Source: an uncultured Polaribacter sp. (lineage in GTDB: Bacteria > Bacteroidota > Bacteroidia > Flavobacteriales > Flavobacteriaceae). Taken from it: a DNA stretch of 54,062 nt. The DNA is taken from NCBI GenBank assembly GCA_913061165.1, contig CAJXTJ010000003.1, positions 1-54,062 of the forward strand. Direction: 5' to 3'. The position numbers were made by a program, and so were the translations under genes. Below are positions 1-54,062 of this stretch, piece after piece; the stretch's first letter is position 1, and every line of letters starts with the position of its first letter. The notes beneath the pieces were generated by a model. That model was given only the letters and a program-made list of their open reading frames with translations. It did not search any database and was not told where the DNA came from.

Positions 1-16
1 TGTGTATAAGAGACAG
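1..16. other. Residual Nextera/Tn5 mosaic-end adapter
   Basis: The first 16 bases, TGTGTATAAGAGACAG, are the last 16 bases of the 19-bp Tn5 mosaic end used in Nextera libraries. They are not genomic. Real sequence starts at about position 17, and the receptor gene on the minus strand runs straight into the adapter. The same adapter in the opposite orientation closes the other end of the window. Confidence 0.95.
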
Positions 17-932
17 CTCTTGTGCCATATAAATTTATTAAAGATGCTTTGTGCCTTCTTTTCCCATTAATTAAAACCAATGTCTGGTCTGGTCCTAGAC
101 CCCTAATTGTTGCAGGATCTATATGATCTGCGCCATCTGCGCCAGATTGTTTAGTAGCGTTAAAGGAAGGAATTGCATATTGTAAAAATTGATTAATTTC
201 TACCTGACTACTTTTAGAGGAGGTGTCCTCAATATTAATAAAATCTATAGCTACAGGGGTGTCATTAGCAACTCTGTTTTTGTTTCTAGAACCCACTACT
301 TGCACCTCATCTAATTCTTGACCAGATAACAAAACAATTGAATGAAATACATTGGGTTTTAAGTTTAGTGTTTTAGACTTATGGCCTAAAAAGCTAATGG
401 AAATCGTGTTTTTATTCTGAATCTTAAACTCAAAAGTTCCGTCTCTATTTGTTGTTATTCCTTTTAAGGATTCTTTTTCTTGCAAAGCAGCACCACTTAG
501 AGGTGTATTATCTGAACTTAAAACAATACCTCTAACTGTTATTTGATTACGATTAAATGTACTGTCTATAATAGCATCTTTAGAAAAAAAAGTAGTGCCT
601 TGAGATAAAAGTTTCTTTTTAGCTACCTCTTCCTTAGAATAGATAACAAAATAGTTGTTTCCTAAATCATCAAAAAGAAAAGGGGTGAGTTTTTCAAGTA
701 AAGAAATAGATGCTTCTAAAGATAGATTTCTAAAGCCGGCATCTTGTATTTTTTTATTTAAAAGTAAATTAGCTTTGTACGTAAAGAAAATTTCATGGGT
801 ATTACTAATTTTATTTAGCAATGCCGCCAAAGGTATTGTATTTTTAGATTTGGTTTGAGCAAGCGCAGTTTGAAATGTAAACGATATAAAGACAATTAAT
901 ATAAGTTTTAGAAATACTAATTTTTTTGTCAT
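17..932 (-). CDS. TonB-dependent receptor with STN domain, N-terminal part only
   Basis: Outer-membrane TonB-dependent receptor of the signal-transducing type, cut by the contig edge so that about 305 N-terminal residues remain. Translated from ATG at 932-930 it shows a signal peptide (MTKKLVFLKLILIVF... ending TALAQ). An STN domain follows at about residues 30-85, then a carboxypeptidase-regulatory-like beta domain at about 130-200, then a stretch LDEVQVVGSRNKNR, then the start of the plug with IRGLGPDQTLVLINGKRR. The STN domain normally contacts a FecR protein in the periplasm, and fecR and an ECF sigma gene lie directly upstream on the same strand. The plug resembles iron/siderophore-type receptors more than SusC glycan receptors, but the substrate cannot be read from this fragment. 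The barrel is missing. Confidence 0.88.
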
Positions 933-951
933 TTACTTTTGTGAATTATAG

Positions 952-1953
952 CTACTTCTTGCTAATAATTAGGTCGTTCTCTTTTTTAACAATAAGCACA
1001 CCTGTAGACTTTTCAATGGCTTTTATACAGATATCTATATTTGTAATAGGAACTGCTCCTGTTATTAATATATCTTTACTGTTATCATCTTTAAAAACAA
1101 TAGAATATCCATAAGATTCTTCTATTTTTTCCATCGCTTTTTCCAAAGATAGGTTTTCAAAAAGTAAAGAACCATCTTTCCAACTTGTTTTTATAATGGG
1201 ATTGAAAATATTTTTATCTTCTAAAATTTTATTTTCTTCAGCTGAATATGAAATATAATTACCAGGAATCATTTTTTTGTCAGCACCATTTTTAAGTTTT
1301 AGCCATATATTTCCTTCCTCTAAGAAAACAGCTGTTTTTTCTTTTTTTGTACTTACATTAAAAGAAGTACCATATACTTCTACAGATAAATCTTTTGTGA
1401 TTACCCAAAACTTCGCCTGGGTAACAATTTTTTTATCAACCTGAAAAAATGCTTCACCAGATAACCAAACTCTTCTAGTTTCATTTTTATAGTAAGATAG
1501 GCGAGAGTTTGAATTTAAAGTAACATCACTACCATCTTGTAGTTTAATATTTAAAATTTCACCAAAGTTGGTTTTGTGTGTAATCTTAGCAGTACTACTT
1601 AAGAAGTAAAAGCCTAGAGACATTATTAGTAATACAGATGCTGCGGCACTAAATTTCCTTAAAAATATAACTTTTGCTTTTGGTGCTTTTATTTTTGTTT
1701 TTGTTTTTTCCTGAATTTTAGCTTCTAATTTTTTCCATTCGAAAGCAACTTTTTCTTTGCTAACAAGGTCCTTATTAAAAGAAACACCTAGAACAAGGTC
1801 TTTCGCTTTATTTACCAATTCATTTTTCTCTGGATTATTTGCAATCCAAAATTCCCAAAAATTTATGTCCGTACCATTATTTTGTAATGCCCAATTTTTA
1901 AAAGACACGTCTTCTAAAAAATCGTTTATGGTATTGTATTGTTTTTTAATCAT
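952..1953 (-). CDS. FecR-family anti-sigma factor (DUF4974 type)
   Basis: Inner-membrane anti-sigma regulator that relays receptor occupancy to the ECF sigma factor encoded upstream. The 333-residue protein has a cytoplasmic N-terminal region (1-98), one membrane span at about 101-120, a periplasmic FecR domain at about 125-220 (including LNSNSRLSYY and WLSGEAFFQV), and a C-terminal DUF4974-like domain at about 262-331 (FENLSLEKAMEKIEESYGYS). This architecture is usual for Bacteroidota FecR proteins. The start is ATG at 1953. It lies between the sigma gene (64 bases from the sigma stop) and the STN-bearing receptor, forming a sigma, anti-sigma, receptor cassette. It probably senses the ligand of that receptor. 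Confidence 0.93.
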   Translation of the reverse strand: MIKKQYNTINDFLEDVSFKNWALQNNGTDINFWEFWIANNPEKNELVNKAKDLVLGVSFNKDLVSKEKVAFEWKKLEAKIQEKTKTKIKAPKAKVIFLRKFSAAASVLLIMSLGFYFLSSTAKITHKTNFGEILNIKLQDGSDVTLNSNSRLSYYKNETRRVWLSGEAFFQVDKKIVTQAKFWVITKDLSVEVYGTSFNVSTKKEKTAVFLEEGNIWLKLKNGADKKMIPGNYISYSAEENKILEDKNIFNPIIKTSWKDGSLLFENLSLEKAMEKIEESYGYSIVFKDDNSKDILITGAVPITNIDICIKAIEKSTGVLIVKKENDLIISKK

Positions 1954-2017
1954 TTTTTAATTGTCTCTTTCTACCTGTATAAGATTCTATTCTATTTTTT
2001 ATACCCTTAATTTTATG

Positions 2018-2584
2018 TTAAAGCTTAAATAGTTTTATAATAGCCATTTCTTCTTTTAAGCTTTTTATTGCTTTATGCAATGTATTTATTACACTCTGAT
2101 AATTAATACCCATTATTTCTGAGATTTCTGAAGCTTTTAAACCGCTGTAATACTTCAAATAAATGGCCTCTTTTTGTCTACTTGGTAATTTATTTAATAA
2201 AACAGACAAGTTTTTATTCCTAAAAATGGTCGTTTCTTGCTCTGTCATTATCTCTTCTGCTGTAAATTGAAGGTCCACAAATGTATCTTCAGGAAAATCA
2301 GTGCGCGTTAATTTATTGTTTTTTTTCATCACCTTTAATAAAAAACGTTTGTAGGAAGTGAAAAGGTAAGGTGCAATGGTATCTAAATCGCTTAAATTCT
2401 GTTTGTGTTCAAAAACATATAAAAAAAAGTCTTGCAATGTATCTTCTGTAAGCGCAGTATTTTTAGATATTTTTAATCCGTAACTATGTAAGTCTGGGTA
2501 ATAGCTTTCAAAAAGTACAGAAAACGCATTAAGATCTCCTTCTTTTAACGCCTTCCATAAAAACTTATCTGGTAACTTTTCCAT
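2018..2584 (-). CDS. ECF RNA polymerase sigma factor (FecI-like)
   Basis: Extracytoplasmic-function sigma factor expected to drive the adjacent receptor gene when released by the FecR protein. From ATG at 2584 it has 188 residues: sigma region 2 at about 20-85 (LFESYYPDLHSYG, TLQDFFLYVF) and region 4 at about 124-178 (LPSRQKEAIYLKYYSGLKASEISEIMG, then a recognition helix). A TTG six codons upstream keeps the frame open, but the ATG start (MEKLPDKFLWK) is preferred because it is the normal initiation codon and gives the usual length. The gene is divergent from the Bat operon, with about 137 bases between the starts. Confidence 0.92.
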   Translation of the reverse strand: MEKLPDKFLWKALKEGDLNAFSVLFESYYPDLHSYGLKISKNTALTEDTLQDFFLYVFEHKQNLSDLDTIAPYLFTSYKRFLLKVMKKNNKLTRTDFPEDTFVDLQFTAEEIMTEQETTIFRNKNLSVLLNKLPSRQKEAIYLKYYSGLKASEISEIMGINYQSVINTLHKAIKSLKEEMAIIKLFKL

Positions 2585-2677
2585 AAAAAATTTAGTGCTC
2601 AATAATTCTCTAAAAGTAATAAAAATTAACGAATCATCTTTAACCTACTTTTAACAAAAATAAATATGTTAAAATTG

Positions 2678-2685
2678 TAGTTTTG
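2678..2685 (+). promoter_or_regulatory. -7 box upstream of the Bat operon
   Basis: TAGTTTTG matches the Bacteroidota -7 consensus TAnnTTTG exactly and lies 36 bases before the moxR ATG, within the divergent gap to the sigma factor gene. No clear -33 TTG was seen at the expected distance. Confidence 0.5.
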
Positions 2686-2721
2686 TTTCAATAAAAAAAA
2701 TAACACCAAATACAATATATA

Positions 2722-3711
2722 ATGGATGTAGATGTAAGAGCAATTAACGAGAAAATTGAAAAGGAAAGTGCCTTTATAGATATTCTTACTTTAGAAATGA
2801 ACAAAGTAATTGTTGGCCAAAAACAAATGATAGAAAGTTTGTTAATCGGGTTAATTGGAAATGGTCATATTTTGCTAGAAGGAGTTCCTGGATTGGCAAA
2901 AACTTTGGCAATTAACACATTATCTAAAGCGGTGCAAGCAAGTTTTAGTAGAGTGCAGTTTACTCCAGATTTATTGCCTGCAGATGTTGTTGGAACCATG
3001 ATTTACAATATGAAGGAAAATGACTTCATGATTAAAAAAGGTCCGATATTTGCAAACTTTGTACTGGCAGATGAGATTAACAGAGCACCTGCAAAAGTAC
3101 AATCTGCTTTATTAGAAGCAATGCAAGAGCGCCAAATTACTATTGGAGACACTACCTTTAAGTTAGATGAGCCTTTCTTAGTAATGGCAACTCAAAACCC
3201 AGTAGAACAAGAAGGAACCTATCCTTTGCCAGAAGCACAAGTAGATAGATTCATGCTAAAAGTAGTCATTGATTATCCTAAATTACAAGATGAGCAACTT
3301 ATTATGCGCCAAAATTTATCCGGTAGCTTTGCCACAGTAAATCCTGTAGTTTCTGTAGCCCAAATTATAAAAGCAAGAGCAGTTGCAAATGAGGTTTATA
3401 TGGACGAGAAAATCGAAAAATATATTCTAGACATTATTTTTGCAACACGATATCCAGAAAAATATAACTTATCAAAATTAAAAGACTTAATTAGTTTTGG
3501 AGCCTCTCCTCGTGGAAGTATAAATTTAGCAAAAGCAGCAAAATGTTATGCCTTTATTAAACGAAGAGGATATGTAATTCCAGAAGATGTTAGAGCAGTA
3601 GTTTATGATGTTTTACGCCACAGAATTGGTATTACCTATGAAGCGGAAGCAGAAAATATAACTTCTGTTGATATTATAAACGATATTATTAATGAAATTG
3701 AAGTACCATAA
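2722..3711 (+). CDS. MoxR-family AAA+ ATPase of the Bat operon
   Basis: Cytoplasmic MoxR-type AAA+ ATPase, thought to act as a chaperone with the von Willebrand factor A (VWA) proteins encoded downstream. The 329-residue protein has Walker A GVPGLAKT (54-61), Walker B VLADEINRAP (114-123), sensor-1 ATQNP (156-160) and the EAQVDRF motif (171-177) typical of MoxR. A C-terminal lid (RRGYVIPEDVRAV) follows. It is the first gene of a nine-gene plus-strand string, 75 bases before the DUF58 gene, in the standard Bat order. Length and motifs are complete. The start ATG follows a -7 box by a short leader. Confidence 0.96.
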   Translation: MDVDVRAINEKIEKESAFIDILTLEMNKVIVGQKQMIESLLIGLIGNGHILLEGVPGLAKTLAINTLSKAVQASFSRVQFTPDLLPADVVGTMIYNMKENDFMIKKGPIFANFVLADEINRAPAKVQSALLEAMQERQITIGDTTFKLDEPFLVMATQNPVEQEGTYPLPEAQVDRFMLKVVIDYPKLQDEQLIMRQNLSGSFATVNPVVSVAQIIKARAVANEVYMDEKIEKYILDIIFATRYPEKYNLSKLKDLISFGASPRGSINLAKAAKCYAFIKRRGYVIPEDVRAVVYDVLRHRIGITYEAEAENITSVDIINDIINEIEVP

Positions 3712-3786
3712 ACAATTATCAAAAAACAATTATACGTTTAAAAGGTGAAACTAATAATTGATACATGTTAACTGACAATTGAATAA

Positions 3787-4656
3787 ATGGATACAAAAGA
3801 GATACTTAAGAAAGTACGGAAGATAGAAATTAAGACAAAACGTTTGTCTAATGATATTTTTGGAGGTGAATACCATTCATCGTTTAAAGGACGTGGTATG
3901 ACTTTTTCTGAAGTAAGACAATACCAATTTGGTGACGATATTAGAGCAATTGACTGGAATGTTACCGCACGCTACAACGAACCTTATATTAAAGTATTTG
4001 AAGAAGAACGAGAGTTGACCATGATGCTTTTAGTAGATGTTTCTGGCTCTGAATTGTTTGGAACAGCTACACAATTTAAAAAAGATACCGTCACAGAAAT
4101 TGCTGCAACATTGGCCTTTTCAGCAACTCAGAACAATGATAAAGTGGGTTTAATTTTATTTTCTGACGACATAGAACTTTTTATTCCTCCTAAAAAGGGA
4201 AAAAGTCATGTTTTAAGAATTATTAGAGAGCTCATAGAATTTAAGCCAAAAAGTAAAAAAACAAACATTGCAGCAGCTTTAAAGTTTCTATCTAGTGTAC
4301 TAAAAAAAAGAGCGATTGTTTTTATGTTATCAGATTTCATGGACGATGACTATGAAAAGACACTAAAAATTGCAGCAAAAAAACACGATTTAACGGGTAT
4401 TCGAGTTTTTGATAAACATGATGCCGAAATTCCTAATTTAGGAATGGTACCCATGTTAGATGCTGAAACCGGCAATGTGCAATTAATTAATACTGCATCA
4501 AGATCTGTAAGAGCAAGTTACAAAGCAAATGCAATAAGACTTTCAGACTATTACACAAACATGTTTAAAAGAAGTGGCGCAGGAAGTGTAAATACAAGGG
4601 TTGATGAAAATTACGTAAAAAAATTATTAGGTTATTTTAAACACAAAGGAAGATAG
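3787..4656 (+). CDS. DUF58 domain protein (VWA-like) of the Bat operon
   Basis: A DUF58 protein of 289 residues, the normal partner of MoxR ATPases. The family signature is clear at residues 35-63 (GRGMTFSEVRQYQFGDDIR followed by IDWNVTAR). A VWA-like fold follows with a MIDAS-type DVSGS at 84-88, suggesting divalent-metal-dependent protein binding. No signal peptide or membrane span is visible, so it is probably cytoplasmic. It sits between moxR and a BatD-like gene, with only 7 bases to the latter, so co-transcription is likely. Its precise biochemical role is not established for the family. Confidence 0.94.
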   Translation: MDTKEILKKVRKIEIKTKRLSNDIFGGEYHSSFKGRGMTFSEVRQYQFGDDIRAIDWNVTARYNEPYIKVFEEERELTMMLLVDVSGSELFGTATQFKKDTVTEIAATLAFSATQNNDKVGLILFSDDIELFIPPKKGKSHVLRIIRELIEFKPKSKKTNIAAALKFLSSVLKKRAIVFMLSDFMDDDYEKTLKIAAKKHDLTGIRVFDKHDAEIPNLGMVPMLDAETGNVQLINTASRSVRASYKANAIRLSDYYTNMFKRSGAGSVNTRVDENYVKKLLGYFKHKGR

Positions 4657-4663
4657 TCTTAAA

Positions 4664-5581
4664 ATGAAAAAACAAATATTCTACATATTACTATTTATTT
4701 CAACCATAAGTTTTGCGCAAAAACCAATGGTTAAAGCAGAAATTGATACTACCAACATTAGAATTGGTGAGCAGTTTCAATTAAAAATCTCGGTAGCTAA
4801 AACTCAGAATGTAATCATTCCGAAAATCCAACTAAAGGGATTGGAGATTATCGATTCTACAAGAATAGATACTATTAAAAACAGCCTCATTAGAAGATAC
4901 ATATTAACAGGCTTTGATAGCGGAGCATTTTACATTCCGCAACAACAAATCTTTGTAAAGAACCAAGCTTTTTTAACAGATTCTCTTTTAGTAAACGTAG
5001 CTACTATTGCTGTTGACACAACAAAAGTGAAGAAATTTCCAATAAAATCTATTAAAAAAGAACCTTACACTTTTGATGATTTTAAGATTTATATCTATCT
5101 TATTTTAGCTATTCTGGCGATTATTGGTTTCTGGATCTATTGGTTTGTTGTCAGAAAAAGGAAAGAAACCGAAGATGCACCAACGTACAGAACCTTACCT
5201 CCTTTTGAAGAGGCAATTTTAAGATTGACGGAATTAGACGAAAAACTTTTGTGGCAAAACAATAAAATAAAAGAATATTACTCTGAATTAACAGAAATTG
5301 TACGTGGCTATATTGAGCGTGAATTAAAAGTGCCTGCATTAGAAAATACTACTGATGAAGTGCTAGCAATGATAAAAGATTTTAAGAACGCAGATAGTAT
5401 AGAAACTTCAAAAGAAACAATAAAAAAGTTAAAAGACTTATTACAAGAAGCAGATTTAGTAAAGTTTGCCAAGTCGAAACCTTTAGCTATTGAAATTGAA
5501 GACGACAGAAGAGATGCAGAATTTATTATAGGACACTTAAAGCCTAAACAAATAATAGAAAAAGAAGATGAACTGGAGTAA
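4664..5581 (+). CDS. Membrane-anchored BatD-like protein of the Bat operon
   Basis: A 305-residue envelope protein conserved at this position of Bacteroidota Bat operons. It has a signal peptide (MKKQIFYILLFISTISFAQ), a beta-rich periplasmic part resembling the N-terminus of BatD-type proteins (residues 22-125), one membrane span at about 143-164 (IYLILAILAIIGFWIYWFVV), and a cytoplasmic helical region. In that region, ELTEIVRGYIERELKVPALE resembles the C-terminal part of BatD and of DUF4381 proteins in proteobacterial MoxR loci. It overlaps the batA start by 14 bases, which suggests translational coupling. The name is inferred from architecture and position; no catalytic motif is visible. 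Confidence 0.75.
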   Translation: MKKQIFYILLFISTISFAQKPMVKAEIDTTNIRIGEQFQLKISVAKTQNVIIPKIQLKGLEIIDSTRIDTIKNSLIRRYILTGFDSGAFYIPQQQIFVKNQAFLTDSLLVNVATIAVDTTKVKKFPIKSIKKEPYTFDDFKIYIYLILAILAIIGFWIYWFVVRKRKETEDAPTYRTLPPFEEAILRLTELDEKLLWQNNKIKEYYSELTEIVRGYIERELKVPALENTTDEVLAMIKDFKNADSIETSKETIKKLKDLLQEADLVKFAKSKPLAIEIEDDRRDAEFIIGHLKPKQIIEKEDELE

Positions 5582-6572
5582 TTTCGAATTTTACAATCCA
5601 ACCTTTCTCTGGTTGCTCATACTAATACCAATATTGGCAATTTGGCAATTCTTTATGCGTAAAAAAGATACTGCTGTTTTAACAATGCCAAGTGTAAAAG
5701 GTTTTAAAAGTGGTTCATTTTTATCAAAATTAAAACCAATTCTATACCTGTTAAGAATACTTGCTTTGTCTGCAATTATAATTGCGCTAGCAAGACCTCG
5801 GAATGTTTCTGTAAGCAAGAAAACGAAAACAAATAGAGGTATTGATATTGTAATGGCAATTGATGTTTCTGCAAGTATGTTGGCGAGAGATTTAAAGCCA
5901 AATAGATTAGAGGCACTTAAAAAAGTAGCTGTAAATTTTGTAGACAGAAGACCCAACGATAGAATTGGTATTGTGGTATATGCCGGTGAAAGTTTTACCC
6001 AAACCCCAATTACAAGTGATAAAGGAATTGTGAAACGTACAATTTCTGAATTGAAATGGGGGCAATTAGAAGGTGGCACAGCTATTGGAATGGGTTTAGG
6101 TTCGGGTGTAAACAGACTAAAAGAAAGTAAGGCAAAAAGTAAAGTCATTATTTTACTTACAGATGGTGTAAATAATTCCGGTAATATAGATCCAAGAACG
6201 GCCACAGAATTGGCAAAAGAGCTGAACATAAAAGTATATACCATAGGAATTGGAACCAACGGGATGGCAGATTTTCCTTGGAGTAAAGATCCAAGAACAG
6301 GGAAACTAAATTTTAGAAAACAACAGGTAGAAATAGACGAAAAGCTATTGCAAGAAATTGCTTCAGAAACCGAAGGAAAATATTTTAGAGCAACAGATAA
6401 TGAGTCTTTAAAGGAAATTTATGACGAAATTGATGCTCTGGAAAAAACAAAAATAGAAGAGTTTAAGTATTATAATTATCAAGAGAAGTTTAGAATTTTT
6501 GTACTCTTAGGATTAGGATTCTTATTGTTAGAATTCATTTTAAGAAATACAATTTTCAAAAGTTTTATATAA
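5568..6572 (+). CDS. batA: BatA, membrane VWA protein
   Basis: Inner-membrane VWA-domain protein of the aerotolerance (Bat) operon. The 334 residues comprise two N-terminal membrane spans (about 11-29 and 57-75), a VWA domain from about 92 with an intact MIDAS start DVSAS (99-103), the motif LARDLKPNRL shared with BatB, and LLTDGVNNSGNID. A C-terminal span lies near 309-327. It overlaps the preceding gene by 14 bases and is followed by the paralogous batB after 27 bases. The name comes from B. fragilis, where the locus was linked to oxygen tolerance. The molecular role is unresolved. Confidence 0.93.
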   Translation: MNWSNFEFYNPTFLWLLILIPILAIWQFFMRKKDTAVLTMPSVKGFKSGSFLSKLKPILYLLRILALSAIIIALARPRNVSVSKKTKTNRGIDIVMAIDVSASMLARDLKPNRLEALKKVAVNFVDRRPNDRIGIVVYAGESFTQTPITSDKGIVKRTISELKWGQLEGGTAIGMGLGSGVNRLKESKAKSKVIILLTDGVNNSGNIDPRTATELAKELNIKVYTIGIGTNGMADFPWSKDPRTGKLNFRKQQVEIDEKLLQEIASETEGKYFRATDNESLKEIYDEIDALEKTKIEEFKYYNYQEKFRIFVLLGLGFLLLEFILRNTIFKSFI

Positions 6573-6599
6573 AAAATTGAATCTTTCAATTAAAAAAGA

Positions 6600-7646
6600 A
6601 TGTACAGAATAGAAGAACCAACTTATTTTTATCTCCTCACAATTATTCCAGCAATGATTGTTATTTTCTTGTTGGTTTTATGGTGGAAAAAAAGAACCCA
6701 GCGTAAATTTTCTAATAGTACCTTATTAGAAAAATTAGCCCCAAATGCATCCACCTTTAAAACGACGATAAAATTAATTTTTTTACTCTTAGGTATTACA
6801 TTTTTAATTATTTCTTTGACCAACCCAAAAATGGGAACCAAATTAAAAACAGTTAAAAGAGAAGGTGTAGATGTTGTTTTTGCTTTAGATGTTTCTAAAA
6901 GTATGCTGGCAGAAGATATTGCGCCCAACAGATTGGAAAAAGCAAAACAAATTATTTCTAAAACAATTGATAGGTTAGGTTCAGATAGAGTAGGTATTAT
7001 TATTTATGCAGGAAATTCATACCCATTATTACCAATAACTACAGATCATGCTGCCGCAAATATGTTCTTACAAAACGCAAATCCAGACATGGTTTCTAGC
7101 CAAGGAACCGCGATTAATGAAGCATTAGAATTGGCAAAAACATATTATAATAATGATGAGCAAACCAACAGGTTTTTAATTATTATTTCAGATGGTGAAG
7201 ATCATCAAGAAGAAACAAAACAGGTGGCACAAAATTTAGCAAACGAAGGTGTGAAAATTTATACTGTTGGCGTTGGTACAGAAAGAGGTGGGCCAATTCC
7301 TATACGTGTAAATGGTGCTGTGAATAGTTATAAAAAAGATAACAAAGGTGAAACTGTAATTACAAAACGGGTACCAGAGGTTTTACAGGGAATTGCAGAT
7401 GCTTCTAATGGAAAATATATTGATGGTAATATTACTGAAAATCCTGTAAGCGAAATTGCAGAAATTATTGCAAATGCAGAAAAAAGCGAATTTGAGACCA
7501 AGCAGTTTTCTGACTATAAAGATCAATTTCAATGGTTTTTAGCATTTGGATTGTTCTTTTTAATTATGGATATTTTCTTGTTTGAAAAGAAAACAAAGTG
7601 GTTAAAAAAAGCGGACTTATTTAACGAAGAGAAATCAAAAAATTAA
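6600..7646 (+). CDS. batB: BatB, membrane VWA protein
   Basis: Second membrane-anchored VWA protein of the Bat operon, paralogous to the upstream BatA. The 348-residue protein has two N-terminal spans (about 10-28 and 56-73), MIDAS DVSKS (97-101) followed by LAEDIAPNRLEKAKQ, IISDGEDHQEE, and a C-terminal span near residues 316-334. Its stop codon is directly followed by the batC ATG, so the pair is almost certainly co-translated. In other species BatA and BatB associate in one membrane complex; here that is inference from the family. Confidence 0.93.
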   Translation: MYRIEEPTYFYLLTIIPAMIVIFLLVLWWKKRTQRKFSNSTLLEKLAPNASTFKTTIKLIFLLLGITFLIISLTNPKMGTKLKTVKREGVDVVFALDVSKSMLAEDIAPNRLEKAKQIISKTIDRLGSDRVGIIIYAGNSYPLLPITTDHAAANMFLQNANPDMVSSQGTAINEALELAKTYYNNDEQTNRFLIIISDGEDHQEETKQVAQNLANEGVKIYTVGVGTERGGPIPIRVNGAVNSYKKDNKGETVITKRVPEVLQGIADASNGKYIDGNITENPVSEIAEIIANAEKSEFETKQFSDYKDQFQWFLAFGLFFLIMDIFLFEKKTKWLKKADLFNEEKSKN

Positions 7647-8450
7647 ATGAAAAAATTAAAATACCTGCTTATCATTTTCTTAATGCTCTTTTCATCTAAC
7701 GAAATAGCAGCACAAAAAGATACTATTGCACAGCAAAGAACTGCAAGGAAAATGCTGCGTCAGGGGAATGAATTGTATCAAAAAGAACAATTCACAGATG
7801 CTTCTGTAGCCTATCAAAAAGCATTGGGAAGTAATTCTAATTACGACAAAGCAACCTATAATTTGGGAAATGCCTTGTATAAGAATAAAAACTACAAAGA
7901 AGCCATACCTCAATATGAATTAACTGCAAAAACTACAACTAACAAGGCTGTTAAGGCTGAAGCATTTCATAATATGGGAAATTCCATGATGGAGTCTAAA
8001 AATTATCAAGGGGCTGTAGATGCTTTTAAAAGTGCCTTAAGAAACAACCCTACAGATGATGAAACTCGTTATAATTTAGCCGTTGCACAGCAATTATTAG
8101 ACAAAGAAAACCAAGATAAAAAAGACGATAAAAATAAGGATAAGGATAAAAAAGACAAAGATAAGAAGGATAAAGATAAGAAGGACAAAGATCAAAAAGA
8201 CAAGAATAAAAAGGACAAAGACGATAAGGACAAAGACGGTGACGGGGATAAAGACAAGGATAAGAAGCAAGATCCAAAAAAAGACAAAAAGAAAGAACCA
8301 CAAAAACCGAAACCTCAACCTGGTAAAATGACACCTCAACAAGTAAAGCAACTCTTAGAAAGCTTAAATAATGAGGAGAAAAAAACCCAGAAAAAAATGA
8401 ATGCTAAAAAAGCAAAAGGTAAAAAGGTAAAACAAGAAAAAGATTGGTAG
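7647..8450 (+). CDS. batC: BatC, TPR protein with Lys/Asp low-complexity tail
   Basis: Periplasmic tetratricopeptide-repeat protein of the Bat operon. It has a signal peptide (MKKLKYLLIIFLMLFSSNEI, cut near AAQ) and TPR units across about 32-150 (GNELYQKEQFTDASVAYQKA, YNLGNALYKNKNYKEAIPQY, NMGNSMMESKNYQGAVDAF). A roughly 60-residue run made almost only of Lys and Asp follows (157-216), then a Pro/Lys-rich segment and KMTPQQVKQLLESLNNEEKKTQKK. That last motif is typical of BatC C-termini. The K/D run is charge-balanced and probably disordered. It abuts batB and precedes batD by 23 bases. Confidence 0.9.
   Translation: MKKLKYLLIIFLMLFSSNEIAAQKDTIAQQRTARKMLRQGNELYQKEQFTDASVAYQKALGSNSNYDKATYNLGNALYKNKNYKEAIPQYELTAKTTTNKAVKAEAFHNMGNSMMESKNYQGAVDAFKSALRNNPTDDETRYNLAVAQQLLDKENQDKKDDKNKDKDKKDKDKKDKDKKDKDQKDKNKKDKDDKDKDGDGDKDKDKKQDPKKDKKKEPQKPKPQPGKMTPQQVKQLLESLNNEEKKTQKKMNAKKAKGKKVKQEKDW
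8115..8294 (+). repeat. Imperfect AAAGAC/AAGGAT-type repeat coding for Lys/Asp
   Basis: Purine-rich imperfect tandem repeats of 6 and 12 bases (variants of AAGGATAAAGAT and AAGGACAAAGAT) encode the K/D run in BatC. They are inside the reading frame, so length changes by whole units would be tolerated. Such tracts are prone to slippage and to assembly errors. Confidence 0.8.
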
Positions 8451-8473
8451 TTTTAACGTTTTAAAAAAAGTTG

Positions 8474-10234
8474 ATGAAGTTAAAATTTTACATATCTCTA
8501 TTTATTTGTTTACTAAGTATTTCTTTAGTTGCACAAGAGGCAACCTTAAAGGCAAAGGTTAGTAAAAACAAACTAGGCGTAAACCAGCGTTTGCGTATAG
8601 AGTTTTCTATTGATAAGCAAGGAGGAGATAATTTCTCTCCACCAAAATTTACTAATTTTAAAGTTGTTGGCGGACCAAGTCAATCTGTTAGTCAATCTTG
8701 GATTAATGGAAAAGTAACCTTTTCCCAATCTTACACCTACATTATTCAACCCAAAAGAAAAGGAGCGTTTTCTATTGCAAGTGCATCTATAAAAATTGGT
8801 GGTAAATTTATAAAATCTGAACCTGTTAAAATAATTGTTTTAGATGCTGTAGAAATTCCTAAAAACCCAAATGACCCAAATTATGTTGCACAACAAAACA
8901 TTCATTTAGTAGCAGAAATATCTAAAGCCAACCCTTATGTTGGTGAAGGAATTTATGTAGAATATAGACTGTATGTAAGTGAAAATGTAAGTGTTTACGA
9001 TACTTCTATTTCAGAAGCACCTAAGTATAACGGTTTTTGGAATCAAGACATTAAAGTAAATGGTTTTCCAGTAAAAATGGGGAAATACAATGGGGAAAAC
9101 TACAGATATATTGTACTTCAAAAAGCACTTCTTATTCCAACAAAAACAGGAAAACTTTCTATAGATCCAATGAGAATGGATATTGTAATTGGAGTACCCT
9201 CTGGACGGGCAGATTTTTTCGGAAATGCAATCACCAAGAATATTAGACGAGAATTTGCTTCTACTAAAAAAATAATACGTCCTAAAGCACTTCCTTTAGA
9301 AGGAAAACCCGCAAACTTTTCAGGTGCTGTTGGAGACTTTAATTTTAATGTTTCTTTAAGCAAAGGTGTTTTAAAAGCAAATGAAACAAGCAAGTTAGAG
9401 TTGAAAATTTCTGGAAAAGGAAACTTAAATTTATTTGAACTACCAGATGTAGATACACCTGCAGAATTAGAAATGTACCAACCAGAAAGAAAAGAACGGG
9501 TGCGAATAAATGCAAATGGTATTTCTGGAAATGTAACAGACACGTACACTGTTGTTCCTTTATTTAAAGGGAAATACAAAATACCAAGTGTTTCTTTCTC
9601 TTACTTTAATCCTCAAGAAAAAAAATACAAAACAATTGCTACAGAAGATTTCTTTGTAGATGTGCAAGAGGGAAAAGAATTAATTACTGTAGATACTAGT
9701 TCTGTAAGAAAACAAGAAGTTGTTTCTACTGGAAAAAACTTTAGATACATCGCTACTAAAACTAATTTCATAGCTGCTAAAAAAATAGATTTTTTTAAAT
9801 CTAAGCTCTTTTATGTTTTATTTTTATTGCCATTAATTGTAATTCCTGTCGGAGTTTTTATTGGTAAGAAGAATGAAGAGAGAAGTAATGATATTATAGG
9901 TAATAAAGCTAGAAAAGCAGAAAAATTAGCTAAGAAATATCTTTCTAAGGCACAAAAACAATTGGGTAAAAAAGAAGCGTTTTATGAAGCCTTAGAGCGC
10001 GCTCTGCACAATTATCTAAAGGCAAAATTAGGCGTTGAAACTGCAGAAATAAGTAAAGAAAGAATTACCGAAATTTTAAAAGGTAAAAATGTAGAAGCAA
10101 CTGCAATTCACCAATTTATTGAAGTATTAAAAAATTCTGATTTCGCTCGTTACACACCTTTTACAGCAACTGAGATGAAAGAAGAATTTGAGCGTGCCAA
10201 AGCAGTTATTATCCAATTAGATAAACAGTTATAA
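8474..10234 (+). CDS. batD: BatD, oxygen-tolerance family protein
   Basis: BatD (oxygen tolerance) protein of 586 residues from ATG at 8474. The open frame begins one codon earlier at a TTG, but ATG gives a clean signal peptide (MKLKFYISLFICLLSISLVAQ). A long periplasmic beta-rich region with repeated immunoglobulin-like segments occupies about 22-430 (SINKQGG-like FSIDKQGGDNFSPPKF; ISGKGNLNLFELPDVD). One membrane span follows at about 448-464 (LFYVLFLLPLIVIPVGVFIG), then a cytoplasmic helical tail (LERALHNYLKAKLGVETAEIS). It is followed by batE after one base. It probably forms the envelope-facing part of the Bat complex. The function is inferred from the family. Confidence 0.92.
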   Translation: MKLKFYISLFICLLSISLVAQEATLKAKVSKNKLGVNQRLRIEFSIDKQGGDNFSPPKFTNFKVVGGPSQSVSQSWINGKVTFSQSYTYIIQPKRKGAFSIASASIKIGGKFIKSEPVKIIVLDAVEIPKNPNDPNYVAQQNIHLVAEISKANPYVGEGIYVEYRLYVSENVSVYDTSISEAPKYNGFWNQDIKVNGFPVKMGKYNGENYRYIVLQKALLIPTKTGKLSIDPMRMDIVIGVPSGRADFFGNAITKNIRREFASTKKIIRPKALPLEGKPANFSGAVGDFNFNVSLSKGVLKANETSKLELKISGKGNLNLFELPDVDTPAELEMYQPERKERVRINANGISGNVTDTYTVVPLFKGKYKIPSVSFSYFNPQEKKYKTIATEDFFVDVQEGKELITVDTSSVRKQEVVSTGKNFRYIATKTNFIAAKKIDFFKSKLFYVLFLLPLIVIPVGVFIGKKNEERSNDIIGNKARKAEKLAKKYLSKAQKQLGKKEAFYEALERALHNYLKAKLGVETAEISKERITEILKGKNVEATAIHQFIEVLKNSDFARYTPFTATEMKEEFERAKAVIIQLDKQL

Positions 10235-10235
10235 G

Positions 10236-10985
10236 ATGAAAAATATTTTATTTTTATTGTTATTAATTGCCTACAGTAGTAGTGGCCAAAATGCAGATAG
10301 TTTATTTGTTTCTGCTAATGAGTTATACAGAAACGGTGCGTTTGAAGAAGCTATTAAAAAGTATAAAGAAATTGAAACCCTAGATGCAATCTCGTCAGAG
10401 TTATACTTAAACTTGGGAAATGCACATTATAAGTTAAATAAAGTTGGCCCAACTATATTCTACTATGAAAAAGCACTAAAATTAGATCCTTTAAACACTG
10501 ATGTTAAAAATAATTTAATATTTGCACAACGGCTAGCTTTAGATAATATAAAGGAACTACCGAAAACTATTTTTCAAAAATTTAATAAAAATTATTTACA
10601 AATATTATCGTTTGATGAATGGGCAATAGTGGTTATTATTTTTTCTTTTTTAACCGCTATTTTATTCTTATTATTTTACTTTGGATATGCTCCTACTAAA
10701 AAAAGAATCTACTTTAGTACAAGTATATTTAGCTTTATACTGTTGCTGTTTGTCATTTTTATTACGTATAATCAATACAATCAAGTAAAAAGTAAAAAAG
10801 AAGCAATTGTCTTTGCAGAGAAAACAGCAATTAGAAATGCCCCAACCCTGAACTCTGAAGAAGTTTTTATATTACACGAAGGTGCAAAAGTAATTATATT
10901 AGATGCTATTGATAATTGGAAAAAGATTAAATTAGCAGATGGAAAACAGGGCTGGATAATTTCTGAAGAAATTAAAGAATTTTAA
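10236..10985 (+). CDS. batE: BatE, TPR and SH3-like protein
   Basis: BatE-like membrane protein of 249 residues. A signal peptide is followed by TPR units at about 20-95 (SANELYRNGAFEEAIKKYKE, YLNLGNAHYKLNKVGPTIFYYEKAL). Two membrane spans follow (about 129-148 and 158-176), and a C-terminal bacterial SH3-like domain at about 190-249 (AIRNAPTLNSEEVFILHEG, WKKIKLADGKQGWI). It starts one base after batD and precedes a small gene by 10 bases. The domain order fits the last conserved member of the Bat operon. Confidence 0.9.
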   Translation: MKNILFLLLLIAYSSSGQNADSLFVSANELYRNGAFEEAIKKYKEIETLDAISSELYLNLGNAHYKLNKVGPTIFYYEKALKLDPLNTDVKNNLIFAQRLALDNIKELPKTIFQKFNKNYLQILSFDEWAIVVIIFSFLTAILFLLFYFGYAPTKKRIYFSTSIFSFILLLFVIFITYNQYNQVKSKKEAIVFAEKTAIRNAPTLNSEEVFILHEGAKVIILDAIDNWKKIKLADGKQGWIISEEIKEF

Positions 10986-10995
10986 ACAACACTTG

Positions 10996-11289
10996 ATGAA
11001 AAAAAAGATAGCAATTGTCTTTACTATTATTTTTACACTTTTTATTGTGAGTCCCGCAATACTATCGGTTGTAGAAGAAAGTTTTGACATCTCTATTCTT
11101 TTTAATGTTGGTGAAGAGGAAAATAATCAAAAGGAAATTTCTAAAAATTTTGATTTAAAAATTTCTGAAATAAAAAAACCTGTATCTCTTTTTAATTCTT
11201 TAAAAAAAAGGAATTCACTAAACTACCGGTTAAAAAAATACACAGATATTTATCAAGAGAACTCCTACCCTCCTCCAGAATTTTTGTAA
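10996..11289 (+). CDS. Small membrane or secreted protein at the end of the Bat operon
   Basis: I do not recognise this 97-residue protein. From ATG at 10996 (a TTG one codon earlier is also open) it has a hydrophobic N-terminus (MKKKIAIVFTIIFTLFIVS, then PAILSVVE) that could be a signal peptide or anchor. A charged region and the C-terminal motif YQENSYPPPEF follow. That tail resembles the C-termini of other small envelope proteins in Bacteroidota, but no family is claimed. It starts 10 bases after batE on the same strand, so it is probably in the same transcript. Confidence 0.6.
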   Translation: MKKKIAIVFTIIFTLFIVSPAILSVVEESFDISILFNVGEEENNQKEISKNFDLKISEIKKPVSLFNSLKKRNSLNYRLKKYTDIYQENSYPPPEFL

Positions 11290-11371
11290 ATTTTTCAAAC
11301 AACTCACAAATTTTAACTTTAACTTTATACCTGTCGAATATGTACCGATGGGTTAAATTATTTATTTTTTT

Positions 11372-13234
11372 ATGAAAAAATTATTTTCAAATATAAAAGG
11401 AGATGCTTTTGGTGGTATCACTGCAGGTATTGTTGCGCTTCCACTAGCCTTAGCTTTCGGAGTATCATCTGGATTGGGGCCAAGTGCAGGGTTATACGGT
11501 GCTATATTTATTAGTTTCTTTGCAGCCTTATTTGGTGGAACAAACACACAAATTTCTGGCCCAACCGCACCAATGACAGCTGTTAGTATGGTTGTAATTG
11601 CGGGTATTGTGGCTGCCAACGACGGAGATGTTAACAAAGCTTTACCAGCTATTTTAACTATTTTTATTTTAGCCGGATTATTTCAAATTATATTAGGTGT
11701 TATTGGTTTAGGTAAATACATTAGATACATTCCATACCCAGTGGTCTCTGGATTTATGACCGCAATTGGTCTTATTATATTACTTACGCAAATATTGCCT
11801 TCTGTTGGGTATTATCCCAAAGAAGATGTTGTATTCGTAGAAACCTTTAAGCCACAGGCACAAGAAGTAATTTTAGAAAACATTCTAAAAGAAGAAGCGG
11901 GTGAGAAGATTTTAGTTTTAGAAGATTTTGAGCAAACCATTAAAAGAGCTGATAAGATTTCTGCTGAAGATATCTTAAAGGAATCAGAAAGTTTAGCCGC
12001 AAAAGAAACTTCTGGTGCTTTAGGTGCAATTAAAGCATTTCCAAGAGCCATTCAAAATATCGATTGGTTAGAATTAATGCTCGCATTAGGAACTATTTTT
12101 ATAATCTATGGTTTTAAAAGAATTACCACTAAAGTACCTAGCACACTTGTTGCACTAGTTGTAATGTCTAGTGTTGCCGTTGGCTTTGGTTTAGATTATA
12201 GAACTATTCAAGAAATACCAAGTGGAATTCCCATTCCTAAATGGGAAATTTTTACTGGGTTTAGTCTGTCTAGTATTACACCTTATATTTTCACAGCATT
12301 AACTTTAGCGCTCCTAGGTGCTATAGATTCTCTATTAACGAGTGTCGTTGCAGATAACATGACTAAAACCAAACACAAGCCAAATAAAGAGTTAATTGGT
12401 CAAGGAATTGGAAATAGTATTGCAGCCTTATTTGGTGGTATTCCAGGTGCAGGTGCAACCATTAGAACCGTGGTAAATATAAATGCTGGTGGAAAAACAA
12501 AACTTTCTGGAATGATTGCAGGAATTATGTTGCTATTGATAATGCTGGGCTTAGGACCGATTGCTTCTAAAATTCCAGCAGGTGTTTTAGCAGGTATATT
12601 AATTACGGTTGGTATTGGTGTAATGGATTATAAAGGATTAAAAGCAATACCATATTTACCAAGAGATGTTAAAATAGGACCCATTAAACTGAGTTCTGAA
12701 GTTTTAATTATGATTGTAGTTTTACTACTCTCTACTTTCTGGAACTTAGTATATGCTGTTGGAATTGGCCTAGTCATTGCATCGCTAATGTTTATGAAAA
12801 AAATTGGTGATTTAACCGCAGAGAGATCAAATGTAAAATCATTAAAAGAAGAATCTTGGGCAGATGAAATTGCTTTTCCAGAAAACTTAAAAGAAAAAGT
12901 GTTTATTAAGCATATTAAAGGGCCTTTATTTTTTGGTTCAACAAGTGAATTTCAAGCACTTTCGCAACAGATTCCTGAATCTGCAAAAACTGTAATTATG
13001 CGTTTAGGTAGAATGCAATATATGGATCAATCTGGTCTGTATGCTATGGAAGATATGTTGCAAGATCTAAAGAAAAAAAATATCGAAGTATTGTTTGTCA
13101 ACTTATTACAACAACCAAGATATATGATGGAAAGAATTGATATCATTCCAGATTTTATTCCAAAAGAACATATTTTTAAGGGTTTTCCCCCTTGTGTTCA
13201 ATGGATAAAAGAAAATATAACAGACGAATCTTAA
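11372..13234 (+). CDS. SulP-family anion transporter with STAS domain, probable bicarbonate type
   Basis: SulP/SLC26 membrane transporter of 620 residues. The N-terminal signature FGGITAGIVALPLALAFGVS, the motif GGTNTQISGPTAPMT (56-70) and about 12 membrane spans define the family. A C-terminal STAS domain at about 505-610 contains the conserved MDQSG. Between spans near residues 148 and 225 sits a highly charged, helix-forming insertion (for example KEEAGEKILVLEDFEQT). The next gene, 12 bases later, is a beta-carbonic anhydrase. Pairing of these two families suggests bicarbonate uptake or pH control rather than sulfate transport, an inference from context. No sulfate-assimilation gene is nearby. 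Confidence 0.92.
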   Translation: MKKLFSNIKGDAFGGITAGIVALPLALAFGVSSGLGPSAGLYGAIFISFFAALFGGTNTQISGPTAPMTAVSMVVIAGIVAANDGDVNKALPAILTIFILAGLFQIILGVIGLGKYIRYIPYPVVSGFMTAIGLIILLTQILPSVGYYPKEDVVFVETFKPQAQEVILENILKEEAGEKILVLEDFEQTIKRADKISAEDILKESESLAAKETSGALGAIKAFPRAIQNIDWLELMLALGTIFIIYGFKRITTKVPSTLVALVVMSSVAVGFGLDYRTIQEIPSGIPIPKWEIFTGFSLSSITPYIFTALTLALLGAIDSLLTSVVADNMTKTKHKPNKELIGQGIGNSIAALFGGIPGAGATIRTVVNINAGGKTKLSGMIAGIMLLLIMLGLGPIASKIPAGVLAGILITVGIGVMDYKGLKAIPYLPRDVKIGPIKLSSEVLIMIVVLLLSTFWNLVYAVGIGLVIASLMFMKKIGDLTAERSNVKSLKEESWADEIAFPENLKEKVFIKHIKGPLFFGSTSEFQALSQQIPESAKTVIMRLGRMQYMDQSGLYAMEDMLQDLKKKNIEVLFVNLLQQPRYMMERIDIIPDFIPKEHIFKGFPPCVQWIKENITDES

Positions 13235-13246
13235 AATTAAAAAATT

Positions 13247-13882
13247 ATGTCGCACATAATCAAAGCAATTACAAAAGAAGTACAAGATAAATTAACACCA
13301 ATGCTTGTCTTAGAGGATTTCATTGAGGGAAATTCTCGTTTCACAGAAAACAAAGCAAATACAGCAGATTACAAAGCATTAATTACACAAACTACAACTG
13401 GGCAGCATCCAAAAGCAATTGTACTTTCTTGTATAGATTCTAGAGTGCCTGTAGAATTAATTTTCGACCAAACTATTGGTGATGTTTTTGTGGCAAGAGT
13501 TGCAGGAAATTTTGAAAACACAGATATCTTAGGAAGCATGGAGTATTCTTGTAAGGTAGCAGGAAGTAAATTGGTTTTTGTACTAGGACACGAAAGTTGT
13601 GGGGCAGTTAAAGCTGCCTGCGACCACGTAGAACTTGGTAATATTACTGCTATGTTAGACAACATACAACCGGCAGTGAAAAAATCTGAGGGAGAAATTT
13701 CTGGAGAGCACAACTCTTCAAACAGCGGGTTTGTTAACAAAACAATTGAAAACAATGTACTCTTAACAATAGAGAGAATTAGAGAAAAAAGCCCAATTCT
13801 TAAAGAAATGGAGGACATGAAAGAAATTAAAATTGTTGGTGGTGTTTACCACATCAGTAGCGGAAAAGTAACAATGATTTAA
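13247..13882 (+). CDS. Beta-class carbonic anhydrase
   Basis: Zinc enzyme that interconverts CO2 and bicarbonate, 211 residues. The beta-class motifs are intact: SCIDSRVP gives Cys62 and Asp64 with Arg66, and GHESCGAV gives His115 and Cys118, the expected zinc ligands and Asp-Arg dyad. No signal peptide is seen, so it is cytoplasmic. It lies 12 bases after the SulP transporter and is followed by a strong terminator hairpin, so the two form one short operon. It is likely to act on bicarbonate moved by the transporter. Confidence 0.96.
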   Translation: MSHIIKAITKEVQDKLTPMLVLEDFIEGNSRFTENKANTADYKALITQTTTGQHPKAIVLSCIDSRVPVELIFDQTIGDVFVARVAGNFENTDILGSMEYSCKVAGSKLVFVLGHESCGAVKAACDHVELGNITAMLDNIQPAVKKSEGEISGEHNSSNSGFVNKTIENNVLLTIERIREKSPILKEMEDMKEIKIVGGVYHISSGKVTMI

Positions 13883-13883
13883 T

Positions 13884-13917
13884 AAAAAAAACCGAGATTA
13901 AAATCTCGGTTTTTTTC
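13884..13917. terminator. Two-way intrinsic terminator after carbonic anhydrase and cvpA
   Basis: Hairpin with arms ACCGAGATT (13891-13899) and AATCTCGGT (13902-13910), preceded by an A-run and followed by a T-run. It lies between convergent genes and can end transcription from both sides. Confidence 0.9.
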
Positions 13918-13946
13918 TACTCTTTATTTTTTAATAATATTACATG

Positions 13947-14462
13947 CTATATATTCAAATCCGGAATTACTAGTTCATCTTCATTCTTTATAATTGAAGG
14001 AAATATCGTTGGCGCAATCTTTTTTACGGGAGCATATAAAATTGATTCATCTAAAGTTTCTTTCTTTACAAACGGAATTGTATCATTCATTTTTCCAAAG
14101 AAAATAAAAACAACACTTAAAATTAATCCTATTTTTATCGCCCCAAAAACACCACCTAATATCTTATTAATAATACCCAATGCAGCAAAATCTGCTAACT
14201 TTGTAAGCATTTTACCTAGCAACGAAATTGTTACTATAATTATAATAAAAGTACCTGCAAATGCGGCTAAGGAAATATATTCTTGACTCCAAGAAAAGGC
14301 TTCTTTTAAAAAGTCTCCAATAAAATATGAAAAATGTATTGCCCCATAAACACCCCCTATTAATGCGGCTAAAGAAGCAACTTCAACAAACAAGCCTTTT
14401 ATAACTCCTCTTACAAAGCCAAATATTAAAAGTGCTGCAATAACAATATCAAAAATATTCAT
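13947..14462 (-). CDS. CvpA-family membrane protein
   Basis: CvpA (colicin V production) family inner-membrane protein of 171 residues with four predicted spans. The N-terminus MNIFDIVIAALLIFGFVRGVIKG is the family signature, followed by VEVASLAALIGGVYGAIH. The C-terminal tail (PVKKIAPTIFPSI) is soluble. CvpA is widespread and not tied to colicin production in most hosts; it is linked to envelope and stress phenotypes. It converges on the carbonic anhydrase gene and is divergent from the next gene. Confidence 0.88.
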   Translation of the reverse strand: MNIFDIVIAALLIFGFVRGVIKGLFVEVASLAALIGGVYGAIHFSYFIGDFLKEAFSWSQEYISLAAFAGTFIIIIVTISLLGKMLTKLADFAALGIINKILGGVFGAIKIGLILSVVFIFFGKMNDTIPFVKKETLDESILYAPVKKIAPTIFPSIIKNEDELVIPDLNI

Positions 14463-14517
14463 TTCATAAATTTTTTCAAACCTACATCTTTTTTTTAATA
14501 TTTAAAAATGGACATTG

Positions 14518-14525
14518 TATCTTTG
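14518..14525 (+). promoter_or_regulatory. -7 box for the 14546 gene
   Basis: TATCTTTG matches TAnnTTTG and ends 20 bases before the ATG at 14546. A short leader of about 15-17 bases is implied. Confidence 0.55.
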
Positions 14526-14545
14526 TAAAATTAAAACCAAATACA

Positions 14546-14905
14546 ATGCAAAAAGTAATTAACTTAAAAGAAAAATGGGATCTGTTAGTCGCAAAACTAA
14601 CAGCACAATTTGCTGATGGAGAGGAGTTAAATATGGATGGTATTATCTATTTAATTGGCGTACAAGAATTAGGTAAAGAAAGCACCAGTTATAAAAAAGA
14701 TGAAAAAGTTAACCTAATGCATATTGCCATTTGTAAATTACTTGAACCTTATGGTTATTATGAGTTTGATTATTATGATGATGATAGTTGGCCACACTAT
14801 AAAATAATTACAGAATTACCTAATTTAAAGCCGGGTGAACAGACGGTTTTAATGAAAGAAGCAATTGTAAATTATTTTGATGTTTTGTCTTATTTAGAAG
14901 CTTAA
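14546..14905 (+). CDS. Conserved small cytoplasmic protein, function unknown
   Basis: I cannot assign a function to this 119-residue protein. It has no signal peptide or span. Its N-terminal half (NLKEKWDLLVAKLTAQF, then GIIYLIGVQELGKE) looks helical, and an acidic/aromatic stretch YYEFDYYDDDSWPHYKI sits at about 72-88. No metal-binding or nucleotide motif is visible. A -7 box lies 20 bases upstream, so it has its own promoter. It overlaps the end of the convergent SDR gene by 4 bases. Confidence 0.75.
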   Translation: MQKVINLKEKWDLLVAKLTAQFADGEELNMDGIIYLIGVQELGKESTSYKKDEKVNLMHIAICKLLEPYGYYEFDYYDDDSWPHYKIITELPNLKPGEQTVLMKEAIVNYFDVLSYLEA

Positions 14906-15696
14906 GTAACACGCAACTTTCTTATTAAAACAGACAATAACTTTGGAAAGATCCGTTTTACAAACACCCCTAATTTTTCTTTTGCGCCAGCAATACATAC
15001 TTCTTCTTTTTTATTTTTTATAGCCTTTAACATTAATTTCGCACAATGCTCTGGAGACATTCCATTACCCGTTGCAATATCCATTTTTCCTTGCGGTAAG
15101 CCATTACCTATTAATGCGTTTTTAGAAATATTAGTATTTATAAAACCGGGGCAAAGCAAGGTTACTGTAATATTGTTTTGATGATTTTCTGCACGAAGAC
15201 TATCAAAAAAACCGTGCAAAGCATGCTTACTTGCTGCATAACTAGAGCGCAAAGGTGTACCAATTTTACCTACAATACTAGTAGTAATTACAAACTGACC
15301 TTCTTTTTTTTCAATAAAATGAGGTAAAATTGCTTTGGTTAATGCCACGGTTCCTAAATAATTAATATCCATAATTCGCTTGTCTACATGAATATTAGTT
15401 TCTGCAGCTAAAGAGCGCTGACTTATACCTCCATTATTTATTAAAACATCAATTTTACCAAAAGCTTTTATTGCCTCTGCAGCCTTTAATGCTAAACTTG
15501 CATGATTTTCTAAATCTAAAGGAATAATTTTTATTTCTTCCGGATAATCACATGCCTGTTTTACCAATTCTAAAGATGTCGCATTTCTAGAAGATAAAAT
15601 AAGTTTGCACTGCTGCTTAGAAAGCGCTATTGCCAACGCCTTCCCAATTCCTGAAGAAGCACCAGTAATCCAAATTATTTTGTTAAAAAAATACAT
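14902..15696 (-). CDS. Short-chain dehydrogenase/reductase
   Basis: NAD(P)-dependent SDR oxidoreductase of 264 residues. The glycine-rich cofactor motif TGASSGIG is at 11-18, NNGG replaces the common NNAG near residues 87-90, and the catalytic Ser lies in TTSIVGKIG with YAASK supplying Tyr and Lys. The C-terminal extension (GVFVKRIFPKLLSVLIRKLRV) is amphipathic and basic, suggesting membrane association as in DHRS7-like SDRs. The substrate is unknown. It overlaps the convergent small gene by 4 bases. Confidence 0.88.
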   Translation of the reverse strand: MYFFNKIIWITGASSGIGKALAIALSKQQCKLILSSRNATSLELVKQACDYPEEIKIIPLDLENHASLALKAAEAIKAFGKIDVLINNGGISQRSLAAETNIHVDKRIMDINYLGTVALTKAILPHFIEKKEGQFVITTSIVGKIGTPLRSSYAASKHALHGFFDSLRAENHQNNITVTLLCPGFINTNISKNALIGNGLPQGKMDIATGNGMSPEHCAKLMLKAIKNKKEEVCIAGAKEKLGVFVKRIFPKLLSVLIRKLRVT

Positions 15697-15744
15697 ACTT
15701 TAGTTTTTATGAATCCCAATATACCAAATTTGAAGAAGAAATAG

Positions 15745-15752
15745 TACTTTTG
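15745..15752 (+). promoter_or_regulatory. -7 box for the TlpA-like gene
   Basis: TACTTTTG matches TAnnTTTG. It overlaps the TTG at 15750 that opens the longer frame, so that TTG cannot be the start. The ATG at 15801 is used instead. Confidence 0.6.
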
Positions 15753-15800
15753 AGATGCTCCTTAAACTTAATTTTTCAAGCAACTAAAAAATATGCAAAA

Positions 15801-17165
15801 ATGAAAAAAATAATCCTACTAATTCTCTTCATCTCTTCATTTGCGCAAGCACAGTTTTCTATAAACGGAACTTTAACCCATAGTTTAGATACAGATTGGG
15901 TAGTTTTATATAGAATTGAGGGTTCTAAACAGAAATTTGTTCAGAATACAACGATGACAAAAGATACTCTTTTTATTGAAGGAAAAATGCAAACTATTGG
16001 AACTTTTAATTTTGAATTACCCGCAACTGCTAAAGCAAGTTCTTACAGAATTAGTTATAGAACAAGCGGAACAAGCTTTGTAGATTTTATTTTTAATAAA
16101 GAAAATGTGAATTTTACTTTTCATCCAGATTATCCAGAACAAAGCATATTATTCTCAGAATCAAAAGAAAACACAACCTATAAAAACTACTTAAAAGATA
16201 TTTTTGCACAGCAACAAAAATTAGACTCCTTGCAAGTTACAGCAATCAGAAATCCTAAATTAGATTTAAAAAAAAGTTATAAAGCGGCACTTCTCAAAAT
16301 AAATAGTGCACAACAAGCATACCTAGAAAGCACACAAAAACTGTATATCTACCCTTTTGTTAAGGCTAGTTTTAGAGTAAATCCGCCAGAGCTTAAAACC
16401 AATGTAAAAGAATACATGTCTGCTATTCTAGATACTTTTTTTGAACCAATAGACTTTTCAAATCAAGCCCTTGTCAACTCTTCTTTTTTATTGGATAGAG
16501 TTACAGATTACATATTTTACCTCAACTATTCAGAGGATGCAACAACCCAACAAATACTTTATAAAAGTGCCGTAGAAACTGTTTTCACCAAGATTGAGAA
16601 TGCCATTTTTAAAAAAAATGTGATCGAATTTTTAATTGAAAAATTTGAAGAAAACAACAACTTAAGAATGATAGATTTTCTTTTTGAAAACTATTATGAT
16701 GCACTACCAACGTCTTTACAGAATGCTAAATTTAAGAGTGAAAAAGTAAAATTATTAGCAACCGCAATTGGTAGGATAGCTCCTGATTTTTCTTGGAAAG
16801 AGCACGGGAAAGACTTCCAGCTTTCTAACTTAAATGATGCGAAAAACTATGTATTGGTTTTCTGGAGTACAGAATGTTCTCATTGTCTAAAAGAAATTCC
16901 TGAATTACATGCGTTTTTACAAGACAAAAAGAATCTTAAAGTGATTGCCTTTGCTATGGAAACGACCGATTTAGCATGGAGTAGCATGAAAGCTTCGCTA
17001 CCTAATTGGCACCATGTTTTAGGTTTAAATAAATGGAGAAACACGGTTGCCAGAAGCTATAATATAAATGCTACACCCAATTATTTTATTCTCGATGCTG
17101 ATAAAAGAATTATTGCAAAACCAATCCCTTTAGAAGAATTAAAATACTTAATGGAAAAGTTGTAG
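15801..17165 (+). CDS. Secreted TlpA-like thioredoxin-fold protein
   Basis: Periplasmic thiol-disulfide protein of 454 residues from ATG at 15801. The frame stays open to a TTG 17 codons earlier, but a -7 promoter box overlaps that TTG and the ATG gives a proper signal peptide (MKKIILLILFISSFAQAQ). The first 330 residues form a poorly conserved beta- and helix-rich region like those fused to TlpA domains in Bacteroidota. The C-terminal 125 residues are a TlpA/AhpC-type domain with the redox motif Cys359-Ser-His-Cys362 and cis-Pro region NATPNYFILD. It probably reduces or oxidises extracytoplasmic thiols. It converges on yraN with one base between stops. Confidence 0.88.
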   Translation: MKKIILLILFISSFAQAQFSINGTLTHSLDTDWVVLYRIEGSKQKFVQNTTMTKDTLFIEGKMQTIGTFNFELPATAKASSYRISYRTSGTSFVDFIFNKENVNFTFHPDYPEQSILFSESKENTTYKNYLKDIFAQQQKLDSLQVTAIRNPKLDLKKSYKAALLKINSAQQAYLESTQKLYIYPFVKASFRVNPPELKTNVKEYMSAILDTFFEPIDFSNQALVNSSFLLDRVTDYIFYLNYSEDATTQQILYKSAVETVFTKIENAIFKKNVIEFLIEKFEENNNLRMIDFLFENYYDALPTSLQNAKFKSEKVKLLATAIGRIAPDFSWKEHGKDFQLSNLNDAKNYVLVFWSTECSHCLKEIPELHAFLQDKKNLKVIAFAMETTDLAWSSMKASLPNWHHVLGLNKWRNTVARSYNINATPNYFILDADKRIIAKPIPLEELKYLMEKL

Positions 17166-17166
17166 C

Positions 17167-17529
17167 TTATAAAAAATGTAAAAAAGCATCTTCTAAATGA
17201 GTAATCTTTGTGGTATCATTTTTATGGATAATTGCAATAATATCAAAACGAACTTCTACGTCTAAGTCTTTTTCGATTACATAATAGTCTATTGCAGAAA
17301 GTAATAATTTTATCTTTTTAGGGTTTACAAAATCTTGTGGATCTCCAAAATAATCTGTAGACCTTGTTTTTACTTCTACAACTGCTAAAACATTCTCTTT
17401 TTGAGCAATAATATCTACCTCTGCTTTTAAATAACGATAATTCTTTTCTAGGATGTGATACTCATTTTTAACTAAAAAATCAATCGCTAATTTTTCTCCT
17501 TTTTTACCAAGCTCGTTATGATCTGCCAT
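17167..17529 (-). CDS. YraN/UPF0102 endonuclease-like protein
   Basis: UPF0102 (YraN) family protein of 120 residues with a PD-(D/E)XK-like core: GEKLAIDFLVKNEYHIL near the N-terminus, AEVDIIAQ (Asp) and VVEVKTRS (Glu-x-Lys). The catalytic residues are present, but the cellular role of the family is not settled. It is cytoplasmic and complete. The LD-carboxypeptidase stop lies 4 bases upstream of the start on the same strand, so the two are likely co-transcribed. Confidence 0.92.
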   Translation of the reverse strand: MADHNELGKKGEKLAIDFLVKNEYHILEKNYRYLKAEVDIIAQKENVLAVVEVKTRSTDYFGDPQDFVNPKKIKLLLSAIDYYVIEKDLDVEVRFDIIAIIHKNDTTKITHLEDAFLHFL

Positions 17530-17533
17530 TCGT

Positions 17534-18535
17534 TTAATTGTTACTAAATATAACTGAATAATTTTCCTTGTCTGCCACTAACTTAATATTCCTTCCAAAA
17601 ATTAAAGCTCTATTGTCTGCTTCATGCCCTGCAGGAAAATTAAATAAAACAGGAATATCTTGAGGAACAACCTCTAAAATTAATTGCTCTACAGAACTTC
17701 CCCAATTCGTAGAATTCTGTTTTATAGAAGATATATCTCCAACAATAACCGCTTTTACTTTTGTAAAATAACCTGCACGTTTTAAGCTCTGTAGCATTCT
17801 ATCTATTGAATATTTATACTCACCAATTTCTTCGATAAAAAGAATTTTACCATCTGTATTTAATTGACTTTCTGAACCTAACATTGAAGCTACAATTGCA
17901 AGGTTCCCCCCTACTAATTGTCCGGTTATTATTTCTGATAAAGGAATTCTGTTGTCTATTGCCGATGGAATTGTATAGTAGAGTGGTGCGCCAAACAAAG
18001 CCTTTTTAAAACTTGCAATAGTCTGTATAATTTCTTCTGGGTTTTCTTCTAAACTAGTTGCCAACATTCCATGAATAGTTTCTACTCCAAAATTATGAAC
18101 ATGGCCGTGGAATGCCGTGACATCCGAATATCCAATAATCCATTTTGGAAACTGTATAAAAGTGCTAAAATCTAACAAATCTAAAATTCTAACAGAACCA
18201 TAACCTCCTCTAGCTACCCAAATTGCTTTGATGTTTTTATTGTCTAAAGCACTTTGAAAATCTGCAGCTCTTTCTGCATCTGTACCTGCAAAATGATTTT
18301 TCTGATTGAATATGTTTTTCCCTAAAACAACATGCAAACCCCATTTTTCAGCTAATCTCTTTGCTTCCAAAACAGTGGTTATTCTCTTTTTTAAAATTCC
18401 TGCAGGAGCAACAATAGCAATAGTATCTCCTTTTTTAAGATATGAGGGTGTTCTTAATGTGTGTATTTTTTCTTGTGCTTTTATCGATGCAGAGATCGTT
18501 AATAAAAATGCAGTAAATACTATAAGTCTCTTCAA
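17534..18535 (-). CDS. Exported LD-carboxypeptidase (peptidase family S66)
   Basis: Serine peptidase of the LdcA/MccF type that removes the terminal D-residue from murein tetrapeptides or cleaves related amide bonds. The nucleophile is Ser137 in IIGYSDVTAF; the Glu (FIEEIGEYKYSIDRML) and His (FPAGHEADNRA) of the family triad are present. The open frame starts at a TTG at 18601, but the TTG at 18535 begins a clean signal peptide (MKRLIVFTAFLLTISASIKA). No in-frame ATG exists before it, so a TTG start is inferred. Most LdcA are cytoplasmic, so the signal peptide is notable. It is 4 bases upstream of yraN. Confidence 0.85.
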   Translation of the reverse strand: MKRLIVFTAFLLTISASIKAQEKIHTLRTPSYLKKGDTIAIVAPAGILKKRITTVLEAKRLAEKWGLHVVLGKNIFNQKNHFAGTDAERAADFQSALDNKNIKAIWVARGGYGSVRILDLLDFSTFIQFPKWIIGYSDVTAFHGHVHNFGVETIHGMLATSLEENPEEIIQTIASFKKALFGAPLYYTIPSAIDNRIPLSEIITGQLVGGNLAIVASMLGSESQLNTDGKILFIEEIGEYKYSIDRMLQSLKRAGYFTKVKAVIVGDISSIKQNSTNWGSSVEQLILEVVPQDIPVLFNFPAGHEADNRALIFGRNIKLVADKENYSVIFSNN

Positions 18536-18625
18536 AATAAGTCTATTTTCTAATGTCCGGAAATCTAAAAATCTAATAAATGTAAATGTATCTATTTTCA
18601 ATGACTTTTAAAACTCGGTTTTTTG

Positions 18626-18633
18626 TACTTTTG
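18626..18633 (+). promoter_or_regulatory. -7 box for metG
   Basis: TACTTTTG matches TAnnTTTG and lies 38 bases before the metG ATG. No strong -33 TTG is visible. Confidence 0.5.
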
Positions 18634-18671
18634 TACCTCAATAATTAGTCCAAAATCAATACAAAGAACAC

Positions 18672-20726
18672 ATGAGTGCTCCAAAAAGATATACAATTAC
18701 CGCAGCGTTGCCTTATACAAATGGTCCAATTCATATTGGCCACTTAGCAGGTGTGTATGTTCCTGCAGATATTTACGCACGTTATTTGCGTTTAATTGGT
18801 AAAGATGTTGCCTATATTTCTGGTTCTGATGAACATGGCGCTGCTATACCTATGAGGGCAAAAAAAGAAGGGGTGTCTCCACAGGTTATCATCGATAAAT
18901 ATCACGGTATCATCAAAAAATCTTTTGTAGATTTTGGTATTTCTTTTGACAATTACTCGAGAACCTCTTCTAAAATTCATCATGAAACTGCCTCAGATTT
19001 TTTTACAAAAATGTATAGTGACGGAGAATTTATCGAAGAAGTTTCTGCACAATTATATGATGCAGAAGCAAATCAGTTTTTAGCAGACAGGTTTGTTGTG
19101 GGTACTTGCCCAAAATGTGGTTTTGAAGAAAGCTATGGAGATCAATGTGAAAGCTGTGGTACTTCACACAACGCAACAGATTTAATAAATCCTAAATCTG
19201 CCATTACAGGGAACATACCTACAGTAAAAGAAACAAAACACTGGTTTTTACCTTTAGACAAGCACGAAGATTTTTTACGTAAATGGATTTTAGATGGACA
19301 TAAAAAAGATTGGAAACCGAATGTGTACGGACAAGTAAAATCTTGGGTAGAAGATGGTTTAAGGCCCAGAGCGGTTACTAGAGATTTAGATTGGGGAATT
19401 CCTGTACCTTTAAAAGAGGCCGACGGAAAAGTATTATATGTTTGGTTTGATGCACCTATTGGATATATTTCAGCGACCAAAGAATGGGCTGCTAGAGAAG
19501 GCAAAAACTGGGAAGATTACTGGAAAAAAGACGATACTAAATTGGTGCATTTTATAGGGAAAGACAACATTGTTTTTCACTGTATTATTTTTCCCTCTAT
19601 GCTAAAAGCACATGGAAATTATATTTTACCAGACAACGTGCCTGCCAATGAATTCTTGAATTTGGAAGGGAATAAATTATCGACTTCTAAAAATTGGGCT
19701 GTTTGGTTGCATGAATATTTAGAGGAGTTTCCAAATCAGCAAGATGTTTTGCGTTATACATTAACTGCAAATGCCCCAGAAAGTAAAGACAACGATTTTA
19801 CTTGGAAAGATTTTCAAGCAAAAAACAACAACGAATTGGTTGCCATCTTTGGAAACTTTATAAATAGAGTCGTGGTTTTAACCAACAAGTATTATGACGG
19901 AATTGTACCAGTGCCAAATGATTTTTCTGAAATTGATGAAGATGTTTTAGCAGCTTTAAAAGAGTTTCCAAATACCATTGGTAAATCTATTGAAAGATAC
20001 CGCTTTAGAGAAGCTAGCCAAGAATTAATGAGTTTGGCAAGACTTGGAAATAAGTATTTAGCAGATGAAGAACCTTGGAAGGTTATAAAATTAGATGAAG
20101 AACGCGTGCAAACAATCATGTATGTTGCACTTCAAATTTCTGCAGCATTAGCTGTAGTTTCTGAACCTTTTTTACCTTTTACGTCTACAAAATTAAAAAA
20201 TATTTTAAATATTGATGCAAGCTTGTCATGGCAAAATGTAACTGAAAATTTGGTTTTGTTGCCAGCAACACATCAAATAAACAAAGCAGAATTGTTGTTT
20301 TCTAAAATTGAAGACAAAGAAATTGAAGCACAAGTAGAAAAGTTAGCGGCTACTAGAGTTGCCAACGAGCAAGAAAATAAAGTAACTGAACCTCAAAAAG
20401 AAACTATAGAATTTGAAGATTTTACAAAGTTAGACATTCGAGTAGGTACTATTCTAGAGGCTGAAAAAGTTGCGAAAACAAAGAAGCTTTTAAAACTAAA
20501 AGTAGATGTGGGTATAGACATAAGAACTATTGTATCTGGAATTGCAGAAAGTTTTTCACCAGAAGAAATTATTGGTTTGCAAGTGTCTGTTCTAGTAAAC
20601 TTAGCACCTAGAAAAATTAGAGGTGTAGAGAGTCAAGGAATGATTTTAATGACCGATACTCCTGATGGTAAATTAGCTTTTGTTGCACCGGAAAAGGTCG
20701 TTAAAAACGGACAAGCAGTTAGTTAA
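18672..20726 (+). CDS. metG: Methionyl-tRNA synthetase
   Basis: Class I aminoacyl-tRNA synthetase that charges tRNA-Met, 684 residues. HIGH motif HIGH at 21-24, zinc knuckle with Cys146, Cys149, Cys159 and Cys162, and the KMSKS-equivalent KLSTSK at 335-340. The anticodon-binding helical domain spans about 390-540. A C-terminal EMAP/Trbp111 tRNA-binding domain from about 577 ([20 protein letters not shown]) supports dimerisation. It is cytoplasmic and complete, with its own -7 box 38 bases upstream. The stop overlaps the start of the next gene by one base (TAATG). Confidence 0.98.
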
Positions 20727-21628
20727 TGCTAAAAATAGCAAATCATCCTATTTACAGACACGAATTGCCAGAGGGACATCGTTTTCCTATGGAAAAATAT
20801 GACCTGCTACCACAACAATTAATCTATGAAGGAACGTGTACCAAAGAGAATTTCTTTGAACCTGAAATTCCGAATTACAAGCATTTTTTCACAGTACACG
20901 ATCCTGAATATTTTTTCGACTTATTAAACATTACCCTTTCTCAAAAAGCTGCAAGAAAAATTGGATTTCCGCTTTCCGAAGTATTGATAGAAAGAGAAAT
21001 GGTTATTGCAGATGGAACGATGAAAGCTTCTGAATTTGCAATACAAAACGGAATTGCAATGAATATTGCAGGAGGTACTCACCATGCTTTTTCTAACCGT
21101 GGCGAAGCTTTCTGTATGCTAAATGACCAAGCAATTGGTGCAAAGTACCTACAGCAAAAAAGGTTGGCTAAAAAAATATTAATTGTAGACTTAGATGTAC
21201 ATCAAGGAAATGGAACTGCAGAGATTTTTCAAAATGATGCGTCTGTTTTTACTTTTTCTATACATGGTAAAAGTAATTATCCGTTCATCAAAGAAAAAAG
21301 CGATGTAGACATTGCTTTAGAAAATGACACAAAAGATGCAGAATATTTAGCAGTCTTAAAAGAAATACTTCCAAAACTCATCCGTAAAGAAAAACCAGAT
21401 TTTATTTATTATTTGTGCGGTGTAGATGTTATTAAAACCGATAAATTAGGAAAATTAGGACTTACTATTGATGGGTGTAAAAAGCGAGATCAATTTGTTT
21501 TAGAGACCTGTTTCAATTTAAAAATTCCGGTGATGTGTTCTATGGGTGGTGGGTATTCTTCAGATATTAATATCATCATAAATGCACATGCAAATACATT
21601 TCGTTTGGCGCAAGAAATTTATTTTTAA
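20726..21628 (+). CDS. Histone-deacetylase-family amidohydrolase
   Basis: Zinc hydrolase of the HDAC/AcuC/acetylpolyamine-amidohydrolase superfamily, 300 residues. The active site is intact: GGTHHAF places His119 and His120, DLDVHQGNG gives Asp157 and His159 as zinc ligands, GVDVIKTDKLG supplies the third Asp, and GGGYSSD the transition-state Tyr. No signal peptide. Bacterial members deacetylate small amines or proteins; the substrate here is unknown. Its ATG overlaps the metG stop by one base, which implies co-translation. An inverted repeat lies just downstream. Confidence 0.9.
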   Translation: MLKIANHPIYRHELPEGHRFPMEKYDLLPQQLIYEGTCTKENFFEPEIPNYKHFFTVHDPEYFFDLLNITLSQKAARKIGFPLSEVLIEREMVIADGTMKASEFAIQNGIAMNIAGGTHHAFSNRGEAFCMLNDQAIGAKYLQQKRLAKKILIVDLDVHQGNGTAEIFQNDASVFTFSIHGKSNYPFIKEKSDVDIALENDTKDAEYLAVLKEILPKLIRKEKPDFIYYLCGVDVIKTDKLGKLGLTIDGCKKRDQFVLETCFNLKIPVMCSMGGGYSSDINIIINAHANTFRLAQEIYF

Positions 21629-21637
21629 CTAAAAAAC

Positions 21638-21659
21638 CCAAAGAAAATTCATTCTTTGG
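21638..21659 (-). terminator. Intrinsic terminator for the molybdenum hydroxylase operon
   Basis: Arms CCAAAGAA (21638-21645) and TTCTTTGG (21652-21659). Read on the minus strand, the hairpin is followed by GGTTTTTTAG, a good T-tract. It lies downstream of the iorB-type gene; the plus-strand T-tract is weaker. Confidence 0.75.
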
Positions 21660-21703
21660 ATTCCTTTCATTGCACAAATACATGCTGTTTTAAAGTGTAT
21701 TCT

Positions 21704-23920
21704 TTAACTAAGAATACTACTTTTGTTCAGTTCCTTTATAAAAGGTTGTCTATATATTCTTTTCCCAAAAGCGGCATTAATAGCATTGGCTACTGCGCCT
21801 CCTGCTGGCGGTAAACCTGGTTCTCCTAAACCTGTTGGCGAATTATTGTTTTGTACAAAATGGACTTCAACTTTTGGTGTTTCATTCATTCTAATTAATC
21901 TATATCCGTCAAAATTACTATCTAATGGTTTGCCGTCTTTAAAAGAGAAATCGCCATACATTGCATGTCCAATTCCGTCTAAAACACCACCTTCAACTTG
22001 GTTTCTTGCTCCGGTCGGGTTTACAACAATACCACAATCTACTGCGACTGTTACTTTTTTAATAATTGGAAAACCCTCTTTTATCTCAATATCTGCAATC
22101 TCAGCAACATGCGTATTATGACTGTAATATGCCGAAAAGCCTTGGAAAACACCTTCTTTTGTATTTCCCCAATTTGCTTTTTCTCGCACTAATTTAATAG
22201 TATCTTCCATTCTTTGTCCAGAATATTCTATGCGTTCATCAGTGGTGTTTTTTACATTTTGCAACAAATCTAAACGCAATTGAATTGCATCGATATTTAG
22301 TTCCGTAGCAAGTTCATCAAAGAAACTTTGCTCTGCAAACGCTAAAAAGTTTGTATAAGGTGCTCTCCAAGCACCTGTTGTAATATTACTGCTATAATTG
22401 CCGGTTTGCACCTTATAATTAGGAATACATCCTGCAGGAAAAAAGTTCGGAATAGCGCCAAACATATTGCTGCCAATGGCCGCTTCTATTAAATGATACC
22501 CTGTTACCTTGCCATCTTTTAAAGCGGCCTTTATGCTGTATTTTACGGCAGGTTTGTAAATACCAGCAGTCATGTCATCTTCTCTCGTAGAAACAAGTTT
22601 TACTGGCTTTTTAATGAAATTAGATATTTCTGCCGATTCATAGACAAAATCGCCATACAATCTTCTCCCAAAACCACCACCCATCCTGGTCATTTCTAAA
22701 TGGATTTTATCCAAATCGAACTCCAACAGGTCTGCAACAACTTTTGCTGCATATTCTGGCGTTTGTACAGGACCTACTAAGTGAATTTTATCTGCAGTTA
22801 CATTTGCATAAAAATTCATTGGCTCCATACAATTATGCGGTAGAAAAGGAGAGTGATACGTTTTTTCTATCACCTTATCTGCCGTTAAAAACGCATTTTC
22901 TACAGCACCGTCTTCTCTGTTTGTATTTAAATTCTTACCCTCTAAAATATCCATTAAAGCCTTCTCATGATCTTCAGTAGACTCTAATTTCCCTTCATTT
23001 TCCCAAACGGCAGCAAGTGCTTTTTTACCTTTTATTGCCGCCCATGTATTTTTTGCAATGACAACTACTTTGTCTGATTTAGATAATTTAACAGTCCAGT
23101 TATTTTTACCAGATTCCATGTATTTTCTTACTTTGCCACCTATCGTAATTACATCGATTACTCCCTTCACTTTCTTCGCTTCAGAAGCATCAAAACTTAT
23201 TAATTTCTGCCCAAAAGAAGGAGGTCTTAAAACAGTAGCAATCACCATTCCTTCCGCTTTATAGTCTAGACCAAATAATGGCTTCCCTGTAATAATTTTA
23301 TCAATATCTACATTTACTATTTCCTGACCAATAATGGTAAAATCTTTTACTTCTTTTAACTTTATGTTTTCAGGTACTTCTAATAAAGCTGCTGCTGTAA
23401 CAACGTCTCCGTAACCTAATGTTTCTCCATTTTGATTTGTAATAATTCCTTTAGAAGCTTTTAAGGTTGCTGCGTCTACGTTCCATTTTACGGCTGCAGC
23501 ATTTACCAACATTTGTTTTGCAGTTGCACCTGTTTGCCGAAGCGCATCCCAGCCAAAACGTATCGATTGACTGCCACCTGCGACTTGCCTTGTATAATTA
23601 TTTGTATCTAAAACCCCTTGAGCAACCGATACATTTTCCCATTCTACATCTAATTCCTCTGCTATAAGCATTGGCATAGACGTTTTTACGCCTTGTCCAA
23701 TTTCTGGATTTGGAGAAAAAATAGTTACATATCCTTCTTGAGAAATTTTAATAAATGCATTAAAATCATTAAAATTTAAATTCGCAATATCTACCGGCAT
23801 TTTTGCGTTCAATTTGCATGCAGTCAATAAGTTAAACCCAATTAACATTCCGCCACCTGCTAAAACAGAAGTTTTTAAAAAATTTCTTCGACTAAAATTA
23901 TCTTTTTTATATAGTTTCAT
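21704..23920 (-). CDS. Tat-exported xanthine-dehydrogenase-family molybdopterin subunit (IorB type)
   Basis: Large catalytic subunit of a molybdenum hydroxylase, 738 residues, of the isoquinoline 1-oxidoreductase beta type. A twin-arginine signal (SRRNFLKTSVLAGGGMLIGF) precedes LLTACK, so it may be a Tat lipoprotein. The protein contains the molybdopterin-binding segments (MGGGFGRRLYGDFV; AWRAPYTNFLAFAEQSF) and the C-terminal GLGEPGLPPAGGAVANAI with the conserved catalytic Glu. The small 2Fe-2S subunit is encoded 18 bases upstream. Substrates of this group are N-heterocycles or aldehydes; the true one is unknown. No cytochrome or FAD subunit and no XdhC-like chaperone is nearby. Confidence 0.92.
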   Translation of the reverse strand: MKLYKKDNFSRRNFLKTSVLAGGGMLIGFNLLTACKLNAKMPVDIANLNFNDFNAFIKISQEGYVTIFSPNPEIGQGVKTSMPMLIAEELDVEWENVSVAQGVLDTNNYTRQVAGGSQSIRFGWDALRQTGATAKQMLVNAAAVKWNVDAATLKASKGIITNQNGETLGYGDVVTAAALLEVPENIKLKEVKDFTIIGQEIVNVDIDKIITGKPLFGLDYKAEGMVIATVLRPPSFGQKLISFDASEAKKVKGVIDVITIGGKVRKYMESGKNNWTVKLSKSDKVVVIAKNTWAAIKGKKALAAVWENEGKLESTEDHEKALMDILEGKNLNTNREDGAVENAFLTADKVIEKTYHSPFLPHNCMEPMNFYANVTADKIHLVGPVQTPEYAAKVVADLLEFDLDKIHLEMTRMGGGFGRRLYGDFVYESAEISNFIKKPVKLVSTREDDMTAGIYKPAVKYSIKAALKDGKVTGYHLIEAAIGSNMFGAIPNFFPAGCIPNYKVQTGNYSSNITTGAWRAPYTNFLAFAEQSFFDELATELNIDAIQLRLDLLQNVKNTTDERIEYSGQRMEDTIKLVREKANWGNTKEGVFQGFSAYYSHNTHVAEIADIEIKEGFPIIKKVTVAVDCGIVVNPTGARNQVEGGVLDGIGHAMYGDFSFKDGKPLDSNFDGYRLIRMNETPKVEVHFVQNNNSPTGLGEPGLPPAGGAVANAINAAFGKRIYRQPFIKELNKSSILS

Positions 23921-23938
23921 TTCTCTAAATTTTAATGC

Positions 23939-24400
23939 TTATGACATTTTTCCTGATGCAACCAATACCGCCTTTTCTATTCTGTTATAAGAGGCACATC
24001 TACAAATATTCCCTTTCATAGCCTCTCGTATCTCTTCTCCTGACGGACGCTTATTTTCTGCTAAAAATGCAGAAGCGGTCATGATTTGTCCTGTTTGGCA
24101 ATACCCGCACTGCGGCACATCTATCTCTTTCCAAGCTTCCTGCACAGGGTGTTTACCGTCTTTAGATAAGCCTTCTATTGTTGTAATTTTTACATCCTCT
24201 AAAATAGAAACTTGCATTTGACAACTTCTTGTTGCAATACCATTTACATGCACCGTACAAGAGCCACATTGTGCAATGCCACAGCCAAATTTTGTACCTA
24301 CTAAATCGAGTTCATCTCGCAATACCCATAGTAAAGGCGTGTCTTCATCGGCAGAAACAACAACTTGTTTTCCATTAATGTTTAAAGTGTAATTTGGCAT
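23939..24400 (-). CDS. 2Fe-2S subunit of molybdenum hydroxylase (IorA type)
   Basis: Small iron-sulfur subunit, 153 residues, that passes electrons from the molybdenum subunit encoded downstream. Two [2Fe-2S] clusters are predicted: a plant-ferredoxin-type site with Cys40, Cys45, Cys48 and Cys60, and a helical site with Cys98, Cys101, Cys133 and Cys135 (QCGYCQTGQ; NICRCASYNR). It has no signal of its own and is probably exported as a complex with the Tat-signal-bearing large subunit. Length is normal for the family. Confidence 0.95.
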   Translation of the reverse strand: MPNYTLNINGKQVVVSADEDTPLLWVLRDELDLVGTKFGCGIAQCGSCTVHVNGIATRSCQMQVSILEDVKITTIEGLSKDGKHPVQEAWKEIDVPQCGYCQTGQIMTASAFLAENKRPSGEEIREAMKGNICRCASYNRIEKAVLVASGKMS

Positions 24401-24529
24401 AAGTAGGTGATTTAAAGTTATGAAGGGAAGTTACAAATAAATTTTATTATTATTTACAGAAGTATTTTGGCTTTCGTATCTGATTAAAAAGGAAAGTGTT
24501 GTGGTTGTCAAAAAAGGGTCACCTGTACT

Positions 24530-25390
24530 TTAGGCTACCTCATATCCTTGGCTTGCGGCCAGCATCTCAAACCAATCTTGTAGTTCTAAATGAATATTTA
24601 AAGCGCTGTTTGCGTTTAAAATTCTTTCTTTATTTGTGGTTCCAACAACCGGAGCTACTTTTGCGGGATGCCTTAGAATGAAAGCTAATAGAATTACATC
24701 TTCTGAAATTTCATATTTTTTAGTTAACTTTTTTAAAACCGCTTTTATTCTTTTTGTTTGGGCAGTTTCATCTTTAAATACCGCTCCTAAAGGACTCCAA
24801 CTCATAGTTTGAATTCCTTCTTGCAACATTTTATCTAAAGTTCCGTTAAACATTGCATCATTTTTAGTGAGTGAAAATTCAATTTGATTTGCAGTAACGG
24901 GAACACTATTCGCAATTAAATCTACCTGAGAAGGCGTAAAATTCGAGAGTCCGAAATTTATAATTTTACCTGAATCTTGAAGTATTGTAATGGCTTCTGA
25001 AATTTCATCTGGCTGCATTAACGGACTTGGCCTGTGCAGTAAAAAGGTATCTAAATAATCTGTTTTTAAATTTTTTAAAGATGCTTCTGCACTTGAAATA
25101 ATATATTCTTTGGCATACTTGTAGTGTTTAATTCTGCTACCTCGTCTTTCATTAATTAGTTGAATTCCGCATTTAGAAATTAATTGAATGTCTTCTCTAT
25201 TAATTCCACTATCTATAAATGCTTTTCCAAAACCAGCTTCTGTAGTGTAATTACCGTAAATATCTGCATGATCAAATATCGTATTTCCGTTTTCTGTACA
25301 AAACCTAATCATGTCTATTTGCTCTTTGGTAGAAAACTGTTTGCCCCAAACACCCCAAGACATGCAACCAATAATTATTTTTGAGTCCAT
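24530..25390 (-). CDS. Aldo/keto reductase
   Basis: NADPH-dependent aldo/keto reductase of 286 residues, similar to the YdhF group. The catalytic tetrad is visible: Asp43 and Tyr48 or Tyr45 in FDHADIYGNYT, Lys73 in LISKCG, and His119 in TFLLHRPSP. The C-terminal cofactor segment (VAPVVGTTNKERI) is present. It is cytoplasmic. The SDR gene upstream ends 7 bases before it on the same strand, so these two oxidoreductases probably form a pair. The substrate is unknown. Confidence 0.93.
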   Translation of the reverse strand: MDSKIIIGCMSWGVWGKQFSTKEQIDMIRFCTENGNTIFDHADIYGNYTTEAGFGKAFIDSGINREDIQLISKCGIQLINERRGSRIKHYKYAKEYIISSAEASLKNLKTDYLDTFLLHRPSPLMQPDEISEAITILQDSGKIINFGLSNFTPSQVDLIANSVPVTANQIEFSLTKNDAMFNGTLDKMLQEGIQTMSWSPLGAVFKDETAQTKRIKAVLKKLTKKYEISEDVILLAFILRHPAKVAPVVGTTNKERILNANSALNIHLELQDWFEMLAASQGYEVA

Positions 25391-25397
25391 TTTTATT

Positions 25398-26150
25398 TTA
25401 TTTTTTATTTAGAATAGTTGGACTTGCCTGCGCCGTTGAATACACCACTAAATCTTCAATATTTACATGGTACGGTCTTGTAACCACGAAGTGAATAATA
25501 TCTGCAATGTCTTCTGCTTGCAGTGGCTTGTATCCTGTATACATCGATTTTGCTTTTTCTGAATCTCCTTTAAAACGAACTTCTGAAAATTCTGTTTCTA
25601 CGGCGCCAGGATGAATTGCAGCAACACGAATGTTGTGCTTATTCAAATCGATTCTCATCGCTTTGTTTAGCGCGTTTACAGCATGTTTAGATGCGCAATA
25701 TACATTTCCGTTAGGATACACTTCTTTCCCAGCAATAGAGCCAATATTTACAATAAAACCATTGTTTCTTGCTACCATCTGCGGAAATATTGCTTTCGAA
25801 ACATATAGTAATCCTTTTACATTGATATCTAACATTGCGTCCCAATCATCAATATCTCCATCTTGTATGCTAGACAAACCATGCGCATTTCCTGCATTAT
25901 TAATTAAAATATCTATTATTTTAAAGTTTTCTGGAAGCGATTCAATAGCGTTCTCAACTTCGTTTCTTTTCGAAACATCAAATTGTAAGGTGGTAACGTC
26001 TGTGATTTTGCTTAATTCTTGTTGAAGACTCTCTAAACGGTTAGCTCTTCTTCCGCAAAGAATTAAACGAATATTATTTTTTGCAAAAATTTCTGCTGTA
26101 GCTTTTCCAATTCCAGAAGTTGCGCCGGTTATAAATGCTGTTGGTTTCAT
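25398..26150 (-). CDS. Short-chain dehydrogenase (YdfG-like)
   Basis: Classical SDR of 250 residues from ATG at 26150. A TTG ten codons earlier is also open, but the ATG (MKPTAFITGATSGIG) matches the family start. TGATSGIG binds the cofactor, NNAGNAHG is the central motif, and Ser (NIGSIAGKEVYPNG) with Tyr and Lys in YCASKHAVNA are catalytic. It resembles YdfG-type NADP-dependent hydroxy-acid dehydrogenases. It is co-oriented with the aldo/keto reductase 7 bases downstream. Confidence 0.92.
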   Translation of the reverse strand: MKPTAFITGATSGIGKATAEIFAKNNIRLILCGRRANRLESLQQELSKITDVTTLQFDVSKRNEVENAIESLPENFKIIDILINNAGNAHGLSSIQDGDIDDWDAMLDINVKGLLYVSKAIFPQMVARNNGFIVNIGSIAGKEVYPNGNVYCASKHAVNALNKAMRIDLNKHNIRVAAIHPGAVETEFSEVRFKGDSEKAKSMYTGYKPLQAEDIADIIHFVVTRPYHVNIEDLVVYSTAQASPTILNKK

Positions 26151-26283
26151 TTTTTTGATTTTATCTTTATACTTGTACAATTTCTGAGTTCACAAAAATC
26201 ATACAATTCCCTAAAACTATGAAAACTAGGTATTGTTTTTAACTTTAAAAAAGATACTTTTTCAGCAATTATTAACAAAGAAA

Positions 26284-26310
26284 AAACCGTCCTCCTCAGG
26301 ACGGTTTATC
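26284..26310 (-). terminator. Intrinsic terminator for the lipoprotein gene
   Basis: Strong GC-rich hairpin, AACCGTCCT / AGGACGGTT with a short CCTC loop. On the minus strand the hairpin is followed by TTTTTTC, so it ends transcription of the lipoprotein gene whose stop is at 26361. Confidence 0.88.
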
Positions 26311-26360
26311 TTTCAATTGGTTCTTAAGGAAAAACCAACTAAAAATCAACTAACCAAACT

Positions 26361-27293
26361 TTACTTTAAACTTCCTCTTCTCTTTTTTGTTTGTCTCTTT
26401 ACTTTGGTACGTTTTCTATCAGAATTTCTTACCGTACCTTTCCCACTTTTTTTAGGAGTATCTCCTTTCAAATACTGTATATACCCTCTTCCTTCGAAAT
26501 CATATGTAGTTTCTGAATCTACATTATATAAACGAATCTTTCCATCATTTACAATGCTCAATTCAAACTCTTCAACATCTCCACCATCATAATTAAGAGT
26601 TAATATCTTTCGATTTTGAAAACCCAAAACATCATATATTTCATATCCACCAACATAACTCCATTTGATATCTACAACTTGCGTGCCAAAGTTGTCTTGT
26701 GAGCTGTAAAATGTTGTTATATTTTCTGGGGTAAATTGCAAATAGTTCTCTTCATCAAAAGGATTTACTACACCGCCTTCGGTAAGTGTTTTTCCCCAAG
26801 CATCATATTCTTGCAAAAAATATTCTATGTTTTCGTAAAACAATTGGTCATAATCGAACGTGTTTGTTTGATAACCTATTAAAAAATAGGTTACATTTTG
26901 TCTATAATTATACAATCTAATTTCGTTTGAAGAAGTAACTGTAACTTCAAAATCGTTGCTGCCATCTATATCATGTATTGCCTCTAAAACTCCTGAAAAA
27001 GTATTATAGGTTCCAACATCTATTCCAAAGCCATTTCCCGTAAAGCCAATATCTGTAATATTATTATTTGCATATAAAATTCCGTTTAAAAAGGATAATG
27101 TAAATGCTCTTGATAGGAAAGGGATATCTCCGTTACCAATTGTTCTGTGGTAATCTACGTACCACAAATCATAATTAGAAACAACCTGTTCTAAAGAAAT
27201 TTCTTGTTCTCTAAAGTCATCTTCAAAAACTGTAGAACAAGAACTTAAAAGCACTCCTATGATAATAAAAAAAAGTAATTTTAAAAATTTCAT
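26361..27293 (-). CDS. Lipoprotein with duplicated beta domain and basic tail
   Basis: A 310-residue lipoprotein of unknown function. The lipobox is LLSSC with Cys19. Two halves align by eye: about 35-141 and 155-271 share a motif pair, EVTVTSSNEIRLYNYRQNVT against ELSIVNDGKIRLYNVDSETT, and both begin with an aromatic helix-like stretch (YDLWYVDYH against YDAWGKTLT). This suggests an internal duplication of one beta-rich domain. The last 30 residues are strongly basic (15 Lys or Arg), unusual for a surface lipoprotein. It has its own terminator. No catalytic motif is visible. Confidence 0.75.
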   Translation of the reverse strand: MKFLKLLFFIIIGVLLSSCSTVFEDDFREQEISLEQVVSNYDLWYVDYHRTIGNGDIPFLSRAFTLSFLNGILYANNNITDIGFTGNGFGIDVGTYNTFSGVLEAIHDIDGSNDFEVTVTSSNEIRLYNYRQNVTYFLIGYQTNTFDYDQLFYENIEYFLQEYDAWGKTLTEGGVVNPFDEENYLQFTPENITTFYSSQDNFGTQVVDIKWSYVGGYEIYDVLGFQNRKILTLNYDGGDVEEFELSIVNDGKIRLYNVDSETTYDFEGRGYIQYLKGDTPKKSGKGTVRNSDRKRTKVKRQTKKRRGSLK

Positions 27294-27348
27294 AAACTTT
27301 AGTTTTAGGGTTGTATTTATGAATATTCAAAATACGTGCCAAAAACAA

Positions 27349-27370
27349 AACCACTAAATATTTAGTGGTT
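27349..27370 (-). terminator. Palindromic terminator after the small lipoprotein gene
   Basis: A perfect 22-base palindrome with arm AACCACTAAAT. On the minus strand it is followed by TTGTTTTTGG, so it probably ends the gene at 27396-27884. Confidence 0.7.
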
Positions 27371-27395
27371 GTTATACTAAAAATAAAGTAGTTAC

Positions 27396-27884
27396 TTATT
27401 TCTTATTCATAGAAGGAAAAGGAATCGATTGTACTTTCTTTATATTTTCAATCTTAAAATACAGTGTTTTATTCTCTTTTTTATAGCTAAGAATAGCCTC
27501 ATTTTCTTTTAATTGAAAAGGAAATTCTTCTAAGATAGGTAGTGTATTTCCTGTTTCTTTTATGATATCTGCGTCTAAAATTAGATTTCTATGCTTTCTT
27601 TTTGAAGTCGAGAAATGAGCAATAATTTGGGTAAACTTATCAATTTTAGAAACTTCTACCTGGGTTCTTTTCCCTTGAAAATATAAAGCAACAAAAATAA
27701 CTTCTTGCGCATCTTCTAGGTGAATCTCTACCTTTGTTCCGCTAACTCCTGGTTGCCCGCCAACCCACTTATTATAAAATGCTTTTTCTACTTTAAGTAT
27801 TGGGTTTTTCATTAAAGTACTACCTCCACATTGTGAAAAACTAAGCAATATGACTAAAATGGATACAGTTTTTATAATTTTCAT
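27396..27884 (-). CDS. Small lipoprotein, function unknown
   Basis: A 162-residue putative lipoprotein: signal sequence MKIIKTVSILVILLSFSQCGG with a lipobox-like SFSQC (Cys19). The mature part is beta-rich (KVEIHLEDAQEVIFVALYFQGK; EAILSYKKENKTLYFKIENI). I do not recognise a family. It is flanked by two perfect palindromes, one on each side, and lies between another lipoprotein gene and ssb, all on the minus strand. Confidence 0.7.
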   Translation of the reverse strand: MKIIKTVSILVILLSFSQCGGSTLMKNPILKVEKAFYNKWVGGQPGVSGTKVEIHLEDAQEVIFVALYFQGKRTQVEVSKIDKFTQIIAHFSTSKRKHRNLILDADIIKETGNTLPILEEFPFQLKENEAILSYKKENKTLYFKIENIKKVQSIPFPSMNKK

Positions 27885-27930
27885 ATTATTGTATTTCTTT
27901 ATATCGTTTCAAATTTTATGCCAAGATAAA

Positions 27931-27960
27931 ATATAATCCGTTTCGCGAAACGGATTATAT
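27931..27960 (-). terminator. 30-base perfect palindrome downstream of ssb
   Basis: Two 15-base arms (ATATAATCCGTTTCG and its complement) with no loop. It lies 22 bases after the ssb stop and 47 bases before the next start on the minus strand. The T-rich stretch that follows on the minus strand (TATATTTTATC) makes a terminator likely, but the perfect symmetry could also be an operator. Confidence 0.6.
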
Positions 27961-27981
27961 AATTTCTAAATAAAAATAACT

Positions 27982-28320
27982 TTACTGCTTACTACCCATA
28001 AGTAACAATTCATTTGCTAAAATCTCTGTAACATATCTTTTTTCACCTTCTTTAGTATCATAAGACCTATTGGTTAATTTACCTTCTATTGCTATTTCCT
28101 GTCCTTTATTTACATAGTTTTCTACTACATTTACAAGACCCCCTTTTATGACAATGTTATGCCAATAAGCACGTTCTATTTTGTTTCCTTCTTTGTCTTT
28201 GTAACTGTCATCTGTTGCCATAGAAAATTTTGCCATTTTGTTACCATCTTTAAAGGTTACTATTTCTGGCTCTTGACCCAATCTACCAATTAACTGTACT
28301 TTGTTTCTTAACGTATTCAT
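27982..28320 (-). CDS. ssb: Short single-stranded DNA-binding protein
   Basis: OB-fold SSB of 112 residues (NTLRNKVQLIGRLGQEPEI; AYWHNIVIKGGLVNVVENYV; KGQEIAIEGKLTNRSYD). The fold is complete, but the protein ends at LLLMGSKQ right after the OB domain. The disordered linker and acidic C-terminal tip that normally recruit repair and replication proteins are absent. Bacteroidota often carry such short paralogs beside a full-length SSB. This one is therefore probably not the main replication SSB. It is divergent from a zinc-ribbon gene, with an inverted repeat between. Confidence 0.92.
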   Translation of the reverse strand: MNTLRNKVQLIGRLGQEPEIVTFKDGNKMAKFSMATDDSYKDKEGNKIERAYWHNIVIKGGLVNVVENYVNKGQEIAIEGKLTNRSYDTKEGEKRYVTEILANELLLMGSKQ

Positions 28321-28430
28321 AAGATAAGTTTTTTAAACACTTTTATTTTAAGTGTGCGTTTATAATTAATTTTTGTCAATTCGTTTGACACTGCAAAATT
28401 GCGACACCTTTCTAATTTTATTCGGTTATA

Positions 28431-28458
28431 AAACAATTACTTTCGGTTGTAATTGTTT
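28431..28458. promoter_or_regulatory. Inverted repeat between divergent ssb and zinc-ribbon genes
   Basis: Ten-base arms AAACAATTAC (28431-28440) and GTAATTGTTT (28449-28458) around an 8-base centre. A second, smaller repeat, TGTCAA/TTGACA, lies at 28374-28390. Position in a divergent gap suggests operator sites; no regulator is known from this window. Confidence 0.45.
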
Positions 28459-28499
28459 GTAGTCGTTTGTAAACAGATAAATTATTGTATATTTACTAC

Positions 28500-28853
28500 A
28501 TGGAAAATAGAGCGTGTTTAGAATGCAAAGCCCCTTTAAAAGGCAGAGTAGATAAAAAATTCTGTTCAGATTATTGTAGAAATGCACACAATAACAGCGT
28601 AAATAAAGACAGTAAAAACCTTATTAGAAACATTAACAATCGGCTTAGAAAAAATTATAAAATTTTATCTGAATTAAATGTTTCTGGCAAAACAAAAGTA
28701 ACAAGGACTAAATTATATGACAATGGTTTCGATTTTCAGTTCTTTACTTCGGTCTATAAAACCAAAACAGGAAATACTTATTTGTATGTATACAATGAAG
28801 GATATTTAGCTTTAGAAAACGATACTTTTTTACTGATTCGGAAAGAGCGGTAA
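28500..28853 (+). CDS. Small zinc-ribbon protein (DUF2116-like)
   Basis: A 117-residue protein from ATG at 28500 (the frame stays open to a TTG five codons earlier). An N-terminal zinc ribbon has four cysteines: CLEC (Cys6, Cys9) and CSDYC near residues 22-26. This resembles the DUF2116 type found in small DNA- or RNA-associated proteins. The remainder is basic and then beta-rich (RNINNRLRKNYKILSEL; NTYLYVYNEGYLAL). It is divergent from ssb. The function is unknown; nucleic-acid binding is inferred from charge and the zinc ribbon. Confidence 0.75.
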   Translation: MENRACLECKAPLKGRVDKKFCSDYCRNAHNNSVNKDSKNLIRNINNRLRKNYKILSELNVSGKTKVTRTKLYDNGFDFQFFTSVYKTKTGNTYLYVYNEGYLALENDTFLLIRKER

Positions 28854-28894
28854 GAAGCTTAAAAAAAAGTGCATCGGTATTAGAAAGAAAGTAC

Positions 28895-29362
28895 TTACTT
28901 CCAGCTATTCCCTTTCATTTTTAGCGCCGCTTTTAAAATATCTTTTTGACTAATTTGCCCGATGAGTTTTCCGTTTTCTACAATTGGAAACCGCCTTCTT
29001 TTAGAGCTGATAAATTTAGTTGCTGCATCAAAAATATTCATGTTTTTATCAATAGTTTCCACTTCTGAAACCATATTCTTTTCAACTGTATTCGTGCTAT
29101 CCATGGGCATGTTATAATACATACTATCGGAAATATGTTTAATACAATCTCCTTCAGAAATAATACCAATTAATTCATTTTTATCGTTTACAACAGGTCC
29201 CCCAGAAATTTTATGAGCAATTAACTGCCCTATAACATGCTCTAAAGAATCTTCCGCTTTAAAAGTAATTAGATTGGTAGTCATGTAATCTGAAACTAAA
29301 ATCTGCGCGCCAATCTTTCCCTGATTGGTTTCTCTTTTGCCTTGAAAGCTTTTAATTCCCAT
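28895..29362 (-). CDS. CBS-pair protein
   Basis: A stand-alone tandem-CBS protein of 155 residues, two CBS motifs at about 24-80 (VSDYMTTNLITFKAEDSLEHV; GISEGDCIKHI) and 92-150 (VEKNMVSEVETIDKNMNIFDA; GQISQKDILKAAL). CBS pairs bind adenine nucleotides and usually regulate a partner enzyme or channel; the partner is not obvious here. It is cytoplasmic with a start ATG at 29362 and divergent from the M28 peptidase gene. Confidence 0.9.
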   Translation of the reverse strand: MGIKSFQGKRETNQGKIGAQILVSDYMTTNLITFKAEDSLEHVIGQLIAHKISGGPVVNDKNELIGIISEGDCIKHISDSMYYNMPMDSTNTVEKNMVSEVETIDKNMNIFDAATKFISSKRRRFPIVENGKLIGQISQKDILKAALKMKGNSWK

Positions 29363-29455
29363 AATAGTGTTGTTTAGTTTTTACTAAATTTAGGGAATTT
29401 TATTTTAAAGTAAAAGTTTTTTTTATTTCCTACATTTATACAAATAAATTTTTAA

Positions 29456-31753
29456 ATGAAAAAATTCTCTACCATTGTTTCGGTACTCATAATATTGGGG
29501 GTTATTTATTGGAGTTTTGCTAATTTAAAACCATCAATAAATACTTCTAAAAGTAATTCAGAAACCGAGTTTTCTCTAGAAAATGCTCTTAACCATTTAA
29601 AGAAAATAACGAAAGAGCCCCATTATGTTGGCTCTAACGAGCACAAGAACGTTCAAAACTATATTGTTTCAGAATTGCAAAAAATGGGTTTTGAAACTGA
29701 AATTCAAACACAAACGGCCATCAATAAAAAATGGTTTGCAGCCACTACAGCAGAAAATATCATCGCAAAATTAAAAGGAACTGGTTCAGAAAAAGCATTA
29801 CTGCTATTAACACATTACGATTCTAATCCTCATTCTTCTTTAGGTGCAAGTGACGCTGGCTCTGGAGTTGTTACAATTTTAGAAGGGTTAAGAGCTTTCT
29901 TAGCCAAAAATGAAACACCAAAAAACGATCTAATTATCCTAATTTCTGATGCTGAAGAACTAGGCTTATTGGGTGCTCAGGCATTTGTAGACAAGCATCC
30001 ATGGACAAAAGATATTGGCTTAGTTTTAAATTTTGAAGCGAGGGGAAGTGGCGGTCCTAGTTATATGCTCATGGAAACTAATGGGAAAAATAGTAAATTA
30101 CTCTCTGAGTTTTTAGCCGCCAAACCCAATTTTCCTGCTGCAAATTCTTTAATGTACTCTATTTACAAAAAATTGCCTAATGACACAGATTTGACGATCT
30201 TTAGGGAAGATGCAAATATTAACGGATTTAATTTCGCATTTATTGGAGATCATTTTGATTACCATACTGCGCAAGATTCTTATGAGCGTTTAGACAAAGA
30301 ATCGCTTTTACACCAAGCAGATTATTTTACTAGCTCTCTAAATTATTTTTCAAATTCAGATTTAACAAACCTAACTTCAGAAGAAGACTTTGTGTTCGTA
30401 AACTTCCCAATCATTAAATTAGCAACATACCCTTTCTCTTGGGTACCTCCAATGATTATTCTTTGCACTGCTCTTTTTCTAATCTTATTATTTTTTGGTT
30501 TTTCTTTAAATAAAATAGACATTAAAGGTGCGCTTAAGGGTTTTATTCCTTTTGTAGTCTCCTTAGTTTTATGTGGTGGAATTTCTTATGGATTGTGGGA
30601 AATACTTTTAATTATTCATCCGCATTACAATGACATGTTACATGGTTTTACCTATAACGGTTATCAATATATAATTGCTTTTGTATTCTTAAATTTATGG
30701 TTCCTTTTTACGATTTATAAACGCACTTCAAAAGAAGAAAAACCAACCAATTTATTAGTTGCTCCTCTTTGCTTCTGGTTGCTACTTAATTTTATAATTA
30801 GCAGTTCTTTAAAAGGTGCTGGTTTTTTTATAATCCCGGTTATTAGTGCGCTACTAATTTTAGCTATTGCTATTTTCTTGAACTTAAAAGACAGCGTTAA
30901 ACGCGTTTTATTTACACTATTATCAATACCAACAATCTATATATTTGCTCCAATGATAAAAATGTTTCCTGTTGGCTTGGGGTTAAAGATACTCTTTGTA
31001 AGTGGTGTTTTTATAGTATTGGTTTTTGGATTGATGATCCTCTCCTTTCATCAAAAAAAGTCTTTTTGGACGCAAAAATGGACCGGCTTTTTAGCCCTTC
31101 TCTTTTTTGGTATTGCAACCTATAATAGCGGCTTTTCTGTTGATAATAAAAAACCGAACAGCCTTGTTTATATTGAGAATTATGATGCCAAAACTGCTTA
31201 TTTTGGTACTTATAATTCTACTTTGGATCCCTATACAAAACAAGTCTTTAAAGGAGAGTTTACAGAAGGTGGAATTGAAAATGCAGAAACAAAAAGCAAG
31301 TACAACACACGTTTTAAGTATGCTAAAAAAACGACTTATAAAGCAATTTCATCTTCAGAAATTAGAACAGAACTAGACACTCTAATTGGTAAAAAACGTT
31401 TTCTAGAATTGACAATTACTCCAAAAAGAAAAATAAATAAACTAGAATTTTTAACTAAAAGTAAGTTAACTTTATACCAGTTTAAAGTAAACGATGTACT
31501 CGTAAACCAAGGCAAGAAACACAGTTTAAAAAGCGGTACTTTTTTAGTGTATCATTTAGGTAATAATGACAAAGAAGTAACACTTTCTTTCTCTGTGAAC
31601 GTAGGTCAAATTTTAGACCTTACCTTAAATGAGATTTCTTATGATTTACTAACCAATAAAAACTTTAACCTAAAACCAAGAACAGAAGATATGATGCCGA
31701 TGCCTTTTGTAACAAATGATGCCATTATTATAAGCAAACAATTAGATTTTTAA
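29456..31753 (+). CDS. M28-family peptidase with multi-span membrane domain
   Basis: Zinc peptidase of 765 residues resembling the eukaryotic vacuolar/ER proteases PFF1 and ERMP1. An N-terminal membrane anchor (residues 5-23) is followed by an M28 catalytic domain at about 40-300: His120 in LLTHYDSN, Asp133 in ASDAGSG, catalytic/ligand Glu167-Glu168 in SDAEELG, Glu194 in LNFEARG and His270 in FDYHTAQDS. About eight membrane spans occupy 325-555, then a C-terminal soluble beta domain. The catalytic domain probably faces the periplasm. A strong two-way terminator separates it from pyk. Confidence 0.92.
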   Translation: MKKFSTIVSVLIILGVIYWSFANLKPSINTSKSNSETEFSLENALNHLKKITKEPHYVGSNEHKNVQNYIVSELQKMGFETEIQTQTAINKKWFAATTAENIIAKLKGTGSEKALLLLTHYDSNPHSSLGASDAGSGVVTILEGLRAFLAKNETPKNDLIILISDAEELGLLGAQAFVDKHPWTKDIGLVLNFEARGSGGPSYMLMETNGKNSKLLSEFLAAKPNFPAANSLMYSIYKKLPNDTDLTIFREDANINGFNFAFIGDHFDYHTAQDSYERLDKESLLHQADYFTSSLNYFSNSDLTNLTSEEDFVFVNFPIIKLATYPFSWVPPMIILCTALFLILLFFGFSLNKIDIKGALKGFIPFVVSLVLCGGISYGLWEILLIIHPHYNDMLHGFTYNGYQYIIAFVFLNLWFLFTIYKRTSKEEKPTNLLVAPLCFWLLLNFIISSSLKGAGFFIIPVISALLILAIAIFLNLKDSVKRVLFTLLSIPTIYIFAPMIKMFPVGLGLKILFVSGVFIVLVFGLMILSFHQKKSFWTQKWTGFLALLFFGIATYNSGFSVDNKKPNSLVYIENYDAKTAYFGTYNSTLDPYTKQVFKGEFTEGGIENAETKSKYNTRFKYAKKTTYKAISSSEIRTELDTLIGKKRFLELTITPKRKINKLEFLTKSKLTLYQFKVNDVLVNQGKKHSLKSGTFLVYHLGNNDKEVTLSFSVNVGQILDLTLNEISYDLLTNKNFNLKPRTEDMMPMPFVTNDAIIISKQLDF

Positions 31754-31770
31754 AAGATACTTCATAAAAA

Positions 31771-31801
31771 AAGCATCTTGAAAAATCAAGATGCTTTTTT
31801 T
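31771..31801. terminator. Two-way intrinsic terminator between M28 peptidase and pyk
   Basis: Arms AAGCATCTTGA (31771-31781) and TCAAGATGCTT (31786-31796) with an AAAA loop, flanked by an A-run on the left and a T-run on the right, between convergent genes. Confidence 0.93.
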
Positions 31802-31820
31802 ATGAATGTTAAATAGTGTT

Positions 31821-33248
31821 TTAGTCTATTTCAGAAACTCTTAGTGTATTTACCATACCTTTTGCTTCCACTGGCATCGAGGTAAGATTAATCATCAAGT
31901 CACCTGTTTTTACAAATCCTTTCTCTTTAGAAATTTTATTAATATCTACAACAGTATCATCTGTACTTAAATTTTTGTCGTAGTAAAAAGCTTTTACACC
32001 CCAAAGTAGATTAAGTTTCCCTAAAATTCTTTTTTCTGAAGAAAATGCTAATATTTTAGATTGTGGTCTCCAAGCAGATATTTGAAAAGCAGTGTACCCA
32101 CTATTCGTTAAAGTAGAAATAGCAGTTGCTTCTATATCATTTGCCATTGAAGCAGCATGATGACAAATAGATTTTGTTATAAACCTATCTGTTCTAATAT
32201 GCGGTGCTTCCTGCGGTACTTTAATCATTTTAGAATTTTCTACTGCATTAATGATTTCTGTCATTTTTTGAATTACTCTTATTGGATGTTTTCCAACAGA
32301 AGTTTCTCCAGAAAGCATTACTGCATCTGCACCATCCATAATAGAGTTTGCAACATCATTTACCTCTGCTCTTGTAGGAACAGCGTTGTCAATCATTGTT
32401 TCCATCATTTGCGTTGCAATAATTACAGGAATTCTTGCTCTTTTTGCACGTCTTACTAATTTCTTCTGAATTAACGGTACATCTTGCATTGGAATTTCTA
32501 CTCCTAAATCTCCACGAGCAACCATTAAACCATCACAATAAGGAATTAAAGAATCTATATTTGCTACTGCTTCTGGCTTTTCAATTTTTGCAATTACAGG
32601 CACTCTATAATCAGAATGCTCATCTATTAAATCGCGTAACATTCTTAAATCTTCTGGCGTTCTTACAAAAGATAATGCCATCCAATCTACATTTAAACCC
32701 AATGCAAATATTGCATCTTCCTTATCTTTTTCAGTTAAAGCTGGCAAAGAAATGGCTGTATTTGGTAAGTTTACTCCTTTTTTAGAATTTAAAGGTCCAC
32801 CAACAATTACATTTACTACTACTTCTTTGTCTTTATCTGTAGAAACTACCTCAAATAGTAATTTCCCATCATCCACCATAATTTGCTCACCAACTTTTAC
32901 GTCTTTTGGAAAACGTTGGTAGGTCATAAATGCTTTTTCTTTAGTACCGATACACTTTTCTGTTGTAAACGTAAATGAAGCACCATCTTCTAAAATTACA
33001 CCATCTTCCATAACGCCAACACGTAATTTAGGACCTTGTAAATCTGCTAAAATGGCAACATTAAAACCATTTTCTTCATTAATTTCTCTAATGGTTTTTA
33101 CCGTCTTTCTTACGTTATCATAATCTGCATGCGAAAAGTTAATTCTAAAAACGTTTACGCCCTCTATGGCTAAATTTGTTAAAATTTCTTTAGAATCTGT
33201 TGCTGGCCCAAGGGTAGCAACTATTTTTGTTTTTTTATAATCTGTCAT
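31821..33248 (-). CDS. pyk: Pyruvate kinase
   Basis: Glycolytic enzyme converting phosphoenolpyruvate and ADP to pyruvate and ATP, 475 residues. Signature segments are all present: TKIVATLGPATDS at the N-terminus, FRINFSHADY, ADLQGPKLRVG, the active-site PVIAKIEKPEAV with VARGDLGVEIP, and MDGADAVMLSGETSVG. The C-terminal allosteric domain is complete (TNSGYTAFQISAWRP). It starts one base after the stop of the IPExxxVDY gene and ends in a strong terminator, as the last gene of the acpP operon. Confidence 0.98.
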   Translation of the reverse strand: MTDYKKTKIVATLGPATDSKEILTNLAIEGVNVFRINFSHADYDNVRKTVKTIREINEENGFNVAILADLQGPKLRVGVMEDGVILEDGASFTFTTEKCIGTKEKAFMTYQRFPKDVKVGEQIMVDDGKLLFEVVSTDKDKEVVVNVIVGGPLNSKKGVNLPNTAISLPALTEKDKEDAIFALGLNVDWMALSFVRTPEDLRMLRDLIDEHSDYRVPVIAKIEKPEAVANIDSLIPYCDGLMVARGDLGVEIPMQDVPLIQKKLVRRAKRARIPVIIATQMMETMIDNAVPTRAEVNDVANSIMDGADAVMLSGETSVGKHPIRVIQKMTEIINAVENSKMIKVPQEAPHIRTDRFITKSICHHAASMANDIEATAISTLTNSGYTAFQISAWRPQSKILAFSSEKRILGKLNLLWGVKAFYYDKNLSTDDTVVDINKISKEKGFVKTGDLMINLTSMPVEAKGMVNTLRVSEID

Positions 33249-33249
33249 A

Positions 33250-33720
33250 TTAAAATATTAAAAAGTCTTTAGACTTTAGGGTGTTTTTATCTATTGAATA
33301 GGAGGTTATAATCTGCTCAATATTTTTAATTTTATTTACTGCATTTGCTAAAAACTCAAAACTTATTTCGCCAGAAATTTTAATAAAAAAATCTACTTTT
33401 TTCTTTTCTGGTATTAGATATGTTTTTGTTTCAGTTGTTAACAGCAATTCGTTTGATTCTGTTTGATTTTCTCTTTTAAAACTATTGGCTATTAAAAACC
33501 AATCAAAGTCGTACTTTTTACTTGAGAAATTATAGATAGAGAATGATGCTCTTTTTTTATTGCTTTCAAACTCTAAATTTTTTTGAGATTTAGAAAAATG
33601 CGTGTTTAAATTTTTGTTTAGTAAATAGGCTAATTTATAGTCTTCTAAAGCTGTGTGAATGCCTATTAAAGAATATTCTTCTTCACAAAAATCTCCTAAA
33701 CCTAAAGCATGAATTTGCAT
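33250..33720 (-). CDS. IPExxxVDY-family protein
   Basis: A 156-residue Bacteroidota-specific protein named for a motif seen here as IPEKKKVDF (residues about 106-114), with Phe in place of the final Tyr. No signal peptide or enzymatic motif is visible, and the biochemical role is unknown. Family members sit between rnc and pyk, exactly as here, with a one-base gap to pyk and about 101 bases after rnc. Identification rests on motif, size and position. Confidence 0.85.
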   Translation of the reverse strand: MQIHALGLGDFCEEEYSLIGIHTALEDYKLAYLLNKNLNTHFSKSQKNLEFESNKKRASFSIYNFSSKKYDFDWFLIANSFKRENQTESNELLLTTETKTYLIPEKKKVDFFIKISGEISFEFLANAVNKIKNIEQIITSYSIDKNTLKSKDFLIF

Positions 33721-33821
33721 ACATTCTAAATTTATTCTAAATGATCAATCTTGCTAAATTACTAATAGTTTATGGTTTGTTAGCGAGTATGCTAAGTTAT
33801 ATTCACGAAAACGTTATCGCT

Positions 33822-34559
33822 TTAATCTAAAGAAATCTCATTTTGAAAAGCAAAATATACTCTTTTTGAAGCCTGTTCTTCTGCTTTTTTCTTAGAAGTA
33901 GCTCTTCCTTTGGCAATTTGCTCACCATCAATGCTTATTTTAACACTAAAGTGTTTTACAGGGTCGTTACCAGAATCTTCATACGTATCAAAACTATATT
34001 TCTTCTTTTGCTTCTGACACCATTCTATAATTAAACCTTTATAGCTTGTAATCTTCCCTTCTAGCTTCGCAATATCTACATACGGTACAATTACATTTTG
34101 ATGTATAAATTTCTGACAAGAATTATATCCTTTATCCGTAAAAATAGCACCAATTAAGGCTTCAAAAATATTACCATGAATATTATCACCAACGTTTGTT
34201 TGATCAATATTACTTTTTACAAACCGAATTAAGTTTAAGTCTTTTCCTAATTCATTTAAATGCTCTCTGCTTACAATTTTAGAGCGCATTTGAGTAAGAT
34301 ATCCTTCGGAACCTGAAGGAACTTTTTTGTACAAATAAGCCGCAATTACAGAACCTAGAATAGAATCTCCTAGAAACTCTAAACGTTCGTAATTAATAGG
34401 ATTCCCTTTTTTATCTGTCATTTGAACAGATCTATGGGTAAAAGCTTTCTTGTATTTATTTATTTTTCTTGGAGAAAAATTTAGTAGTTTTTTTAATTCG
34501 TTGTGCAATGCTACATCTTCTTTAGAATGTGATTGAACTATTTTACGAATAAAATTCAT
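33822..34559 (-). CDS. rnc: Ribonuclease III
   Basis: Double-stranded RNA endonuclease for rRNA and mRNA processing, 245 residues. The catalytic signature ERLEFLGDSILG is near residues 59-70 and the second acidic cluster is in GNIFEALIGAIF. A C-terminal dsRNA-binding domain occupies about 172-238 (LIEWCQKQKKKYSFDTYE; GRATSKKKAEEQASKR). It has an N-terminal extension (NELKKLLNFSPRKINKY) common in Bacteroidota. The start is 3 bases after the fabF stop. Confidence 0.97.
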   Translation of the reverse strand: MNFIRKIVQSHSKEDVALHNELKKLLNFSPRKINKYKKAFTHRSVQMTDKKGNPINYERLEFLGDSILGSVIAAYLYKKVPSGSEGYLTQMRSKIVSREHLNELGKDLNLIRFVKSNIDQTNVGDNIHGNIFEALIGAIFTDKGYNSCQKFIHQNVIVPYVDIAKLEGKITSYKGLIIEWCQKQKKKYSFDTYEDSGNDPVKHFSVKISIDGEQIAKGRATSKKKAEEQASKRVYFAFQNEISLD

Positions 34560-34562
34560 ATG

Positions 34563-35816
34563 TTATTCATCTATTTTCTTAAAAGCTACACATGCATTAT
34601 GACCTCCAAAACCAAAAGTATTACTCATAGCAACCTTAATTTCTCTCTTTTGAGGTTTGTTTAAGGTTAAGTTTAAATCTGGATTAATGTTCTCATCAAA
34701 ATTTTGATGATTAATTGTAGGTGGTACAGTACTGTGTTTCATTGCTAAAATTGCAGCAATAGACTCTATAGCACCAGCAGCACCTAATAAGTGGCCAGTC
34801 ATAGACTTCGTAGAGTTGATATTAATATTCTTAGCATGCGCTCCAAAAACAGCTGAAATTGCTTTCAGTTCTGCAACGTCTCCAAGCGGCGTAGAAGTAC
34901 CGTGTGTATTAATATGATCTACATCTTCTGGTTTGATACCAGAATTTTCTAAACAGTTTTTCATTACAGCAATTACCCCAATACCTTCTGGGTGTGGTGC
35001 TGTAATATGGTAAGCATCAGATGACATTCCGCCACCAATTACCTCTGCATAAATTTTTGCGCCTCTTGCTTTGGCGTATTCGTATTCTTCTAAAACAAGT
35101 GCTCCTGCACCTTCACCTAAAACAAAACCTTCTCTACTAGCATCAAATGGTCTTGAGGCAGTTTCTGGCGTTTCGTTTCTTGTTGACAAGGCTTGCATAG
35201 AACTAAATCCTCCAACTCCTGCAATTGTAATTGCAGCTTCACTACCTCCTGTTACAATTACATCACAATATCCTAAACGAATATAGTTTAATGCATCTAT
35301 CATCGCATTTGCAGAAGAAGCACACGCAGAAACAGTTGTGTAGTTAGGTCCCATAAATCCGTATTTTATAGAAATATGTCCTGGGGCAATATCTGCAATC
35401 ATTTTTGGAATAAAGAAAGGATTAAATTTTGGAGTCCCATCTCCTGCAGCGTAGTTTAAAACTTCATTTTGAAGCGTTTCTAAACCACCAATTCCTGCTC
35501 CCCAAATAACACCAACTCGCAACTTGTTAATCGTTTCTAAATCTAATCCAGAATCTACTATTGCTTCATCTGAAGCAACCATAGCATACTGGGTAAATTT
35601 ATCCATTTTACGAGCAGATTTTCTATCGATGAAATCTGTAGGATTAAAGTTTTTTACTTCACAAGCAAAACGAGTTTTGGACTTGGAAGCATCAAAGTGC
35701 GTAATAGGTGCAGCTCCGCTAACTCCGTTAACTAAAGCGTTCCAATATTCTTCAATATTATTTCCTATGGGCGTTAATGCTCCAAGTCCAGTTACTACAA
35801 CTCGTTTTAATTGCAT
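34563..35816 (-). CDS. fabF: 3-oxoacyl-ACP synthase II (housekeeping)
   Basis: Condensing enzyme for fatty-acid elongation with malonyl-ACP, 417 residues. The catalytic triad is intact: Cys in VSACASSANAM, His in NTHGTSTPLGD, and His in SMTGHLLGAAGAIES. N-terminal RRVVVTGLGALTPIG-type sequence (KRVVVTGLGALTPIG) and the GFVLGEGAGALVLEE segment are standard. It lies 7 bases after acpP and 3 before rnc, the common acpP-fabF-rnc order. A second, more divergent KAS II lies in the type III PKS cluster at 52109-53398. Confidence 0.97.
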   Translation of the reverse strand: MQLKRVVVTGLGALTPIGNNIEEYWNALVNGVSGAAPITHFDASKSKTRFACEVKNFNPTDFIDRKSARKMDKFTQYAMVASDEAIVDSGLDLETINKLRVGVIWGAGIGGLETLQNEVLNYAAGDGTPKFNPFFIPKMIADIAPGHISIKYGFMGPNYTTVSACASSANAMIDALNYIRLGYCDVIVTGGSEAAITIAGVGGFSSMQALSTRNETPETASRPFDASREGFVLGEGAGALVLEEYEYAKARGAKIYAEVIGGGMSSDAYHITAPHPEGIGVIAVMKNCLENSGIKPEDVDHINTHGTSTPLGDVAELKAISAVFGAHAKNININSTKSMTGHLLGAAGAIESIAAILAMKHSTVPPTINHQNFDENINPDLNLTLNKPQKREIKVAMSNTFGFGGHNACVAFKKIDE

Positions 35817-35823
35817 ATAAGTA

Positions 35824-36060
35824 TTACTTTTTTGCTGCTTCTATATAACTAACCGCTTGACCTACAGTTCCAATATTTTCTGCTTGATCATCTGGAATTT
35901 GAATATCAAATTCTTTTTCGAATTCCATAATTAACTCAACAGTATCTAAAGAATCTGCTCCTAAATCGTTTGTGAAGCTAGCTTCTGTTGTTACTTCATT
36001 ATCGTCTACGCCTAATTTGTCTACGATAATAGCTTTTACTCTTGATGAAATGTCTGACAT
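35824..36060 (-). CDS. acpP: Acyl carrier protein (housekeeping)
   Basis: ACP of 78 residues with the phosphopantetheine attachment serine Ser37 in [11 protein letters not shown] and the acidic helix II/III typical of AcpP ([15 protein letters not shown]). It is the first gene of the acpP-fabF-rnc-IPExxxVDY-pyk string, preceded by a -7 box 30 bases upstream. A second, divergent ACP gene lies in the PKS cluster. Confidence 0.98.
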
Positions 36061-36090
36061 AATTTTTTAATTTTAAATTTTAAATCTTGG

Positions 36091-36098
36091 CAAAAATA
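36091..36098 (-). promoter_or_regulatory. acpP: -7 box for acpP
   Basis: On the minus strand TATTTTTG matches TAnnTTTG, 30 bases before the acpP ATG. No clear -33 element. Confidence 0.5.
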
Positions 36099-36230
36099 CA
36101 ATTCTTATTAATTATAACTAATATTTGTGCCTAAAATGATTACTAAAAGTAAATAAAATAATTTAATCTTTACTTAAAATAATCAGTTTGTTAATAATTA
36201 TCCCTTTTTTTGTACCTTAGATAAATAGGT

Positions 36231-36803
36231 ATGAAGCGTATTGTTGTTTTTGCATCTGGTTCAGGATCGAACGCAGAGAACATTATTAAATTCTTTAAGC
36301 ACAGTAAAACTGCAAAGGTTACTAATGTGTTGTGTAATAATGCACATGCAAAAGTTTTTGAAAGGTGTAAAAAACTAGAAACCAAATGTTTACATTTTAA
36401 TAAAAATGATTTTTCTGGTTCAGATACGGTATTAAATATTTTAAAAAATGAAGCAGATTTTATAATTCTTGCTGGATTTTTATGGAGAATTCCACAAAAA
36501 ATAGTGACTGCTTTTCCAAATAAAATTATTAATATTCACCCTGCATTATTGCCAAAATACGGTGGAAAAGGAATGTATGGAATACATGTTCACAAGGCAG
36601 TAAAAGAAAATAATGAAGATGAAACCGGAATTACAATACACTATGTAAATGAAAATTACGACGAAGGTGCCGTAATTTTTCAAGCAAAAACCGAATTAAA
36701 TTCCCAAGATACTCCAGAAACAATTGCAGAAAAGATTCATCTTTTAGAACAGCATCACTTTCCGAAGGTCATAGAAGAAGTAATTTTAGCCATACATGAG
36801 TAA
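36231..36803 (+). CDS. purN: Phosphoribosylglycinamide formyltransferase
   Basis: GAR transformylase of de novo purine synthesis, 190 residues, using 10-formyltetrahydrofolate. Substrate loop FASGSGSNAENI at 7-18, catalytic Asn/His in IINIHPALLPKYGGKGMYG, and the Asp-containing YDEGAVIFQ. It is complete. Its last 8 bases overlap the RNase H gene, so the two are probably co-translated even though the functions are unrelated. Confidence 0.96.
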   Translation: MKRIVVFASGSGSNAENIIKFFKHSKTAKVTNVLCNNAHAKVFERCKKLETKCLHFNKNDFSGSDTVLNILKNEADFIILAGFLWRIPQKIVTAFPNKIINIHPALLPKYGGKGMYGIHVHKAVKENNEDETGITIHYVNENYDEGAVIFQAKTELNSQDTPETIAEKIHLLEQHHFPKVIEEVILAIHE

Positions 36804-37431
36804 AAAAAAGTTTTATGTAGTTTGGAACGGACGTAAAAAAGGGATTTATACCTCTTGGAATGTCTGTAAAAAACAAATTGATGGCTTTGAAAGTGCGCAA
36901 TACAAATCTTTTGCAGATTTAGACGCTGCTGAAATTGCATTCTCGAAAAACTATGAGGACTACAAAGGACAAAAAACTAAAAAACCAACACTTTCCTCTG
37001 CCGAAAAAGCAAGCTATGGAAGCCCTAACTTAGAGAGTATATCTGTAGATGCAGCCTGTTCTGGAAACCCCGGTAAAATGGAATACAGGGGGGTTTTAAC
37101 CCACAATAAAAAAGAGATTTTTATAAAAGGCCCTTATAAAAGAGGCACTAATAACATTGGTGAATTTTTAGCATTGGTGCATGGAATTGCACTTTTAAAA
37201 AGCAAAAACAAAGAAGATATTCCTATTTATTCTGATTCTAGGATTGCCATGAGTTGGGTAAAACAAAAAAGGTGTAAAACTAATATTACTTTTGATGCTT
37301 CTAATAAAGACCTTTTAGAGCTCATAAAAAGAGCCGAAAATTGGTTAAAAGAAAATACCTTTAAAAACCCCATTTTAAAATGGGAGACGAAAGCTTGGGG
37401 AGAAATTCCTGCAGATTTTGGAAGGAAATAA
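36796..37431 (+). CDS. Ribonuclease H1 with N-terminal hybrid-binding domain
   Basis: RNase H-family protein of 211 residues. Residues 4-47 form the RNase H1 N-terminal (viroplasmin-like) RNA/DNA-hybrid-binding domain: KFYVVWNGRKKGIYTSW and FESAQYKSF. The catalytic domain at 78-211 carries the acidic residues Asp85 (SVDAACSGNPG), Glu123 (NNIGEFLALVHG), Asp147 (IYSDSRIAMSW) and Asp207. It probably removes RNA from RNA-DNA hybrids. The ATG lies within the purN end (8-base overlap). A long-stem terminator follows. Confidence 0.93.
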   Translation: MSKKKFYVVWNGRKKGIYTSWNVCKKQIDGFESAQYKSFADLDAAEIAFSKNYEDYKGQKTKKPTLSSAEKASYGSPNLESISVDAACSGNPGKMEYRGVLTHNKKEIFIKGPYKRGTNNIGEFLALVHGIALLKSKNKEDIPIYSDSRIAMSWVKQKRCKTNITFDASNKDLLELIKRAENWLKENTFKNPILKWETKAWGEIPADFGRK

Positions 37432-37440
37432 TCTATAAAT

Positions 37441-37477
37441 AATAAAACCCAAAACGAATATCGTTTTGGGTTTTATT
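37441..37477. terminator. Two-way terminator between RNase H1 and sdhB
   Basis: A 17-base perfect stem (arm AATAAAACCCAAAACGA) with an ATA loop, containing its own A- and T-runs. It separates convergent operons. Confidence 0.93.
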
Positions 37478-37516
37478 ATTTATAAGCATCTTTACTTTTT
37501 TTCTAAAAATACAAAC

Positions 37517-38257
37517 CTATATAGAAGCTTTCATTAACTCTCTATTCATTCTTGCAATAGTATCTAAAGAAATTCCTTTCGGGCATTCTACTTCACACGC
37601 TCCGGTGTTTGTACAATTTCCAAAACCCTCTAAATCCATTTGTGCTACCATGTTCCTAACTCTGTCTGCAGCCTCTACTTGCCCCTGTGGAAGCAAAGCG
37701 TACTGAGATACTTTTGCTCCAACAAATAGCATTGCAGAGCTGTTTTTACAGGTTGCTACACACGCACCACAACCAATACAAGTTGCTGCATCCATTGCTG
37801 TATCTGCTGCTTGTTTAGAAATAGGGATTGCGTTTGCATCTTGCGTGTTTCCTGAAGTGTTTACAGAAATGTACCCACCCGCGTGTTGTATTCTATCAAA
37901 GGCAGATCTATCTACCACTAAATCTTTAATTACCGGAAAAGCACCTGCTCTCCAAGGTTCAATAGTAATTGTATCACCATCCTTAAACATTCTCATGTGC
38001 AATTGACAGGTTGTTACGCCTCTATCTGGACCGTGTGCTTCGCCATTAATATACATAGAACACATTCCGCAAATTCCTTCTCTACAGTCATGATCAAAAG
38101 CTACGGGTTGTTCACCAGCATTTACTAACTGCTCGTTCAAAACATCCATCATTTCTAAGAAAGACATACTTTCTGAAATTTCAGTCACTTTGTAATCCAC
38201 CATTTTTCCCTTGTCCTTTGCATCTACTTGACGCCAAATTTTAAGTGTTAAATTCAT
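37517..38257 (-). CDS. sdhB: Succinate dehydrogenase/fumarate reductase iron-sulfur subunit
   Basis: Iron-sulfur subunit of complex II, 246 residues. Three cluster sites are visible: [2Fe-2S] with Cys58, Cys63, Cys66 and Cys84; [4Fe-4S] in [13 protein letters not shown]; and [3Fe-4S] in [14 protein letters not shown]. It sits on the cytoplasmic face and passes electrons from the flavoprotein to the membrane cytochrome. It follows sdhA by 10 bases and is closed by a two-way terminator. Confidence 0.97.
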
Positions 38258-38267
38258 AATGTCTCTA

Positions 38268-40265
38268 TTATTTATAACTTCTTTCTTTAACTTCTATATT
38301 CTCGTAAGCCAATTCTTCTTTGTGTAAAACAGCATCTTTTGGCTCGCCTTTATATTCCCAAGCAGAAACAAACTGAAATTCTTTAATTCTTTTTGCCTCA
38401 CCGTCTTCTGTTTGGTGCTCTTCTCTAAAGTGTCCTCCAGCAGATTCTTCTCTTACCAAAGCGTCTTTTGCAAACAATTCTCCTAATTCAAGAAAATCTG
38501 CTACTCTACCTGCTTTTGCTAATTGCTCGTTATACTCTGTAGAAGTTCCGGGTACATTTACGTTTTGCCAGAAATCTTTTCTAAGTGCAGAAATTTCTTC
38601 AATCGCTGTTTCTAAACCTTCAGCGTTTCTAGACATTCCACATTTGTCCCACATAATTTTACCTAATTTCTTGTGGTAATAATCTACAGAATGTGTTCCT
38701 TTATTGTTAATAAAGAATTCTATTCTTTCTGTTACTTCTTTTTCTGCCGCTTCAAATTCTGAGCTTTCAGTTGAGATTTTACCAGTTCTAATGTCATCTG
38801 CTAAGTAATCTCCAATAGTATATGGCAATACAAAATACCCATCTGCTAACCCTTGCATTAATGCAGAGGCCCCTAATCTATTTGCTCCGTGATCAGAGAA
38901 ATTTGCTTCTCCAATTGCGTAACAACCAGGTATTGTTGTCATTAAATTATAATCTACCCAAACACCACCCATTGTATAGTGCACTGCAGGATAAATCATC
39001 ATTGGTGTTTCATACGGATTCTCATCTACGATTTTCTCGTACATCTGAAATAAATTCCCATATTTAGCCTTTACAATTTCTTGCCCTAATTCTTTTATTT
39101 TTGCTTCAGAAGGATTTGAAATATTCTGAATCTTTGCTTGCTCTTTTCCGTAACGTTCAAAAGATGCCGCAAAATCTAAGTATACTGCTTCACCAGTTGC
39201 ATTTACTCCATAACCTGCATCACAACGCTCTTTTGCTGCTCTAGATGCAACATCACGCGGCACTAAATTACCAAATGCTGGATAACGTCTTTCTAAATAA
39301 TAATCTCTTTGATCTTCTGTTAATTCTGTAGGTTTTTTACTTCCTTCTCTAATTGCCTTTACATCGTCTAAATTCTTTGGAACCCAGATTCTACCGTCAT
39401 TTCTCAATGATTCTGACATCAATGTTAATTTCGATTGATAATCTCCAGATCTAGGAATGCATGTTGGGTGAATTTGTGTGTAACAAGGATTTGCGAAATA
39501 CGCTCCTTTTTTATGCACTTTCCAACCTGCAGTTACATTAGAACCCATTGCATTGGTAGATAAGAAATATACATTTCCATACCCACCAGAAGCAATAACA
39601 ACTGCATGTGCAGAATGTCTTTCAATTTCTCCTGTAACTAAATTTCTTGCTATAATTCCTCTTGCTTTTCCATCTACAACAACAACATCTAACATTTCAT
39701 GACGATTGAACATTTCAATCTTTCCACGAGCAATTTGTCTGTTCATTGCAGAATAAGCTCCTAATAATAATTGTTGTCCTGTTTGCCCTTTTGCGTAGAA
39801 AGTTCTAGAAACTAAAACACCCCCAAAAGAACGGTTGTCTAACAAACCACCATAATCACGAGCAAAAGGAACTCCTTGTGCCACACATTGATCTATGATA
39901 TTTGCAGAAACCTCTGCCAACCTATATACGTTTGCCTCACGAGAACGGTAATCTCCTCCTTTTACAGTGTCATAAAACAATCTGTACGTAGAATCTCCAT
40001 CTCCTTGGTAATTTTTTGCGGCATTAATTCCTCCTTGTGCCGCAATTGAATGCGCTCTTCTTGGAGAATCTTGGTATGCAAATGCTTTTACATTGTAACC
40101 TAATTCTGCTAATGTTGCAGAAGCAGAACCACCTGCCAAACCTGTACCAACAACAATTACATCTATATGACGCTTGTTTGCAGGATTTACAAGATTGATA
40201 TGATTCTTATAATCTGTCCATTTATCTTTAATTGGACCTTTTGGTATTTTTGAATCTAAAGCCAT
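38268..40265 (-). CDS. sdhA: Succinate dehydrogenase/fumarate reductase flavoprotein subunit
   Basis: Catalytic FAD subunit of complex II, 665 residues. The dinucleotide motif [11 protein letters not shown] is at 38-48 and the His that carries covalent FAD is His72 in [11 protein letters not shown]. Active-site segments include [13 protein letters not shown] and [13 protein letters not shown]. The B-type (Bacteroidota/Bacillus) organisation with a single membrane subunit upstream fits. It is 12 bases after sdhC and 10 before sdhB. Confidence 0.97.
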
Positions 40266-40277
40266 AATTATATACGA

Positions 40278-40955
40278 TTAATGGTTTAAGTGATGATAAA
40301 TAGCAATAAAAATAAAACCTGCTGGAATTATAATAGCATATGCTTTACCAATATTTTGTAATGTTTTCTTTCTTCCTGCAGTACCACCCATCGACTGAAA
40401 AGCAGATGTAAAACCGTGTGCTAAATGCAATCCTAAAAGCACAAAGCAAAACACATACGCAGCAACTCTAATCGGGTTTGCAAACTTATGCACTAATTCT
40501 TCGTGGTAACGGAAACCTTCTACACCTTCCATTGTACCAGACCAATCTCCTTGTATGAATTTTGTATTGATTTCTGGAAACCAAAAATCAACAAAATGTA
40601 AACCAATAAAAGCTAAAATTGTAATTCCACTCCAAATCATATTTCTGCTCATCCAAGATGAATTTGCAGCACCATTATTTTTTGCATAAGATACTTTTCT
40701 TGCTTTAGAGTTTCTTAACTCTAAAACAAAGCCCATTACAAAATGAAATACAACCGCAAAAATTAATACAGGCTGCAATGCAAACTGAACTAAAGGGTTT
40801 GTACCCATAAAATGAGATACTTCATTAAAAGTATCTGGACTTAAAACTGATAAAATATTTATCGATAAATGCTGAAGTAGAAAGAACATTAAGAAAAACG
40901 CCGAAAGCGCCATTGCTACTTTTCTTCCAATTGAAGATTTAAAAAATCCGCTCAT
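40278..40955 (-). CDS. sdhC: Succinate dehydrogenase cytochrome b subunit
   Basis: Single membrane anchor of B-type complex II, 226 residues from ATG at 40955 (MSGFFKSSIGRKVAMALSAF). Five membrane spans and histidines within them (for example FFLLQHLSIN, HFVMGFVLE, FIGLHFVDFW, LLGLHLAHGFTSA) are expected to bind two haems b and the quinone. The frame is open further upstream to 41012, but a promoter lies in that stretch, so the shorter start is chosen. First gene of sdhCAB. Confidence 0.94.
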   Translation of the reverse strand: MSGFFKSSIGRKVAMALSAFFLMFFLLQHLSINILSVLSPDTFNEVSHFMGTNPLVQFALQPVLIFAVVFHFVMGFVLELRNSKARKVSYAKNNGAANSSWMSRNMIWSGITILAFIGLHFVDFWFPEINTKFIQGDWSGTMEGVEGFRYHEELVHKFANPIRVAAYVFCFVLLGLHLAHGFTSAFQSMGGTAGRKKTLQNIGKAYAIIIPAGFIFIAIYHHLNH

Positions 40956-40981
40956 TGTATAATTAATTAAAATTTTGACTG

Positions 40982-41013
40982 CAAAAATACGCCTAAAGAA
41001 TTTTGGTTGCAAA
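40982..41013 (-). promoter_or_regulatory. Promoter of the sdhCAB operon (-33/-7)
   Basis: On the minus strand TTTG (41013-41010) and TATTTTTG (40989-40982) are 20 bases apart, matching the Bacteroidota -33 TTTG / -7 TAnnTTTG pattern. The start is 26 bases downstream at 40955. This is the best promoter match in the window. Confidence 0.7.
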
Positions 41014-41170
41014 GAATTTACAACGTTTTCGCTAAAATTTAGAACAATTTTAAATAGCTTCCTTTTCGCTTTAACTAAAACAAATGCTAAAAACCACTAG
41101 TGTTTATTATTGCATTGCAGCAATTATCAGAAATAAGGGCTAAAACGTATTTTGTTTTTTATTTTTTAAT

Positions 41171-41199
41171 ACCTCACTAATTATAGAAAATAGTGAGGT
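41171..41199. terminator. Hairpin downstream of the BNR-repeat gene
   Basis: Arms ACCTCACTA (41171-41179) and TAGTGAGGT (41191-41199). It lies after the stop of the minus-strand gene at 41213. No T-tract follows on the minus strand, so its activity as a terminator is uncertain. Confidence 0.45.
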
Positions 41200-41212
41200 T
41201 TATTGGATTATT

Positions 41213-44041
41213 TTATTGGATCTCAAATGTGTTTTTAGAGTTTTCAATTTTTATAGTATATACTCCTTTTGGTAAATAAAAAACACCGTTTTTAGCTTCC
41301 GTTAATGCACTGTTTTTATTTAATTTTTCAAAAGCTTTTTTTCCTTTTTCAGAAAAAGAAACATCAAAAACAGCTTCATTAAACCCGCTATCTGCAGCAA
41401 CAGAAATTGCATTCACTTTTATAGCTCCCAAATAGATGGCTACCGTTATTTTTTTACTTGAATTTGAATAAAAAGGAATTTTAACTTCTGGCGTATTTAC
41501 CAATCTCCATTGACTCCAAGAACGTCCCCAGTTTTTACTTTTTCTAACATTTTCAATTGCAAACACATGTATCGGTTTTGCTACCACAGTAGCGTTCATT
41601 TTTTGAAGTGAAGCAACGTTTGCTTTGTATAAGCTTCTACCGTGTGTTCCTACAATTAAATGCTTTGCTGTTGGCTGAATTACCAAATCATGCACAGCAA
41701 CATTGGGTAAATTCTTCGAAAAAGCTTCCCAAGAAATTCCTCTATTAAAAGAAACATACAAACCATTATCTGTGCCTATATATAACATGTTTTCATTTTC
41801 AGAATCTTCTCTAATTACATTTACTGCAGCTGCAGGAAGTGAATTCCCAATATTTTCCCATGTTTGTCCGTAATCATCAGAAACATATATATAGGGTGTA
41901 AAATCATCAAAACGATACCCGTTTAAAGTCGCATATACACGCTCTTTTTTAAATTTTGAGGCAATCACTCTAGAAACCCATAAGTTTTGAGGTAAATTAT
42001 TGGATATGCGCGTCCAACTGCCACCGCTATTCTTAGTTATATTGATGTATCCGTCATCTGATCCGGTATAAATTAAACCAAATTTAAACGGACTTTCAGA
42101 AATTGAAGTCAAGGTTCCGTATGCAACATTTCCTTTTTTCCCACCAGTAGTTAAATCTCCAGAAATTGTTTCCCAGTCGTCACCTTTATTCAAAGAACGG
42201 TGTAGTTTATTGCCTCCTAAATATAAGATATCTTGATTGTGTTTTGACAAATGAATAGGTGTTTGCCAATTAAAACGGTACGGATTGTCACCTAATACGT
42301 GTTTTGGTTGAATGTATTCTTGCGTACCTGCTGCCCTGTCTATTCTATAATAATTTCCAAACTGATACCCAGTGTATACAATATTAGGGTTTCTATCATC
42401 TACCTGCACTTGCATGCCGTCTCCGCCCATAATAGATTCGTACGGATTTTGACCAGATTGTTTCCAGCCCTTGTTAATTTTTGAATTATTGTCTGCAACC
42501 CAAACACCGTTGTCTTGCAAACCACCATATACTTTATAGTTTTTCTGATTGTCTGCAAACACCGAGTAAAATTGGCCAACTGCAGGGTCGTTTAACTTCG
42601 TCCAGTTTTTACCATCATCATAAGACATGTTTAAACCCCCATCATTGCCGTTTAAAATATGACCCGATTTTGTAGGGTTTATCCACAATGCTTGATGATC
42701 TGAATGCACATTTTCTTTACTAATTGAAGTAAATGTTTTTCCACCATCTTTAGACTTTATAATTGGAACACCTAAAACATAAATTCCGTTTTCGTCTTGC
42801 AAATCCACTCTAATTTCACCAAAATAATATCCGTAAGAACTGTACACTCCATCTAAAAAATTATCGTGTGTTTTTTTCCAAGAAGAACCACCGTTTGTAG
42901 TTTTAAAAACCTCTGCACCGATTACCTGAGTATCAAATAACATCGAATTTGCATCTTCCAAATACTTTGCCAAGTCTATTGGTTTTACAGCACCAACACG
43001 CAGCATTTGTTTTACATTCTCTGCACGATATTTTTCTTGAAATCCGTTGTTTTTTAAATAGGTATTTAGTTTTTTGTCTGCCAACTTTAAAAAATATTCA
43101 GAAGACATTGTTTTAAAATCTTCTTTAGACAGCTCATTTGAAGCCTTTTTAGTGGTGTCTTTTGGTCTTCTAAACTGACTGTCATGCAATGCATATACTG
43201 TGTTTTCATTAAAAACAGCCAATCCTATTCTACCCACTCCGTTTCCCGTTGGGAATCCGCTTGTATCTGCAATCTTAGTCCAAGAGCTGCCCGCATCTGT
43301 ACTTTTGTATATACTCGAACTATTTCCATCACCATCAAAATTCCATGCTTTACGCTCTCTTTCCCAAGAAGCAGCATACATAATATTAAAGTTTTCTGGC
43401 GCAACTGCAACATCAATAACTCCTGTATTTTCATTTATAAATAGGGTTTTTGTCCATGTTTCTCCGCCATTTATTGTTTTAAATATTCCTCTTTCTAAGT
43501 TTGAAGAGTATAAGTGCCCAATAACCCCCACAATAACCTCATCTGTATTGTTCGGGTTGATTAAAATTCTACTTACATGATGTGAATCTAACAACCCAAC
43601 ATTTATCCAAGTTTCCCCATTATCTGTAGACTTTAACATTCCAATTCCGGCATAACTAGAGCGTGATGAATTTTTCTCACCCGTACCTACCCAAATAGTT
43701 CTAGAAGCCCAATCTACTGCAATATCACCAATATTTTGCGTTGGAGAATTGTCTAAAACAGGTGTAAAAGTTGTTCCGTTGTTGTTTGTATGCCACAAAC
43801 CTCCAGATGCATACCCTACATAAAATTCTGTGGTATTCTCTGGATTTACAGCTACATCTGCTACACGACCACTCATTACCGTTGGCCCAATATTGGTAAA
43901 TGCAACATTTTTTACTAATGAAGATTGCATCATTTGATGCTTCTTCTCAAGGGAGTTTTGTGTAATTTCTGAGTTTGTTGGTGTTTGTGCGATTAATACG
44001 CATGAAAAATAAAGCATTAAAAGTGTGAAAATAGATTTCAT
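41213..44041 (-). CDS. Exported VPS10/BNR beta-propeller protein
   Basis: A 942-residue secreted protein built of sortilin/VPS10-type BNR repeats (Asp-box propellers). It has a signal peptide (MKSIFTLLMLYFSCVLIAQ). Many Asp-box motifs of the S-x-D-x-G-x-T-W form occur: STDNGETWINVG, STDAGSSWTKIAD, TTNGGSSWKKT, SKDGGKTFTSI, SYDDGKNWTKL, VSDDYGQTWENIG and others, over about 45-800. A helical insertion interrupts the propeller near 290-365. Such proteins are common in marine flavobacteria and are often called WD40/YVTN/BNR-like. No sialidase Arg triad can be claimed. The C-terminus (LPKGVYTIKIENSKNTFEIQ) recalls, but does not clearly match, a type IX secretion domain. Confidence 0.88.
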   Translation of the reverse strand: MKSIFTLLMLYFSCVLIAQTPTNSEITQNSLEKKHQMMQSSLVKNVAFTNIGPTVMSGRVADVAVNPENTTEFYVGYASGGLWHTNNNGTTFTPVLDNSPTQNIGDIAVDWASRTIWVGTGEKNSSRSSYAGIGMLKSTDNGETWINVGLLDSHHVSRILINPNNTDEVIVGVIGHLYSSNLERGIFKTINGGETWTKTLFINENTGVIDVAVAPENFNIMYAASWERERKAWNFDGDGNSSSIYKSTDAGSSWTKIADTSGFPTGNGVGRIGLAVFNENTVYALHDSQFRRPKDTTKKASNELSKEDFKTMSSEYFLKLADKKLNTYLKNNGFQEKYRAENVKQMLRVGAVKPIDLAKYLEDANSMLFDTQVIGAEVFKTTNGGSSWKKTHDNFLDGVYSSYGYYFGEIRVDLQDENGIYVLGVPIIKSKDGGKTFTSISKENVHSDHQALWINPTKSGHILNGNDGGLNMSYDDGKNWTKLNDPAVGQFYSVFADNQKNYKVYGGLQDNGVWVADNNSKINKGWKQSGQNPYESIMGGDGMQVQVDDRNPNIVYTGYQFGNYYRIDRAAGTQEYIQPKHVLGDNPYRFNWQTPIHLSKHNQDILYLGGNKLHRSLNKGDDWETISGDLTTGGKKGNVAYGTLTSISESPFKFGLIYTGSDDGYINITKNSGGSWTRISNNLPQNLWVSRVIASKFKKERVYATLNGYRFDDFTPYIYVSDDYGQTWENIGNSLPAAAVNVIREDSENENMLYIGTDNGLYVSFNRGISWEAFSKNLPNVAVHDLVIQPTAKHLIVGTHGRSLYKANVASLQKMNATVVAKPIHVFAIENVRKSKNWGRSWSQWRLVNTPEVKIPFYSNSSKKITVAIYLGAIKVNAISVAADSGFNEAVFDVSFSEKGKKAFEKLNKNSALTEAKNGVFYLPKGVYTIKIENSKNTFEIQ

Positions 44042-44153
44042 AAGAGCTTCCGTTTAATTTAAAAAAATGAAATTACCACTTGTAATTTCAAAATCAAAAC
44101 AATTAACATAAAATTGAATTCTCGTAAATATTTTTCTCCAACTTTAAAGAATG

Positions 44154-44161
44154 TATCTTTG
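44154..44161 (+). promoter_or_regulatory. -7 box for the DEAD-box helicase gene
   Basis: TATCTTTG matches TAnnTTTG, 44 bases before the ATG at 44206. Confidence 0.5.
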
Positions 44162-44205
44162 TGGGCTGAAACAACTACATAAAGTTGCTTTCGTAAATAT
44201 TATTT

Positions 44206-45513
44206 ATGACATTTAAAGATTTAGGTTTATCTCCGCCGTTGGTAAAAGCAGTTGAAGAGAAAGGATATACCAAACCATCACCAATTCAAGAAAAAGCAAT
44301 TCCACATATATTAGCAGGAAAAGACATTTTAGCTTCGGCACAAACAGGAACAGGAAAAACAGCCGGTTTTACGTTACCTGTTTTACAGCATTTAGTAGCA
44401 ACAAGGCACCCGAAATACAGGCCTTTACGTGTTTTAGTACTAACACCAACAAGAGAATTGGCTGCGCAAGTACAAGACAATGTAAGAGAATACAGTAAAT
44501 ATGTAGATATTAAATCTGCAGTAGTTTTTGGTGGTGTAAACGCAAAACCACAGATTGCAACCTTAAGAAGTGGTGTAGACATTTTAGTAGCAACACCGGG
44601 AAGATTGCTAGATTTACATGATAGAAAAGCGCTTTCATTTAAAAGAATTGAAGTTTTAATTTTAGATGAAGCAGACAGAATGTTAGACATGGGTTTTGTT
44701 AGAGACATTAACAAAATTATAAGCTATATGCCAGCTGAGCGTCAAAACTTAATGTTCTCTGCAACCTTTTCTAATGATATTAAAAAGTTAGCCTCTGGTA
44801 TTTTAAGAAACCCTGTTTCTGTAGAAACGGCTCCGCAAAATTCAACCGCAAAAAAAGTAACCCACAAGGTTTATAAGGTTGATAAAAGCAAAAAAACAGA
44901 GTTTACCATAAAGTTAATAAAAGACGGAAACTGGAATCAGGTTTTAATCTTTACAAGGACAAAACACGGTGCCAATAAATTAACTGAAAAGTTGGTGAAA
45001 GCAGGCATTTCTGCAGCCGCTATTCATGGAAATAAAAGTCAAGGTGCAAGAACAAAAGCATTAAAAAACTTTAAAGATAATTCTATTAAAATTTTAGTTG
45101 CTACAGATATTGCAGCGCGTGGTTTAGACATTCCTTTATTGCCGCATGTTGTTAATTTCGAATTGCCAAATGTACCCGAAGATTATGTGCATAGAATTGG
45201 TAGAACAGGAAGAGCAGGAGCTGCTGGAGAAGCAATTTCTTTAGTATGTAGTGAAGAGAGTGAATACCAAAGTGAAATAGAAAAATTACTGAATGAGAAA
45301 TTAGCTTCTACTATTGTAGCAGGTTTTGAACCAACAGACACAGATCCTCCAAAAAGAGCAGCATCGCAAAGTAAAGGCTCTTTTGGTAAAAAGAATAAAG
45401 GAGGAGGTTCTCAAGGAAACAAACCAAAAAGCAAACCTCATTTTAAAGGAAACAAACCTTCTGAACCTTCTGGAAGAGGAAGATCTAATCCGCCTAAAAA
45501 GAAGCGTTATTAA
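44206..45513 (+). CDS. DEAD-box RNA helicase (RhlE-like)
   Basis: ATP-dependent RNA helicase of 435 residues. Q motif [13 protein letters not shown], Walker A AQTGTGKT (45-52), PTRELA (81-86), DEAD (154-157), SAT in LMFSATFS, and motif [12 protein letters not shown] define the core. The C-terminal tail from about 375 is basic, Gly/Ser/Lys/Pro-rich and probably disordered ([17 protein letters not shown]), typical of RhlE proteins that act on ribosomal RNA or structured mRNA. It is complete and monocistronic, with a -7 box upstream. Confidence 0.95.
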
Positions 45514-45590
45514 AACATAAGCAACTTCTTTAATTATATACTTCAAACCTTTTCTGTTTTTAAAAGCAGAGCGGGTTTTTTAATTATTGC

Positions 45591-45598
45591 TACCTTTG
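45591..45598 (+). promoter_or_regulatory. -7 box for the aminopeptidase P gene
   Basis: TACCTTTG matches TAnnTTTG and ends 23 bases before the ATG at 45622. Confidence 0.55.
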
Positions 45599-45621
45599 TA
45601 TTTCAATATAAATTTACTTGT

Positions 45622-46914
45622 ATGAAATACGATAAAATAGATCCACAATTATTTATAAAAAACCGTAAAAACTTTGCTTCACATATGAAGCCAAATAGTT
45701 TAGCTGTTTTCAATTCAAATGATGTCTATCCAATAAGTGCAGATAGCACAATGCCATTTGAACAACAAAGAGATCTCTTCTATTTAAGTGGTGTAGATCA
45801 AGAAGCAAGCGTATTAATGTTGTTTCCTGATTGCCCGAATGAAAATTTTAGAGAAATTTTATTTGTTACAGAAACCAATGCACATATTGCTGTTTGGGAA
45901 GGTGAAAAATTAACAAAAAAAGCAGCAACGGATACTTCTGGTGTTGCAACAATATATTGGTTACAAGATCTAGAAAAAGTATTGTTTGAAATGACTTCTT
46001 ACGCAGATACTTTTTATATAAATACCAATGAACACTATAGAGCAAATGTAGAAACTGAAACGCGTGAAGATCGTTTTACAAAATGGTTATTAGCAAAATA
46101 CCCTGCACATTCTGTAGCAAAAAGCAATCCTATTTTACAAAGATTGCGCGCTGTAAAAGACCCAATTGAGTTGGCTTTAATGCAACAAGCTTGCGATATT
46201 ACAGAAAAAGGATTTCGCAGACTTTTAAATTTTACAAAACCCGGTGTTTGGGAATATGAAATTGAGGCTGAATTGTTGCATGAATTTATTAGAAATCGTT
46301 CTAAAGGGTTTGCATATACACCAATTATTGCTGCAGGAAACAACGCAAACGTTTTACATTATATAGAAAACAATAGGCAATGTAAAAATGGCGATCTAAT
46401 TTTATTAGATGTTGCCGCAGAATATGCAAATTACTCATCAGATTTAACAAGAACAATTCCTGTTTCTGGAAAATTTTCTGACAGACAAAAAACAGTTTAT
46501 AATGCTGTAAATCGTGTTAAAAAAGAAGCTACAAACATGTTACTTCCTGGAACTTTATGGAAAGAATACCACGTAGAAGTAGGTAAAATTATGACTTCAG
46601 AATTACTAAAACTAGGTTTACTAGACAAAGCTGATGTTCAAAATGAAGACAAAAACTGGCCCGCATATAAGCAATACTTTATGCACGGAACTTCGCACCA
46701 CATTGGTTTAGATACCCATGATTACGGATTGCTACACGAGCCAATGCAAGCCAATAATGTATTTACTGTAGAGCCTGGAATTTATATTCCGAAAGAAGGT
46801 TTTGGTATTCGTTTAGAAGATGATGTTGTGATTCAAGAAAAAGGAACCCCTTTTAATTTAATGGGAAATATACCTATTGAAGCAGATGAAATTGAAGAGA
46901 TTATGCAAGGTTAA
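45622..46914 (+). CDS. Xaa-Pro aminopeptidase (aminopeptidase P)
   Basis: Metallopeptidase of family M24B that removes N-terminal residues before proline, 430 residues. An N-terminal AMP_N domain (about 8-140) precedes the pita-bread domain with all five metal ligands: Asp263 and Asp274 (LLDVAAEYANYSSDLTRT), His359 (HGTSHHIGLD), Glu384 (VEPGIYIP) and Glu399 (IRLEDDVV). No signal peptide, so cytoplasmic. Ends in a hairpin terminator shared with the convergent hydrolase gene. Confidence 0.96.
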   Translation: MKYDKIDPQLFIKNRKNFASHMKPNSLAVFNSNDVYPISADSTMPFEQQRDLFYLSGVDQEASVLMLFPDCPNENFREILFVTETNAHIAVWEGEKLTKKAATDTSGVATIYWLQDLEKVLFEMTSYADTFYINTNEHYRANVETETREDRFTKWLLAKYPAHSVAKSNPILQRLRAVKDPIELALMQQACDITEKGFRRLLNFTKPGVWEYEIEAELLHEFIRNRSKGFAYTPIIAAGNNANVLHYIENNRQCKNGDLILLDVAAEYANYSSDLTRTIPVSGKFSDRQKTVYNAVNRVKKEATNMLLPGTLWKEYHVEVGKIMTSELLKLGLLDKADVQNEDKNWPAYKQYFMHGTSHHIGLDTHDYGLLHEPMQANNVFTVEPGIYIPKEGFGIRLEDDVVIQEKGTPFNLMGNIPIEADEIEEIMQG

Positions 46915-46932
46915 GCGCTACATTCATAAGAC

Positions 46933-46961
46933 AAAGCGGGTTGAAAAACTCGCTTTTTTTT
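46933..46961. terminator. Terminator between aminopeptidase P and an alpha/beta hydrolase
   Basis: Arms AAAGCGGGTT (46933-46942) and AACTCGCTTT (46947-46956) pair with one G-T wobble, followed by a T-run. The T-run overlaps the stop region of the convergent gene. Confidence 0.82.
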
Positions 46962-47742
46962 ATGCCAAAGAATTTATAAAACCTATGGTATGGTTGTTAA
47001 ACGTTTCTGGTTGTTCTACGTTTACAACATGGCCACAATTGTCTATCACAAAAAGTGAAGCCGTAAGGTGTTTTGCAACAATGTTTTTTATAGAAGGTAA
47101 AAACAAATGGTCTTCTGCACCCATTACATATAAGGTAGGAATTTGAATGTCTTTTGTTCTAAAAAATCTTAATAATGGATTGATTTCTGATGTTAACTTA
47201 AACCAACGGATAAATTCTTTTTGGTATAATTTCTTTGCTTCGTTTACAAATAACAATCTAGATTTCTTGTGGTTTTTCTTTGGCATAATAATAAATGCAA
47301 AGAGCTTATAAAGCAGCATGTAAGGAACCACTGACTTAAAGATATTACCAACTTTCATTAACACTTGAGAGCGAAAGTTCATCTTTATGATAGCACCACC
47401 CATAATCATACTCTTTACCAATTCTGGTCTTTTTTCAGCTAGATTTCTAATTAGAATGGTACCTAAAGAAATACCAATAAAATGTGATTTTTCTATCTTG
47501 AGCGCATCTATAACCTCTACAATATCTGAAGTAATAGAATCAAAGGTGTACTTGGCCTTAAAAGTGTCTTTTAGTTTTATTTTGCTATTTCCATGGCCTC
47601 GTAAATCTAAAATTAGCACATTAAAGTGTTTTCTAAAATCGCGCACTTGTTTAAACCAAATAGAACTGCTCCCTCCTGCACCATGTACAAAAGTTACCCA
47701 TTCTTTAGAGGTTGTATGCGGATATGAATAATAATTTAACAC
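46960..47742 (-). CDS. Alpha/beta hydrolase
   Basis: Alpha/beta-hydrolase fold protein of 260 residues. The oxyanion region VTFVHGAGGSSSIW, DLRGHGNSK and the nucleophile elbow GISLG (Ser in FIGISLGT) are clear; the Asp lies near YVMGAEDHLFLP and His in DNCGHVVNVEQPE. A longer frame opens at a TTG (47778), but a -7 box lies within it, so GTG at 47742 (MLNYYSYPH) is chosen. The substrate is unknown; esterase or lactonase activity is possible. Confidence 0.87.
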   Translation of the reverse strand: MLNYYSYPHTTSKEWVTFVHGAGGSSSIWFKQVRDFRKHFNVLILDLRGHGNSKIKLKDTFKAKYTFDSITSDIVEVIDALKIEKSHFIGISLGTILIRNLAEKRPELVKSMIMGGAIIKMNFRSQVLMKVGNIFKSVVPYMLLYKLFAFIIMPKKNHKKSRLLFVNEAKKLYQKEFIRWFKLTSEINPLLRFFRTKDIQIPTLYVMGAEDHLFLPSIKNIVAKHLTASLFVIDNCGHVVNVEQPETFNNHTIGFINSLA

Positions 47743-47765
47743 TTTTTTTCTTTCAAGTTGAAGTA

Positions 47766-47773
47766 CAAAAATA
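47766..47773 (-). promoter_or_regulatory. -7 box that sets the GTG start of the hydrolase
   Basis: Minus-strand TATTTTTG matches TAnnTTTG and lies 23 bases upstream of GTG at 47742, inside the longer TTG-initiated frame. Confidence 0.5.
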
Positions 47774-47842
47774 ACCAATTTATATGGTATAAGGTAAGAT
47801 CGTCCGTTTATTAACGTTTTAAAAATTGTAGTAAAATTAAAT

Positions 47843-49117
47843 TTACGGGTGTTCTTTCTTTTGAATTAGGTTTAATACCACAAAAACCAACAAAGCAGGC
47901 AACACCCAACCTAAACTGTCTTCTGCAAAAGGAATACTGCTTTTAATTCCTGTTAAATTTTCTCTGGGAATAATAAACCCAAGAAAATCTGTGATACTAA
48001 AAATAAAGGTTACTAAAACTACGCCTCTAAATACCAATTTAGATGCATATTTATCTGGTAGTGTGTTTAAAACAATAAGAATAATAGTTATTGGATATAA
48101 AAACATAAGTGCAGGCACTGCTACTGTAATTATAAAATCTACTTGATAACTACCCACAATAATTCCAATAATAGAAGCTATTGCAGCAGTAATAATATAT
48201 GCTTTTTTAGAATTATTAAAAATACCTTTTATATAATCTGCGGTTCCTGTTACAATACCAACTGCTGTTGTAAAACATGCCAACGCAACTAAAACACTTA
48301 AAAAAGTAGTTCCGAAATTGCCCAAGGTTTGTGTGCTTAAACCCGCCAAAACTTCGGTTCTAGATGCATTTTCTGCAAATGTTGATGCATACAAAGCACC
48401 TGCTAAAATTAAACCCCCATAGATGAATAGCAAACCTGTACCTGCTATAAAACCTGCTTTTCGAATTAAGGTTCTTTTTGCTTCAAAGGTGTTGTGATTG
48501 CTATCGTCTAAAGAAATAATAATTACGGCTCCTACAACCACACCGGCAATGGCATCAAAAGTTTGATACCCTTCTAAAATACCGTCTATAAATGGATTTT
48601 CAAAACCAGATGCTCCTAAAATACCAGGAGAAACAAAGAAAGAAAGACCAATAATTACCAATAAGATAAGCACAATTATAGGTGTTAAAAAAGTACCAAT
48701 TAAACCAATAATTCTAGCTCTATTTACCGCAAATAGAAATACTAATAGAAAATAAACAATACTTGTTAGAATTGGCGGCGTATCAAAAAATGGCTGAATT
48801 GCCATTTCATGCGTTACTGCAGCTGTTCTTGGAGACGGAATAGCTATGGCAATACTGTAAATTAAGAAACAAAATAGCGTGCTAAAAGCAGGAGAAACCT
48901 TTTTCCCGAAATCATACAATGTTCCTTGTAATTTTGCATGTGCAAAAATTGCTAAAATAGGAATGGTAATTCCTGTAATAATGAATCCTAAAACTACAAT
49001 CCACCAATCTACGCCTGCTTTTACCCCTAAAGTTGGCGGTAAAATTAAATTTCCTGCTCCGAAAAAGAGTGAAAATAGTGCAAAACCGGCAATCCAAATT
49101 TCTTTTGTTTTGTTCAT
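47843..49117 (-). CDS. brnQ: Branched-chain amino acid transporter (LIVCS family)
   Basis: Sodium- or proton-coupled symporter for leucine, isoleucine and valine, 424 residues from ATG at 49117. The family N-terminus KEIWIAGFALFSLFFGAGNLILPP and VKAGVDWW are intact; about 12 membrane spans. The frame stays open upstream to 49174, but homologues begin at MNKTKEIW and that extension crosses the divergent promoter region. It is divergent from an alpha/beta hydrolase gene with only 44 bases between starts. Confidence 0.94.
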   Translation of the reverse strand: MNKTKEIWIAGFALFSLFFGAGNLILPPTLGVKAGVDWWIVVLGFIITGITIPILAIFAHAKLQGTLYDFGKKVSPAFSTLFCFLIYSIAIAIPSPRTAAVTHEMAIQPFFDTPPILTSIVYFLLVFLFAVNRARIIGLIGTFLTPIIVLILLVIIGLSFFVSPGILGASGFENPFIDGILEGYQTFDAIAGVVVGAVIIISLDDSNHNTFEAKRTLIRKAGFIAGTGLLFIYGGLILAGALYASTFAENASRTEVLAGLSTQTLGNFGTTFLSVLVALACFTTAVGIVTGTADYIKGIFNNSKKAYIITAAIASIIGIIVGSYQVDFIITVAVPALMFLYPITIILIVLNTLPDKYASKLVFRGVVLVTFIFSITDFLGFIIPRENLTGIKSSIPFAEDSLGWVLPALLVFVVLNLIQKKEHP

Positions 49118-49125
49118 TGTAATTC

Positions 49126-49157
49126 TTGTCTTCGTGCCGGAAATATACATATTTTTG
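49126..49157 (+). promoter_or_regulatory. Promoter of the alpha/beta hydrolase gene
   Basis: TTG (49126-49128) and TATTTTTG (49150-49157), spacer 21 bases. The ATG at 49162 begins 4 bases after the -7 box, so the transcript is probably leaderless or nearly so. Confidence 0.55.
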
Positions 49158-49161
49158 TGAG

Positions 49162-49947
49162 ATGCAAAAATCATTAACTTTTAAAAATGCAACTATTTCT
49201 TTTTCTGACCAAGGAACAGGAACTGCGGTGGTTTTAATTCATGGGTTTTTAGAGAATGCCACTATGTGGAAAAACGTTGTACCCGAGATTTCTAAAAGAA
49301 ACAGAATCGTTACTATTGATTTGTTAGGGCATGGAAAAACGGACTGTCTAGGCTATGTGCATTCCATGGAACTATTTGCAGAAACCATTGCAGCGGTTTT
49401 AAAAGAATTAAGAATTCGAAAATGTATTTTAGTTGGGCATTCTTTGGGTGGTTATATTGCCTTGGCTTTTGCAGAGAAACATCCGCAGAAAGTAAAAGGA
49501 CTCTGTCTAATGAACGCTACTTCTAATGAAGATACTTTAGAGCGCAAAGCATCGCGATTGCGTGCCAACAAAATGATTGCCAATAACTTTAGAAATATGG
49601 TACGGATGTCTTTTGCCAATTTGTTTGGCCCAAAAAGCAAAACCATCTTTAAAGAGGAAATAGAATTAGCCGTTCTTGAAGCTCTACAAACACCCATGCA
49701 AGGCTATATTGCTACGCAAGAAGGCATGCAGTTGCGTAAAAACAGAAACCACGTTTTAACTGATAATAGTTTTAAAAAATTATTAATTATTGGCAAGAAA
49801 GATCCTGTATTAGATTTTAAAACTTCTTTAGACGAGGCTAAAAAAACGAACTCAGCAATTGTTGTTTTTGAAAACGGACACATGCCTCATATTGAAAATA
49901 AGCTCGCATTAAATGATGCTTTGAAAGAATTTATAAAAATTTGTTAA
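49162..49947 (+). CDS. Alpha/beta hydrolase
   Basis: Alpha/beta-hydrolase fold protein of 261 residues. HGFLENATMW, DLLGHGKTD and the nucleophile elbow GHSLG (VGHSLGGYIALAF) are present; the acid is in IGKKDPVLD and His in FENGHMPHIEN. The start at 49162 is chosen because the longer frame begins at a TTG that is itself the -33 element of a promoter whose -7 box ends 4 bases before this ATG. The substrate is unknown. Confidence 0.9.
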   Translation: MQKSLTFKNATISFSDQGTGTAVVLIHGFLENATMWKNVVPEISKRNRIVTIDLLGHGKTDCLGYVHSMELFAETIAAVLKELRIRKCILVGHSLGGYIALAFAEKHPQKVKGLCLMNATSNEDTLERKASRLRANKMIANNFRNMVRMSFANLFGPKSKTIFKEEIELAVLEALQTPMQGYIATQEGMQLRKNRNHVLTDNSFKKLLIIGKKDPVLDFKTSLDEAKKTNSAIVVFENGHMPHIENKLALNDALKEFIKIC

Positions 49948-50304
49948 ACGTGACTTCGGCAATAAAAAAACCTAACTTTATTTAGTGCTCTGTATCGCCG
50001 AGGTTGCTGCTTCTTATAATTTAAGAAAAACTTTTAAAGAAAAAACTGAAGAATATTTTATTGAAGTAAGGTTCTAAAGTATAGAAATAATGGTTTCCTT
50101 TAACAAAATAGGTGTTTTATAATGTTCCCTGAGGTTCCAATTATTTCAATCAACATTAGAGATTTTGAAAATGCTACTTATTGTAACAAATCTATGGTGT
50201 AAAACAGTTATTAAAAAACCAAAAATATAAACCGTTGCAATAGAATGTATCTAATTTATTTCTTCATAAAAAACTTTATATTTCGTAAAACAATCCCTTT
50301 TCAT
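49948..50304. other. Intergenic stretch with possible degraded coding fragments
   Basis: This 357-base gap has no convincing gene. On the plus strand, a frame ending at about 50076 reads CIAEVAASYNLRKT and then a charged tail before a stop, and a 26-codon frame from 50122 reads MFPEVPIISINIRDFENAT before a stop. They look like gene remnants rather than random sequence, but I cannot name a parent gene. No tRNA or clear hairpin terminator was seen. Confidence 0.4.
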
Positions 50305-50760
50305 TTAAACAATCCCAATAATTTCAATAGTTTTCCCATTAAAAGAAATCACCTCTTTTTCTTGTTTCCCTAGCAACAATTTACCCATTGGCGAAGATAC
50401 TGAAATAGCAAAATAACTTTTATCTGCAACAACGAGTTGCCCTGCAGAAATGCTTAAGAAATAAGATACTTTAGCTGTAATAATAACGCTTCCTAAGCAG
50501 GCGTTTTTTGATGTTTTTAAAATATCAATTTTCGATAAGACAACTTTCATTTGAGTAATTCCCGCCAATTGCTGGCCTGCTTTTTCCATTTCTAATTGCA
50601 ACATCGCACGGCCGGTTTCATGTTTATCGCCTGCAGAACTCTTCGTCTCAGATTGCAATGCTTTTTGATTTGAAGAAATTACGTTTTCAATGTTATACAG
50701 CCTTTTATTTACAAACACCTCACATTGCTCAAAAAGCGCTTCTTTAATTTTTAGTTCCAA
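50305..50760 (-). CDS. GreA/GreB C-domain-like protein at the end of the PKS operon
   Basis: A 151-residue cytoplasmic protein. Residues about 28-75 form a helical or coiled-coil segment with KSSAGDKHETGRAMLQLEME. The C-terminal half (ISVSSPMGKLLLGKQEKEVIS, NGKTIEIIGI) resembles the C-terminal FKBP-like domain of GreA/GreB transcript-cleavage factors. No ketosynthase feature is visible. The start is TTG at 50760, overlapping the YceI stop by 17 bases; no in-frame ATG precedes the conserved part. It could bind RNA polymerase, but that is inference. Confidence 0.72.
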   Translation of the reverse strand: MELKIKEALFEQCEVFVNKRLYNIENVISSNQKALQSETKSSAGDKHETGRAMLQLEMEKAGQQLAGITQMKVVLSKIDILKTSKNACLGSVIITAKVSYFLSISAGQLVVADKSYFAISVSSPMGKLLLGKQEKEVISFNGKTIEIIGIV

Positions 50761-51283
50761 TATACTTCATTTTAATATTCACTTCCTTAGAAAGCACAAA
50801 ACTGCTTCCACCAACACCAAAATCTCTTCTGTTTAGAGAAAAATCAGTCAAAAATGTTACTTTGGTTATAGAGGTGGTTACATTTAATGTGGTTTCTACC
50901 CTTTTCTTAATTCCTTTAATGGTTATAAATCCTTTTAATAGATATTTAGCATTGGTTATTTTCTCTATTTCAGTAGATTCAAATACAATATTCGGGTACT
51001 TTTTAATATTAAAATAATCTGACTCTAATAAATGTTCATCTCTAGCTTCTGAGTCTGTATATATAGATGCTACGCTTATTTTTACATTCAAAAAACTTCC
51101 CTTTAAATTACGCGTGCTAAAATTACTGGAAACTATAAATTGATTAAAATTACCGGGTACGTTAAATCCAAAATTCTTTATGGTAAATGTAATTTCAGAG
51201 GCTGTTTTATCTTGCACCAACTCTTGTGAAAAACAAGTGAAAGCACCCAACACAAAAACCAGTACGATCCTTTTAAGTCTCAT
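50744..51283 (-). CDS. YceI-family lipocalin-like protein
   Basis: Periplasmic YceI protein of 179 residues with a signal peptide (MRLKRIVLVFVLGAFTCFSQ). The fold signature is clear: SEITFTIKNFGFNVPGNF, DSEARDEHLLESDYFNIKKYP and LTIKG-like KGFITIKGIKKRVETTLNV. YceI proteins bind long isoprenoid or amphiphilic lipids in a beta-barrel. Its place 7 bases after the phosphopantetheinyl transferase, inside a polyketide-type operon, suggests it may carry the lipid product or a precursor. Confidence 0.92.
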   Translation of the reverse strand: MRLKRIVLVFVLGAFTCFSQELVQDKTASEITFTIKNFGFNVPGNFNQFIVSSNFSTRNLKGSFLNVKISVASIYTDSEARDEHLLESDYFNIKKYPNIVFESTEIEKITNAKYLLKGFITIKGIKKRVETTLNVTTSITKVTFLTDFSLNRRDFGVGGSSFVLSKEVNIKMKYIGTKN

Positions 51284-51290
51284 AAATATA

Positions 51291-51863
51291 TTAAAATTTA
51301 GAACCTATGTTATAAGCATATGCTCCGTAATTTCCGTGATGAGAAATTGAGCATGATGTTGTTAATAATTCTTCTTTATAATAAAAAAGTGGCGCACCAA
51401 TAGTTGTTTTTCTTTTCTCTATACCTTTGCAAGAAACACCTGTTTCGGCTGCTAGTTTTATTTTTAAATCTAAATCTATTGTGCTCGCCAAACCAACTGC
51501 AAAAAAAATAACAGTTTCTTCTTTTTTTTCTCTGGCAATTGTAGATGTATAAAGTGCGTTAGAAATAGACTCTGTATAAAATGTGTTTTCTTCAAAAACT
51601 ACCATCCCTTTGTCTTTAGAAATTATAGTACACTCAAATTTTTGAGGAGCAAAAAAACGTTCTTTAAACTTCTGAGTGTAACATTTATAAGCCGCTTCTT
51701 TCATAGACCAGAACAACCAAACTTTTAAAAACGGATTTTCAGAACTTAAAATTTCGTCTTGCTCTTTTTGGGTAAATTGTTTCTCTAAAAAACCCTTTCG
51801 TTGCCAATTGCTTTGCGTTTTGGCAAGGTTTAAATCTACAATATCATTGCCAATATTATGCAT
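51291..51863 (-). CDS. 4'-Phosphopantetheinyl transferase superfamily protein
   Basis: Transfers the phosphopantetheine arm from coenzyme A to carrier-protein serines; 190 residues. GNDIVDL (Asp8 and Asp10 region) and the metal-binding WSMKEAAYK (Glu56, Lys60) define the family. The size is closer to the Sfp/AcpT side than to minimal AcpS. It overlaps the ACP gene by 8 bases, so the adjacent ACP is its likely substrate. Confidence 0.93.
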   Translation of the reverse strand: MHNIGNDIVDLNLAKTQSNWQRKGFLEKQFTQKEQDEILSSENPFLKVWLFWSMKEAAYKCYTQKFKERFFAPQKFECTIISKDKGMVVFEENTFYTESISNALYTSTIAREKKEETVIFFAVGLASTIDLDLKIKLAAETGVSCKGIEKRKTTIGAPLFYYKEELLTTSCSISHHGNYGAYAYNIGSKF

Positions 51864-52107
51864 TTATTTTTGTTTGTATAATCTCTACAGTTGCTTTTAC
51901 AGAGAGCATTTTCTCCATAGAATCGTTGTCTATTTCTATCTTAAACTCATCTTCTACATCTAAAATAATATCTACTAGATTTGCAGAATTTATTTCTAAA
52001 TCATTTATAAAATCTGTGTTTTCATTTAAGTTTTTAAAACCCTCTTCATTTTGAACATAAGGCTTTACAATTGTTGTTAATTTTGATATAATTTCTTCTT
52101 TTGTCAT
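51856..52107 (-). CDS. Acyl carrier protein of the PKS cluster
   Basis: A divergent ACP of 83 residues from ATG at 52107 (the frame is open twelve codons further, into the KS gene). The attachment Ser41 lies in LEINSANLVDI rather than the usual DSL, followed by the acidic helix VEDEFKIEIDND. It begins one base after the ketosynthase stop and overlaps the phosphopantetheinyl transferase start by 8 bases. It is distinct from the housekeeping AcpP at 35824-36060. Confidence 0.92.
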   Translation of the reverse strand: MTKEEIISKLTTIVKPYVQNEEGFKNLNENTDFINDLEINSANLVDIILDVEDEFKIEIDNDSMEKMLSVKATVEIIQTKINA

Positions 52108-52108
52108 A

Positions 52109-53398
52109 TTAATCTGAATATTTTTTAAAGATAACACACCCATTTACATCGCCAAAGCCAAAACTTGCTTTTGCTAAAATAGTAATGTTTTTTTCAATTA
52201 TTTGAGTTGGAATTTTATCATTAGAAATCAATGCTGAGATTTCTGGATGCACATCATCGCAATTAATGTTCGGAAACACAAATTGCCCTTTAACTTGTGC
52301 AACAGCTGCTACACATTCTATGGCTCCAGAAGCAGCCAAACAATGACCTACCATCGATTTTAAAGAATTAATATACGGAAAATATTTTCCTTTTCTTTGC
52401 AGTGCCTTGGTCCAATTTTCTATCTCTAAACTGTCTTTTGAAGTTGCTGTTAAATGCCCGTTAATTACATCTATTTCCGAAGAAGAAATGCCCGAATCTA
52501 ATACCGCATCTGTAATACATTTCTGAACCGCTTCTGAGTTAGGTGCCGTTAAGGTTCCGCCTTTTCGTTGTCCGCCAGAATTAATATTGCCTCCTAAAAC
52601 CTCTGCATAAATAGTAGCTTTCCGTTCTAAAGCACTTTCTAAAGACTCTAAAACCAAAGCTCCTGCGCCACTTCCTGGAACAAAACCCGCTGCAGTTGCA
52701 CTCATGGGTCTCGATCCTTTTTCTGGTGCTTCGTTGTGCTTATAAGACATTACGCGCATTGCATCAAAACCGCCCCAAGTATACAGACTGCTATCACTAG
52801 AACTCCCCACCAACATTCGTTTTGCTTTTCCGTTTTTAATGCGCTCAAAACCCAATAATAAAGCTTCTGTACCTGTTGTACAAGCAGAAGAATTTGTTGT
52901 AACCTGATTCCCAAATCCAAGAATTCCACCTAAATATGCTGAAATTCCACTTGCCATTGTTTGCACCACAGAAGTACTTCCTAAACGTCTTACATTCTGG
53001 TCGTCTATTTTATAAATAGCCTCTCTTAACTTTTCTATTCCAGAGGTTCCTGTTCCAAAAATTAACCCCGAATCATAATCTAATTCCGAATTTTCTTCTA
53101 CAGAAAAACCGGCGTCTTTCCAAGCGTCAATTCCTGCCATACAGCCATATAAAATTGAGCTGCTGTTAAACCCGCGCAATTGTAACGGTGATAAGTATTC
53201 TAATTTTTTTTCTTCTGAAATAATTGGAACTCCGCCAATACAGCAAGAAAAGCCCTTGTCTTTTAAATTCTGATGATAGGTGATTCCTGAAGTTCCTGTT
53301 TTTATTGCATTTGTAAACGCTGGCAAACCAACGCCATTCGGCGCCACAACTCCTAAACCGGTAATTACAACTCTGTTTTTCACTTCTGATAAATTCAT
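52109..53398 (-). CDS. Beta-ketoacyl synthase (KAS II type) of the PKS cluster
   Basis: Condensing enzyme of 429 residues. The triad is intact: Cys173 in NSSACTTGTEAL, His315 in NGHLTATSKDS and His352 in SMVGHCLAASGAIE. The motif around His315 (GHLTATSKDS) departs from the HGTSTPLGD of housekeeping FabF, and overall it is clearly a specialised paralog. It lies between the dehydratase (9 bases) and the ACP (1 base). It probably extends or makes an acyl chain on the cluster ACP. Confidence 0.94.
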   Translation of the reverse strand: MNLSEVKNRVVITGLGVVAPNGVGLPAFTNAIKTGTSGITYHQNLKDKGFSCCIGGVPIISEEKKLEYLSPLQLRGFNSSSILYGCMAGIDAWKDAGFSVEENSELDYDSGLIFGTGTSGIEKLREAIYKIDDQNVRRLGSTSVVQTMASGISAYLGGILGFGNQVTTNSSACTTGTEALLLGFERIKNGKAKRMLVGSSSDSSLYTWGGFDAMRVMSYKHNEAPEKGSRPMSATAAGFVPGSGAGALVLESLESALERKATIYAEVLGGNINSGGQRKGGTLTAPNSEAVQKCITDAVLDSGISSSEIDVINGHLTATSKDSLEIENWTKALQRKGKYFPYINSLKSMVGHCLAASGAIECVAAVAQVKGQFVFPNINCDDVHPEISALISNDKIPTQIIEKNITILAKASFGFGDVNGCVIFKKYSD

Positions 53399-53406
53399 TT
53401 CAGTCT

Positions 53407-53847
53407 CTATTTTGCGATGATCATTCCAGAAATAGTTCCCCTACAAACCAATTCATTTTTAGAATTTATCATTTTTACACGACACTTTAACTTGTTAAAT
53501 CTAAAATATTCTTTTTCTGAAATCACAGTTACTTTTTCATTTGGTAAAACAGGTACATAGAAATCAACCACATTAGATGTTAAGGCTATTTGTGGTTTTG
53601 TGGTTGTTGAAATTTTATCTTTTAGTAAAAATATTCCTAAACAAACAACGCCAATTTGTGCCATGGTTTCCGTTAAAATAACACCTGGTGTTATTGGGTT
53701 TTCCTTAAAATGACCTTCATAGAAAAACGCACTTTCTTTAAAGGTGTAATTTCCTGAAATACCACTTTCTGAAATTTCTGTAAGTTCATCAACAAACAAA
53801 AAAGGTTTTTGATAGGGCAGGTTTTTTATAATTTGTTTTGGATTCAT
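53407..53847 (-). CDS. FabZ-like hot-dog dehydratase of the PKS cluster
   Basis: A 146-residue hot-dog fold protein. The FabZ catalytic pair is visible as His46 in YEGHFKENPITPG and Glu60 in VILTETMAQIG. The N-terminus (KQIIKNLPYQKPFLFVDELTEI) also matches FabZ/FabA-type 3-hydroxyacyl-ACP dehydratases. It lies between the type III PKS (11 bases) and the ketosynthase (9 bases). The cluster has no ketoreductase in this window, so one must lie upstream or be shared from primary metabolism. Confidence 0.92.
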   Translation of the reverse strand: MNPKQIIKNLPYQKPFLFVDELTEISESGISGNYTFKESAFFYEGHFKENPITPGVILTETMAQIGVVCLGIFLLKDKISTTTKPQIALTSNVVDFYVPVLPNEKVTVISEKEYFRFNKLKCRVKMINSKNELVCRGTISGMIIAK

Positions 53848-53857
53848 TTTTATAATT

Positions 53858-54029
53858 TTACCACGCTAATAAAATACGTTGTGCAGAAAACCCTGGCCCA
53901 AAGCTTAACATTAAGCCTCGTTCTCCTTTGGCTGGATTTCTATCCATAAAACGCTCTAAAACATACAAAACTGTTGCGCTAGACATATTGCCGTACAGGC
54001 GTAAAACTTCTTTTGTATCGTCTATATTC
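53858..54029 (-). CDS. Type III polyketide synthase, C-terminal fragment
   Basis: The last 57 or so residues of a chalcone/stilbene-synthase superfamily enzyme, cut by the contig end. YGNMSSATVLYVLERF contains the region of the catalytic Asn (GNMSSA), and GLMLSFGPGFSAQRILL contains the conserved FGPG loop near the C-terminus. The Cys-His part is outside the window. Six residues, MCIRDR, before this fragment in the open frame are translated adapter, not protein. First visible gene of the PKS operon; type III PKSs condense malonyl units on acyl starters without a carrier domain. Confidence 0.88.
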
Positions 54030-54062
54030 CTGTCTCTTATACACATCTGACGCTGCCGACGA
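54030..54062. other. Nextera adapter read-through
   Basis: CTGTCTCTTATACACATCT (the Tn5 mosaic end) followed by GACGCTGCCGACGA. Together these 33 bases are the reverse complement of the Nextera read-1 transposase adapter. They are not genomic and should be trimmed. Confidence 0.97.

Follow-up and report, generated by a model that had tools for sequence, protein, structure and literature searches.

Type III polyketide synthases (T3PKSs) that work with carrier proteins or with ring-modifying enzymes have been described in several bacteria. The starters of ArsB and ArsC are reported to come directly from an acyl carrier protein (ACP) borne on a fatty acid synthase (FAS) (PMC6274091). In Streptomyces and Mycobacterium, the trio of T3PKS, methyltransferase, and flavin oxidoreductase is reported to make polyketide quinones (PMC9927152), and alkylresorcinol synthesis in Planctomycetota is described as including the same three functions (PMC10896814). 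According to the available text of a further study, HidC putatively starts from acyl-ACP and has Met at the CHS-Phe265 position, and CylI accepts ACP-bound chains (PMC8086630). T3PKS clusters make up 10.74% of the predicted biosynthetic clusters in one survey of Flavobacteriaceae (PMC10734526) and 9% in another (PMC7440613). No characterized product for a Flavobacteriaceae T3PKS cluster was found in the literature searched, and a search by title and abstract, with supplements outside its scope, found no account of the gene set described here, which may be in print elsewhere.

The DNA analyzed here (the window, 54,062 nucleotides from an uncultured Polaribacter sp.) holds the 3′ part of a conserved marine-bacterial operon of seven to eight genes. 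All seven minus-strand features were found where an earlier note on this DNA had placed them. The first (53858..54029) encodes the C-terminal 56 residues of a T3PKS and its stop codon (PF02797, 39 bits; cut-off 27); the catalytic Asn, in GNMSS, and the GPG loop both lie within this fragment, and the positions of the triad Cys and His fall past the contig end. It is followed by a FabZ-like 3-hydroxyacyl-ACP dehydratase (53407..53847; PF07977, 51.3 bits), which has His46 and Glu60 and scores under the cut-offs of the NCBIfam FabZ models, and by a paralog of the KAS II-type ketosynthases (KS; 52109..53398; PF00109, 89.4 bits; PF02801, 80.5 bits). The KS fits fabF best among the models (257 bits; cut-off 494); its Cys173, His315, and His352 are exactly as the note had them, and Lys347 is also present. 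The dedicated ACP (51856..52107; PF00550, 22 bits; cut-off 20.8) has its Ser41 in INSANLVD, a motif that is at least 98% conserved among 94 relatives and stands in place of the DSL usual in ACPs. A 4′-phosphopantetheinyl transferase (PPTase; 51291..51863; PF01648, 52.1 bits), a YceI-family protein (50744..51283; PF04264, 100.9 bits), and a protein of predicted Gre fold (50305..50760) complete the series. From the PKS to the Gre-like gene, the spacings are 10, 8, and 1 bases, an 8-base overlap, 7 bases, and a 17-base overlap; the first two had been given as 11 and 9, each one too many, and the others correctly. By their Pfam profiles, the window proteins are single-domain, not a multidomain type I FAS.

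In relatives, the gene order is flavoprotein, methyltransferase, T3PKS, an optional FabL-like enoyl reductase, FabZ, KS, ACP, and PPTase. Among 296 Bacteroidota genomes sampled evenly, 24/24 T3PKSs of this family sit in the order flavoprotein-methyltransferase-PKS-FabZ-KS-ACP, with all five partner genes beside them, and a PPTase was recognized in 21 of the 24. With the KS as anchor (best 80 of 217 loci), a PKS lies within 6 kb in 72 of the 73 loci that have at least 3.5 kb of sequence upstream. The locus sets may share species and cluster phylogenetically, so these counts are not independent events. The linkage of the T3PKS with the dehydratase, KS, and ACP, on which the note had built its reading, is thus borne out from both anchors, and the conserved-neighborhood search that it had proposed did not turn up the PKS unlinked from these genes in other genomes. 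The methyltransferase and oxidoreductase that it had suggested looking for upstream are present in relatives, where they adjoin the T3PKS in all 24 family loci and in the ORFs of relative L019. The flavoprotein is geranylgeranyl-reductase/UbiH-like; the model that it fits best, for the geranylgeranyl reductase superfamily, gives 109.7, below the cut-off of 158.8, so the protein could be a reductase rather than a hydroxylase. Inside the core operon, no further gene families were found to recur, and no malonyl transferase or ligase was found to be conserved. FabZ, KS, or ACP genes of the operon kind were found in 0/36 neighborhoods of more distant T3PKSs (the best-scoring 36 of 64 hits, 7 of them short at contig ends). 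A methyltransferase match occurs in 6 of these 36, two of which also match the flavoprotein, and the trio is therefore more widespread than the elongation set.

A ketoreductase, another enzyme that the note had suggested seeking, is not conserved in the cluster; the reductase present in many relatives is FabL-like. This SDR, encoded between PKS and FabZ, was considered as a ketoreductase and dropped, as its best fit is FabL. Two of its sequences score 149.7 and 141.2 bits with FabL versus 119 and 93 bits with the best other NCBIfam model, values under the FabL equivalog cut-off of 328 that make it FabL-like only. The catalytic motif, Tyr-x6-Lys, aligns with that of the enoyl reductase 3oic and is conserved in 53 sequences; among PDB matches, 3oic scores 80.0 bits and a gluconate dehydrogenase is nearly equal at 77.4 bits. 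The FabL-like reductase was not found in the window’s own genome. A transposase-like ORF that can lie between PKS and FabZ was ruled out as a replacement for the reductase, since one locus (L045) carries both. That polyene chains are made where the FabL-like reductase has been lost is speculation, because housekeeping enoyl reductases can substitute.

The gene content, order, linkage, and conserved motifs of the operon, and the status of its flanks, are observed directly; its chemistry we infer. With somewhat better than even confidence, its product would be a phenolic lipid that derives from an alkylresorcinol, is methylated and probably also hydroxylated (hydroquinone- or quinone-type), and has its chain built on the operon’s own ACP by a discrete (type II) elongation set, much as in the Ars system of Azotobacter. 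The PPTase would prime the ACP, on which the KS and FabZ would elongate an acyl chain, aided by a ketoreductase from housekeeping metabolism and by an enoyl reductase that is the cluster’s own where present and otherwise likewise a housekeeping enzyme. The ACP-built chain would then pass to the T3PKS as a starter, malonyl units would be added, the polyketide would cyclize, and the ring would be decorated by the methyltransferase and the flavoprotein. Against a direct hand-over, the chain could reach the PKS through CoA via housekeeping enzymes. A more far-reaching version, which we put forward tentatively and hold to be on the unlikely side, is that a discrete type II FAS (ACP, PPTase, KS, and dehydratase) feeds the T3PKS directly and yields a methylated alkyl-quinone, a second redox lipid of the envelope beside menaquinone, carried by YceI or lipocalin proteins and with the unsaturation of its chain set by retention of the FabL-like enzyme.

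A full-length relative of the T3PKS, from P. irgensii, matches PF00195 at 75.6 bits and PF02797 at 73.1 bits, and conservation of Cys141, His275, and Asn308 across 97 relatives is 98% or higher. In agreement with the intact residues noted earlier, 98% or more of aligned rows keep the active-site motifs, not only of the PKS but also of KS, FabZ, and ACP. By our own mapping, the CHS-Phe265 position is Met in 97/97 family T3PKSs, and the position matched to ArsB Trp281 is Phe in all 97. An aromatic residue at the latter has been tied to aldol cyclization in ArsB and in an ArsC mutant (PMC6274091). It is nevertheless a weak test of the product, because Pks11 carries Trp at this position and CylI, which is said to lead to alkylresorcinol (PMC8086630), carries Leu. 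It is rather improbable, in our judgment, that the T3PKS lactonizes its polyketide, so that the operon would make (methylated) alkylpyrones instead of resorcinols or quinones. The best-scoring solved structure for the T3PKS, at 183 bits, is Pks11, which by its title concerns alpha-pyrone synthesis, and the position by which ArsB and ArsC are told apart holds neither Trp nor Gly here. The reported tie to aldol cyclization nonetheless argues for a resorcinol, albeit that Pks11 shares an aromatic residue there, and a ring-modifying flavoprotein would be better suited to a resorcinol.

Rather than building the starter, KS, FabZ, and ACP might also act after or beside the PKS and supply another chain for attachment to the ring, like that of dialkylresorcinols or flexirubins. 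Flexirubin and aryl-polyene clusters also contain KS, dehydratase, and ACP genes, and there are weak matches to the flexirubin SDR FlxB (75 bits; cut-off 340) and to DarB (22.5; cut-off 550). However, as judged from gene listings rather than from a DarA model, the core operon of the loci listed has no recurrent gene of the DarA, acyltransferase, or ligase kind, and the T3PKS is the sole PKS-like gene of the operon in these loci. We consider such a second chain to be quite unlikely and retain the starter role for the ACP-built chain.

The flank of the operon is more variable. The note had counted YceI in the cluster, and this holds insofar as it is a recurrent neighbor but not as a core gene: it is optional, adjoining the operon in 27/104 loci (80 named KS-anchored loci, the best 80 of 217, and 24 PKS-anchored loci). 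Its N-terminus has, by eye, a hydrophobic segment resembling a signal peptide, and proteins of the YceI type may serve as envelope carriers of the product. The Gre-like protein, labeled “3-oxoacyl-ACP synthase” in NCBI records, gives a weak profile match (E 0.0017); in Pfam, PF01272 scores 21.1 bits, under the cut-off of 26.9, and PF03449 is not listed at E 0.001. Its AlphaFold model (mean pLDDT 92.9) has Gfh1, GreA, and GreB as its top five PDB fold matches, the first three at E < 0.001, with TM scores of 0.31-0.61, and predicts a Gre fold with a coiled-coil hairpin and a C-terminal domain. Besides this predicted fold, an acidic AGDK-x-E, invariant at the tip of the hairpin, links the protein to GreA, GreB, and Gfh1; it differs in a C-domain that falls under the Pfam cut-off and in having no N-domain match listed. 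In the same genome, a GreA N-domain above cut-off occurs in another protein.

A functional or regulatory part for the Gre-like protein in the pathway, as implied by the note, now seems very improbable. The gene overlaps YceI by 17 bases here and adjoins the operon in 65 of the 80 named loci (best 80 of 217), 33 times upstream and 32 times downstream, and could therefore be co-transcribed. Yet it is found in 17/18 genomes without a detected cluster, including 13/13 of the same genus (the latter defined by no PPTase match, and the five same-family genomes by no PKS match at 1e-40). At 12 of the 13 operon-free sites of the same genus, it follows a DAO-type oxidoreductase gene, once with YceI between, and it lies away from the operon in 18 of the 22 family genomes carrying both. 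It is probably an unrelated resident neighbor, and a misleading clue is thereby removed from the cluster.

The note had also held that the PKS is truncated by the contig edge and that the start of the cluster is missing, and both points stand. Bases 54030-54048 match the 19-base Nextera/Tn5 mosaic end exactly (none expected from 100 shuffles), and all 33 bases of 54030..54062, on the minus strand as annotated, are presumably a left-over Nextera/Tn5 sequencing adapter. The T3PKS is reduced to its last 56 residues because the contig ends in this untrimmed adapter, and since the fragment ends exactly there, the cut is a library or assembly artifact, and nothing here marks the PKS as the pseudogene that the note had raised. 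Relatives L018 and L019 align with the window up to base 54029, from 50705 at 93.9% identity and from 50288 at 90.1% identity, respectively; PKS, methyltransferase, and flavoprotein genes are present in both, and the PKS ORF of L019 is complete at 350 residues. A search of the window’s own assembly found neither the remainder of the PKS nor the methyltransferase; beyond the fragment, there were only matches of 23-31% identity, which we read as FabH-like. No inverted repeats were found at the contig end, and we assume that the missing 5′ part is an assembly gap at the adapter. That the PKS is a decayed remnant, or is associated with its neighbors by chance, has a negligible probability: the fragment alone is present in the assembly, but it terminates exactly at a sequencing adapter, near-identical neighborhoods run on unbroken in L018 and L019, and the gene order is kept in 24/24 family loci.

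From a wider perspective, T3PKS clusters have already been counted in surveys, and here one conserved kind is defined, with a testable logic. One testable question is whether a discrete carrier-protein elongation set feeds a T3PKS; a second is whether the product serves these abundant marine bacteria as a lipid of the envelope or in redox reactions.

Among known systems, the ars locus of Azotobacter vinelandii is described as encoding the T3PKSs ArsB and ArsC with their own acyl-building carrier-protein FAS, ArsA/ArsD, and the operon described here likewise links a T3PKS to acyl-building genes of its own. The ars FAS is a large multidomain type I (PUFA-synthase-like) enzyme, whereas KS, FabZ, FabL, ACP, and PPTase are discrete here, with a methyltransferase and a flavoprotein in addition; transfer from ACP to PKS has been shown for ars and is proposed here. 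T3PKS, methyltransferase, and oxidoreductase or hydroxylase genes are reported together, as here, in pkqABC of Mycobacterium and Streptomyces and in srs of S. griseus. Unlike the present operon, these are three-gene machineries, and the available descriptions mention no KS, dehydratase, ACP, and PPTase set. The cyanobacterial hierridin genes hidABC and the planctomycete operon match the trio by function and are reported to have alkylresorcinol products; the accessible text describes no elongation set of their own, unlike here. The hidABC order, like that given for the planctomycete operon, is methyltransferase-oxidoreductase-T3PKS, in contrast to flavoprotein-methyltransferase-T3PKS in 24/24 loci here. 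Further likenesses are the Met at the CHS-Phe265 position, in HidC as in the family here by our mapping, and, in “S. ferox”, genes for a lipid/isoprenoid-binding protein and a lipoprotein that lie ahead of the PKS. Finally, the cylindrocyclophane-type CylA-K system has type I PKS elongation, an AMP ligase, a halogenase, and an alkylating enzyme, none of which was seen to recur in the core operon here, but its described sequence of a free-standing ACP, carrier-protein elongation, and then a T3PKS runs parallel to the pathway that we propose.

The link between the type III polyketide synthase (T3PKS) and the dehydratase, ketosynthase (KS) and acyl carrier protein (ACP) genes, proposed in the earlier note, was supported by a conserved-neighbourhood search anchored on either enzyme. 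A T3PKS match at E 1e-40 was found in 88 of 296 evenly drawn Bacteroidota genomes; 24 of these enzymes were 66-82% identical to that of P. irgensii, and the remaining 64 were 28-37% identical. We examined the neighbourhoods of all 24 close T3PKSs and of the best 36 of the 64 distant ones. The order flavoprotein, methyltransferase, PKS, FabZ, KS, ACP was observed in 24/24 close-family neighbourhoods, with a phosphopantetheinyl transferase (PPTase) recognised in 21. FabZ, KS or ACP of the operon kind occurred in none of the best 36 of 64 distant neighbourhoods; six of these had a methyltransferase match, two of them with a flavoprotein as well. In the KS-anchored test, 73 of the 80 named loci had at least 3.5 kb upstream, and in 72 of the 73 a PKS lay within 6 kb. 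The exception, L081, has a flavoprotein gene that leads directly into the KS gene near position 10000, without methyltransferase, PKS or FabZ, reflecting either a deletion or an assembly error. At another relative's locus, L138, the operon consists of seven genes flanked on both sides by opposite-strand genes. These two tests and L138 together define the operon core as flavoprotein, methyltransferase, PKS, FabZ, KS, ACP and PPTase.

In the window, re-inspection of genes and domains located all seven minus-strand features where the earlier note had placed them (50305-54029), and a residue check found KS Cys173, His315 and His352 exactly as claimed; the first two spacings had to be mended, from 11 and 9 to 10 and 8 bases. 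Lys347 is also present in the KS, His46/Glu60 in FabZ and Ser41 in the ACP. The contig closes with 33 bases (54030-54062) that we take to be an untrimmed Nextera/Tn5 adapter, the 19-base mosaic end of which matches exactly, with no such match expected by chance. Because the contig terminates in adapter, its longest terminal ORF is partly an adapter translation. The PKS is cut by the contig end, and the fragment bears no evidence of breakage. A search of the source assembly (2.30 Mb, 230 contigs, the window being C3) recovered neither the remaining PKS nor the methyltransferase.

The missing 5′ part is supplied by close relatives. On the KS tree, the window adjoins two metagenome-assembled genomes (loci L018 and L019), followed by P. 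irgensii. L019 is 90.1% identical in nucleotides to window 50288-54029 and carries a complete PKS of 350 residues; by our assignment of ORF roles, the DAO-type FAD oxidoreductase (DAO) and flavoprotein ORFs overlap by 8 bases and the flavoprotein and methyltransferase ORFs by 1, with a gap of 68 before the PKS. In P. irgensii the corresponding proteins have matches to DAO, to a geranylgeranyl-reductase/UbiH-like flavoprotein, to a methyltransferase and to a T3PKS. The methyltransferase and oxidoreductase for which the earlier note proposed a search are thus present in L019 and P. irgensii; a ketoreductase, named with them, is not conserved, none having been seen as a conserved operon gene across the relatives' loci. 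L018 is 93.9% identical to window 50705-54029; its alignment stops inside the Gre-like gene, and a search of the locus gave no match to that gene.

Many relatives carry an SDR of ~265 residues between PKS and FabZ. For two of these proteins the top NCBIfam model was the FabL enoyl-ACP reductase, at 149.7 and 141.2 bits, below the cut-off of 328, with the next-best models at 118.6 and 93.5 bits. The top PDB match was an enoyl-ACP reductase (80.0 bits), gluconate dehydrogenase being barely behind (77.4 bits); the SDR and that reductase share Tyr-x6-Lys, the spacing of enoyl reductases. The FabL-like gene is present in 56 and absent from 46 of 102 scorable loci, with seven changes on a quick KS tree, at least three on well-supported branches. 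It occurs in 6 of 16 same-genus genomes with a PPTase; the top SDR match in the genome that holds the window was 30% identical. In several Polaribacter, including L024 (PF01797, 32.8 bits), an IS200-like (Y1) transposase ORF lies between PKS and FabZ; L021, L025, L026, L034, L037 and L045 have transposase-like ORFs, judged solely from similar starts.

The Gre-like gene (50305-50760), which the earlier note counted within the cluster, is probably a resident neighbour. It overlaps YceI in the window and could be co-transcribed with the operon there, but it is not tied to it, being present in 17 of 18 genomes in which no cluster was detected. It was found in 22 of 24 family genomes, within the fetched PKS neighbourhood in just 4 of the 22. 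Of the 80 named loci, 32 have it downstream of the PPTase and 33 upstream of the flavoprotein, while in the other 15 it was not seen. At operon-free same-genus sites, DAO directly precedes it in 12 of 13 (no DAO was seen at the thirteenth, L233), and an opposite-strand ABC gene follows in 10 of 13. The 12 include L224 (genome G029), where YceI stands between the two though the operon is absent, possibly as a remnant of a lost operon. Its occurrence without the operon and the conserved DAO-Gre site mark both DAO and the Gre-like gene as resident flanking genes, irrespective of whether the operon was gained by insertion or lost. Genome G144 holds both an operon preceded by two YceI genes (L135, contig C7) and a DAO-Gre-ABC site without one (L238, contig C1).

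The Gre-fold family is widespread in Bacteroidota and separate from canonical GreA; the GreA domain match of the window protein falls below the Pfam cut-off. AlphaFold, run on an alignment of 32 relatives, predicts a helical hairpin and a C-terminal domain with a mean pLDDT of 92.9; the top five PDB fold matches of the model are Gfh1/GreA/GreB, three at E < 0.001, and a profile search retrieves Gfh1 (E 0.0017). Gre factors have an acidic hairpin tip, which the family's invariant AGDK-x-E at that place resembles. It is possible that these proteins are an uncharacterised secondary-channel factor of RNA polymerase; their NCBI label, '3-oxoacyl-ACP synthase', probably stems from the neighbourhood.

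A YceI gene stands next to the operon in 27 of 104 loci, after the PPTase in 5 and before the flavoprotein in 22, and each of eight genomes examined has 3-9 YceI genes. Upstream of the operon in L152 and L154 are genes for a lipocalin-like protein and for a member of the OmpA family with glycine zippers, and these two gene families also precede it in L155 and L156. In the planctomycete 'S. ferox', lipoprotein and lipid/isoprenoid-binding protein genes precede methyltransferases and a T3PKS, according to the portion of PMC10896814 available. YceI or such proteins may plausibly act as carriers, though YceI is not adjacent in 77 of the 104 loci.

All 97 family T3PKSs have Met at the position that we take, by CHS numbering, to be Phe265-like, and Phe at that matched to ArsB Trp281/ArsC Gly284; of 36 distant Bacteroidota T3PKSs, 35 have Trp at the latter position and one has Phe. 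The mapping rests on a Pks11 alignment and the nine-residue spacing of ArsC Gly284/Met293 in the available part of PMC6274091, in which an aromatic residue accompanies aldol cyclisation in ArsB/ArsC. Since this position is Trp in Pks11, a pyrone enzyme by its title, and Leu in CylI, the Phe may point to aldol cyclisation only weakly. Because ArsB/ArsC and CylI accept ACP-bound starters, as the accessible text of PMC6274091 and PMC8086630 respectively has it, a hand-over from ACP to T3PKS would be plausible here by analogy.

T3PKS clusters have been tallied in surveys of Flavobacteriaceae (PMC10734526, PMC7440613, in the sections available), and operons that combine T3PKS, methyltransferase and oxidoreductase in a set of three genes are described from Actinobacteria, Cyanobacteria and Planctomycetota in the accessible portions of PMC10896814, PMC9927152 and PMC8086630. 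Within the available text of the literature searched, we found no description of such an operon joined to a discrete KS/DH/ACP/PPTase set, with or without the FabL-like gene. We consider this set an apparently new element added to the known T3PKS-methyltransferase-oxidoreductase operon type.
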